Shown piece by piece: positions 1 to 38,768 of a stretch of 38,768 bases of DNA (its first letter is position 1; each line of letters starts with the position of its first letter). Below the pieces are notes generated by a model, which was given only the letters and a program-made list of their open reading frames with translations, searched no databases and was not told where the DNA came from. A program made the translations under genes and the position numbers. The stretch covers positions 1 to 38,768 of the forward strand of contig VFZL01000039.1 of NCBI GenBank assembly GCA_016871175.1, written 5' to 3'. This stretch comes from Acidimicrobiia bacterium. GTDB lineage: Bacteria; Acidobacteriota; Vicinamibacteria; Vicinamibacterales; CAVVIG01.

Positions 1-1
1 G

Positions 2-136
2 AACACCGCGCTGGGATTCGAGCCGGCGCTGGTGGTCGTACCGCATCCCATCCAGAATCGCACCACCGCCGAGCTGCACCAGCTCGCCGACGAGTGCTTC
101 GAGCAGATCGTCGATCGCATCACACGGGCGCACTAG
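2..136 (+). CDS. C-terminal end of a UGSC-like family protein (partial)
   Basis: Only the last 44 residues are in the window; the gene begins upstream. They read NTALGFEPALVVVPHPIQNR and continue through a helical stretch rich in Glu and Asp to a TAG stop. The hydrophobic strand ending in VPHPI, followed by a Thr-Ala-Glu-Leu helix with ADE, resembles the C-terminus of UGSC-domain (seleno)proteins. That resemblance is from memory of the family and has not been tested. Function is unknown. The next stretch is a frameshifted remnant, so this gene is the last intact one before a zone of decay. Confidence 0.5.
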   Translation, partial: NTALGFEPALVVVPHPIQNRTTAELHQLADECFEQIVDRITRAH

Positions 137-140
137 CACC

Positions 141-520
141 ATGCGGCGCGGAAACATCGTGAGCATTCCAACTGATCGCCGGCCCGTTTGGTGCCGGCGG
201 CGGTTCGGCCTCGGGTTCCTTTGCGCCAGCCGCCACGGCGCGCGGCACGATCGCTTTCGGGATCGACGTTCCGGCGATGGGCGTCTACCAGGCCTGGAAC
301 GACCTGGCGAGCGGCGCCCTCTACGTCGGCACGCACGCGGCGCCGAGCCGCCGCGGGGCGGCCACGAGCTGGCGCGTCACCAAGGCTGCCGAGCGCCAGC
401 AGCGTGTCGATCACCGCCGATGGCGAGCCGTACACACGTTTCGACGTGACGAGCCCCACCTCCATCCGAATCGACTCCACGATTGACCTGCGGCAGTTCA
501 GAATCGTCACCGGATCTCGC
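141..520 (+). pseudogene. Frameshifted remnant of an unrecognised protein
   Basis: Protein-like sequence is split over three frames. An ATG at 141 gives about ten plausible residues. From 172 another frame reads LIAGPFGAGGGSASGSFAPA and continues through GIDVPAMGVYQAWNDLASGA to about 390. From about 395 a third frame reads LPSASSVSITADGEPYTRFD and continues through SPTSIRIDSTIDLRQFRIVT to about 515. The pieces have normal hydrophobic patterning, whereas each frame turns into Arg-rich sequence outside its piece. This fits a single beta-rich protein broken by at least two frameshifts. The family was not recognised. Sequencing error is an alternative explanation. Confidence 0.45.
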
Positions 521-869
521 GGAAGGACGCAGAAAGCCGAAGAGCCACCGCGACAGCGGCAAGATAACCGCGCAGCGACAGGACTGGCGCTCTCCGGGCG
601 ACCGACCCAAGACAAGGCTGAAGCCCAACGCCGCCCGAGCAGCCAGCTCTTGTCTGTCGCGGTGTCAGGTTGCCCCTGTTGCGGCTAAGGGTCCGCGCTA
701 CCAAATCGGACGAGGGGCGTATGCACAGACAATGACATGCACAGACGATGAGACATGACATTCCGGCGCCAGCCGCATAGAATCCGCCCGTTCGAGGTCG
801 CCGTCGGGTGCAGACCGGACTCGTCACTCTCGACGCCCGGGAGCGCCCCGGTGACGCAGGAGACTTCTA
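521..869. other. Intergenic stretch with little content
   Basis: No protein-like frame was seen on either strand. A TAGAAT box at about 778-783 could be a -10 for the collapsed dehydrogenase that follows, but no convincing -35 is present. An AGGAG lies about 8 bases before the ATG at 870. The rest shows no repeats or structure that I can support. Confidence 0.4.
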
Positions 870-1264
870 ATGCCCACACGTCTGCTGCGTGCCGGTACCC
901 GGTTGATCATCTTCGCGCTGGCCGTGCCGGTCCTGGCCCAGGAGTCGCGTCTCATCGAGTGGCCCTACTGGGGCGGGAACGCCGCGAACGCGCGCCACGC
1001 CACCATCCCGGACATCACCCCCGCGAACGTCCACCAACTGGAGAAGGCGTGGGAGTGGAATGCCGGCGAGCAGCCCAACGCCGAGTACGGCACGCGGCCG
1101 GGTCCGTTCGAAGCGACGCCGATGATGCTCGACAACGTGCTGTACCTCACCACGCCCTGCAAGCGCGTCGTCGCACTCGACGCAGGCACGGGTCGCAGGC
1201 ACGGATCGCCAGCACGGCTCAGGAGGTCACCGGCCTAGTCGAGTACCTGCGTTCGCTGCGCTGG
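870..1264 (+). pseudogene. Collapsed PQQ dehydrogenase/cytochrome c pair (copy A)
   Basis: The ATG at 870 has an AGGAG ribosome site and begins a signal peptide (RLIIFALAVPVLAQ). About 80 residues follow that match the start of the intact dehydrogenase downstream: EWPYWGGNAANARH here against AWPTYGGDLGASKY, then a shared LYLTTP and LDAGTG. At about 1190 the homology stops. In a different frame, the sequence resumes with QEVTGLVEYLRSLR, which matches the last helix of the small cytochromes c (AVAQIVAYLKSLS at 3535-3567). Roughly 1.8 kb of dehydrogenase and most of the cytochrome are missing. The junction carries an 11-base direct repeat. The cytochrome tail has no stop of its own and reads on in frame into the next gene. 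This is the scar of a deletion in a tandem paralogue. Confidence 0.75.
1181..1204 (+). repeat. 11-bp direct repeat at the deletion junction of copy A
   Basis: CGCAGGCACGG occurs at 1181-1191 and again at 1194-1204, with two bases between. It sits exactly where dehydrogenase-like sequence ends and cytochrome-like sequence begins, in a different frame. It may be a by-product of the illegitimate joining. Confidence 0.7.
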
Positions 1265-1297
1265 AGGGTTGTCGACGTGTACATTGAGGAGATCAGA

Positions 1298-3241
1298 ATG
1301 AATCGAAAGTGGCAGGCGGCGCTGAGCGCAGCCGGAGTGCTGGGCTGTCTTCTGATGGGGGCTCTCCTCGCCGTGCCGGCGGGGCAGTCGCGGGAAGTGG
1401 CGTGGCCGACCTATGGGGGCGATTTGGGCGCGAGCAAGTACTCACCGGCCGACGCCATTACCCCGCAGAACGTCAACGGTCTGCAGATCGCCTGGCAGTG
1501 GGAGCACGGCGAAACCCCGCTGGAGCAGTACTCGACAACGCCGGCCCGCTTCCAGAACCAGCCGCTGATGGTCGATGGCGTGCTGTATGTCACGACCCCG
1601 TACAACAACGCGGCGGCGCTGGACGCTGCGACGGGGAAAGAGCTGTGGCGATTCGACGCGGGTGCGGTGAAGCTTGGTGGCATTCCGGGCAGCGGCTTCA
1701 AGCATCGTGCGCCGGCCCTGTGGCGCGATGCACGAGACGGAAACCGGCTGCGCGTGCTGCTGAACACACGCAATCAGCTCTTCAGCCTCGATGCCCGCAC
1801 GGGAACGCCCGTCAAGTCGTTCGGCCGAGACGGGGTCGTGTCGCTGACCGAGGGTTACCCTCGTCCGATCTCCGACGTGCGCCACGTCAATCACGGCGCC
1901 TCGCCGCCCATCGTCTACAGGGACATCGTCGTGGTGGGCAGCTCGATTCCCGATCGCTACCAGCTGATGAACGAGCCCACCGGCCTCGTGCAGGCGTTCG
2001 ATGCGCGCAGTGGAAAGCGGCTGTGGACATGGAACTCGATTCCCCAGTCGCCGACCGACTTTGGTGCGGACACCTGGGAAGAAGGGTCGTGGCGGTTCAC
2101 TGGACACGCCAACGTCTGGGGCCCGATGTCGCTCGACGCCGCACGGGGCTTGCTCTACTTCGGCACGAGCACGCCCGGCAACGATTACTTCGGCGGCCGG
2201 CGGCCGGGGAAGAACGAGCCGGCGGAATCGATCGTCTGCCTGGACGTGAACACGGGCCAGCGGAAGTGGTCGTTTCAGATGATCCACCATGGACTGTGGG
2301 ATTACGACAACCCGGCGGCGCCCAACCTGGTCACGATCACGGTGGGCGGGAGACGGATTGACGCCGTTGCGCAGGTCACCAAGCAAAACTTCACGTACGT
2401 GTTCGATCGCGTGACCGGCGAACCGGTGTGGCCCATCGTCGAGCGTCCGGTACCGACCGATAGCGATGTCCCCGGCGAGAAGGTGTGGCCCACGCAACCG
2501 TTTCCCACCAAACCGCCGGCGTTCGGGCGCCAGGGTGTGTCGCTGGACGATGCGAACGACCTCACGCCCGAAATCAAAGAGCTGGCCCTGGCGGAGATGA
2601 AGCGGTATCGAATCGGTCCGCTGTTCACCCCGCCCTCGCTGCGTGGCACACTCCAGCTACCGGGCGACTCGGGCGGCGCGAACTGGAGCGGTGCGGTGTG
2701 GGACCAGCAGACCGGTTGGCTCTACGTCCGGAGCAAGGACGAGATTCGCTACAACAGCATCGTTGCCAGCGATCGCACGGACCCGTTCATCGACCATACG
2801 TACTCGGGACATCTCCCGGTGGCGCGTCCTGGGACCAAGCTGGGTGCCATCCCGTTGATCAAGCCGCCATACGGTCAGCTGACAGCCATCGATCTCAACC
2901 GGGGAGACATCGTGTGGCAGATACCGCTGGGCGAGGGCAGCCAGGCCATCCGTAATCACTCGCTGTTGAAGGGTGTGTCTTTGCCGGCCCGGCTGGGCTC
3001 TGCGCAAACCGGCGGGGCCATTCTCACGGGCGGCGGTTTGCTGTTCGTCGGCGGGGGAGACGGTTATCTGTACGCCTTCGACAAGACCAATGGTCGGGAG
3101 CTGTGGCGGGGACGTCTGCCTTCCTTGAACGCCGAAAACACCATGACGTATCGCACGTCCGCAGGGCGGCAGTTCGTGCTCGCTTCCACGGGCGGCGGCG
3201 CCGACGCGTGGCTGGTGGCGTTCGCGCTGGAGGCGAAATGA
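1298..3241 (+). CDS. PQQ-dependent dehydrogenase, soluble periplasmic type
   Basis: This 647-residue quinoprotein oxidises an alcohol or sugar in the periplasm, using PQQ in an eight-bladed propeller and passing electrons to a cytochrome c. The N-terminus is a signal peptide (hydrophobic stretch GVLGCLLMGALLAVPAG). Blade motifs include ALDAATGKELW (about 110-120), HHGLWDYD starting at residue 330 and, near the end, GGAILTGGGLLFVGGGDGYL followed by TNGRELW. The length is normal for the glucose-dehydrogenase-like soluble class. An open frame extends far upstream, but GAGGAG at 1286-1291 and the signal peptide fix the ATG at 1298. Its stop overlaps the start of a cytochrome c gene, its likely electron acceptor. 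The substrate cannot be read from sequence. Confidence 0.92.
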   Translation: MNRKWQAALSAAGVLGCLLMGALLAVPAGQSREVAWPTYGGDLGASKYSPADAITPQNVNGLQIAWQWEHGETPLEQYSTTPARFQNQPLMVDGVLYVTTPYNNAAALDAATGKELWRFDAGAVKLGGIPGSGFKHRAPALWRDARDGNRLRVLLNTRNQLFSLDARTGTPVKSFGRDGVVSLTEGYPRPISDVRHVNHGASPPIVYRDIVVVGSSIPDRYQLMNEPTGLVQAFDARSGKRLWTWNSIPQSPTDFGADTWEEGSWRFTGHANVWGPMSLDAARGLLYFGTSTPGNDYFGGRRPGKNEPAESIVCLDVNTGQRKWSFQMIHHGLWDYDNPAAPNLVTITVGGRRIDAVAQVTKQNFTYVFDRVTGEPVWPIVERPVPTDSDVPGEKVWPTQPFPTKPPAFGRQGVSLDDANDLTPEIKELALAEMKRYRIGPLFTPPSLRGTLQLPGDSGGANWSGAVWDQQTGWLYVRSKDEIRYNSIVASDRTDPFIDHTYSGHLPVARPGTKLGAIPLIKPPYGQLTAIDLNRGDIVWQIPLGEGSQAIRNHSLLKGVSLPARLGSAQTGGAILTGGGLLFVGGGDGYLYAFDKTNGRELWRGRLPSLNAENTMTYRTSAGRQFVLASTGGGADAWLVAFALEAK

Positions 3242-3570
3242 GTCGGTACGCAGTGTGGGGCACCTTGGCGGCGCTCGCGTGGCTCGCGGCCAACGGCTCA
3301 GTGCCGCTGTCCGCCGTCCCGCCGTCCGCAGCCGCGCAGCCCAAGGCGATCACAGCCGGCCAAGGCGCGTTCGATCGGGTATGCAAGCAGTGCCATGGGC
3401 CCGAGGGGCGAGGCGGCGACGCCCCGCGGCTGGTACCGTTCTCGCGAGAGTACGAAGAACTCCTGGCCGTCGTTCGCGAGGGCAAGGGCGAGATGCCGCC
3501 GATCTCCGCGCGCTCGTTGCCCGACGAAGCGGTCGCTCAGATCGTGGCGTACCTGAAGTCGCTCTCCTGA
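3238..3570 (+). CDS. Small periplasmic cytochrome c, partner of the PQQ dehydrogenase
   Basis: This 110-residue class I cytochrome c starts at an ATG that overlaps the dehydrogenase stop (ATGA), so the two are translationally coupled. A signal peptide (VWGTLAALAWLAANG) is followed by the haem-binding motif C49-K-Q-C52-H53. Met86 in GEMPPI is the probable sixth haem ligand. The last helix reads LPDEAVAQIVAYLKSLS. It presumably takes electrons from the quinoprotein and passes them to the respiratory chain. It closely resembles the cytochrome domain encoded on the other strand at 3843-4352, including a shared RLVPFSREY segment, so the two are recent paralogues. Confidence 0.9.
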   Translation: MSRYAVWGTLAALAWLAANGSVPLSAVPPSAAAQPKAITAGQGAFDRVCKQCHGPEGRGGDAPRLVPFSREYEELLAVVREGKGEMPPISARSLPDEAVAQIVAYLKSLS

Positions 3571-3581
3571 CCGGGCGAGAA

Positions 3582-3606
3582 CCGGCGCCGCTCCTTGTGG
3601 CGCCGG
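3582..3606 (+). terminator. GC-rich hairpin after the cytochrome c gene
   Basis: CCGGCGCC (3582-3589) and GGCGCCGG (3599-3606) form a perfect 8-bp stem with a 9-base loop, 11 bases past the cytochrome stop. There is no run of T, so a role as terminator or mRNA end is likely but not proven. It also faces the convergent remnant that ends at 3609. Confidence 0.5.
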
Positions 3607-3608
3607 CG

Positions 3609-3836
3609 CTAGCGCCCTTCGTAGAGAGACGTCCTGATCGTGCGAACGGACTGGGGCGGCGCCTTGAGTTCGCTGTATCGGGCGGGCACCGCGTAGGCAG
3701 CCGCCGCTTCCTGCGCCGTCTTCCCCGTCGTCATCGCGGCACGTGCCTGCGCGACCAGATCGTTATAGAAGCCACTGTACTGCACGAGCGCGCTCCCGGA
3801 AACCACGCCAGACCTCCGCGAGGAGGTCCGGGCCAT
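3609..3836 (-). pseudogene. C-terminal fragment of an unrecognised protein
   Basis: The convincing part is the last 60 residues, YSGFYNDLVAQARAAMTTGK to LKAPPQSVRTIRTSLYEGR, with an amphipathic helix and a Lys-Thr-Ala-Gln-Glu helix start. This pattern resembles the C-terminal helices of some exported metallo-beta-lactamase-fold hydrolases, but I cannot confirm the family. The first residues after the ATG at 3836 are Arg/Ser-rich and include an RNA hairpin, so they are probably not original coding sequence. No N-terminal domain precedes it: upstream is the stop of the collapsed copy C. I read it as the truncated tail of a lost gene. Confidence 0.4.
3811..3828 (-). terminator. Hairpin just past the stop of copy C
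   Basis: GACCTCC and GGAGGTC form a perfect 7-bp stem with a 4-base loop, 14 bases past the stop of the minus-strand gene that ends at 3843. No T run follows. It may protect the mRNA end or act as a weak terminator. Confidence 0.4.
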
Positions 3837-3842
3837 GCCCCC

Positions 3843-4352
3843 TCACGCGGCCGGACGCTGACGCGACAGCGATTGCAGGTACGCGAGGATTTGAGCGACG
3901 TTCTCGTCGCTCAGTTCCCGCGTCGAGATCGGTGGCATCTGTCCGACGCCCTCTCGCACGATTCCCAGCAGTTCGTCGTACTCGCGCGAAAACGGCACAA
4001 GTCGCGGACCGGCATCGCCCCGCGCTTCGGCGCCGTGGCACGCCTGGCAGACGCGTTCGAACGCCGCCCGTCCGGCCGCCACGGGGTCGGCCTGGTCTTG
4101 CGCCACCGCGGTCACCGGCGCGCGCTCTCGCGGGGCCTGTGCCGTGGGAATAGCCGCCCCGCCCGGGCCCGCCGCCGGCAGCGCGAACGCCAGCAGCATG
4201 GCATCGCCGCCGTCGGCGCGCGAGCACTTCGTGTGGGCCTGCTGGCCGCCGTAACAGGGCCACTCGACCACCCGCTCCCGCGCCTGGCTGGTGATCGCCA
4301 GCAGAGCCACCGCGGCGAGCGCCGCGATGACACGCATCCTCATCATGATCAT
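3843..4352 (-). CDS. Signal peptide plus dehydrogenase ends fused to a cytochrome c (collapsed copy C)
   Basis: This 169-residue open frame is a chimera. It starts with a signal peptide (MRVIAALAAVALLAITSQA), then about 20 residues of a PQQ-dehydrogenase N-terminus (VVEWPCYGGQQAHTKCS). It jumps directly to the end of the same enzyme (GGDAMLLAFAL; compare GADAWLVAFAL in the intact gene). A Pro/Ala-rich linker and a full cytochrome c domain follow, with CQACH, GQMPPIS as probable Met ligand and a closing ILAYLQSLS helix. About 580 residues of propeller are missing, yet the frame is kept. It could therefore still be exported as a functional cytochrome. ATG 4352 has GAGGA six bases upstream and is preferred to the GTG at 4364. 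The lack of a stop between enzyme and haem domain may mean the ancestor was a quinohaemoprotein fusion. Confidence 0.75.
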   Translation of the reverse strand: MIMMRMRVIAALAAVALLAITSQARERVVEWPCYGGQQAHTKCSRADGGDAMLLAFALPAAGPGGAAIPTAQAPRERAPVTAVAQDQADPVAAGRAAFERVCQACHGAEARGDAGPRLVPFSREYDELLGIVREGVGQMPPISTRELSDENVAQILAYLQSLSRQRPAA

Positions 4353-4405
4353 GGGAATCCTCACAGGCTCTCGAGCCGCCGCCGGAGGAAGGTGGCGTCG
4401 ATGTG

Positions 4406-4963
4406 TTAGACCCCTCCGCGGCGGCTCGCAGGGGGAACGACCCCGTTGAGCCGCAGGTACACCACCATCTGCCCGTAGATGTCCAGCGCGTGTCCCATCG
4501 TGAAATACACCATCTTCGCCCTCGTGGCCTCGCCAATCCAGGGCGGTCCCTGGACCGTTTGCACGAGCGCGTCGTCTGGGAACTCACGCAGCACCGCGTC
4601 GCCGAACGTGTACGATTGCTGCAAGGCCTGAAGAATGTCGGCTTTCGACGTCGCCTTGAGGCCGAAGATCGACAAGTCCTTGTCCACGATCGGCGGCGCG
4701 GAGGTCTTGCCGCCCAGGAACTTCATGAGCATGATGTTGGCGCCCGCCACGTGGAGGACCTGCTCCCCAAATGAACGCTGCGGCGGCGTGGGCTTGAACC
4801 CGAACGCGCTCTCGGGCATGGCGTCAGCGAGCCTCATCATCGTTTCCTGCTGAGCCCTCCAATCCTTGATGAGGTCGGTTGACAGCGTCACGCGCTGCGC
4901 CGCCGGGTCCGCCATCGTCACCGCGAGCGCGCACGCGATGACCACCCACGTCGATCGCTTCAT
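4406..4963 (-). CDS. Exported DinB-like protein
   Basis: This 185-residue protein has a signal peptide (STWVVIACALAVTMADPAAQ) and a four-helix DinB-like fold. Candidate metal-binding histidines lie in VLHVAGANIMLMKFL and MGHALDIYGQMVVYL, the usual spacing of the DinB/YfiT superfamily. Exported DinB-like proteins of this length are common in Acidobacteria and their substrates are mostly unknown; thiol-dependent transferase activity is known only for some cytoplasmic members. GGAG lies eight bases before the ATG at 4963. The gap to the collapsed cytochrome gene is only 53 bases, so the two may be co-transcribed. Confidence 0.8.
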   Translation of the reverse strand: MKRSTWVVIACALAVTMADPAAQRVTLSTDLIKDWRAQQETMMRLADAMPESAFGFKPTPPQRSFGEQVLHVAGANIMLMKFLGGKTSAPPIVDKDLSIFGLKATSKADILQALQQSYTFGDAVLREFPDDALVQTVQGPPWIGEATRAKMVYFTMGHALDIYGQMVVYLRLNGVVPPASRRGGV

Positions 4964-5026
4964 CACAGCATCTCCAGTCGATCTGCAGCAACTAGCCGCA
5001 CCGCTCGCAGGCGTGCCTGAGGGACT

Positions 5027-5050
5027 ATCATAATGTCCAGGTGACCCTGG
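5027..5050 (-). promoter_or_regulatory. Putative promoter and operator of the DinB-like gene
   Basis: On the minus strand TATGAT (5032-5027) is a good -10 box about 60 bases before the start at 4963. Directly upstream lies the inverted repeat CCAGG-tgac-CCTGG (5037-5050), which falls in the -35/-10 spacer. The -35 itself is poor, which would suit a regulated promoter. Confidence 0.35.
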
Positions 5051-5058
5051 CTTAGCGC

Positions 5059-5081
5059 GGGTCTAGAGTGGGTCTAGAGTG
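5059..5081. repeat. Tandem 11-bp repeat upstream of the DinB-like gene
   Basis: GGTCTAGAGTG is present twice in immediate succession (5060-5070 and 5071-5081). The surrounding 4967-5329 stretch has no convincing gene. It holds this repeat, the putative promoter at 5027-5050 and otherwise featureless sequence. Confidence 0.6.
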
Positions 5082-5329
5082 GCCTTTAGGGCGGATCTCC
5101 CGAGTGCAGGTGCGCTTAGCGGGTACCAGGCCGGCCGACAAACGCCGCCTTTCTCGCAGTCTTCGAAGTTCAGATCTCACCAGCTCAAGGGCCGGGGCAA
5201 CAGCGGGGTAACAGCTCCGACGCCATTCTCACGCCTCGATGCGCGCCCGGTGGGCCCTGCGTGACCCGCGGCTCTCAATAGTCGACGACGGCCACGGTTC
5301 TGCTCTTCTGCCGATCGACGTCAGAGTGA

Positions 5330-5773
5330 TCACGGCGACTTCGGCAGGTAGACGATTCGATTCATCCAATCCCAGACGCGACCGTCATTGAACCAGAACT
5401 CGGTCAGCAGGCGCGCCTGCTCGCCGTAGTTGGCACTCCGAACCGTGCGGCGAAACAAGATCAGGCCGCCATGACTCTCACCGGCGCGAAGCACCTGACC
5501 CGCATGCCACGGGAGCGTTGCCCGATCGAACGCGACGAGCACCAGACCGGCTTCCACGCAGGACATCAACAGCGCTGCGTCGTCCAGACCGAGCCATGAT
5601 CCGTCCTGCCACCGCGCGATGTGGATGACCGGAAAATCAGGAGCCAATCGCCGGCAAGCCGAAACGAATCGGTGAGATGTGTTTTCGTCAGCCAGTAACC
5701 GATGCGGTTTCGGTTTCTCCGGCACTGGCTCTGCTGATCTCTTCGGGGAAGGCTTTGGCATAGGCGAGCGCAC
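5330..5773 (-). CDS. PIN-like (DUF5615-type) toxin of a toxin-antitoxin pair
   Basis: The core reads RLLADENTSHRFVSACRRLA, then SWLGLDDAALLMSCVEAGLVLVAFDRATL and GGLILFRRTV. This is the order seen in DUF5615/Mut7-C-like PIN proteins: an acidic Asp-Glu-Asn after strand 1, a DDA helix, FDRA with the second acid, and a final hydrophobic strand. Such proteins are predicted metal-dependent RNases. At 147 residues it is a little longer than typical. It overlaps the antitoxin gene upstream. The start is uncertain: ATG 5773, ATG 5761 and GTG 5722 are all in frame and none has a strong ribosome site; translational coupling to the antitoxin is likely. The toxin assignment rests on domain pairing, not on experiment. 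Confidence 0.65.
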   Translation of the reverse strand: MRSPMPKPSPKRSAEPVPEKPKPHRLLADENTSHRFVSACRRLAPDFPVIHIARWQDGSWLGLDDAALLMSCVEAGLVLVAFDRATLPWHAGQVLRAGESHGGLILFRRTVRSANYGEQARLLTEFWFNDGRVWDWMNRIVYLPKSP

Positions 5774-6065
5774 GCTTGACGAGCACGCGCGGCCAGCCGA
5801 AATGGCGCGCCGTCTTGTCGGCGGACTTAGTTTCGTCGTGCGCGACGATCACTTCCCACACGGCGACCCGGTGCCCGGTCAGGTACGCCTCGCGCCCTGA
5901 AAGGGAGTCGCGGAACGAGATTCCGGGAAACTCGGTTTCGAGGCTCTTCTCGATGACGTACCGTGCGACGAGATCGCTCTTGGACGTCCGCGCGGCACGC
6001 GCCTGTTTCGTCACCAGCCGCTCGTAACGAGCTGGCACCCTGCCTGAGACGTAGGCCGTGCTCAT
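5688..6065 (-). CDS. DUF433-type antitoxin
   Basis: The 125-residue protein begins MSTAYVSGRVPARYERLVTK, a ribbon-helix-helix-like DNA-binding start. The DUF433 pattern follows: GREAYLTGHRVAVWEVIVAH, then TARHFGWPRVLVKRALAYAK. DUF433 proteins are the usual partners of DUF5615 PIN-like toxins and probably act as antitoxin and autorepressor. An upstream in-frame ATG at 6101 exists, but the tandem palindrome and promoter at 6073-6101 would then lie inside the gene. The ATG at 6065, seven bases after the -10 box, is preferred. The C-terminal Glu/Ala/Ser tail overlaps the toxin start. Confidence 0.7.
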   Translation of the reverse strand: MSTAYVSGRVPARYERLVTKQARAARTSKSDLVARYVIEKSLETEFPGISFRDSLSGREAYLTGHRVAVWEVIVAHDETKSADKTARHFGWPRVLVKRALAYAKAFPEEISRASAGETETASVTG

Positions 6066-6072
6066 GTCTTCG

Positions 6073-6101
6073 AGTGTGTGCACAGTGTGCACAGAAGTCA
6101 A
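6073..6101 (-). promoter_or_regulatory. Antitoxin promoter with tandem-palindrome operator
   Basis: On the minus strand TTGACT (6101-6096) and CACACT (6078-6073) are separated by 17 bases. The spacer contains two copies of the perfect palindrome TGTGCACA (6086-6093 and 6077-6084), one base apart. The -10 box ends seven bases before the ATG at 6065, so the transcript would be leaderless. A dimeric antitoxin binding two adjacent sites would block RNA polymerase here. Confidence 0.6.
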
Positions 6102-6117
6102 GGATCGAAGGCTCTAC

Positions 6118-7284
6118 CTAGCGAGATGATTCGGCGTTGACGGGTGTGCCCGCTGGTTCGGAAACGGGTGGGGAAAGAACGCGGTCGAAGAAGGCCCATA
6201 CCTTCGCCCAAGATTCGCGCTGCGCGGTCGTGTTGTCTGGTTCCAGCGTCTTGGGGTTCACGCGCCGATCGAACAGGTGCCCGCCCGGGGGACTGCGGAA
6301 GACTTGCGTCTCGGCCAGCTCCGGCTGCCGAGCACGGAGCGCGTCAACGAGCTGCATGCCTTCCTCGATATTCACGTCCTGATCGTTGTCCGCGATGTGG
6401 ACGCGCAGCGGAATCCTGAGCCGGTCGACGTGAAAGAGCGGCGAGCGGTCGCGATAAACGCCGGGCTGTTCGGCGGGAGAGCCGCCCAATCGGTTGTACG
6501 GATCGATGAGCGCTCGGTGTGCCTCTACGCCCTTGAACGCCAGCCGCTGAAACAGGTTCGTGACGGGGGCGATGGCCACGGCTCCGGCGAACGTGGAGGG
6601 GTTACGGAAAACCGACAACAGGGTGATCAAACCCCCGTGGCTCCAGCCGATGATGCCGATCCGTTTCGGATCCACCGCCGGCACACGCGAGACGACCACG
6701 CTCGCGGCGGTCACCACATCGTCGACTTCCGCGCCACCGTAGTCGATCGCGTCGTAGAGTGTCTCGCCGTAGCCGATGCTGCCGCGATACTCGGGCGCGA
6801 TCACGACGTACCCCTTCGCGACCGCCTGCTTGATGTACGGGATGTAGTGCTCGTACAGGTGGCCGCGAATGTTCTCGTGAACCCAAACCAGCGCGGGCTG
6901 CGACCGCGGGGCCGCTGCTTGCAGGGGCTGGAACACGAACGCAGGAATCTCGAGATCGCCGGCACGACTGCGGTAGCGAATCTTGGCCATCTGCATGTGG
7001 CCTTCGCTCGCGTCTCGCCACGCGCCATCGGTTTGCGCCTGTTGCCTCGCCATATCGGCGAAGTCGGGTGTCCGCGAACGGCGCGTGTCTCGTCTCGTCC
7101 GCGGCGCTCGATCAGCGGCCGACGGCGCGGAGCGGTCCCCGTTCGACGAGCTTGCGGTGCTCGACGAGGGCGAGGTGGGTGCCGAAGTCGCGGATTGGGA
7201 GGCGCGCGTCTCGCGGTCGCTCACCGCGAGAACGAGGGCCACCGCGAGCCCCGCCACACGCGCCCCGCACACGCGCCAACTCAT
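6118..7284 (-). CDS. Secreted S9-like prolyl-oligopeptidase-fold hydrolase
   Basis: This is a 388-residue alpha/beta hydrolase. It has a signal peptide (CGARVAGLAVALVLAVS), then a long Ser/Thr/Pro/Ala linker of about 50 residues, then the catalytic domain. The domain shows ALVWVHENIRGHLYEH (oxyanion strand), GWSHGG with the nucleophile Ser, a DNDQDVN loop with the acid, and GGHLF with the His. This is the S9/dienelactone-hydrolase pattern; peptidase or esterase activity cannot be told apart. An open frame runs further upstream to 7428, but the signal peptide fixes the start at 7284. The toxin-antitoxin genes lie downstream on the same strand. Confidence 0.82.
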   Translation of the reverse strand: MSWRVCGARVAGLAVALVLAVSDRETRASQSATSAPTSPSSSTASSSNGDRSAPSAADRAPRTRRDTRRSRTPDFADMARQQAQTDGAWRDASEGHMQMAKIRYRSRAGDLEIPAFVFQPLQAAAPRSQPALVWVHENIRGHLYEHYIPYIKQAVAKGYVVIAPEYRGSIGYGETLYDAIDYGGAEVDDVVTAASVVVSRVPAVDPKRIGIIGWSHGGLITLLSVFRNPSTFAGAVAIAPVTNLFQRLAFKGVEAHRALIDPYNRLGGSPAEQPGVYRDRSPLFHVDRLRIPLRVHIADNDQDVNIEEGMQLVDALRARQPELAETQVFRSPPGGHLFDRRVNPKTLEPDNTTAQRESWAKVWAFFDRVLSPPVSEPAGTPVNAESSR

Positions 7285-7322
7285 CCCGTCAATCCTACAG
7301 GAAGCGACTGCCGCGGCGAGAT

Positions 7323-7345
7323 CGGCGGGCGGAGCCGTCCCGCCG
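7323..7345 (-). terminator. Hairpin downstream of the gene ending at 7397
   Basis: CGGCGGG and CCCGCCG form a perfect 7-bp stem with a 9-base loop between two minus-strand genes. There is no T tract. With the hairpin at 7368-7385 it forms a tandem pair, likely ending the upstream transcript. Confidence 0.4.
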
Positions 7346-7367
7346 CGGTGCGAAGGCGCGGCGGTGG

Positions 7368-7385
7368 GGGGCTGGGCGGAGCCCC
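7368..7385 (-). terminator. Second hairpin downstream of the gene ending at 7397
   Basis: GGGGCT and AGCCCC form a 6-bp stem with a 6-base loop, starting 11 bases past the stop codon. No T tract is present. Confidence 0.4.
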
Positions 7386-7396
7386 ATTCGCGATGC

Positions 7397-7747
7397 CTAT
7401 TGCGCGTCCGCCGCCAACTGGTGAGCACGAGCCAGCCAACGTCGGAGTTGGTCGGCGGCGTCAGCCGGGGTGGCGCCGTAGAACGGCATTAGGGCGGTCG
7501 GAACCCCGGGAATGCGGACGATGTACGCGCGCCAGCGCTCCTGGGAGACGGGCACGACCTCGATTTGATATGGCTGTCCGGCAATCGTCTCTTGGTAGCG
7601 ATGAACAGCTCTGGTCACGGCACGTCCGGTTTCCCCGCCCTTGTGGGACGCGAAGCCACGGTTGATTCGTTGGTCGAGGGCGCTGACGATTCTACGTACG
7701 TCGTCCGCGCGAACAAGCGAAGCGGTGTACGAAGGCGGCGTCCACAT
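7397..7747 (-). CDS. Unrecognised 116-residue protein
   Basis: Starting at ATG 7747 the protein reads MWTPPSYTASLVRADDVRRI, with a helical first half (RRIVSALDQRINRGF) and a beta-rich middle (YQIEVVPVSQERWRAYIVRI). It ends in an Ala/Leu-rich helix with ADQLRRWLARAHQL. It has no signal peptide or membrane segment, no Cys pairs and no recognised motif. The frame stays open to 8053, but the upstream part is antisense to the next gene's start and not protein-like. It is divergent from the exported protein at 7905, with about 157 bases between, including a run of eight A at 7782-7789. Confidence 0.55.
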   Translation of the reverse strand: MWTPPSYTASLVRADDVRRIVSALDQRINRGFASHKGGETGRAVTRAVHRYQETIAGQPYQIEVVPVSQERWRAYIVRIPGVPTALMPFYGATPADAADQLRRWLARAHQLAADAQ

Positions 7748-7865
7748 CGTCGACTGGTGAAGATCTAGAGCAGACTGCACGAAAAAAAAGTTGTCTGTCG
7801 CCGATTGCACAGGACTTGCACCGATCGTCCACAGGCTTTCAACAGTAGACCTGGACGGACGTGTC

Positions 7866-7894
7866 TTGACGTGCCTCAGGTGCGCACGTAGGCT
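7866..7894 (+). promoter_or_regulatory. Putative promoter of the gene at 7905
   Basis: TTGACG (7866-7871) and TAGGCT (7889-7894) are spaced by 17 bases. An AGGA at 7895-7898 then precedes the ATG at 7905 by six bases. The -10 is so close to the ribosome site that either the promoter lies elsewhere or the message starts near the ATG. Confidence 0.35.
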
Positions 7895-7904
7895 AGGATT
7901 TTCC

Positions 7905-9362
7905 ATGTCTGTCCGCCCGGTTCTGGTCGGTATTTTGCTGGTGGCATCCGGGTTCGCCGCCGGACTGCCGGTCACTGCGCAAACGGCGGCGGAGTCGGCT
8001 CCGCCCGCGGCACCCGTCACCGCCGACGTCTCTGATAGTGCATTTCTGCGCATTTTTCTCAGAGACGGTTCGTCGCTGGTGAGCTACGGCGAGTTGGCCC
8101 GCCTCGAGGATCGCGCGGTGTTCTCGATGCCAACCTCTGCCTCGTTCGTCGATCCGCAACTGCATCTGGTGACCCTGCCCGCCGATCGCGTGGATTGGGA
8201 ACGCACCACCCGCTATGCCGAGTCGGCCCGCGCGAACCGCTACCTCGAGACCCGAGCGGAGCAGGACTACGCCGCGCTCAGCGACGAAGTGGCGCAAGCG
8301 CTCAGCGACATCAGTACTGTTCAAGACGCGAGTACTGTTCAAGACGCGCCGGGTCGCGTCGCGATTGTCGAGCGTGCACGCAAGACGCTCGCGGAGTGGC
8401 CACCCAAGCATTACAACTACAAGCGAGACGACGTGCGCCAGATGATCGGCATGTTGGACGAGGCGATCGCCGACCTCCGCGCGGCCGCCGGGCTCCGACG
8501 CTTCGACCTCGCGCTCGTAGCGGCTGTGGACGCGGCCGAAGCGCGCGAACCCCTCCTACCGAAGCCAACGCCGCGCGAGGCCATCGAGCAGACCCTGTTG
8601 GCCGTGAGCCTCACGCCTTCGTCAGTGGAACGCGTGTCGTTGCTGACGACTGTCTTGGGGCGTCTCGATCGTGACGCGAGCTTCGAAGCGTCATGGGCGT
8701 TGACGACGCGCTCGGCCGTGAGGGGCATGATCGATGCCGAAGTGGCTGTGGATCGTCTGTGCCAGCACCTGACTCGCCGCTACCTCTCGGTCACCGAGCA
8801 GCGCGCGAAAGCCGCAGATGTTCGCGGCGTTCAGAGCGTGCTCGCCCAGATCGCTGTCGACGATCAGCGACTCGGCTATCGGCGCCCCGAGGCGGTTCTC
8901 GCCCTGGTCGGCGCGGTGCACGAACAACTGGACGCTGCCCGTCGACTCCGCCTGGCCCGCGACCAGTGGCTGCTGAAGTCTGTCTCCTATCGAAAGTACA
9001 ACGCGGAGGTCGCGCCGTATTTGCAGCGCTTGCAGTGGCTGAAGCCTGCGCTCGAGGACATCAAGGCGCTCGCGGGATCGACACCGGTAGCGCTCGCACA
9101 GATTCAGGCGGCGGCCGCACAAATCGTCGCGGCGGTTGCTGTGGTTCCCGCACCCGAGGATCTGCGGGCGGCGCACGTGCTGCTCGTGAGCGCGGCACAA
9201 CTGGCGGACAGTGCGGCGCGGATTCGTCGAGAGGCCGCGCTCTCTGGTGACCTCGCGCGCGCCTGGGACGCGTCATCGGCGGCCGCGGGGGCGTTGATGC
9301 TGACGACGCGGGCTGCGGCGGACATTCAGGCGATGCTGAAGCCCCCTGTGCCCATCAAGTGA
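7905..9362 (+). CDS. Exported protein of unknown function, helix-rich
   Basis: This 485-residue protein has a signal peptide (PVLVGILLVASGFAAGLPVTAQ) and a short beta-rich segment (FLRIFLRDGSSLVSYGELAR through LPADRVDW). Long Ala/Arg/Leu helices then fill the remainder. I recognise no domain. Residues of the type YKRDDVRQMIGMLDEAI suggest a repeat-like helical solenoid or coiled-coil scaffold. AGGA before ATG 7905 supports this start over an in-frame ATG at 7791. Its stop overlaps the GTG of the AddB-like gene, so it is probably the first gene of that operon; whether it has any link to DNA repair is unknown. An 18-bp tandem duplication inserts a second copy of a six-residue unit at about residues 137-148. 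Confidence 0.7.
   Translation: MSVRPVLVGILLVASGFAAGLPVTAQTAAESAPPAAPVTADVSDSAFLRIFLRDGSSLVSYGELARLEDRAVFSMPTSASFVDPQLHLVTLPADRVDWERTTRYAESARANRYLETRAEQDYAALSDEVAQALSDISTVQDASTVQDAPGRVAIVERARKTLAEWPPKHYNYKRDDVRQMIGMLDEAIADLRAAAGLRRFDLALVAAVDAAEAREPLLPKPTPREAIEQTLLAVSLTPSSVERVSLLTTVLGRLDRDASFEASWALTTRSAVRGMIDAEVAVDRLCQHLTRRYLSVTEQRAKAADVRGVQSVLAQIAVDDQRLGYRRPEAVLALVGAVHEQLDAARRLRLARDQWLLKSVSYRKYNAEVAPYLQRLQWLKPALEDIKALAGSTPVALAQIQAAAAQIVAAVAVVPAPEDLRAAHVLLVSAAQLADSAARIRREAALSGDLARAWDASSAAAGALMLTTRAAADIQAMLKPPVPIK
8313..8348 (+). repeat. 18-bp tandem duplication inside a coding region
   Basis: AGTACTGTTCAAGACGCG occurs twice without interruption (8313-8330 and 8331-8348), identical at every base. 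It adds six residues (STVQDA) in frame. Perfect identity suggests a recent slippage event or a variable site. Confidence 0.9.
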
Positions 9363-12300
9363 TCACGCCCCGGCGCACGCGTCTTGTCCGCGTGCCAGAC
9401 CTGCACACCTTCCGGCGTGGCATCGTTCATCTCGCGAGGTCCGAGCCCGGAAGCGAACCCGCGGTGGTCATCGTTCCCACCAGTGGCGCGAAGCGCCAGT
9501 TGGCGCGCCAGTTCGGTGGTACGGCAGTGCCCACCCTCTTGACGAGGGATGAGCTCTACGAGTGGCTCCACGAGCGTCTGCCGCGAGCCTCTCGCCTGCT
9601 GAGCGCTCTCGAACGCGACAGCCTCATTCAGGCGGCGGCACGTGACGCCGCCGACGCCATCCGCGCGGCCTCAGACGGTCGCCCTGACCGCAGCGACCCA
9701 ACGGGGGACGACCTGGACGAGACGAGTCCGAGCGACGTGGATCTCACGGCCGAGGTGATCGCGTCAGAGCTACCGTTCCGACTTCGTCCAGGCCTTGTCG
9801 CCGAGATGCTCCGTTTCTACGACCAGCTTCGGCGCCAATCCCAACGACTGGAGCGGTTCAACGAACTGATCGAAGAGACGCTCGGCGGGACGACCGGCGA
9901 TCGCGGTGCGGACCGCCTGTTGGCGCAAACGCGCTTTCTGACCGAGGCGTTTCGCGCCTACGAACGACGAGCGGGCACCTCGGGGGCGTGGGACGAGCAC
10001 ATGCTTCGCGAACATCTGATGAGCGAGTGCGTTCAGCCGATACCCGCGCGGGTCGTCGTGACCGTTGCCGATTGGATCGCCGAGCCCGACGGTCTCTTCG
10101 TAGCCGACTTCGATTTGCTCGCCCGCATGCCAGGGCTCCGCGAGCTGGATCTCGTGTGCACCGAGCAGGTCCTCGGCTCCGGGTTCCACGAGCGCTTGCA
10201 CGGGTGGTGGCCTGGTCTCGAGGAGGTGGATGCGGGGGGACTGGTCGATTGCAGCACCCGTCAGCGCCCCGTCCTGGAGACGCCTAGGGATGGTGACACA
10301 ACGTGGTTCACCGCGCGGGATCGCGAAGAGGAGCTGATGCTCGTCGCGCAGCACATCAAGGCCGAGCGTCGAGCGACGTTAGCGGGCGCCGTGCCAACCT
10401 CACTCGGCCGGACCGCAGTGGTGTTCAAGCGTCCGCTGCCCTATCTCTACCTGGCGCCCGCCACCCTCGGAGCCGCCGGCATCGCGTACGAGGCCGCCGA
10501 GGCGCTGCCGCTCGCCAGTGAACCTTTCGTGGCGACGGTCGATCTCGTGCTCGACGCCGTTGAGTCCGCATTCACCCGTGAGTCGCTCTTCGCTCTCCTG
10601 AGCTCGCCGCACCTGGCATTCGAGATCGACGGCGCCCCTTCTGAGGTCACGGCCCAGGCGCTTCGGGCCGTCGATGGCGAGCTGCGCGAACAAGGGTATC
10701 TCGGCGATCTGGCGCGCCTCGAAGAGCTGGCAGCTGCTTGGGTCTCACCGACCACCAGGCCGCTGGTGAAGACCGCACTCGCCGTCGCGAGAACGCTGGC
10801 GCCCCTGCGGACGAGCGGTGCGGCTTCCACGCAGGTTAGTCGTGTGGACCGCTTCCTTCGCGAGCGGAGCAAGCCGCTGCGCCAGGAGGATCCCTTCGCG
10901 CCGCGAGAGGCACGAGCGCGGGCGGCGACGTTCGAGTTGCTGGAGCAGCTGGCCGAGGCGCAGCGTCGCCATCACGATCCCGAGTGGACGCACGTTGACC
11001 TGGCGGCCAGCATTCGCCGTTGGATCGAGGAGCGCACGTTCACGGGCGATGCCATGGAGGGCGGAGTCCAACTGATCGACGATTGCGCCGTCCGGTACGG
11101 CTCTTTCGACGACGTCACGATCGTGGGCCTGGTCGAGTCCGAATGGCCAGAGACTCAGGCGCGGAACATCTTCTATCCCTCCGGGCTCCTGAAGGCGCTG
11201 GGATGGTTTTCCGAGCGCACGCGCCGACGGGCCGCTGACGCGCGCTTCGTGGACCTGTTGAGCACTGCTGACCGTCGTGTCGCCATCTCCACCGTCACGC
11301 TCGACGACGACGCGATTGTCCTGCGGTCGATGCAGCTCGATGAGATTCCTCGTGCACGGCTGGCGACCATGCCGACCTCGGACCGCCCTGCTCGGATCAC
11401 CGCCGACGACGCATTGGCACTGGAGCCGGCGTGCATCGGCGCGCTCCAGTCCTCCACGCAGGAATGGGCCGCACGCCGCGTGCGTCGAACCGGTTCCGCC
11501 GACCTCCAATTCCACGGGTCGGTGGGCCCGCTGCCTGAGCGCGCCTGGTCCGTCAGCGCGCTCGAGACGTACCTGGCATGCCCATTCAAGTTCTTCGCCC
11601 AACACGTGATGCGCCTCGAAGAAGAGCCCGAAGACTCCGATGTGATGAACCCGCGGCAGCAAGGCGAGTTCGTACACGAAGTGTTCCGGGTGTTCTTCAC
11701 ACGGTGGGCTGAGCTCGGGCACGGCGCCGTGACGCCCGAGTTGCTCGACGAGGCGCGCCAGCTGTTCGGGGAGGTCGTCGACACTCAGATCCGGACGCTC
11801 CCCGAGGCGGAAGCGGACCTCGAGCGAACGCGCTTGCTCGGGTCGTCCGCTGCGGCCGGCCTCGGGGAGGCCGTCATGAGGATGGAGGCGGAGCGTCCCG
11901 TTCCGGTAGTCGACCGCTTGCTCGAGCATCGCCTGGATGGTCCGGTGCCCCTGCAGACCGCCGCCGGCGAGCGCGTGATTCATCTGAAAGGGAAGGCCGA
12001 CCGCATCGACCTGCTCGCCGACGGGTCGTTCCGCGTGATCGACTACAAGCTGGGATGGCCGCCGCAGCGGACGCGGGCGTTGCAGCTGCCGATGTATGCC
12101 CTGGCGGCGCAGCAGCGGCTGCGAGAGCGCGACGCGCGTTCCTGGACGCTCGCCGAGGCGGCATATCTGGCGTTCAAGGGACCCAAACGGGTCGTGCCGC
12201 TCTTCGGACCGCAGAGCGATCCTGACAAGATGCTGGCCGAGGCACAGCAGCGGGTCGCGGACGTGGTCGATGCCGTCGCGCGTGGCGAGTTTCCGCCTCG

Positions 12301-12385
12301 TCCCGAAGACGTGTTCCTGTGCGACACGTGCAGCTTTTCGGCCGTCTGCCGCAGGGACTACGTGGATGAAGCTCCCGTTCGATGA
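9359..12385 (+). CDS. AddB-like subunit: inactive helicase fold with PD-(D/E)XK nuclease and Fe-S cysteines
   Basis: This 1008-residue protein starts with GTG, overlapping the previous stop (GTGA). The N-terminal region reads AVVIVPTSGAKRQLARQF where an active helicase would have a P-loop, so ATP binding is probably lost, as in many AddB proteins. The C-terminus has a RecB-type nuclease: GKADRID with Asp884 and IDYK with Asp895 and Lys897. Cys741 in YLACPFKFF plus Cys988, Cys991 and Cys997 in CDTCSFSAVC match the split four-cysteine Fe-S motif of AddB. Together with the next gene it should process double-strand breaks into 3' tails for RecA. The 20-base overlap with the helicase gene supports a complex. 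Confidence 0.85.
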   Translation: MITPRRTRLVRVPDLHTFRRGIVHLARSEPGSEPAVVIVPTSGAKRQLARQFGGTAVPTLLTRDELYEWLHERLPRASRLLSALERDSLIQAAARDAADAIRAASDGRPDRSDPTGDDLDETSPSDVDLTAEVIASELPFRLRPGLVAEMLRFYDQLRRQSQRLERFNELIEETLGGTTGDRGADRLLAQTRFLTEAFRAYERRAGTSGAWDEHMLREHLMSECVQPIPARVVVTVADWIAEPDGLFVADFDLLARMPGLRELDLVCTEQVLGSGFHERLHGWWPGLEEVDAGGLVDCSTRQRPVLETPRDGDTTWFTARDREEELMLVAQHIKAERRATLAGAVPTSLGRTAVVFKRPLPYLYLAPATLGAAGIAYEAAEALPLASEPFVATVDLVLDAVESAFTRESLFALLSSPHLAFEIDGAPSEVTAQALRAVDGELREQGYLGDLARLEELAAAWVSPTTRPLVKTALAVARTLAPLRTSGAASTQVSRVDRFLRERSKPLRQEDPFAPREARARAATFELLEQLAEAQRRHHDPEWTHVDLAASIRRWIEERTFTGDAMEGGVQLIDDCAVRYGSFDDVTIVGLVESEWPETQARNIFYPSGLLKALGWFSERTRRRAADARFVDLLSTADRRVAISTVTLDDDAIVLRSMQLDEIPRARLATMPTSDRPARITADDALALEPACIGALQSSTQEWAARRVRRTGSADLQFHGSVGPLPERAWSVSALETYLACPFKFFAQHVMRLEEEPEDSDVMNPRQQGEFVHEVFRVFFTRWAELGHGAVTPELLDEARQLFGEVVDTQIRTLPEAEADLERTRLLGSSAAAGLGEAVMRMEAERPVPVVDRLLEHRLDGPVPLQTAAGERVIHLKGKADRIDLLADGSFRVIDYKLGWPPQRTRALQLPMYALAAQQRLRERDARSWTLAEAAYLAFKGPKRVVPLFGPQSDPDKMLAEAQQRVADVVDAVARGEFPPRPEDVFLCDTCSFSAVCRRDYVDEAPVR

Positions 12386-15281
12386 TCCGCCTTCGCTGGC
12401 GTCGTCGGACGACACCCCGCCCGCTTCGGCGGGACAAGCCCGTGTGCCGACGACGACCGAATCCGAGGCGACGCAGGGCCCGAGGCCTGTGCCAGCTGTC
12501 GACTCGCCCGTGGACCACGCCGCGCGCGTGTACGCGACCGACCCCTCGCGCAATGTCGTGCTCGAAGCCTCAGCTGGCACCGGCAAGACGCGCGTTCTGG
12601 TGGATCGATACGTCAACCTGCTTCGGATCGGCGTCGATCCCGACCACATCCTGGCCATCACGTTCACGCGAAAGGCCGCGGCCGAGATGCGTGAGCGGAT
12701 CATCGACCGGCTGCGCGAAGCCAGTCGGCTCTCCGCCACCGACCTCGCTCGCTGGCGCGACCTGAAGGACCGTCTCAGCGACATCGCGATCTCGACCATC
12801 GATGCGTTCTGCTTGTCGCTCCTTCGCGAGTTCCCGCTCGAAGCCGATATCGACCCGGCATTCGACCTCGCAGACGACACCGAGGTACCGCGTCTCGTCG
12901 CCGAGGCTCTCGACGAAACGTTTCGCATCTGTCGAGCGATTGCTGCGAAGGACGATGCGGTGGGCTTGGTGTTCGCGCAGCTTGGCGAGCGTCGGCTCCG
13001 TATAGGCATTGCCGCGTTGCTGGACCGCCGCCTCGTCGCGCCTCAGGCGCTCCGCCGCTACCTGGCCCAAGGCCCTCGCGATCTCACGATCGAGGTCGCC
13101 TGCCGGCGAGCGGCCTCCCGATTTCGGGATCATTTCCTCGGCGTCGAGGGTGGGCTCGACGCATTCCTGCGTGATGCTCCGACGCGGCATCCGCACGTCG
13201 CCATGCTGGCCGCGGACATTCGCCGGCAGTGCGGAGCCGAGGCCTCGCTCGCGTGGCACACGCGCACGGAACAGGCGGCCTTCCGCGTGCTCGTCGATCG
13301 CGTACGTGGGTATTTCTTGACCACAGAGGGTCGCCCACGCGACAAGGTGTTTCGCGGCACTGAGTACCGCGCCGTTCACTGTGAGAGTGAAGCGGCCTGG
13401 AAGCGCCATCGTGAGCGGGCGTCGGCCGTGGCCCCAGGACTTGCCGAGACGTGGCGGGCGTTTCGTCGTGACCTGAACATCATTCAGGCGCGCGGGGTCT
13501 GGCGGATCTTCGCTGTCGCGCTGCGGCAGTACCAGCGACAACTCGATGCGCGTGCCTTGCTCGACTTCTCCGGCGTGTTGGAGCGAGCGGTCCAACTGCT
13601 CAAGAGCATGGACGAGTTTGCACAGAGCCGCTATCGGCTCGAAACACGGTACCGCCATGTGCTCGTGGACGAGTTCCAGGATACGAGTCGCGCGCAGTGG
13701 GAGCTGGTCGCGCAGCTCGTTCGGAACTGGGGCGAGGGATGGGGTGCCAGCGCGGACGCGCTCGCTCCCTCCTTATTCATCGTCGGGGATCGCAAGCAGT
13801 CGATCTACGGGTTCCGAGACGCCGATGTGGGCGTGATGGATGAGGCCGCGCGATTCGTGCGCTCGCTGCGGCCGGAGGGGGATCCACGGCGCGCCATCTC
13901 GGTGAGCTTCAGATCGGCCGCGCCGCTTCTGGCGTTCGTCAACGACACGTTTCAGGCGATCGCGAGCGACCCGCAGTCGCGCCGGGATGCCTTCCTGTTC
14001 CGTGAGACGGACCGGTTCCCCGTGTCGATTGACCCCACCGAGACGGCGACGGCCGTCGGTCTCATCGCTGGCGCGAGCGTCAGTGACGCGGCTGACCGGG
14101 TGGCAGATGAGGTCGTGCGTCTTGTTTCGGGCGCGACGGTTCACGACCGGACACTGGGGACGCGCCGCCGGACGCGCCCCGCCGATATCGCGATTTTGTT
14201 CCGGTCGCGCGACTCGCATCGCGCCTACGAGCACGCGCTAGAGAAGCGCGGCGTCGCCACGTACGTGTACAAGGGCCTGGGCTTCTTTGAGGCCGACGAA
14301 GTGCAGGACGTGGTCGCGGTGCTGAGGTACCTCGCGGATCCCACGTCCGATCTGCGGGCTGCCGCGCTGCTCCGGACTCGCGTGATCCGCCTCTCCGCTC
14401 GCGGGGTGGCGACTCTTGCGCCCAGCCTGGCGTCCGCGATTCTCACGCCCGAGCCCCCGCCGGCCAGGGCTGCGCTCGATCCCGAGGATCGTGAGGTGTT
14501 CGACGCGCTTCGCCGAGTAGTACCCACATGGCGGTCGTGGGTGGACCGCCTGCCGCCATGGGATCTGCTGAGTCGCATCCTGCAGGACACCGCGTACGCG
14601 TATGAGCTCCGAGGGTCGGGATACCGCCAGGCGCGAGAGAATCTAAAAAAACTCGCCGCGATGGTTCGACGCTTTCAGAATCGTGGCTACGCGACGCTCG
14701 CGCGCGTGGCCGATCACCTCGAGCAACTGGCCGTGGGTGATGAATCGAATGCCGCCATCGACGCGCAAGACGCCGTCAGCCTGATGACCGTTCACGCGGC
14801 CAAGGGGCTCGAGTTCCCGATCGTGTTCATCGTGAACATCAATCGAGGCACGGGTGGTGTCCGCGCTCCGATTCGTGTGTCCCCGGCGGGAGATGGAGAG
14901 ACCGCGATCGCCATTGCCGATTTTCAATCGGAGGCGGACGAAGACGCCCTCGCGCGCGAGCGTGAAGAGACCAAGCGCCTGCTGTACGTCGCCATGACAC
15001 GCGCGCGGGATCGCCTGTATTTGGGTGGGACGCTCAAGGACGGGATCTGCCGGATGGGACGCGGCAGCCTTGGCGAGGTACTGCCCCCGTCGGTTCGAGA
15101 TTTGATGACCCAGGCGGTCGGTGCGCGGGAGGACCGGCTGCTCGCGTGGACCGGACCGGAGGGACGTGAGCATCGGCTACGCGTGCCAAGCAGTGAGCCC
15201 CCGTTGGCGCCCGCCACGCACGCGTCGGCGCCTTCCGCGCCAACGACCGATCATTTCGAGCCGGTGACTGACGAGGCGTAA
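12366..15281 (+). CDS. AddA-like UvrD/Rep-family helicase without nuclease domain
   Basis: The 971-residue superfamily 1A helicase shows the expected motifs in order: P-loop EASAGTGKT (67-75), ITFTRKAAAEMRERI, DEFQDTS (435-441), GDRKQSIYGFRDADVG (about 474), HAAKGLEF (from 810) and YVAMTRARDRL (about 874). It ends about 90 residues after the last motif. The PD-(D/E)XK domain that closes AddA and RecB is absent, and the tail is Pro/Ala/Thr-rich. The only nuclease of the pair is therefore in the upstream AddB-like protein. ATG 12366 follows AGGGA by eight bases. A longer frame opening at 12096 lies inside addB and is not protein-like there. Likely role: motor subunit of the end-resection complex. 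Confidence 0.88.
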   Translation: MKLPFDDPPSLASSDDTPPASAGQARVPTTTESEATQGPRPVPAVDSPVDHAARVYATDPSRNVVLEASAGTGKTRVLVDRYVNLLRIGVDPDHILAITFTRKAAAEMRERIIDRLREASRLSATDLARWRDLKDRLSDIAISTIDAFCLSLLREFPLEADIDPAFDLADDTEVPRLVAEALDETFRICRAIAAKDDAVGLVFAQLGERRLRIGIAALLDRRLVAPQALRRYLAQGPRDLTIEVACRRAASRFRDHFLGVEGGLDAFLRDAPTRHPHVAMLAADIRRQCGAEASLAWHTRTEQAAFRVLVDRVRGYFLTTEGRPRDKVFRGTEYRAVHCESEAAWKRHRERASAVAPGLAETWRAFRRDLNIIQARGVWRIFAVALRQYQRQLDARALLDFSGVLERAVQLLKSMDEFAQSRYRLETRYRHVLVDEFQDTSRAQWELVAQLVRNWGEGWGASADALAPSLFIVGDRKQSIYGFRDADVGVMDEAARFVRSLRPEGDPRRAISVSFRSAAPLLAFVNDTFQAIASDPQSRRDAFLFRETDRFPVSIDPTETATAVGLIAGASVSDAADRVADEVVRLVSGATVHDRTLGTRRRTRPADIAILFRSRDSHRAYEHALEKRGVATYVYKGLGFFEADEVQDVVAVLRYLADPTSDLRAAALLRTRVIRLSARGVATLAPSLASAILTPEPPPARAALDPEDREVFDALRRVVPTWRSWVDRLPPWDLLSRILQDTAYAYELRGSGYRQARENLKKLAAMVRRFQNRGYATLARVADHLEQLAVGDESNAAIDAQDAVSLMTVHAAKGLEFPIVFIVNINRGTGGVRAPIRVSPAGDGETAIAIADFQSEADEDALAREREETKRLLYVAMTRARDRLYLGGTLKDGICRMGRGSLGEVLPPSVRDLMTQAVGAREDRLLAWTGPEGREHRLRVPSSEPPLAPATHASAPSAPTTDHFEPVTDEA

Positions 15282-15312
15282 GTGACGCCCGTTCGCACGT
15301 GACCAACGATCG

Positions 15313-15331
15313 GGCTGGGCACCGTCCAGCC
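15313..15331 (+). terminator. Hairpin after the helicase gene
   Basis: GGCTGG and CCAGCC form a 6-bp stem with a 7-base loop, 31 bases past the helicase stop, without a T run. A second possible stem (TCGGGC/GCCCGA, about 15392-15415) lies further on. One or both may end the operon. Confidence 0.35.
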
Positions 15332-15421
15332 TTGGATCCGGCCGGATCGGGCGTGCGTGCGGGTCGACGACGTGTCTGCAGAAGCAATTCTCGGGCCTTT
15401 TTCGTTGCGCCCGATCAGTGC

Positions 15422-15473
15422 CACCGCATAGAATCGAAGCGGTGTGAATAGCCCCTGACGTGGGGCAAGGGAG
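15422..15473 (+). promoter_or_regulatory. Putative promoter and ribosome site of the zinc-ribbon gene at 15480
   Basis: TAGAAT (15429-15434) is a -10-like box enclosed by the inverted repeat CACCGC (15422-15427) and GCGGTG (15439-15444). A small stem GCCCC/GGGGC (15451-15466) and the ribosome site AAGGGAG (15467-15473) follow, seven bases before the GTG start. No good -35 is present. Confidence 0.35.
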
Positions 15474-15479
15474 TCGTAC

Positions 15480-15701
15480 GTGACGTTGACTTGTCCCAAC
15501 TGCGGCAACGACCGGAACTTCCAGGTCAAGACTCTTCAGATGCATGTCGTGCATCTCGAAGATGGCCGCGTCGAGGTGTCGGAGGAGAGCCGGCCGGCTG
15601 TCCTCGAGGTGCTGTGCGACGAGTGTGAGTCGGCCTTGAAATTCGAAGAGTTCGAAGACACGCTCCGCAAGGAAGTCCTGCTTACGATTGGCGCCCGCTA
15701 G
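15480..15701 (+). CDS. Small zinc-ribbon protein
   Basis: This 73-residue protein begins with GTG after a clear AAGGGAG site. CPNC near the N-terminus and CDEC about 40 residues later form a four-cysteine zinc ribbon, with beta strands between (FQVKTLQMHVVHLEDGRVEV) and an acidic helix at the end. The function is unknown; such ribbons bind nucleic acid or partner proteins. It lies next to another zinc ribbon on the opposite strand and a DnaJ-like zinc protein. Confidence 0.75.
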   Translation: MTLTCPNCGNDRNFQVKTLQMHVVHLEDGRVEVSEESRPAVLEVLCDECESALKFEEFEDTLRKEVLLTIGAR

Positions 15702-15728
15702 CGAGCGTCTCACGGCACCGCGCGCGTT

Positions 15729-15890
15729 CTACGTCGTTCCTTCGTTGACTTCTTCGAAATAGTCGCAATCCGGACACACCCATTCGGCGGTGGCCTTCGG
15801 GTTCCCGGGCACCTGCGTCACACGCTGCGTCCGCTTCAAATCCATCGTGCCGCCGCACAGCGGACACCCTCGCCGTTCCTGCGTCGACAT
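15729..15890 (-). CDS. Very small zinc-ribbon protein
   Basis: A 53-residue protein begins MSTQERRGCPLCGGTMDLKR and closes with EWVCPDCDYFEEVNEGTT. The pairs CPLC and CPDC, 28 residues apart, form a zinc ribbon of the YgiT/rubredoxin-like kind. GGTGAG lies seven bases before the ATG at 15890. It is divergent from the DnaJ-like gene and convergent with the zinc ribbon at 15480. Function unknown. Confidence 0.7.
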   Translation of the reverse strand: MSTQERRGCPLCGGTMDLKRTQRVTQVPGNPKATAEWVCPDCDYFEEVNEGTT

Positions 15891-15923
15891 CGCTGTGCTC
15901 ACCGTAGCACCCCCGCCGCTTCC

Positions 15924-15952
15924 TTGACAAGGAGCGACACCGCTCCTATCGT
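15924..15952 (+). promoter_or_regulatory. Strong promoter with operator palindrome ahead of the DnaJ-like gene
   Basis: TTGACA (15924-15929) and TATCGT (15947-15952) are spaced by exactly 17 bases. The spacer is filled by the inverted repeat AGGAGCG-acac-CGCTCCT (15930-15947). A repressor bound there would exclude RNA polymerase. The sequence does not match the CIRCE heat-shock operator. Confidence 0.65.
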
Positions 15953-15964
15953 AGCGAGACGAGT

Positions 15965-16426
15965 GTGAGTCAGAATCGTTTCCGCTTCCTGGACGCCGAA
16001 CGAGAGGCCTCGAGCGCAGCCGTTGCGCCTCGCGACTGCTTTGCCGATGAGATCGCCATCGACTTTCCGTCGATCGATCAGCTCGTTCCTCGCGTGCGCG
16101 ACCGCTTCCTCGGTATCCGGGCGGACGCTGACACGTTGCTCACGGAGGTGTCCGTGTCGCGGCGCGAGGCGTCTCGCGGCACGGTGGTGCCCGTCGAGGT
16201 CCCGTTACGCGGCACCTGCCAGCGGTGCGGCGGGCGTGGTGAAACCTGGGCCGAGCCGTGCCTCGCCTGCTGCGGAACCGGTGACTCGCTGGTGCATCAT
16301 CCGGTTCGGGTGTCGGTCCCGGCGGGGGTCGTGCACGGCGCTCGGCTTCGGTTCCGGGTCAACTCGCCAGTGGCGGCGCCGCTGCGTATCGAGGTTCGCG
16401 TCGCGGTCCGACCCTCGGCCGCCTGA
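15965..16426 (+). CDS. DnaJ-like zinc-finger protein without J domain
   Basis: The 153-residue protein has an unassigned N-terminal half. The middle carries one DnaJ-type zinc centre, CQRCGGRG followed by CLACCGTG, instead of the four repeats of DnaJ. A short C-terminal part then reads VRVSVPAGVVHGARLRFRV, which matches the start of the DnaJ substrate-binding domain. No HPD-containing J domain is present, so it cannot stimulate DnaK in the usual way. It starts with GTG, 12 bases after the -10 box, and is followed by a membrane protein gene. It may be a redox- or zinc-dependent holdase or scaffold; this is inference. Confidence 0.7.
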   Translation: MSQNRFRFLDAEREASSAAVAPRDCFADEIAIDFPSIDQLVPRVRDRFLGIRADADTLLTEVSVSRREASRGTVVPVEVPLRGTCQRCGGRGETWAEPCLACCGTGDSLVHHPVRVSVPAGVVHGARLRFRVNSPVAAPLRIEVRVAVRPSAA

Positions 16427-16443
16427 CGCTCTCGGAGGCCTTC

Positions 16444-16821
16444 GTGGCTTTTCACGTCGACCTCGCCGGCGTTCTCTTCATCGTCTGGGGTGGACTCATC
16501 ACGCTCATCGGCCTGTCGACGCTCGCCCTGGGTGTGGGTGCCACGTCGGTTGCCGCATCGCCGTCATCGGATGGACAGTTCGCCGCGGGCGTCATTGCCG
16601 CGATGTTCACGACGCTCGCGCTCATCGCGATTCTGTGGGGCGCGGCCCACATTGCGGTTGGCCTGCCGCTACGGCGCCATCGGCACTGGTCGCGATCGGC
16701 CGCGCTGATGCTCGGCGCTGTCGATCTCCTGCTACTGCCATACGGCACCGCGATTGGGTGTTACGCGCTCTGGGCGCTCCTGCACCAGGGGGGCCGCAAG
16801 CTCTTCACTGAACGCCCTTAG
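16444..16821 (+). CDS. Small membrane protein of unknown function
   Basis: The 125-residue protein has four likely membrane segments: LAGVLFIVWGGLITLIGLST, then the stretches GVIAAMFTTLALIAILWGAA, AALMLGAVDLLLLPYGTAIG and part of the C-terminus. GGAGG (16434-16438) lies five bases before the GTG start, which favours this start. It follows the DnaJ-like gene by 17 bases and is probably co-transcribed. No family was recognised beyond a general similarity to small four-helix membrane proteins. Confidence 0.65.
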   Translation: MAFHVDLAGVLFIVWGGLITLIGLSTLALGVGATSVAASPSSDGQFAAGVIAAMFTTLALIAILWGAAHIAVGLPLRRHRHWSRSAALMLGAVDLLLLPYGTAIGCYALWALLHQGGRKLFTERP

Positions 16822-16836
16822 AACCCACGAACCCGC

Positions 16837-17190
16837 CTATCGACCCTGTCTTCGCCGTGACGCCAGCGCCGACACGACCGGTACCGAGAGCCTGCGGTCG
16901 TTCAGCGCGGAAAGAATCGCTGTGAGATGGATCGCGAGCACGGCGATCCACGCGACCCGTGCCAGCACGCCGATCGCGACACCACCGACGAGATTCGACA
17001 GCACGGTCAACCCGGTCAGAGAGGCCAGCGCGAGGAACACCCCCGCCTCGCACGCAAACAGCAGGATCCCCTGCCGCGCGTGCCATTGCACGTCGGCGTC
17101 GGTGCGAGCGGTCAGCAGCGGAATGACCGCCAGGGGTCCAAGATAGGCGAGCACGATGGCGACGAACCGTCGGGCTGGCGACGTGATCAC
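16837..17190 (-). CDS. DUF4870-like small membrane protein
   Basis: The 117-residue protein has three to four membrane segments and the pattern VLAYLGPLAVIPLLTARTDA, then VQWHARQGILLFACEAG. The His-Ala-Arg-Gln-Gly in the second helix is typical of DUF4870/Tic20-like proteins. Function is unknown. It starts with GTG at 17190 and is convergent with the membrane protein at 16444. Confidence 0.7.
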   Translation of the reverse strand: MITSPARRFVAIVLAYLGPLAVIPLLTARTDADVQWHARQGILLFACEAGVFLALASLTGLTVLSNLVGGVAIGVLARVAWIAVLAIHLTAILSALNDRRLSVPVVSALASRRRQGR

Positions 17191-17257
17191 GCTCGTATTC
17201 TGACGGATCTCGCGTGGCTGCGCCTCAGAGCATCGGGCACCACCGCGCTCGGCGTCC

Positions 17258-17287
17258 TTGTTATTGACGCATCAATGTCGATATTCT
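17258..17287 (+). promoter_or_regulatory. Putative mrp promoter with palindrome in the spacer
   Basis: TTGTTA (17258-17263) and TATTCT (17282-17287) are 18 bases apart. The inverted repeat ATTGA-cgca-TCAAT (17263-17276) overlaps the -35 edge and the spacer. The -10 ends six bases before ATG 17294 and no ribosome site is visible, which suggests a leaderless, possibly repressed transcript. Confidence 0.45.
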
Positions 17288-17293
17288 TGGTTC

Positions 17294-18376
17294 ATGTCCG
17301 TCACCGAACCGGCCGTGCTCGACGCGCTCTCATCTGTGCGCGATCCCGATCTCCACAAGGACGTGGTCTCGCTCGGGTTCGTCAAGCACCTCACGATAGA
17401 CGGCGGACGGGTGGCGTTCACGATCGAACTGACGACGCCCGCATGTCCGGTCAAGGATCAGATGCGCGACCAGGCCCGTGCGGCGGTGGCGCGACTGCCG
17501 GGCGTGACGACGGTGGATGTCACGATGAGCGCGCGCGTGCGCGAAGCATCCGGCGGCGGGGACGGCCCTCGGCAAGCCGTGCCCGGGGTCAAGAACATCG
17601 TGGCCGTGGGCGCCGGCAAGGGTGGCGTTGGGAAGACAACGGTCGCCGTGAACCTCGCGCTCGCGCTCGCGAGGTGCGGGAGCAAGGTTGGCCTCATCGA
17701 CGGTGACATCTACGGTCCGAACGTGCCGATTATGCTCGGCATGAAGACGCAACTCGCCACGGACGGACAAAAGATCCTCCCGGCCGAGAAGTTCGGCCTC
17801 CAGGTGGTGTCGATGGGCTTTCTGACCCAGGACGATGCCCCGATCATCTGGCGCGGCCCGATGCTGCACGGCGCGCTGCAACAGTTCTTTCGAGAAGTGC
17901 GGTGGGTCGACCTCGACTATCTGATTGTCGACATGCCGCCGGGAACAGGCGACGTCGCGCTGAGCCTCAGTCAGACCGTCCCAGTTGCCGGGGCCATCGT
18001 GGTGACGACCCCCCAACAGGTGTCGCTGGCTGACACGCGCCGGGCCATCGCGATGTACCGCAAACTGAACGTTGCGCCGATCGGGCTCATCGAGAACATG
18101 AGCTACTTCGCGTGTCCTCGTTGTGAACACGAGGCCGACATCTTCGGACGAGGGGGCGGCGAGCGCATGGCGGCTGATGCCGGCGTCCCGTTCCTGGGCC
18201 GCATTCCCATCTACCAGCCGATTCGTGAAGGCAGCGACGTCGGCGTGCCCTTGGTCGTCGCCGAGCCCGATTCGGCGGCCACCCGGGCGTTCATCGGAGT
18301 CGCCGAGCAGACGGCCGCGCAGCTGTCGATTGTGAGCTATGCGCGGCCGACGATTCCGCTGACGCCCGCGTCATGA
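17294..18376 (+). CDS. mrp: Mrp/NBP35-family Fe-S cluster carrier ATPase
   Basis: The 360-residue protein has an N-terminal MIP18-like domain (about 1-90, LSSVRDPDLHKDVVSLGFVK) and a P-loop ATPase domain with the deviant Walker A GKGGVGKTT (about 119-127). IDGDIYGPNVP and VDMPPGTGDV follow, as does the CPRC pair that holds the bridging Fe-S cluster. It delivers clusters to apo-proteins. The upstream in-frame ATG at 17258 lies inside the promoter, so 17294 is chosen. Its stop overlaps the start of an M16 peptidase gene. Confidence 0.9.
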   Translation: MSVTEPAVLDALSSVRDPDLHKDVVSLGFVKHLTIDGGRVAFTIELTTPACPVKDQMRDQARAAVARLPGVTTVDVTMSARVREASGGGDGPRQAVPGVKNIVAVGAGKGGVGKTTVAVNLALALARCGSKVGLIDGDIYGPNVPIMLGMKTQLATDGQKILPAEKFGLQVVSMGFLTQDDAPIIWRGPMLHGALQQFFREVRWVDLDYLIVDMPPGTGDVALSLSQTVPVAGAIVVTTPQQVSLADTRRAIAMYRKLNVAPIGLIENMSYFACPRCEHEADIFGRGGGERMAADAGVPFLGRIPIYQPIREGSDVGVPLVVAEPDSAATRAFIGVAEQTAAQLSIVSYARPTIPLTPAS

Positions 18377-19680
18377 ACATCACCTTCGAGAAGCACACGC
18401 TCGCCAACGGCTTGGATGTGCTCGTTCACCAGAACCACGACTGTCCGATCGTGGCGGTCAGCCTCTGGTATCACGTGGGGTCGAAGAACGAGGTGCCTGG
18501 CCGCACCGGATTCGCGCACCTCTTCGAGCACCTGATGTTCGAAGGGTCGGAGCATCATGACTACGGCTTTTTTCAGCCCCTGCAAGCGGCTGGAGGCACT
18601 CTGAACGGATCGACCAACGCCGATCGCACCAACTATTGGGAAGTGATGCCGAGCAGTGCGCTCGAGCTCGCGCTGTGGATGGAATCCGATCGCATGGGGT
18701 ACTTGCTGCCTGCGCTGACCGAGGCCAAGTTCAACAACCAGCGCGATGTCGTCTTGAACGAGCGCCGGCAGAACTACGAGAACCGCCCCTACGGTCTCGC
18801 GCCCATGGTCATGCTTGGCGCGCTCTACCCGCCCGATCATCCGTACCACTGGACGACGATCGGGGAGATCGACGACCTGCGCCGCGTGCGCCTCGACGAT
18901 GTGCGAGCGTTCTTCGCGCGCTACTACCATCCGGCAAACGCCTCGCTGGCCTTGGCCGGCAACATAGCCGCGGATCAAGCGTTGACCCTGGCACGTGCGT
19001 ATTTCGAGGACATTCCCGCGGGCCCGTCCGTTGCACCCGTGCGTCCAGACCCGGTGACGCTCGTTGACGAGCAACGCCTGTACCACGAGGACCGCGTGGA
19101 GCTGCCCCGACTCTACATCGCGTGGCACACGCCAGCGATGTTCGCCGAGGGTGACGCGGACCTCGACCTCGCGGCCGACGTGCTCGCCAACGGCAAGACG
19201 TCGAGGCTGTATCAACGTTTGGTGTTCGAGCGACGGATCGCCACCGACGTTTCCGCGGCGCAGAACTCACGGGAAGTGGGCGGATTCGTCCAGATCGCGG
19301 CCACCGCTGCTCCGGGTCACGCGCTCGCCGAGCTCGAGACCATCATCGTCGAGGAGATCGCGAGGCTCGCCGCTGATGGTCCGACTGAAGACGAGATGGC
19401 GCGCGGTCGCGTACAGGCCGAGTCACAATTCATGTTCCGGCTGCAGAGCGTCGGCGGATTTGGCGGGAAGTCCGACCAACTGAACGCGTACAACACGTTC
19501 TTGAACGATCCGGACTACTTCGAACGTGACCTCGACCGCTATCGCCGTGTCACTCGAGAGTCGCTACAGCGAACCGTCGATACGCACATCAACCATCGCC
19601 GGCGTGTGGCGCTGAGCGTCGTGCCACGGAGCCGGACAGAGCTGGCCCTCGGCGGCTCCAGTCGGGCGAACGTGTCATGA
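18373..19680 (+). CDS. M16-family zinc metallopeptidase, catalytic subunit
   Basis: The 435-residue protein carries the inverted zinc motif H49-L-F-E52-H53 in FAHLFEHLMF and the distal ligand Glu130 in VVLNERRQNYE, the standard spacing for M16. It lacks an obvious signal peptide, so it may act in the cytoplasm or be exported in an unusual way; many M16B proteins pair with an inactive partner, which here is the next gene. ATGA overlaps at both ends couple it to mrp and to that partner. Likely role: degradation of small peptides or presequence-like fragments. Confidence 0.9.
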   Translation: MNITFEKHTLANGLDVLVHQNHDCPIVAVSLWYHVGSKNEVPGRTGFAHLFEHLMFEGSEHHDYGFFQPLQAAGGTLNGSTNADRTNYWEVMPSSALELALWMESDRMGYLLPALTEAKFNNQRDVVLNERRQNYENRPYGLAPMVMLGALYPPDHPYHWTTIGEIDDLRRVRLDDVRAFFARYYHPANASLALAGNIAADQALTLARAYFEDIPAGPSVAPVRPDPVTLVDEQRLYHEDRVELPRLYIAWHTPAMFAEGDADLDLAADVLANGKTSRLYQRLVFERRIATDVSAAQNSREVGGFVQIAATAAPGHALAELETIIVEEIARLAADGPTEDEMARGRVQAESQFMFRLQSVGGFGGKSDQLNAYNTFLNDPDYFERDLDRYRRVTRESLQRTVDTHINHRRRVALSVVPRSRTELALGGSSRANVS

Positions 19681-21068
19681 ACATCGGCGGCGACGGTCGC
19701 GCGGCTCGGTCGAGCGTGGATCGATCTCGGTTGCCGACGCCGGGACCGGCGCGACCGTTCAAGTGTCCCGTCATCGAAAAAGCCGTGCTCGGCAACGGCC
19801 TCCGCGTGTGGACCGTCCGGCATCCGGCGATTCCCGTGACCTCGCTGATGCTGCTCGTGACGCGCGGCGCAGCCGCGGATCCCCGCGGACGCGAGGGGTT
19901 GGCCGCACTGACGCTCGACATGCTGGATGAGGGATCGGGCGACCGGTCGGCGATTCAGATGCACGAGGCCCTTGCCGCCATAGGCGCACAATTGGACTCA
20001 GACATCGGATCCGATGCGTTGCTGCTCGGCACGACGGTCCTCAGCCGCTTCACGGAGCGAGCGCTGCAGCTCCTCGCCGACATGCTCGTCCGCCCTGCGA
20101 TGCGTGAAGCCGACTTCGTTCGGGTCCGGCAGCTGCGCCTGCATCGCTTGGCGCAACTCCGCGACATGCCGGCGGCACTGGCCGATCGCATGTTCACCAG
20201 CCTGCTCTATGGGTCCCATCCATACGGGCATACGCCCCTCGGCAGCGAAACCGCGCTTGCGGACACGTCGTGCGACGACGTGCGAGCCTTTCACGCCGCG
20301 GCGATCCGTCCGTCCGACACGACGCTGATTGCGGTGGGCGACTGCGATCTGGACGTGACCGTCCGGCTCGCGGAGCGCGTGTTGGCGGACTGGAGCGGGT
20401 CGTCGTCACCGTCGCCGACGTTCGGGGACGAGTTACCGCGCCCCGCGCGACTGAACATCATTCCTCGTCCGGGCGCGCCGCAATCGGAGTTGCGTATCGG
20501 ACACGTCGCCGTGCCGAGACGGACTCCCGACTACTACGCTCTGGTGGCCGCGAACATGATCCTCGGCGGACAGTTCGTCAGCCGCATCAACTTGAACCTG
20601 CGCGAAGACAAGGGGTTCACCTACGGCGCGCGGACCTCCTTCGACTTTCGTCGCGAGCCGGGACCATTCACGCTGCAGGTCAGCGTGCACACGGCCTCGA
20701 CGGCTCGCGCCATCCAGGAGTCGATGGCCGAGATTTCCGACGTGCGTGGGCAGCGGCCGGTCGCAGCGGACGAGCTCGCGATGGGCGTCGCGGCGCTCAC
20801 ACGCGGGTACCCGCGCAGCTTCGAGACCGCCGAGCAGATCGCTCGCGCAGTCACACAGCTCGTCGTCCACGAGCTCCCGGACGACTACTTCGCCGAGTTC
20901 GTTCCTGCCGTCGAGCGGGTGACACCCGCAGACGTCATGGAGGCGGCGACGCGGCATCTGCATCCCGATCGCCTGACCACCCTCATCGTCGGCGACCTCG
21001 ACGCGATCGGCGCCAGCCTCTCCGATCTCGGGCTCGGAGAGCCGGTCGTGTTCGCCGCAAGCGCGTAG
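19677..21068 (+). CDS. M16-family non-catalytic partner subunit
   Basis: This 463-residue M16 fold has lost the zinc motif. Where HxxEH is expected it reads A77-L-T-L-D81 in GLAALTLDML. It retains the Arg/Tyr pair needed by the partner for substrate binding, Arg309 and Tyr316 in LREDKGFTYG. This division of labour (zinc site on one chain, R/Y on the other) is established for M16B heterodimers. The start ATG overlaps the stop of the catalytic subunit. The first 30 residues are basic and disordered, not a clear signal peptide. Confidence 0.88.
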   Translation: MNIGGDGRAARSSVDRSRLPTPGPARPFKCPVIEKAVLGNGLRVWTVRHPAIPVTSLMLLVTRGAAADPRGREGLAALTLDMLDEGSGDRSAIQMHEALAAIGAQLDSDIGSDALLLGTTVLSRFTERALQLLADMLVRPAMREADFVRVRQLRLHRLAQLRDMPAALADRMFTSLLYGSHPYGHTPLGSETALADTSCDDVRAFHAAAIRPSDTTLIAVGDCDLDVTVRLAERVLADWSGSSSPSPTFGDELPRPARLNIIPRPGAPQSELRIGHVAVPRRTPDYYALVAANMILGGQFVSRINLNLREDKGFTYGARTSFDFRREPGPFTLQVSVHTASTARAIQESMAEISDVRGQRPVAADELAMGVAALTRGYPRSFETAEQIARAVTQLVVHELPDDYFAEFVPAVERVTPADVMEAATRHLHPDRLTTLIVGDLDAIGASLSDLGLGEPVVFAASA

Positions 21069-21194
21069 CAACTCACCAAGTCACCCGGCACGCCACAAGT
21101 TGCAGGTCGTACGGCCGGCCTGCCCGGCTCAGGTCGGAGGTGCGAGGCAGGCGCGCTCAACGCCGCCCCGTGCCGATCAACGACCAATCCGCGG

Positions 21195-21200
21195 TATAAC
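21195..21200 (+). promoter_or_regulatory. -10 box close to the start at 21208
   Basis: TATAAC ends seven bases before the ATG at 21208, and no ribosome site lies between. No good -35 is present 16-18 bases upstream. It suggests a leaderless transcript separate from the peptidase operon. Confidence 0.4.
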
Positions 21201-21207
21201 AGTGCTT

Positions 21208-21792
21208 ATGTTGCAACGACCCACGCTAACGCCCGCCCTGAGTGCGGGCGACGATGTGAAGCAGGAGCACGTTGCGGCTCACGTGCGACAGTGGCAAGCG
21301 GATACCGATGCGATCCGGGCGAGGATTCAGGCTCTCCGCCAGCAGGTTGAGGCGACGAGTCGACAACTCGAGAACCCTAAGGGAGCGCTCGAGTATCTCG
21401 ATTTCTTCGACGGCTTCTTCCTGCGCGCATCGGAAGAGCTCGCCGCGATTGCGGCAGCGCTTCCGGCCGGCTTCACGACCGCCCACGGCGACACTCTGCG
21501 TCAGCTGGCGAGCAACGCAGCGGCTGAGTCGCGCCGCACCGTGATCTTTCGTGACAAGTGGGTGAACAAGCCCCTCCCATACGAACAAACGCGGCCGATG
21601 CTGACTCAGATCGCGAACGATGTCCGCGACCAACTGCAAGACTACCGAGAGATGACACAGGCTGCCGCGCACTTGACTGCGCTGAACCCGCCGCCACCGC
21701 TGGCTCCGTCCGAGCTCACGCCCGAAGGCCTCGGGCGCCGCGAGCTGTTCTCGAAGCTCGTGCGACCGCTGGGCGAGACGACAGAGCAGTAA
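21208..21792 (+). CDS. Unrecognised helical protein
   Basis: The 194-residue protein is almost entirely helical: HVRQWQADTDAIRARIQALR, QQVEATSRQLENPKGALEYL and later TRPMLTQIANDVRDQLQDYR, ending in a Pro-rich tail and ELFSKLVRPL. The first 60 residues probably form a coiled coil. There is no signal peptide, membrane segment or catalytic motif that I recognise. An in-frame ATG at 21100 exists but the extension is Arg/Pro-rich and not convincing. It converges with the hydrolase at 21811. Confidence 0.6.
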   Translation: MLQRPTLTPALSAGDDVKQEHVAAHVRQWQADTDAIRARIQALRQQVEATSRQLENPKGALEYLDFFDGFFLRASEELAAIAAALPAGFTTAHGDTLRQLASNAAAESRRTVIFRDKWVNKPLPYEQTRPMLTQIANDVRDQLQDYREMTQAAAHLTALNPPPPLAPSELTPEGLGRRELFSKLVRPLGETTEQ

Positions 21793-21810
21793 CGCGCGGG
21801 TTCTCGGGGC

Positions 21811-22860
21811 TCACGTCTGCTGCACGAGTGCGCGCTTGAGGAAGCGCGTGAGGATCCAGCCGTCGACGAACTTGAACGGTGTCTTTCCGGTGCTGTAGTG
21901 CCCGCACGGCAGGATCGCCAGCTCGTGAGGGATGTCCTGGCGGCGAAACTCTCGCACCAGGTCCTCGGACAGGTCGACCGGAAACGTCAGGTCGTAGCGC
22001 GCGTACACCAGCAGCGTCTGTCGATCGCGGACGCGATCCAGGAACCACTGCGGGCTGATCGGTCGCCAGAACTGGCGCAGCTGCTCCAGTTCGATGTGGC
22101 CATCCAGCCCTGCTCGCACGTGCCTCGTCGAGAGGCCGCGCCAGACGACATCCGCAAAGTACGGAGAGATGTGGTTGAGTGCCTGTGCGCGCACGAGAGG
22201 CTCGTGGGCGGTGGTGAGGAGCGAGAGGCACGATCCGAGGCTGCTCCCAAGGATGCCAATGCGCTCGAACCCTTCGCGGTGCAGCCACGCAATCGCGCGC
22301 CTCGCGTCGAGCACCGCCTGTCGGCACACTTGCACGGTCCGCGCCACGTTCGAGCTGACGATGTAATCGGCACGATGGAGCTCTGGCGGCATGCGCCGAT
22401 CGTGATAGGGCAGGCTCAGGCGCAACGCGGTCACGCCGTTCATTGCGAGCAGGCGGCACAGGCCGACGTGTCCGCCTTCGTCCGAGTTCCACTGCGGCAG
22501 CACAAGGACCGCCGCCCGGGGATGGTGTGTTGTCGCGCGTCGCGCGGGCACGAGCCGGCACCACACGACGTTGTTCTCGGGATGTGGGGTCGTGAGCGCG
22601 CTCGGGAAGGTCAGGCGGCGGTCACCGTCGGCTTCAGCCGTGCCGAGGACGTAGCGGTCCGTCGGCTCCGGCGTGAAGAAGGCATCCGTGTCGTCCATGA
22701 CCCGGTCGACCCAAGTTCTGAGCGCCTCGGGGGGGCATGCCGTGTGGTGGGCGACCCCGTTTGGGAGCCAGTCCAGGCCCCATTCGAACGGTCGCACGAC
22801 GCGGTCTGTCGTCGCAGCCGCGAGATGACGCTCCCAGGCGTAGAAGAACGGCGCGATCAT
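21811..22860 (-). CDS. Alpha/beta hydrolase, possibly ABHD18-like
   Basis: In this 349-residue protein the central strand and nucleophile elbow read RIGILGSSLGSCLS, with Ser in GxSxG. The probable acid is in YARYDLTFPVD and the His in PCGHYSTGKTPF. Before it lie AVLVLPQWNSDEGGHVGLCR and LRLSLPYHDRRMPPEL. This arrangement resembles the ABHD18/DUF2048 group, but the match is from memory. The substrate is unknown. ATG 22860 is used; an in-frame GTG at 22866 is equally possible, and neither has a strong ribosome site. Sequence upstream in this frame is low quality. Confidence 0.7.
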   Translation of the reverse strand: MIAPFFYAWERHLAAATTDRVVRPFEWGLDWLPNGVAHHTACPPEALRTWVDRVMDDTDAFFTPEPTDRYVLGTAEADGDRRLTFPSALTTPHPENNVVWCRLVPARRATTHHPRAAVLVLPQWNSDEGGHVGLCRLLAMNGVTALRLSLPYHDRRMPPELHRADYIVSSNVARTVQVCRQAVLDARRAIAWLHREGFERIGILGSSLGSCLSLLTTAHEPLVRAQALNHISPYFADVVWRGLSTRHVRAGLDGHIELEQLRQFWRPISPQWFLDRVRDRQTLLVYARYDLTFPVDLSEDLVREFRRQDIPHELAILPCGHYSTGKTPFKFVDGWILTRFLKRALVQQT

Positions 22861-23190
22861 GAACACGACGGACCGGCTAAGGCGTCCGTTCCACGTCCGG
22901 CTCCACGATTGAGCCGTGCTTGAACGCGACCCGGACGCTCGCCTGCCGTGAACGGCTCGGCGGTGAAATCCAACTGTCGTCCGAGGCCGAGCGTCTCGTG
23001 ATCGTCCGTAGAGCCCGACATGAACAGCAGGCGCGTATAGGGTCGCGCGGTCGGCCATCGACGCGCCAGGCGTCTACGCAGAATCGGCACCCGCCAGCTC
23101 GCGGGCGATGAGCGGCAAGTACACACGTGCTGCCTCGCTCGGTTGGGGAAACACGGCCCAGTATTGTAAGCCGAGCTCGGGCGAGCGCCG
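22861..23190 (-). pseudogene. Degraded coding stretch upstream of the hydrolase
   Basis: Protein-like pieces occur in successive frames on the minus strand. ELGLQYWAVFPQPSEAARVY continues to LIARELAG at about 23095. Another frame reads VPILRRRLARRWPTARPYTR, then DFTAEPFTAGE at about 22955. A third reads VRVAFKHGSIVEPDVERTP at about 22880. Each is flanked by non-coding-like sequence, which suggests a gene broken by frameshifts. The second frame ends with a TGA that overlaps the hydrolase ATG, so a short real gene there cannot be excluded. Family not recognised. Confidence 0.3.
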
Positions 23191-23246
23191 TCGGGCGGGC
23201 GCCCGCCGATGCTGTGGTGATGGGTCGCCGCACAGTCGGAGCGTCG

Positions 23247-23255
23247 TGCTATACT
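23247..23255 (+). promoter_or_regulatory. Extended -10 promoter of the asd leader
   Basis: TGCTATACT is an extended -10 element (TGn followed by TATACT), nine bases before the ATG of the leader frame at 23265. No -35 is recognisable, as is common for extended -10 promoters. Confidence 0.5.
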
Positions 23256-23264
23256 CGCTGCTCC

Positions 23265-23345
23265 ATGCAGCCGGCACAGTTCACGCGAAAGCGGACCACT
23301 CGAAAGCGGGTCACCCGTGTCGGAGGCATGCTGCTCGGACGCTAA
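23265..23345 (+). CDS. Putative leader peptide of the asd-dap operon
   Basis: A 26-residue open frame begins MQPAQFTRKRTTRKRVTRVG and ends with TAA at 23343-23345. Four Thr, two Lys and six Arg codons are present, most within residues 7-18. Aspartate semialdehyde is the precursor of Thr, Lys and Met, so a Thr/Lys-sensing leader ahead of asd is expected of a classical attenuator. The stop lies 31 bases before an intrinsic terminator. No ribosome site is visible, so translation would be leaderless. Whether the peptide is made is untested; a chance basic open frame is the alternative. Confidence 0.5.
   Translation: MQPAQFTRKRTTRKRVTRVGGMLLGR
23314..23323 (+). promoter_or_regulatory. Putative antiterminator segment
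   Basis: CCCGTGTCGG (23314-23323), inside the leader frame just after the Thr/Lys/Arg run, can pair with CCGACCCGGG (23377-23386). That gives nine base pairs and one mismatch. The second segment is the 5' arm of the terminator, so the two structures exclude each other. Confidence 0.5.
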
Positions 23346-23375
23346 GAGTTCACCTGAAATTTCGAGCGCTCACCT

Positions 23376-23409
23376 GCCGACCCGGGCCTTCCGCGTCGGC
23401 TTTTTTTTT
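23376..23409 (+). terminator. Intrinsic terminator ahead of asd (attenuator)
   Basis: GCCGAC (23376-23381) pairs with GTCGGC (23395-23400). CGG (23383-23385) pairs with CCG (23391-23393) above a single C-C mismatch, with a 5-base loop. Nine T follow at 23401-23409. It is the only textbook rho-independent terminator in the window. It lies between a promoter and the asd start rather than after a gene. Confidence 0.85.
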
Positions 23410-23509
23410 GACTGCCGCTCCCCAAGCGCAGCCGGAACGGCCCGTGAGCACTCACAGCGGTGTCACGGCAAGAGGGTCGTGGGATTGGGGCCGCACGACA
23501 GAGGACAAC

Positions 23510-24547
23510 ATGATTCCCGTGGGTATCTTGGGCGCGACCGGCATGGTCGGCCAACAGTTCATCGCCTGTCTCACCAACCATCCCTGGTTCACCGTCGACT
23601 GGCTTGGGGCAAGCGAGCGCTCCCAAGGCAAAGCGTTTCGCGATGCCGCGGCGTGGCGCTTGGCCTCGCCGCTTCCAGACAGAATCGCGAAGAAGGTCGT
23701 CGAGCAGGCTGCACCGGGCAACGCCCCGAAACTGGTGTTCTCCGGTTTGGATTCGTCGGTTGCGGGTGAGATCGAAGCCGCCTTCGCCGCTGCGGGTCAC
23801 ATCGTGGTGAGTAACTCGCGCAACTATCGCATGGAACAGACGGTGCCCCTGCTCATCCCCGAGGTGAATGCCGACCACCTGGAGCTGCTTCGATGCCAGA
23901 GCGTGGCCACCGGGTGGAAGGGGGCCGTCGTCACCAATCCGAACTGCTCGACCGTCGTGTTGGCCATGGCGCTTGCGCCCCTTCGCCAGTTCGGCCTCAA
24001 GACGGGGCTCGTGACCACGCTCCAGGCGATCTCGGGTGCGGGATACCCCGGCGTGCCGTCGTGGGACATCCTGGGGAACATCATTCCCTTCATCGGCGGC
24101 GAGGAAGACAAAGTCGAGAGCGAGCCGCGAAAGATCCTTGGCACCCTGAAGGGCGATCGCATCGACTATCACCCGGTGAAGCTCAGCGCGACGACCACGC
24201 GTGTGCCGGTGCAGAACGGTCACTCGATGTCCGTGTCGGTCGGGTTGGAGCAGCGGCCGACGCCTGAGGCGATCATCGATGCGTGGAATTCGTTCCGTGG
24301 TCGCCCGCAAGAACTCGAGCTGCCGACCGCTCCACCACAGCCGATCGTCTACCGTGCCGAGCAGAACCGTCCCCAGCCCATCCTCGACGTCAACAGCGAC
24401 AACGGCATGACCGTGACGGTTGGTCGCCTGCGCACATGCGCCCTCTTCGACTACAAGTTCGTCGCGCTCGGCCACAACACCATCCGGGGCGCTGCGGGTG
24501 CGGCCGTTCTCAACGCGGAGCTGATGCACAAACACGGAATTCTGTGA
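23510..24547 (+). CDS. asd: Aspartate-semialdehyde dehydrogenase, archaeal/fungal type
   Basis: The 345-residue enzyme reduces aspartyl phosphate to aspartate semialdehyde, the branch point to Lys, Thr and Met. The NADP-binding loop is GILGATGMVGQQ at the N-terminus and the active-site Cys is in NPNCSTVVLAMALAP. The GATGMVGQ loop and NPNCST form place it in the archaeal/fungal-like class rather than the E. coli class. GAGGA lies four bases before ATG 23510. The same frame is open upstream to 23108 but that part covers the leader and terminator. It heads the asd-dapB-dapA-M20-MutS-like operon. Confidence 0.93.
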   Translation: MIPVGILGATGMVGQQFIACLTNHPWFTVDWLGASERSQGKAFRDAAAWRLASPLPDRIAKKVVEQAAPGNAPKLVFSGLDSSVAGEIEAAFAAAGHIVVSNSRNYRMEQTVPLLIPEVNADHLELLRCQSVATGWKGAVVTNPNCSTVVLAMALAPLRQFGLKTGLVTTLQAISGAGYPGVPSWDILGNIIPFIGGEEDKVESEPRKILGTLKGDRIDYHPVKLSATTTRVPVQNGHSMSVSVGLEQRPTPEAIIDAWNSFRGRPQELELPTAPPQPIVYRAEQNRPQPILDVNSDNGMTVTVGRLRTCALFDYKFVALGHNTIRGAAGAAVLNAELMHKHGIL

Positions 24548-24562
24548 GAATAGAGTTCCCTG

Positions 24563-25306
24563 ATGCGTCTCCTTCTCGTGGGCTACGGCAAGATGGGTCG
24601 ACTCGTCGGCGAGCTCGCCCGTGAATACGAGGGTGAGGTTGTGGGCATCGTCGACCCGCAGTCGTCGTCCGCGACCGGCACGGCTGACGACGACCGGTGG
24701 AAGGGCAACGTCGATGTGGCGATCGACTTTTCGCAAGGCGACGCGGTGCGGTCGAATGTGCCGGCCCTCGCCGGGCGAGGTATCAACATCGTGTTGGGTA
24801 CGACGGGCTGGCAGCAGCACGAGGCTGCCTTGCGTGCCGCCGTCGCCGAGGCTGGCGTGGGCGTGGTGGCGGCGCCGAACTTTTCGACCGGCGTCGTGCT
24901 GTTCGAAGCGATCGTGCGCTACGCCGCGCAGCGATTCGCCGATCAGCCCGAGTTCAGTGCCTGGCTGCACGAGGCGCATCACGGCGCGAAGAAGGACGCA
25001 CCGTCTGGAACGGCACTGTTGCTGAAGCGTGCGATCGAGACCGGCGGTTTCAACCGGCACGTCGACGTTTCGGTCACCCGGGCAGGGTTCATTCCAGGTA
25101 CGCATACGATCGGGTTCGACGGACCGTCGGATGCCATCACGCTGACGCACGCCGCGCGCGACCGCGGTGCCTTCGCGCGGGGCGCGTTGGTGGCTGCGCG
25201 CTGGGTTCAGGGAAAGCGCGGATGGTTCGACATGCAGGACGTGCTCTCGCTGCGAGACGAGGCTGGTAGGCCTGTAGGGGGCCATGCAGGTAAGGGGGAC
25301 TCATGA
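24563..25306 (+). CDS. dapB: 4-hydroxy-tetrahydrodipicolinate reductase
   Basis: The 247-residue enzyme carries out the second committed step of lysine and diaminopimelate synthesis. The dinucleotide-binding loop is LLVGYGKMGRLVGE. VLGTTGW and the catalytic region EAHHGAKKDAPSGTA with its His pair and Lys follow. The C-terminal FARGALVAARWVQGKRGWFDMQD closes the fold. The length fits short DapB forms. It starts 15 bases after asd, and its stop overlaps the dapA start. Confidence 0.92.
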   Translation: MRLLLVGYGKMGRLVGELAREYEGEVVGIVDPQSSSATGTADDDRWKGNVDVAIDFSQGDAVRSNVPALAGRGINIVLGTTGWQQHEAALRAAVAEAGVGVVAAPNFSTGVVLFEAIVRYAAQRFADQPEFSAWLHEAHHGAKKDAPSGTALLLKRAIETGGFNRHVDVSVTRAGFIPGTHTIGFDGPSDAITLTHAARDRGAFARGALVAARWVQGKRGWFDMQDVLSLRDEAGRPVGGHAGKGDS

Positions 25307-26211
25307 GAACACCATGGACCGGCGTGGGCACGGCGCTCGTAACCCCCTTCACCAAGTCGGGTGAGCTCGACGAGCCGGCCGTCCGTCGTCTTGGCCGGCG
25401 ACAGATCGACGCTGGGATTCACTTCCTCGTGCCGTGTGGGACGACCGGAGAAAACCCGACGTTGTCGCTCGCCGAGCGCGTCCGCATCGTCGAGATCCTG
25501 GTCGACGAGGCCGGTGGCAAGGCGCCCATCCTCGCCGGCGCAGGTGGATACGACACGCGGGAAATCATTCACCTCGCAGCTGAGATGCTGCGCGCCGGAG
25601 CGTCGGGTCTACTGTCGGTGACGCCGTACTACAACAAACCGACGCAGGAAGGGCTCTACCAGCACTTCCAGGCGATTGCGGAGAGCACCCCTCTTCCAAT
25701 CATCTTGTACAACGTCCCGAGCCGTACAGGTATCAACCTCGAGCCCGTGACGGTCGCTCGCTTGGCCGCGGTGCCGAACATCGTCGGCATCAAGGAAGCG
25801 TCCGGCAACATCTCGCAGATGTGCGACCTCTGTCACATGGTTCCGTCCGAGTTCATCGTGCTGTCCGGCGACGATGCGGTGACGTTGCCGTTGATGGCGG
25901 TCGGCGGGCGCGGTGTAATTTCCGTGGCGTCGAACGAGATGCCCGCCGAGATGGCTCAGATGGTCGAAGCAGCAGAGCGAGGCGACTTCGCCGCCGCACG
26001 TCGTGTGCACGAACGCATCCTGCCGTTGATGCAGATCAACTTCGTGGAATCCAATCCAGGACCCGTGAAGTGCGCGATGGCTGCGATGGGCCTGATCGAG
26101 GAACAGTACCGGTTACCCATGGTCCCGCCTCGGCCCGAATCGAAGGCGCGGATCAACCGCGTGCTGCACGCGCTCGAGCTGCTGCGAGCGACAGCGCCCC
26201 ACGCGTCGTGA
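25303..26211 (+). CDS. dapA: 4-hydroxy-tetrahydrodipicolinate synthase
   Basis: The 302-residue TIM-barrel enzyme condenses pyruvate with aspartate semialdehyde. Family motifs are GTTGENPTLS, VTPYYNKPTQEGLYQHF with the catalytic Tyr, YNVPSRTG and GIKEASGN with the Schiff-base Lys. Its ATG overlaps the dapB stop, and its stop overlaps the GTG of the M20 gene, so dapB, dapA and the amidohydrolase are translationally linked. In this order dapB precedes the synthase that makes its substrate. Confidence 0.94.
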   Translation: MRTPWTGVGTALVTPFTKSGELDEPAVRRLGRRQIDAGIHFLVPCGTTGENPTLSLAERVRIVEILVDEAGGKAPILAGAGGYDTREIIHLAAEMLRAGASGLLSVTPYYNKPTQEGLYQHFQAIAESTPLPIILYNVPSRTGINLEPVTVARLAAVPNIVGIKEASGNISQMCDLCHMVPSEFIVLSGDDAVTLPLMAVGGRGVISVASNEMPAEMAQMVEAAERGDFAAARRVHERILPLMQINFVESNPGPVKCAMAAMGLIEEQYRLPMVPPRPESKARINRVLHALELLRATAPHAS

Positions 26212-27221
26212 CCTCGTCAGGTGCCGTCGATCCCGTCGCGCTGACCTGTGCTCTCGTAGACATCGACTCTACGACCGGGGGAGAGGGCGAGGCGGGGCGT
26301 TGGCTGTCGACATACCTGCGTGGCCTCGGCTACTCGGTCGCGGAGCAGCCCGTCGACGGCACGCGTTTCAACGTGCTGGCGACACTGGATACCCCGGATA
26401 TCGTGTTCTCGACTCACTACGACACCGTACCGCCGTATTTCCGAAGTCGAGTCGCTCAGGGGCGGATCTTCGGCCGCGGCTCCTGTGACGCCAAAGGCAT
26501 TCTCGCCGCCCAGGTGGCCGCGGTCGAACGTCTGCGGGCAGAGGGCCAGCGCCACGTCGGCCTACTCTTCGTCGTGGGCGAGGAGCGCGGGAGCGAGGGC
26601 GCCCAGGTGGCGAATGCGACACCAAACCGCTGTCGCTACCTGATCGACGGGGAACCAACCAATCTCCGGCTTGGCGTGGCGACACGTGGCGTGCTCCGAC
26701 TGCGTCTTCGGGCGACCGGTAAGGCGGCGCATTCCGCGTTGCCCGAGCTGGGCGAGTCCGCCATCGACAAGCTGCTGGATGCGCTCATCGAACTCAGGCA
26801 GAAGACGTTTCCAGGCGATCCCGTGCTCGGCCGTACGCACTACACGGTCGGTTTGATCAAAGGTGGCGTGGCGCCGAACGTTGTGTCCCCGGCCGCCGAG
26901 GCCGAGGTGTTGTTCCGCACGGTGTCAGACTCCCGCAAGGTGCTCGACGTTGTCGCAGGGCTCGCGCAGCGCGTCACCATAGAGCCGCTCCTGGACGTAC
27001 CGATCGTCCGACTCAGCACAGTGCCCGGGTTCGAGACTGCGGTGCTTCAGTTCACGACCGACATCCCGTTTCTGACCAACTGGGGCCGTCCGCTGCTCTA
27101 CGGTCCCGGTTCGATTCACGTGGCCCACACGGCGGACGAGTCGGTGGCGATCGACGAGTTGCACGCGGCCATTGACGGCAACGTCCGCTTGGCCCACGCT
27201 CTGCTGGCGCAGGCGTCGTGA
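26208..27221 (+). CDS. M20-family amidohydrolase, DapE/ArgE/LysK-like
   Basis: The 337-residue dinuclear zinc enzyme shows H70-Y-D72 in FSTHYDTVPP, Asp94 in GRGSCDAKG and Glu125-Glu126 in VVGEERGSEGA. A dimerisation domain then begins near TGKAAHSALPELGESAI. Its place directly after dapA suggests removal of an acyl group from an N-acyl-diaminopimelate or a related amine, which would make it a DapE-like step. No dapD or aminotransferase gene is nearby. ArgE or LysK activity cannot be excluded. The GTG at 26208 overlaps the dapA stop; a longer in-frame opening at 25821 lies within dapA. Confidence 0.82.
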   Translation: MTSSGAVDPVALTCALVDIDSTTGGEGEAGRWLSTYLRGLGYSVAEQPVDGTRFNVLATLDTPDIVFSTHYDTVPPYFRSRVAQGRIFGRGSCDAKGILAAQVAAVERLRAEGQRHVGLLFVVGEERGSEGAQVANATPNRCRYLIDGEPTNLRLGVATRGVLRLRLRATGKAAHSALPELGESAIDKLLDALIELRQKTFPGDPVLGRTHYTVGLIKGGVAPNVVSPAAEAEVLFRTVSDSRKVLDVVAGLAQRVTIEPLLDVPIVRLSTVPGFETAVLQFTTDIPFLTNWGRPLLYGPGSIHVAHTADESVAIDELHAAIDGNVRLAHALLAQAS

Positions 27222-29005
27222 GCGCCGCGGGGCCACGCGCGGAGTACTCGCGGCGCGTCGCGCGCTGGGACGAAGCGATCGGGAGCGGCGAACGCCGGCA
27301 CCTCCTCATCTCCAACCTACGATTGGCCGTAGCCGGGTTCATTGCGCTCACGGCGTGGCTGGTGTTCTTCCGTGCCGCGGCTCCCCTGGCGGCCTTTCTC
27401 GTGCCCTCGGCCGCGATGCTGGCGCTGCTCGTCGTGCATGCGTTGGTGCTCCAGCGCAACGAACGAGCAGACCGAGCGAAGCGTTTCCACCTCCGTGGTC
27501 TGGCGCGACTGGACGGCCGATGGCCGGGTACCGGATCGGACGGCGCTCGCTTCGGCGAGGGCCATCCCTATGCACGCGACCTCGATCTCTTTGGACACGG
27601 CTCGCTCTTTCAGCTGCTCTCGATCGCGAGGACTGAAGCTGGGGAGGAGACACTGGCCGAGTGGCTGCGCGGTCCGGCCGACCTCGACGAGGTGCGCGCG
27701 CGACAGGCTGCCGTGATGGAACTGACGCCGAAGCTCGATTTTCGCGAGGACCTTGCAATCCTGGCTGCCGAGGCGCACGTCGGTCGCACGAGCGCCCTCG
27801 CGCGCTGGTCCACGCTCACTCCCGCCGGGCTGCCCGCGTGGCTGGCCGCCGTCTTGGCGGTTCTGGCAATCGGGACCATAGCGGTCATCACGCTGGCGTT
27901 CGGCGACCTCGTGCCGATTGAAGCGGTCCTCGTCTGGCTCGCCATCGAGGCCGTTGTCGCAGCCGTGTGGCGACGCCAGGTTCGAGAGGTCGTGCATCGC
28001 ATCGAAGAGCCGTCGCTTGACATCAGGCTCCTGACGTCGCTTCTCGAGCGCCTCGAGCGTGAGCCGTTCGACTCTCCCAAACTGAAGGCCATTCACAGGC
28101 GCCTCGTCGTGGACGACGTGGTGCCATCGGCGCGTCTTCGTCAGTTGCAGGCGCGCGTGTCAGCGCTCGATTCGCTCCACAATCCGCTCTTCGCGCCGAT
28201 TGGCGCCATGTTGCTCGTTCGCGAGCAGGCGGCCGTGTGGATCGATCGCTGGCATGACTCCAATGGCCGACTGCTGGCCGGCTGGCTGGACGCGATCGGC
28301 GAGCTGGAGGCGCTGAGCTCATTGGCTTCCTACGCATATGAACGTCCGGGCCAGCCGTTTCCCGCGCTTGTCGAACCCGGGCCTGTGCTCGACGCCACGG
28401 CACTCGCTCATCCGCTCATCGTCGACCGCGAGCCAGTCCCAAACGATCTGTCGCTCGGTGGCGATGCGCCGCGCGTGCTGCTGATCAGCGGATCGAACAT
28501 GTCAGGCAAGAGCACCCTGCTTCGAGCGGTCGGGTGTAACGTCGTCCTCGCGCTTGCCGGCGCGCCGGTGCATGCCAAGTCGCTCACGCTGTCGCCCGTG
28601 GCACTCGGGGCGACGCTCCGAGTGGAAGATTCGCTTCAGGCGGGCATCTCGCGCTTCTACGCGGAGATTCTGCGGATTCGCGCGATCGTCGAAACGGCGT
28701 CCGGCTCTCTCCCGCTCCTCTTCTTGCTCGACGAGATCTTGCACGGGACGAATTCCCACGACCGTCGCATCGGGGCCGACGCGATCGTTCGCTCCCTGGT
28801 CGACGCTGGCGCGATCGGCTTGGTGACGACGCACGATCTCGCATTGACGGAGCTGACCAACACGCTGGGCTCCCGCGCCGCCAACGTCCACTTCGAGGAT
28901 CGCATCGAGGACGGCAAGATGGCGTTCGACTACCGGATGCGGCCCGGGGTGGTCGAGCACAGCAACGCCCTCGAGTTGATGCGAGCCGTCGGGCTCAAAG
29001 TGTAG
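27218..29005 (+). CDS. Membrane-anchored MutS-like ATPase
   Basis: The 595-residue protein has two hydrophobic regions, about 32-85 (LAVAGFIALTAWLVFFRAAA and beyond) and about 205-250 (LPAWLAAVLAVLAIGTIAVI and beyond). The C-terminal MutS ATPase domain has Walker A SGSNMSGKST (about 424-433), Walker B FLLDEILHGTNSHDR (about 503-517) and TTHDLALTEL. No mismatch-recognition, connector or Smr domain is present. Such membrane MutS-like proteins are widespread in Bacteroidota and Acidobacteriota; their job is not known. GTG start overlaps the M20 stop (GTGA), making it the last gene of the lysine operon. Confidence 0.82.
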   Translation: MSAAGPRAEYSRRVARWDEAIGSGERRHLLISNLRLAVAGFIALTAWLVFFRAAAPLAAFLVPSAAMLALLVVHALVLQRNERADRAKRFHLRGLARLDGRWPGTGSDGARFGEGHPYARDLDLFGHGSLFQLLSIARTEAGEETLAEWLRGPADLDEVRARQAAVMELTPKLDFREDLAILAAEAHVGRTSALARWSTLTPAGLPAWLAAVLAVLAIGTIAVITLAFGDLVPIEAVLVWLAIEAVVAAVWRRQVREVVHRIEEPSLDIRLLTSLLERLEREPFDSPKLKAIHRRLVVDDVVPSARLRQLQARVSALDSLHNPLFAPIGAMLLVREQAAVWIDRWHDSNGRLLAGWLDAIGELEALSSLASYAYERPGQPFPALVEPGPVLDATALAHPLIVDREPVPNDLSLGGDAPRVLLISGSNMSGKSTLLRAVGCNVVLALAGAPVHAKSLTLSPVALGATLRVEDSLQAGISRFYAEILRIRAIVETASGSLPLLFLLDEILHGTNSHDRRIGADAIVRSLVDAGAIGLVTTHDLALTELTNTLGSRAANVHFEDRIEDGKMAFDYRMRPGVVEHSNALELMRAVGLKV

Positions 29006-30599
29006 AGGACAAGGTGCGCTCCACCCCGAGCGCGACGTGCATGAGCACGTTCGTCTCGTGACGGCGGCCGACCAGCTGGAGCCCGATCGGGAGGCCGTCC
29101 GCGCTCGTGCCGCAGGGGAGTGTCACGGCGGGGTGTCCCGTGATGTTGAAGAGCTGAGTCAGGCGCAGCATGAGATTCCGAACGGCATGTGGTTGGTCGT
29201 CGATGCTGAGCGTGGTCGCGCCGAGTGGCGGCGCGACGATGGGGAGCGTCGGCAAGACGAGGACGTCGTGCCACGAGAGCGTCGCGTCCACTTCTCGTCT
29301 CAGCAAATCTCGACCTGCCAGCGCGCGCAGGTAGTCCTCGCCAAGAACGAAGCGGGCCATCTCCAGCCGGAGTCGAACCGGAACGGTGTACAGATCGGGC
29401 GTGGCCTCGAGCGTCGAGGCGTGATAGGCGGCCGCCTCCGCGAACACTATCAACAGATAGACCGCTGGGATGTCGCCGGCGTGGGCGATATCGACCGTCG
29501 ACACCCGGGCACCGGCCCGTTGCAGCGACTCCACGGCGGCGTCGAAGCTTGCACGGATCGAGGGCTCCAGCAGCTCGCAGAAGTACCGGTGTGGCACGCC
29601 CACACGAAGGCCGGCCAGTGGCGAAGGGCTGAGCGGACGCGCGGTGGGACGGCCGAGGAGCGCTTGGTAGAGGTACCAGGCGTCGGTGACGGTCTGTGCC
29701 AGGGGCCCCACGTGATCAAGGGTGCGCGACAGCGGCACGACCCCGTCAGTCGCCAACTCGTCGATCGTTGGCTTGAGCCCGACGAGACCACAGGCCGCCG
29801 ACGGAATTCGGATCGAACCGCCAGTGTCGGTCCCCAAGGTCCCGAGCGCCATACCGGCAGCCACGCTGACCGCCGATCCGCCGCTCGAGCCGCCCGGCGA
29901 CCGCCTGGGGTCGAGCGGATGACGCACGGCCCCGAAGCCGGAGTCCTCGCTGGTCGTGCCGAAGGCGAACTCGTGCAGGTTGGTCTTGCCGACAATCACG
30001 GCCCCGGCGTGGCGCACGTGCACGACCGCTGAAGCGTCCGCACGTGCGACGTCGCTGGCGCGCAGACGCGATCCGGCCGTGGTTGCCGCACCGCGAACGT
30101 CGAACAGATCCTTCAGCGAGAGCGGCACACCGTGCAGGGGACCACGGTCGTGTCCAGCAGCGAGCTCCTCGTCGGCCTGTTGTGCTCGCGCCCGCGCCTC
30201 GTCCGCCATCACGGCGATGAACGCGTTCAGCGCGCCGTTGCGGGCGTCGATTGCCTGAAGACACGCCTCGGTCGCTTCGAGCGAGGACGTTTCTCCCGCG
30301 CGAAGCCGTCGTCCGAATTCGGCGATGGTGAGGCGCGGCGACTTGCCGTCTGGCCGTCCCAGCCGGTGAGCAGATGGCGTTGGTGCCCGTGCGTACGACG
30401 CGTGCGGCGGCGGTGGCGCGCTGCCTTCAAAGGACGATCTCTTCGGCTCGATCGCTCGCGGCGCCGCCGTCTCATTGAAGCTCGCGCCACGCAGGCGAAG
30501 CACCGATTGGCCGAGCCCCTCGAGGAGCGGCACGAGTTCGGGCAGGCCGCGCCTTTCGGCGTCGGCGATGGCGGCCTGGAGCCATCCGTTCACCGTCAT
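28995..30599 (-). CDS. Amidase signature family protein
   Basis: The 534-residue enzyme has the complete Ser-cisSer-Lys triad: Lys163 in PLSLKDLFD, Ser238 in SPGGSSGGSA and Ser262 in DTGGSIRIPS. An N-terminal helical extension (about 1-45) and a Pro/Ala-rich linker precede the catalytic domain. It could be a general amidase or a GatA-like enzyme, but no gatB or gatC lies nearby, so a stand-alone amidohydrolase is more likely. ATG 30599 begins four bases after the O-methyltransferase stop. Its last codons overlap the convergent MutS-like gene by 11 bases. Confidence 0.88.
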   Translation of the reverse strand: MTVNGWLQAAIADAERRGLPELVPLLEGLGQSVLRLRGASFNETAAPRAIEPKRSSFEGSAPPPPHASYARAPTPSAHRLGRPDGKSPRLTIAEFGRRLRAGETSSLEATEACLQAIDARNGALNAFIAVMADEARARAQQADEELAAGHDRGPLHGVPLSLKDLFDVRGAATTAGSRLRASDVARADASAVVHVRHAGAVIVGKTNLHEFAFGTTSEDSGFGAVRHPLDPRRSPGGSSGGSAVSVAAGMALGTLGTDTGGSIRIPSAACGLVGLKPTIDELATDGVVPLSRTLDHVGPLAQTVTDAWYLYQALLGRPTARPLSPSPLAGLRVGVPHRYFCELLEPSIRASFDAAVESLQRAGARVSTVDIAHAGDIPAVYLLIVFAEAAAYHASTLEATPDLYTVPVRLRLEMARFVLGEDYLRALAGRDLLRREVDATLSWHDVLVLPTLPIVAPPLGATTLSIDDQPHAVRNLMLRLTQLFNITGHPAVTLPCGTSADGLPIGLQLVGRRHETNVLMHVALGVERTLSSTL

Positions 30600-30603
30600 C
30601 GCC

Positions 30604-31257
30604 CTATCCGCCCCGTTTGACCGATAGTGCGATGCCATCGCGCATCGGAACGATGGCCGTCATCAGCCGTGGGTCCTGGCTGACCCGCCGGTTGTATTCG
30701 GCAATCGCGTCGGTGTCCAAGCCGTCTCGCTTCGGCGGCGACACGAACCCCGGCACGACCTCGCCGTCCCAGAGTACGTTGTCGGTGACCAGCAGGCCGC
30801 TGGGGCGGAGCAGCGTCACCAGCCGATCGAGCATCGGGACATAGTGTTGCTTGTGACCATCTTGAAAAACGAGATCGAATGGGCCGGCCACCTTGTTGAT
30901 CAGAAGGGAGGCGTCACCGGCCATGACGTTGACGCGATCTGCGACTCCGGCGCGCTCGAAGTTCTCGCGCGCGACCTTCACGCGAGCTGGGTCCAGTTCC
31001 ATGGTCAGGAGCAGGCCGTCCTTCGGCAGGGCTGCGGCCATCCAGATGCCCGAGTAGCCGATCGCGGTGCCGATTTCCAGCACCCGTCTCGCGCCGATGG
31101 CTGTGACGAGGACCCGCAGGAGCGCGCCCACTTCGGCGTCGACCAGCGGCAGCCTGTGCTCGCCGCCAGCCCGCGCGATGTCGAGGAGCACCGCATCGCT
31201 TTGCCGGTTGAGCGACGCCAGGTAGCGTTCGACGAGATCGGGGACGATCTGCCCCAT
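30604..31257 (-). CDS. Class I SAM-dependent O-methyltransferase (COMT/CCoAOMT type)
   Basis: The 217-residue enzyme has the SAM-binding loop VLEIGTAIGYSGIWMA, then TMELDPARVKVA, VMAGDA and the metal-linked stretch DLVFQDGHKQHY. TDNVLWDGEV follows. This is the pattern of metal-dependent small-molecule O-methyltransferases (Methyltransf_3). The acceptor cannot be read from sequence. GGAG precedes the ATG at 31257 by about eight bases. It is divergent from pyruvate kinase with only 18 bases between the starts and is probably co-transcribed with the amidase. Confidence 0.9.
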   Translation of the reverse strand: MGQIVPDLVERYLASLNRQSDAVLLDIARAGGEHRLPLVDAEVGALLRVLVTAIGARRVLEIGTAIGYSGIWMAAALPKDGLLLTMELDPARVKVARENFERAGVADRVNVMAGDASLLINKVAGPFDLVFQDGHKQHYVPMLDRLVTLLRPSGLLVTDNVLWDGEVVPGFVSPPKRDGLDTDAIAEYNRRVSQDPRLMTAIVPMRDGIALSVKRGG

Positions 31258-31275
31258 AATTGACTCCGATTCTAC

Positions 31276-32694
31276 ATGCGCCAGACGAAGATCATCGCGA
31301 CGGTCGGACCCGCCAGCAATTCCGACGCCGGGCTGGATGCGCTCATTGCCGCCGGTACGGACGTCGTGCGCCTCAACTTCTCCCACGGCACCCACGAGAC
31401 GCACGGCGCCACCTACGCGCGCGTCCGCGCGGCCGCCGCTCGTGCGGGTCGCACGGTCGCGATCCTTCAGGATCTGGGGGGCCCCAAGATCCGGACGGGT
31501 CGGTTGCAGGACGGCAAGGCGCTTGAGCTGGCGGTCGGCGACACACTGACGATCGCAACCGGAGACTTCGTGGGCGGACCTGGCCGTGTGTCGACCAACT
31601 TCGAGGGCCTCGCACGCGGAGTCCAGCGCGGCGGCACGCTACTGCTCGCCGATGGCACGATTGAGTTGCGCGTGGAGAGCACCGACGGGTCCACGATCAT
31701 CGCGACCGTGACCGAGGGCGGCGTGTTGGGCGAGCACAAGGGCATCAACGCGCCAGGTGTGGAGCTCGCGGCGGGCGCGCTCACGGCCAAGGACATCGAC
31801 GACCTGCGCTTTGGCCTTGCGCTGGGCGTCGACCTTGTCGCCCTGAGTTTCGTTCGCGGCGCCGCCGACCTGCGTCACGCTCGGCAGCTCATGACGATGG
31901 AGGGCGCGGGCGACGTACCCCTAGTCGCGAAGCTGGAGCGCCCGGAGGCGATCCAGCACCTGAGCGAGATCCTGACGAACTGTCAGGCGGTCATGGTGGC
32001 TCGCGGTGACCTCGGGCTGGAGATGCCCCTCGTACGCGTGCCGCGTGTCCAGAAAGACATCATTCGGCGTGCCCGTCTCCGCGGCATCCCCACGATCGTC
32101 GCCACGCAAGTGCTGGAGTCGATGACCAAAGAAGCCAGGCCCACGCGCGCAGAGGTCAGTGACGCCGCGAATGCCGTCGGAGAAGGCGTCGACGGCATCA
32201 TGCTCGCGGCCGAAACGGCCACGGGCGCCCATCCCACTCGCGCCGTGCAGACGTTGGATGCCATCATTCGTGAGGCCGAGCTCAGTCCTCCGGATGAGGC
32301 GTCGATCGTCGTGCGGCGGCTCGCCGATGATCACGATCACGTGCGCGCGTTGTGTGCCGCGGCCGTCACGCTCGCAAACCGGGGTGATGCTCGAGCGATC
32401 ATCGCCGTCACCCAACACGGCAGCACCGCGCGACAACTGTCTGCGCTTCGGCCGCGCGCGCCGATTCTCGCGGTGACCGCCAGTCCGCAGACCACGCGCC
32501 GAATCGCGCTGCACTGGGGCGTCGTCCCGGTCTGCCTTGCCGAGGGCGATCTCGCAGCGGCGCGCGGAAGTCGGTCGGCGCAACCGCTGGTGGCGCTCGG
32601 CTACCTCTCTGCGGGCGACACGGCCGTCTTCATCAACATCAATCCCGATCTCGGCCTTCCCGACGCCAACTATCTGCGGATTCAGCGGCTATGA
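31276..32694 (+). CDS. pyk: Pyruvate kinase
   Basis: The 472-residue enzyme converts phosphoenolpyruvate and ADP to pyruvate and ATP. It reads TKIIATVGPAS at the start, VVRLNFSHG, LQDLGGPKIRTG, ALSFVRGAADL, then AKLERPEAI (usual AKIE with catalytic Lys) and MVARGDLGLEMP. GIMLAAETATGAHP stands in place of the usual MLSGETA. The C-terminal regulatory domain includes VTQHGSTARQLSALRP. No ribosome site is clear. A CATAAT box (31255-31260) overlaps the divergent gene's start codon. Confidence 0.93.
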   Translation: MRQTKIIATVGPASNSDAGLDALIAAGTDVVRLNFSHGTHETHGATYARVRAAAARAGRTVAILQDLGGPKIRTGRLQDGKALELAVGDTLTIATGDFVGGPGRVSTNFEGLARGVQRGGTLLLADGTIELRVESTDGSTIIATVTEGGVLGEHKGINAPGVELAAGALTAKDIDDLRFGLALGVDLVALSFVRGAADLRHARQLMTMEGAGDVPLVAKLERPEAIQHLSEILTNCQAVMVARGDLGLEMPLVRVPRVQKDIIRRARLRGIPTIVATQVLESMTKEARPTRAEVSDAANAVGEGVDGIMLAAETATGAHPTRAVQTLDAIIREAELSPPDEASIVVRRLADDHDHVRALCAAAVTLANRGDARAIIAVTQHGSTARQLSALRPRAPILAVTASPQTTRRIALHWGVVPVCLAEGDLAAARGSRSAQPLVALGYLSAGDTAVFININPDLGLPDANYLRIQRL

Positions 32695-33320
32695 ATGCGG
32701 ACGCGCACGACTATCACTTCGTGACCCGCTGGCGCGTGCCGGGCACGTGCGGCGAAGTGGCCGACGTGCTGGGCGATCCGGTTGCGCTTCCGCACTGGTG
32801 GCCGTCGGTGTATCTGCGGGTCGATCAACTCGAGCCGCCCGGTCCCGATGGCGTCGGGCGCCGCGTCCGGCTTCACACGAAGGGCTGGCTTCCCTACACG
32901 CTCACCTGGGAACTGGTCACCGTCGAGCAGGCCTACCCAAATCGCATCGTCCTTGACGCGTCCGGAGACTTCGTGGGCCGGGGCGTCTGGACGTTCGTTC
33001 AGGATGGACCGGACGTCAGCGTGATCTACGACTGGCGGATCCACGCCGAGAAGCCGCTGCTACGCCACCTCTCGTGGCTCCTACGCCCGATCTTCGAGGC
33101 GAATCATCGCTGGGCGATGGCACAGGGCGAGGCGAGCCTTCGCTTGGAGCTTCAACGTCGTCGCACGGTGGAGGACGTCGATCGCTCGGCGATTCCGGCT
33201 CCTCCCGGTCCGGTGACGTACAGCGCCGCCCTCCTCGTCGGTGGCCTCGTGGTTGTGGCTGCGGGCACGACGTATCTCATGTATCGGGCCACGCGCAGGC
33301 GAAGAGGCGACGAACATTGA
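32691..33320 (+). CDS. SRPBCC-fold protein with C-terminal membrane anchor
   Basis: The 209-residue protein has a START/polyketide-cyclase-like domain over the first 150 residues (FVTRWRVPGTCGEVADVLGD, LPHWWPSVYLRVDQLEP, VIYDWRIHAEKPLLRHLSWL). A Pro-rich hinge and a membrane helix (AALLVGGLVVVAAGTTYLMY) with a basic tail follow. It probably binds a hydrophobic ligand at the inner face of the membrane. ATG overlaps the pyk stop (ATGA). The link with pyruvate kinase is operonic only; no functional link is evident. Confidence 0.8.
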   Translation: MNADAHDYHFVTRWRVPGTCGEVADVLGDPVALPHWWPSVYLRVDQLEPPGPDGVGRRVRLHTKGWLPYTLTWELVTVEQAYPNRIVLDASGDFVGRGVWTFVQDGPDVSVIYDWRIHAEKPLLRHLSWLLRPIFEANHRWAMAQGEASLRLELQRRRTVEDVDRSAIPAPPGPVTYSAALLVGGLVVVAAGTTYLMYRATRRRRGDEH

Positions 33321-33331
33321 GAGGCTGAGAG

Positions 33332-34621
33332 CTATGCGCGCTCCGCTTCCTGTCGAACCAGCGCGGCCAATGCCGCACTGCACGTGCCGATCGTGACAGG
33401 ATCCACCGCCTTGGGGCTGCGGTCGTCGACGTGGTGGAACAGTCCGTTCCCTCCGATGAGCGAGACATAGCGCCCGCCACGTCGGTGCACGGCTTCCGCC
33501 TCGCCACTAGGAACTCGATCGCGGGGGGTTCGTTGCGTCACCGCGAGCCCGACGGCCGACAGCGCCCGCGTCAGCGAGGCTTCGAGATCGTCGTGCGAGG
33601 CTTGGAGGGCGATGCCCGGGTCTACGGCTGCGCCGATGTTGGCGCCCAGGTGCAGCCAGCCGATGGCCTGCGTTGCGAGTCCCGGTCGCCGTTCGATGAA
33701 TGCGTCGATGCCGAGATGCCCCAGCTCGTGCCCACTCGACGCCACGAAGAGGACGCTCCGCCGCGGCTCGAGCGGATGCAGCGCGCGCATGATCTCGAGC
33801 CAGCAGGCGATACCGCCGCCGCGCTCGCTGGCGCACCAATACCAGCCGCTGCGCGGCGTCATCACCACGAAGGGCGGTAGCGTCAGATCGGTGCCGTCGA
33901 GGGCTGCGGTGACGTTGTCCGCCGTGGCCGTCGTCCGCCTGACGTGCGCTGTCACGCGAACCGCGGCACCCCGAGTGGCTGCTTCCCGCAACCACGCTTC
34001 ATGTTCGTTGGACACTTGCAGGACAGGTGGACCAAAGGGGGCCCGGAAGGCATCGGCGTTGCTGGGACACAAGCCCTGCCCGCGCCGCGGGCGGGTGATG
34101 GCCACGATGGCGCGGTGGCGCCCGCTGCGCCGCGCGTCCCCGAGGACCCCTCTCCCCGCGGCGTTGATCGCCGTGTCTGTCAGGGCGATGTCGGCCGACG
34201 ATCCTACCGGACCGAGCCGGCCACGAATGCCGCGCTCGTCGGTGAAGGCGCCATCGAACAGCGGGATGCCTTCGATGCGTCGCTCCCGGCCACTGGCCGT
34301 CCCCTCGACGGTCAGCGCGTTGGTCACGAGGTCGACGCGATCGAGCGGGAACGACTCCAGCCGAGGTGCCAGGCCGATCTGCCGGACTTGATTCGCGAGC
34401 CACTCACCCGACGCGGCATCCACGCTCGTCGCGGTTCGATGGTAGCCCTGTGACTCGTATTCGCTGATGACATGCGCGACGCGGGCCTCGATGACACCCG
34501 AGTCAGACGGTTGCCACGCGGAGACGCGCGGCTCGATGTGATGTAGCCACGCTGCAGACCCGCCCAGCGCAGTACGCGCGAGCCACTCACGCCGGCTGAG
34601 GCGGCAGGTCGGCCCATTCAT
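33332..34621 (-). CDS. Tat-exported M28-like protein with an altered metal site
   Basis: The 429-residue protein starts with a twin-arginine signal (S9-R10-R11-E12-W13-L14, then TALGGSAAWL). A protease-associated-like insert and an M28-like fold follow. Where M28 peptidases have a strand ending in His-x-Asp, this reads PPFVVMTPRSGWYWCASERG. The usual Asp-Asn-Ala-Ser becomes SERGGGIACWLEIMRA. The later region VLFVASSGHELGHLGIDAFI keeps Glu and His and happens to spell HELGH. At least the first ligand appears lost, so it may be inactive or bind metal differently. It follows an SRPBCC gene by four bases. Confidence 0.65.
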   Translation of the reverse strand: MNGPTCRLSRREWLARTALGGSAAWLHHIEPRVSAWQPSDSGVIEARVAHVISEYESQGYHRTATSVDAASGEWLANQVRQIGLAPRLESFPLDRVDLVTNALTVEGTASGRERRIEGIPLFDGAFTDERGIRGRLGPVGSSADIALTDTAINAAGRGVLGDARRSGRHRAIVAITRPRRGQGLCPSNADAFRAPFGPPVLQVSNEHEAWLREAATRGAAVRVTAHVRRTTATADNVTAALDGTDLTLPPFVVMTPRSGWYWCASERGGGIACWLEIMRALHPLEPRRSVLFVASSGHELGHLGIDAFIERRPGLATQAIGWLHLGANIGAAVDPGIALQASHDDLEASLTRALSAVGLAVTQRTPRDRVPSGEAEAVHRRGGRYVSLIGGNGLFHHVDDRSPKAVDPVTIGTCSAALAALVRQEAERA

Positions 34622-34625
34622 CGTG

Positions 34626-35219
34626 TCACCGCTCCAGGAGTGCTTTCAGCATGACCAGCGCGCGCTCCCACCCCACACTGAACACAGCATAATAGCGGCG
34701 CCACCGTGCGCTGTCCTCGAAGCCGGTCTGGAGGATCCTCACCTCGGTCATTCCGCCATCGGGTCCCGCGCGATCCGGATCGGGCGACACCGTGTGACAG
34801 GTCACTTCAATCGCCATCGGACCGATCGGATCGCCGTCGGGCGGCAGCCAGTACACGTCTGCGAGGAAGAACCCTGCTGCTGGATCGATCTGGATGACCG
34901 TCCCGCGCAGGACACCGCCGAGACGTCCGAGTACCTCATCGCGAAAGTCCGTTGGCCGCCACTCCACGGCGTACGGCCCAAGCACGCGTGGCGTCGTGAC
35001 TGACGCCGCGGCCTGCCACCACGCAGCGAGTGCGCCGCGATCGAAGAACGCCCGCAAGACGCGCGCTGGCGCCGCGGCGATGACGATCGAAACATTGACC
35101 TTCGAGACGAAGTTCGCAGTCGAAATGGCATGCTCCTGGACGCGGGTCAGGGCCGCGCCGTGGAAGAAATCAGGCCGTTCTCGACGACAATATCCCCATG
35201 GGGCCGGCTGGCACGACAT
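34626..35219 (-). CDS. SRPBCC (AHSA1-like) protein
   Basis: The domain reads VNVSIVIAAAPARVLRAFFD, then ALAAWWQAAASVTTPRVLGP, EVLGRLGGVLRGTVIQIDPA and ends GWERALVMLKALLER, which is the AHSA1/SRPBCC pattern. The start is uncertain: the domain begins about residue 40 of this frame, and the preceding residues are Pro/Arg-rich. ATG 35219 is used, but no start codon with a ribosome site was found nearer the domain. It probably forms an operon with the M28-like gene. Confidence 0.65.
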   Translation of the reverse strand: MSCQPAPWGYCRRERPDFFHGAALTRVQEHAISTANFVSKVNVSIVIAAAPARVLRAFFDRGALAAWWQAAASVTTPRVLGPYAVEWRPTDFRDEVLGRLGGVLRGTVIQIDPAAGFFLADVYWLPPDGDPIGPMAIEVTCHTVSPDPDRAGPDGGMTEVRILQTGFEDSARWRRYYAVFSVGWERALVMLKALLER

Positions 35220-35290
35220 CGCACCATGAAGCGGCTGTCGTGTTGAACCGGATTCCCTCCGGATCTTAGTCATGCTGCGAGCCGCTGTCT

Positions 35291-36154
35291 ATGTCTCATC
35301 AGCCACTTGCGTATCTGTATCCCGAGTTCCTGGAAAGCTCCGAAGCCCGACCCATCCGGATCTTGGCCGAGTACCTGGAGCCCCTTCGTCGCTTCAAGGA
35401 CCAGAAGATCCAGGACACGGTCGTCTTTTTCGGATCGGCGCGCGTCGACAGTCGTGAGCGCGCGGAACGGGCGCTGCAAACCCTGCGGGCACGAGGGGTG
35501 CGCGACGCCGACGATCTGTATCGCGCCGAGCTACAGCGGTCGCGCAAAGCGGTGGAGTGGGCGCGCTACTACGAAGACGCGCGCGAGCTGTCCCGCCAGC
35601 TCACCGTGTGGAGCCGCACACTTCCCGGCGAACATCATCGCTTCGTCGTGACATCCGGGGGAGGGCCCGGGATCATGGAGGCGGCAAACCGTGGCGCGCG
35701 TGAGGCTGGTGGCAAGACGGTCGGACTGAACATCCGCCTGCCTTTCGAACAGGGCGCGAACCCGTACATCACCGACGGTCTGCACTTCGAGTTTCACTAC
35801 TTCTTCATGCGGAAGTTCTGGTTCGCGTACTTGGCCAAGGCGCTGGTGATCTTTCCGGGCGGCTTCGGTACGCTGGACGAGCTCTTCGAGATCCTCACAC
35901 TCGTGCAGACCGACAAGCTCTCCAAGAAGATTCAAGTGGTGCTCTACGGCCGCGAGTACTGGGAGCAGGTGCTGACCTTCGAGCCGATGGCCGAGTGGGG
36001 GGCGATCTCCGAGAAGGATCTCGATCTTCTCGTGCACGCGGACACACCATCTGACGCCTTCGAGTGTCTCAAGGATCACCTGGTCGCCCATCACCTCGAG
36101 CCAGCGACTGAACAAGAGGCCGCCGCTCCCGGGATCGCAAAGACACGAGGGTAG
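35291..36154 (+). CDS. LOG-family protein (TIGR00730-like)
   Basis: The 287-residue Rossmann protein carries VTSGGGPGIMEAANRGAREA and the diagnostic PGGFGTLDELFE. These bind nucleotide 5'-monophosphates in LOG-type phosphoribohydrolases, often mislabelled as lysine decarboxylases. The long N-terminal region (about 1-110) and length place it with the larger bacterial members. The likely reaction is release of a base from a (modified) nucleoside monophosphate. The ATG at 35291 has no clear ribosome site. Upstream TTGAAC (35243-35248) and an inverted repeat CCGGA/TCCGG (35248-35262) might be promoter parts. Confidence 0.85.
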   Translation: MSHQPLAYLYPEFLESSEARPIRILAEYLEPLRRFKDQKIQDTVVFFGSARVDSRERAERALQTLRARGVRDADDLYRAELQRSRKAVEWARYYEDARELSRQLTVWSRTLPGEHHRFVVTSGGGPGIMEAANRGAREAGGKTVGLNIRLPFEQGANPYITDGLHFEFHYFFMRKFWFAYLAKALVIFPGGFGTLDELFEILTLVQTDKLSKKIQVVLYGREYWEQVLTFEPMAEWGAISEKDLDLLVHADTPSDAFECLKDHLVAHHLEPATEQEAAAPGIAKTRG

Positions 36155-36187
36155 TGGGGCGGATCGTGACTGGCGACTTGTGACGGA

Positions 36188-36391
36188 CTAGCTGTTCCGC
36201 GGCCGATGCGGGACGTGCGCAGGCGGCGTGTCCCCGCCGCGCTCGTGGAGCACGAAGCTCTCGTGGCGTTCCACGGCCGACCAGGAATGCTCGCACTCCA
36301 TGCAGAAGAAGGCGCACCTCCCGAAACGTTCGAAGGTCTGGATGGTGGTGCGCGCGGAGCAAGCGGGACAGTGCGGAGTGGCCAATCGCAT
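36188..36391 (-). CDS. Small zinc-ribbon protein
   Basis: The 67-residue protein begins MRLATPHCPACSARTTIQTF and continues RFGRCAFFCMECEHSWSAVE. CPAC and CMEC form a zinc ribbon. The C-terminus is basic and His-rich. ATG 36391 is chosen; an ATG at 36418 in frame would place a TATAGT box (about 36411-36416) inside the gene. Function unknown. Confidence 0.65.
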   Translation of the reverse strand: MRLATPHCPACSARTTIQTFERFGRCAFFCMECEHSWSAVERHESFVLHERGGDTPPAHVPHRPRNS

Positions 36392-36429
36392 GAACGATGA
36401 CGGCCCCACACTATACACATGTCTGGGTG

Positions 36430-37602
36430 TCAGTACATCAAGAATGTGCGCCTGAGCTGGTCAAACGCCGCGACGCCGGACTCCCAGGAGCGACCGATCT
36501 CAACAACAGGCACGTCGAATTCGATCTGCTCTCGAAGCTCGGATGAGCCCGCCAGAATATCGAAGGGCAGCTTGATGTGCTCGTATTCGTACGGAGGCTG
36601 TCGCCACGCGAACGACGAGTCAGCTCTTCGAAACGCGGCGATCAGCGCCACTCCGGTCAGGACCGGCCTAAAACGGTTCCGGTCGAGTACGTGAATCTGA
36701 CAACCACCACATGGGCGCTTCGCGTGCTTGTGGAAGGTAGGTTCGAACACCGCCGGCCGGAAGAACACACCCGGCAGCCCCGTGCGGTTGAGCCCTTCAG
36801 CAAAAGCCTCAGGCACGACTTCTGGCGTGCCGACGAGCTCGAACGGCCGCGTCGTGCCGCGCCCTTCCGACACGTTCGTGCCCTCGAACAGGACCGTGCC
36901 AGGGTAGACGATGGCGCCGTCGAGCGTGGGGAGATTCGGCGACGGGAGCACCCATGGCACCATCGTGTCGTCGTGATACATCGATCGAGTCCACCCTCGC
37001 ATCGGCACGACATGGAGCTCGGCACCGATGCCGAAGTGATCGTTGAACAGCCTGGCCAGCTCTCCGATCGTCATGCCGTGGCGCATCGGAATCGGATACA
37101 TGCCGACGAATGACTCGTATCCAGGAGCCAGGATCGGTCCCTCGATGCCGTCGCCGCCGATCGGGTTGGGCCGGTCGCACACGACGACCTTCACCCCGCA
37201 GCGCTTGGCCGCGATCAGGCAGTTGGCCATCGTGTAGATGTAGGTGTAAATGCGCGTGCCCACGTCCTGGAGGTCGATGACGAGGACGTCCATGCCGCGC
37301 AGCATTTCGTCAGTCGGCTGCCGCGTCTCGCTATAGAGCGAGTACACGGGCACCCGTCGTCGATCGTCCTGCGCGTGGTCGGTTTCGATCATATTCTCCT
37401 GCACGTCCGATCGAAACCCGTGCTGTGGCCCGAAGAGCGCGGCCAACGTGACCGCTGGAGCGGCTGCCAGGCGGTCCACGACATGTGCGTACGAGTTGTC
37501 GACAGAGGCTGGGTTCGAAACCACCCCGACCCGCTTTCCTGCCAGGAGCTCTGATGCGAGCGGCATTTCGAAGAGCCGCTCCGATCCAAGCTGCACGCGC
37601 AT
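36430..37602 (-). CDS. DUF1343 family protein (NamZ-like exo-beta-N-acetylmuramidase)
   Basis: The 390-residue protein matches DUF1343 throughout: GKRVGVVSNPASVD, LFGPQHGFR, then VLVIDLQDVGTRIYTYIYTM, VVCDRPNPIGGDGIEGPIL, PIPMRHGMTIGEL and LPSPNLPTLDGAIVYPGTVL, and GTNVSEGRGTTRPFE. Members of this family (NamZ) are known exo-lytic N-acetylmuramidases acting on cell-wall fragments. Unlike secreted members, no signal peptide or lipobox precedes the domain here, which points to a cytoplasmic role such as muropeptide recycling. ATG 37602 lies seven bases after a perfect TATAAT. Confidence 0.88.
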   Translation of the reverse strand: MRVQLGSERLFEMPLASELLAGKRVGVVSNPASVDNSYAHVVDRLAAAPAVTLAALFGPQHGFRSDVQENMIETDHAQDDRRRVPVYSLYSETRQPTDEMLRGMDVLVIDLQDVGTRIYTYIYTMANCLIAAKRCGVKVVVCDRPNPIGGDGIEGPILAPGYESFVGMYPIPMRHGMTIGELARLFNDHFGIGAELHVVPMRGWTRSMYHDDTMVPWVLPSPNLPTLDGAIVYPGTVLFEGTNVSEGRGTTRPFELVGTPEVVPEAFAEGLNRTGLPGVFFRPAVFEPTFHKHAKRPCGGCQIHVLDRNRFRPVLTGVALIAAFRRADSSFAWRQPPYEYEHIKLPFDILAGSSELREQIEFDVPVVEIGRSWESGVAAFDQLRRTFLMY

Positions 37603-37609
37603 GTCAGTG

Positions 37610-37615
37610 ATTATA
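37610..37615 (-). promoter_or_regulatory. Consensus -10 box ahead of the DUF1343 gene
   Basis: TATAAT on the minus strand ends seven bases before the ATG at 37602. No ribosome site lies between, and the -35 region (TGAATG) is poor. A leaderless message is likely. Confidence 0.5.
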
Positions 37616-37648
37616 GGATCCTCGCTCTGAGGCATTCACGAGCGCTCG

Positions 37649-38725
37649 ATGCAGCCGCGGACCTTCATCGCTATCGTCGTCGCGCTCACGGTGGTCGTCC
37701 TGGCGTGGAGCGTGGGTCGCCAGTCCATCGGACAACGGGCTCCGGCAATTGGTGGTGGGCCCGCCGACGAATCGGTGCAGCGTCGGCGACTGGCCTGGTT
37801 CGATCGAGTCGGCCGGGAAACCCCGATCCCGGCGCCGGCGCGCGCCTACGTGTACCCGAGGCTTTCACCGGACGGGCGGCTGCTGGCGCTCGACATTCGC
37901 GACGAGCAGGATGGGCTGTGGGTCTGGGACTTCGGACGGCACATGCTGACGGCGTTGTCAGTGGGCCGCGCGAGCGACATCGCCCCAGTGTGGGCGCACT
38001 CTGGCGAGTGGCTGCTCTTCGCTCGTGGGCGCGGTGTCGCGCCAGGGTTATGGACTGTTCGGACGCCCCGTGGCCAGGACCTTGGGCATGGTCAAGCCGG
38101 GTCGAGCGCCGGCAAACGCTTGCCGGCAGACTCCAACAGCTTGTTGATGCCCACCTCGCTCTCGCCCGATGATCGCCATCTGCTGGCCGCCACGACGGCG
38201 CCAGCAGGCTTTGACATCCTTCTCGTCGACCTGTCCGGAGATCGCCCACCGACGGGCTTCGTCACCACGACTGCCGATGACCTGAACGCCGAAGTCTCAC
38301 CCGATGGCCGGTGGGTGGCCTATGAGTCCCGGCGGTCGGGACGCTCGGAGATCTGGCTCCGCAGGCTCTGGGATGAGGCCGTGGATCGGCAGGTCACCAC
38401 CGAAGGCGCTACTCGGCCGGCGTGGACGAAAGGCGGCAGGGAGTTGGTGTATCTCAACGTCGAGGGCGGTATGGTGGCTCGGTCGATCGATGTGTCGACG
38501 CTCGTCCCAGGTGTTGGTGAGCCGATCCCGTTGTTCGCCGTGGATATCTACCGCGATCTCGTGGGTCGCACTTTCGATGTAACGCCCGACGGCGACCGGT
38601 TCGTCGTGATTCGCGATCTCAGTCGCGAAACAGGCCGATCCGTGGGCCCCGACGACTGCGGACGGACGAGCTGGATTGTCAGATCTGAAAATCTGAAAAA
38701 GCCGTCTTCCCGACCTTGCGTGTGA
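37649..38725 (+). CDS. Membrane-anchored PD40 beta-propeller protein
   Basis: The 358-residue protein has an N-terminal membrane anchor (TFIAIVVALTVVVLAWSVG). TolB/WD40-like PD40 repeats follow: PRLSPDGRLLALDIRDEQDG, APVWAHSGEWLLFARGRG, TSLSPDDRHLLAAT, AEVSPDGRWVAYESRRSGRS and DVTPDGDRFVVIRD. In Acidobacteria this propeller is often the C-terminal part of Ser/Thr kinases or transcription factors; here no kinase or DNA-binding domain is attached, so the function is unknown. It is divergent from the DUF1343 gene. The last 43 bases of the window after its stop hold nothing that I can assign. Confidence 0.78.
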   Translation: MQPRTFIAIVVALTVVVLAWSVGRQSIGQRAPAIGGGPADESVQRRRLAWFDRVGRETPIPAPARAYVYPRLSPDGRLLALDIRDEQDGLWVWDFGRHMLTALSVGRASDIAPVWAHSGEWLLFARGRGVAPGLWTVRTPRGQDLGHGQAGSSAGKRLPADSNSLLMPTSLSPDDRHLLAATTAPAGFDILLVDLSGDRPPTGFVTTTADDLNAEVSPDGRWVAYESRRSGRSEIWLRRLWDEAVDRQVTTEGATRPAWTKGGRELVYLNVEGGMVARSIDVSTLVPGVGEPIPLFAVDIYRDLVGRTFDVTPDGDRFVVIRDLSRETGRSVGPDDCGRTSWIVRSENLKKPSSRPCV

Positions 38726-38768
38726 GTCTGCCCATTGGTAGACTACGGCCCAGTTGGTGGCCAGCCCC

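Follow-up and report, generated by a model that had tools for sequence, protein, structure and literature searches.

How is transcription of the asd-dapB-dapA operon controlled in this bacterium? The 38,768-nucleotide stretch of DNA analysed here (the window) is part of a 4.44 Mb draft genome (G000), whose closest named relative by its Asd protein is an Acidobacteria MAG (CADEDC010000044.1; 87% Asd identity). In it, a short open reading frame (ORF) and a terminator-like hairpin precede asd, a branch-point gene of the aspartate family. This arrangement raises the question of whether ORF and hairpin form an attenuator and, if so, which amino acid its codons would sense.

The asd leader of the window

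The elements listed in a preliminary description of this locus, namely an extended -10 sequence, a 26-codon frame, a terminator ending in nine T and the gene order asd-dapB-dapA, were all recovered (Table 1). The terminator arms are GCCGACCCGG (23376-23385) and CCGCGTCGGC (23391-23400), the T run occupies positions 23401-23409, and a 100-base spacer separates it from asd. The pairing that had been noticed between CCCGTGTCGG (23314-23323) and CCGACCCGGG (23377-23386) was confirmed as well, with nine of ten positions paired and one mismatch. The upstream neighbour is an ORF on the minus strand (21811-23058); it gave no Pfam match, and its start was recognised by eye in several relatives. No plus-strand gene whose end the hairpin could mark was recognised upstream. 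An N-terminal extension of asd was considered, ORF 23108-24547 being open, but was rejected since the leader is in another frame.

Table 1. Features of the asd leader region and the operon behind it, in window positions
Feature	Position	Strand	Basis
Extended -10 promoter element, TGCTATACT	23247..23255	+	sequence
Probable transcription start	about 23262-23265	+	inferred from -10 position
Leader ORF, MQPAQFTRKRTTRKRVTRVGGMLLGR; 26 codons, ATG 23265 to TAA 23345, probably leaderless	23265..23345	+	ORF list, relatives
Lys codon AAG, 18 codons ahead of stop; proposed main stall site	23289..23291	+	codon counts, stall models
Lys codon AAG, 13 codons ahead of stop; just beyond the modelled stall window	23304..23306	+	codon counts, stall map
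Two Thr codons, ACC ACT, within the modelled stall window	23295..23300	+	codon counts, stall map
Third Thr codon, ACG	23283-23285	+	codon counts, stall map
Putative antiterminator strand (segment 2), CCCGTGTCGG, within the ORF	23314..23323	+	duplex and swap tests
Nested hairpin, 5' strand GCTCG, inside the antiterminator	23333..23337	+	sequence, fold, alignment by eye
Nested hairpin, 3' strand CGAGC	23363..23367	+	sequence, fold, alignment by eye
Terminator 5' arm (segment 3), partner of segment 2 and of the 3' arm	23376..23386	+	alignment, duplex tests
Terminator 3' arm, CCGCGTCGGC, with nine T (segment 4)	23391..23409	+	sequence, alignment
asd, aspartate-semialdehyde dehydrogenase (TIGR00978)	23510..24547	+	NCBIfam
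dapB (TIGR00036)	24563..25306	+	NCBIfam
dapA (TIGR00674)	25303..26211	+	NCBIfam

A single sequence proves little here, and the case for more than chance rests on the comparison with relatives. A strict consensus scan of the window missed both the promoter and the terminator, probably because it required both promoter hexamers and a stem without interruptions whose loop does not exceed eight bases. The leader by itself folds with a z-score of only -1.97. Arg codons are the most numerous in it, as had been pointed out (6 of 25 codons, p = 0.01), followed by Thr (4 of 25, p = 0.04) and Lys (2 of 25, p = 0.07, not significant); the duplex between the ORF and the terminator arm is not exceptional relative to shuffled sequences (p = 0.12). 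A scan of the window with the 4227 models of Rfam release 15 yielded no match at gathering score. The best of three sub-threshold matches, to a Burkholderia sRNA (E 0.028; 20 bits, where the gathering score is 43), was taken as chance, and assignment to a known RNA family was rejected.

Conservation of the leader ahead of asd

Asd was sought in 60 relatives, with matches in 53 (E 0.001), and in 162 genomes of the order Vicinamibacterales (Acidobacteriota), with matches in 109 (1e-60). Matches without the 5' end of asd were excluded, as was the one in genome G066, which lies 77 bases from a contig end; one locus with asd cut at the contig edge (L051) and a duplicate (L049) were left unused. In the order, 106 asd upstream regions were examined. 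Families are designated f1, f2 and so on, labels of this analysis, f1 being the window's family.

Leaders were called automatically from a -10 box followed by an ATG or GTG ORF and then by a terminator, nothing else being required. The procedure called leaders in 62 of the 106 regions, and the 21 f1 leaders among them all have Lys codons. One call, unlike the others and with a poor -10 box (L062), was dropped, the start of another (L031) was shifted upstream, and four leaders with a longer 5' part (L005, L010, L011 and L050) were added by hand, bringing the total to 65 of 106 regions with a leader ORF and a terminator before asd. The arrangement is found in 25 of 26 f1 regions (21 automatic, four by hand), in 13 of 21 in f2, 8 of 8 in f10, 6 of 7 in f4, 4 of 8 in f15, 3 of 3 in f5 and 2 of 3 in f6, and in the one region each of f3, f7, f9 and f11. 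No leader was detected before asd in f8 (0/20), f14 (0/5) or f12 (0/1); regions scored as lacking one include L078, which spans no more than 79 bases, and L043, which contains a run of N. An aspartokinase gene precedes asd in f8 and f14: it was confirmed with Pfam in the three loci scanned (L125-L127), and a C-terminal aspartokinase motif, chosen by us, was located directly upstream in 17 of the 25 regions.

A covariance model of the f1 leader matched 24 of the 60 genomes, once each and always just upstream of asd. All matches fell within f1 (24 of its 27 genomes), the search having used strict filters that miss weaker relatives. The preliminary description had made its reading depend on finding the leader frame and the pairings in related genomes; both are kept, as judged from these matches and from covariation of the antiterminator between families (see below). 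The family alignment comprised 23 of the 25 f1 leaders, L024 and L025 being omitted. One f1 locus, L018 (genome G003), retains a TATACT box without a leader ORF or terminator before asd and seems to have lost the attenuator.

The inspection was extended to 40 regions upstream of asd in 37 families outside the order. A terminator-like hairpin lies within 200 bases in four of them (L245, L248, L250 and L263), and one, L245 (family f44), has a similar leader, rich in Lys and Thr (MSAACARKRKTAKKTTPQGGRGSVL). Among the matches listed, an Acidobacteria MAG (L189) shows a Thr-rich leader-like frame and a terminator before asd (MPRGTMGAVAKRTRTTRPITGARTFTGAGGG). Other biosynthetic genes of f1 served as controls, 30 loci being fetched for each. 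No terminator was found ahead of trpE in the 22 full-length loci; terminators precede leuA-like genes in 4 of 27 loci, all of which lack a suitably spaced short ORF, and hom in 4 of 26.

Promoter and start of the leader

A -10 box matching TATACT in at least five of six positions precedes 52 of the 65 leaders. Within this group, 27 boxes carry the TGn extension and 17 a -35 element with at least five of six matches, while nine have neither. The spacing between the -10 box and the start codon is 9 nucleotides in 21 leaders, 10 in 11, 11 in five and 39-51 in four. A transcript usually starts at a distance of 6-9 bases from the -10 element, so most leaders would have almost no 5' untranslated RNA, and the leader ORF is probably leaderless. 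The window's genome contains the combination TATACT-N9-ATG at four sites, and those other than the leader start ORFs of 433-501 codons.

Alternative pairings and ribosome position

The covariation that had been anticipated was found in part. Within f1 no compensatory change was seen in either helix, both being nearly invariant. Between the 11 families compared, the 3' part of an ORF paired more stably with its own terminator arm than with arms swapped in from other families. The centred difference was 3.2 kcal/mol (p = 5e-5, the limit of resolution with 20,000 permutations), and the result was unchanged when f1 and f2 were removed. A control with the initial 36 bases of each ORF showed no effect (p = 0.19). 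These figures are from a repeat of the swap test with double centring, adopted because arm lengths differ. The comparison points to an antiterminator that is exclusive with the terminator and covaries between families. In single sequences, duplex tests reached p 0.05 in 35 of the 65 leaders; in f2 they did so in 1 of 13, leaving the antiterminator of that family unsupported.

The effect of ribosome position was modelled at equilibrium, the ribosome being assumed to cover the RNA up to 12 bases past the start of the A-site codon, counted from its first base. With the ribosome stalled at the first Lys codon, thermodynamics favoured the antiterminator in 15 of 25 f1 leaders, against 0.6 expected from shuffled leaders. 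The terminator was still favoured in nine (L005, L010, L016, L017, L021, L023, L024, L025 and L042), and one (L009) was undecided. Stalling at the last (second) Lys codon gave the antiterminator in 1 of 25, with the terminator predicted otherwise, and a ribosome at the stop codon gave the terminator in all 25. When stalls at every codon were mapped, the f1 stall window closed before the second Lys codon, with a mean of 0.44 at 14 codons ahead of the stop and 0.10 at 13. In the window's leader the stall region takes in the Lys codon at 23289-23291 and three Thr codons. Without a ribosome, 19 f1 leaders were predicted to form the terminator and six the antiterminator; the window's leader is among the six (antiterminator 0.79), so that basal termination there would need translation. 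For all 65 leaders, stalling at the first control codon gave the antiterminator in 26, against 2.5 expected (in f2, 3 of 13 against 1.1).

It had been suggested that a ribosome reaching the stop codon would cover the antiterminator segment. This does not hold under the footprint assumed here, which extends over about 23325-23356 and misses 23314-23323; such a ribosome would instead cover 23333-23337, sitting between segments 2 and 3. The stretch 23333-23337 is the 5' strand of the nested hairpin, whose alignment in relatives was judged by eye, without a count of pairs.

These results bear on the view that the hairpin is a constitutive weak terminator, or belongs to a small RNA gene, without amino-acid control. 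That the terminator arm has a co-evolving second partner within the ORF, and that stall-dependent switching in the models is far above that of shuffled leaders, makes this very unlikely.

Control codons and the genes behind asd

Codon enrichment was expressed relative to eight genes of the window. In f1 leaders Lys is enriched 5.2-fold, Arg 2.4-fold and Thr 1.6-fold. Most members of the family have AAG both 18 and 13 codons ahead of the stop, and AAG is kept while adjacent codons vary, a preceding CGA being replaced, for example, by CCA, CCT, CAT, CAC or CTG. Judged by these patterns, Lys is the leading candidate for the signal in the window's family. The earlier proposal of Thr/Lys sensing stands for Lys, the best kept and most enriched of these residues in f1; neither Thr nor Arg leads there, and Thr may be a second signal beside Lys.

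In other families the balance differs. Thr is enriched about 4-fold in f4, f6, f7 and f9 (for example L028, MTRTIITITVTTRKR) and is the most enriched of Lys, Arg and Thr in f4, f6 and f9. In f10 Lys is enriched 8-fold. Leaders of f5 have no Lys and a 9.1-fold enrichment of Met (L047, AAAMRMMAMRMTGIGGG), and the f11 leader (L104) lacks Lys and has two Met. All 61 leaders outside f5 and f11 contain Lys, against none of the four within, each of which has at least two internal Met codons; f5 and f11 being two families, the 65 leaders are not 65 independent cases. At equilibrium the four Met leaders favour the terminator. While the 3' arm has yet to be transcribed, segment 3 is predicted to be paired upstream with a mean probability of 0.86 when the ribosome is at the first Met (0.52 in shuffled leaders) and of 0.45 when it is at the last (0.57 in shuffled leaders).

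Operon content was read in one to three members of each family, and in none for f3. Behind asd lie dapB and dapA in f1 (the window) and f7, and aspartokinase, dapB and dapA in the 11 loci read in f2, f4, f6, f10 and f15 (L110, L113-L116, L118-L120 and L122-L124; blastp for dapB and dapA, Pfam for aspartokinase). In f5, asd is followed by an aspartokinase fragment, homoserine dehydrogenase, metY and a metX-like gene (L111), by aspartokinase, homoserine dehydrogenase and metY (L112), or by aspartokinase, homoserine dehydrogenase and metX (L128); in f11 by aspartokinase and metY (L117); and in f9 by aspartokinase up to the contig end (L129). The fragment in L111 (genome G030), before homoserine dehydrogenase, is N-terminal only, with AA_kinase at positions 2-88. 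The leader codons thus appear to match the product of the operon, Lys going with dap genes and Met with met genes.

The same attenuator could respond to Thr, or to Thr and Lys together, for which the leader of the E. coli thr operon is the model. The window's stall region contains three Thr codons, the four families named above show an enrichment of Thr of about 4-fold, and asd supplies Thr as well as Lys; in two f1 leaders, L016 and L017, one of the two control sites has changed from Lys to Thr, both being end products of the pathway. We nevertheless regard this version as rather unlikely given the 1.6-fold enrichment of Thr against 5.2-fold for Lys in f1, where AAG is the best kept codon, and given that asd-dapB-dapA is the Lys branch.

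Another version of the attenuator would have the pause set by slow Arg codons (CGA) or by the basic RKR sequence, and report on Arg or on general translation speed. Arg is the commonest residue in the leaders, and CGA is over-used in them, making up 98 of their 312 Arg codons and 42 of the 268 in the eight window genes. However, in several members Pro, His, Leu or Ala takes the place of Arg before the second Lys codon while AAG stays, Arg is not a product of the asd pathway, and it is near background in the leaders of f5 (1.3-fold) and f11 (0.9-fold), which renders this version improbable. The string AAGCGG (in CGA AAG CGG) is conserved at the nucleotide level more tightly than coding demands. 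Slow codons, or else pairing with CCGC in a short 1:2 hairpin, possibly account for this and for the over-use of CGA.

The conservation of AAGCGG might also be expected of a metabolite-binding riboswitch or a protein-bound RNA in which the frame is accidental. Yet no Rfam family reaches its gathering score in the window, and the frames, of 22-40 codons including the stop, all carry in-frame Lys codons outside f5 and f11. Moreover, codon content shifts with the operon, as a ligand-binding fold would not do, and we consider such an RNA extremely unlikely.

Proposed mechanism

Taken together, the data make it very likely that a ribosome-mediated transcription attenuator precedes asd-dapB-dapA, as originally put forward, probably with Lys as its main signal. 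Comparison of genomes establishes the ORF, its Lys codons, the terminator, a predicted antiterminator pairing that co-evolves with it and codons matched to the operon; the events in the cell, from the start of transcription through translation and stalling to termination or its relief, we infer from these. RNA polymerase would start at about the leader ATG, and a ribosome would load on the leaderless, or nearly leaderless, AUG and follow. When charged tRNA-Lys is scarce, the ribosome would wait at the Lys codons, mainly at 23289-23291, and leave segment 2 free. The hairpin 23333-23337/23363-23367 would form, then segments 2 and 3 (23376-23386) would pair, and the terminator would be blocked, allowing transcription of asd-dapB-dapA. 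When Lys is plentiful, the ribosome would reach the stop codon (23343-23345), cover 23333-23337 and part segments 2 and 3. Segment 3, once freed, would pair with 23391-23400, and transcription would end at the T run. The Thr codons in the stall window may contribute a Thr signal.

Relation to known systems

The classical attenuators of enterobacteria (trp, his, thr, leu, ilv and phe; model in passages of PMC1183508) share with the present leader a short ORF containing codons for the product, four segments (1-4) that pair either 2:3 or 3:4, a T-run terminator and, in the mechanism proposed here, read-through upon stalling. What differs here is the phylum, the gene (asd), Lys as control codon, the variation of the codons with the operon, and the probably leaderless ORF. 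The nearest precedent found for a Thr/Lys leader is SEP5 of Sinorhizobium meliloti (PMC10117765). This small ORF, which is translated and contains six Thr and three Lys codons, lies in the 5'-UTR of what its authors name an aspartate dehydrogenase gene, and they suggest that it may encode a leader peptide. SEP5 belongs to another phylum and is dominated by Thr, and the relevant passages of PMC10117765 describe neither a terminator nor an antiterminator for it.

Leader peptides whose ORF begins at the first bases of the transcript include S. meliloti rnTrpL (PMC10117765) and, in passages of PMC8079986, leuL, trpL, ilvL and metL of Streptomyces lividans. Of these, metL contains Met and Thr codons; it differs in that the gene behind it encodes a Met importer and that no terminator is clear in the account given there. 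In the same passages none of the five is named before asd or dap genes. Lys and Met biosynthesis is usually cited as being under riboswitch or other control. The L-box and S-box are ligand-binding RNAs. They likewise act as cis RNA controls of Lys and Met pathway genes (the lysine riboswitch or L-box and the S-box in passages of PMC1262725), and differ from the asd leader, which has no Rfam match at gathering score.

According to passages of a 2010 survey (PMC2965389), leader-peptide systems were known only in Proteobacteria and Actinobacteria, apart from the survey's own Firmicutes case, and acidobacterial attenuators were almost without assigned function. In the open-access literature, where mention inside full texts is possible, we found no acidobacterial, Lys-codon, Met-codon or asd leader attenuator. 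We lean towards the view that a single asd-leader attenuator has been re-aimed across the order by codon change, with its antiterminator co-evolving, and that it provides, within the literature searched, the first biosynthetic attenuators with Lys or Met control codons and the first leader-peptide system of Acidobacteriota. The pattern of re-aiming, part of the same view, would be Lys where dap genes stand directly behind asd, a Thr/Lys mix with aspartokinase, and Met with homoserine dehydrogenase and met genes. Mechanisms of this kind are long known, and what appears to be new is the phylum, the gene, the Lys and Met control codons and the tracking of the operon by the codons. Kept across much of the order with codons that vary with the operon, the leader amounts to a natural codon-swap series, in which the way attenuators gain or change amino-acid specificity can be tested directly.

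A second attenuator-like leader ahead of a homoserine dehydrogenase gene

A second attenuator-like arrangement was noticed upstream of a homoserine dehydrogenase gene. Frames rich in Leu, Ile and Thr occur there in four loci: L324, L325 (in the window's own genome, contig C15), L326 (APLPTTTLLLTIGSLPLPLRTHVTG) and L330; none of this type was seen in L327-L329. In these leaders the sequence GGTGATG near the stop can pair with CATCACC of a T-tailed hairpin, and they gave no Rfam match. Between the hairpin and the homoserine dehydrogenase gene, L324 and L325 contain a further small ORF with the conserved C-terminus EAGYGYGV, which can be recognised by eye in L326 as well.
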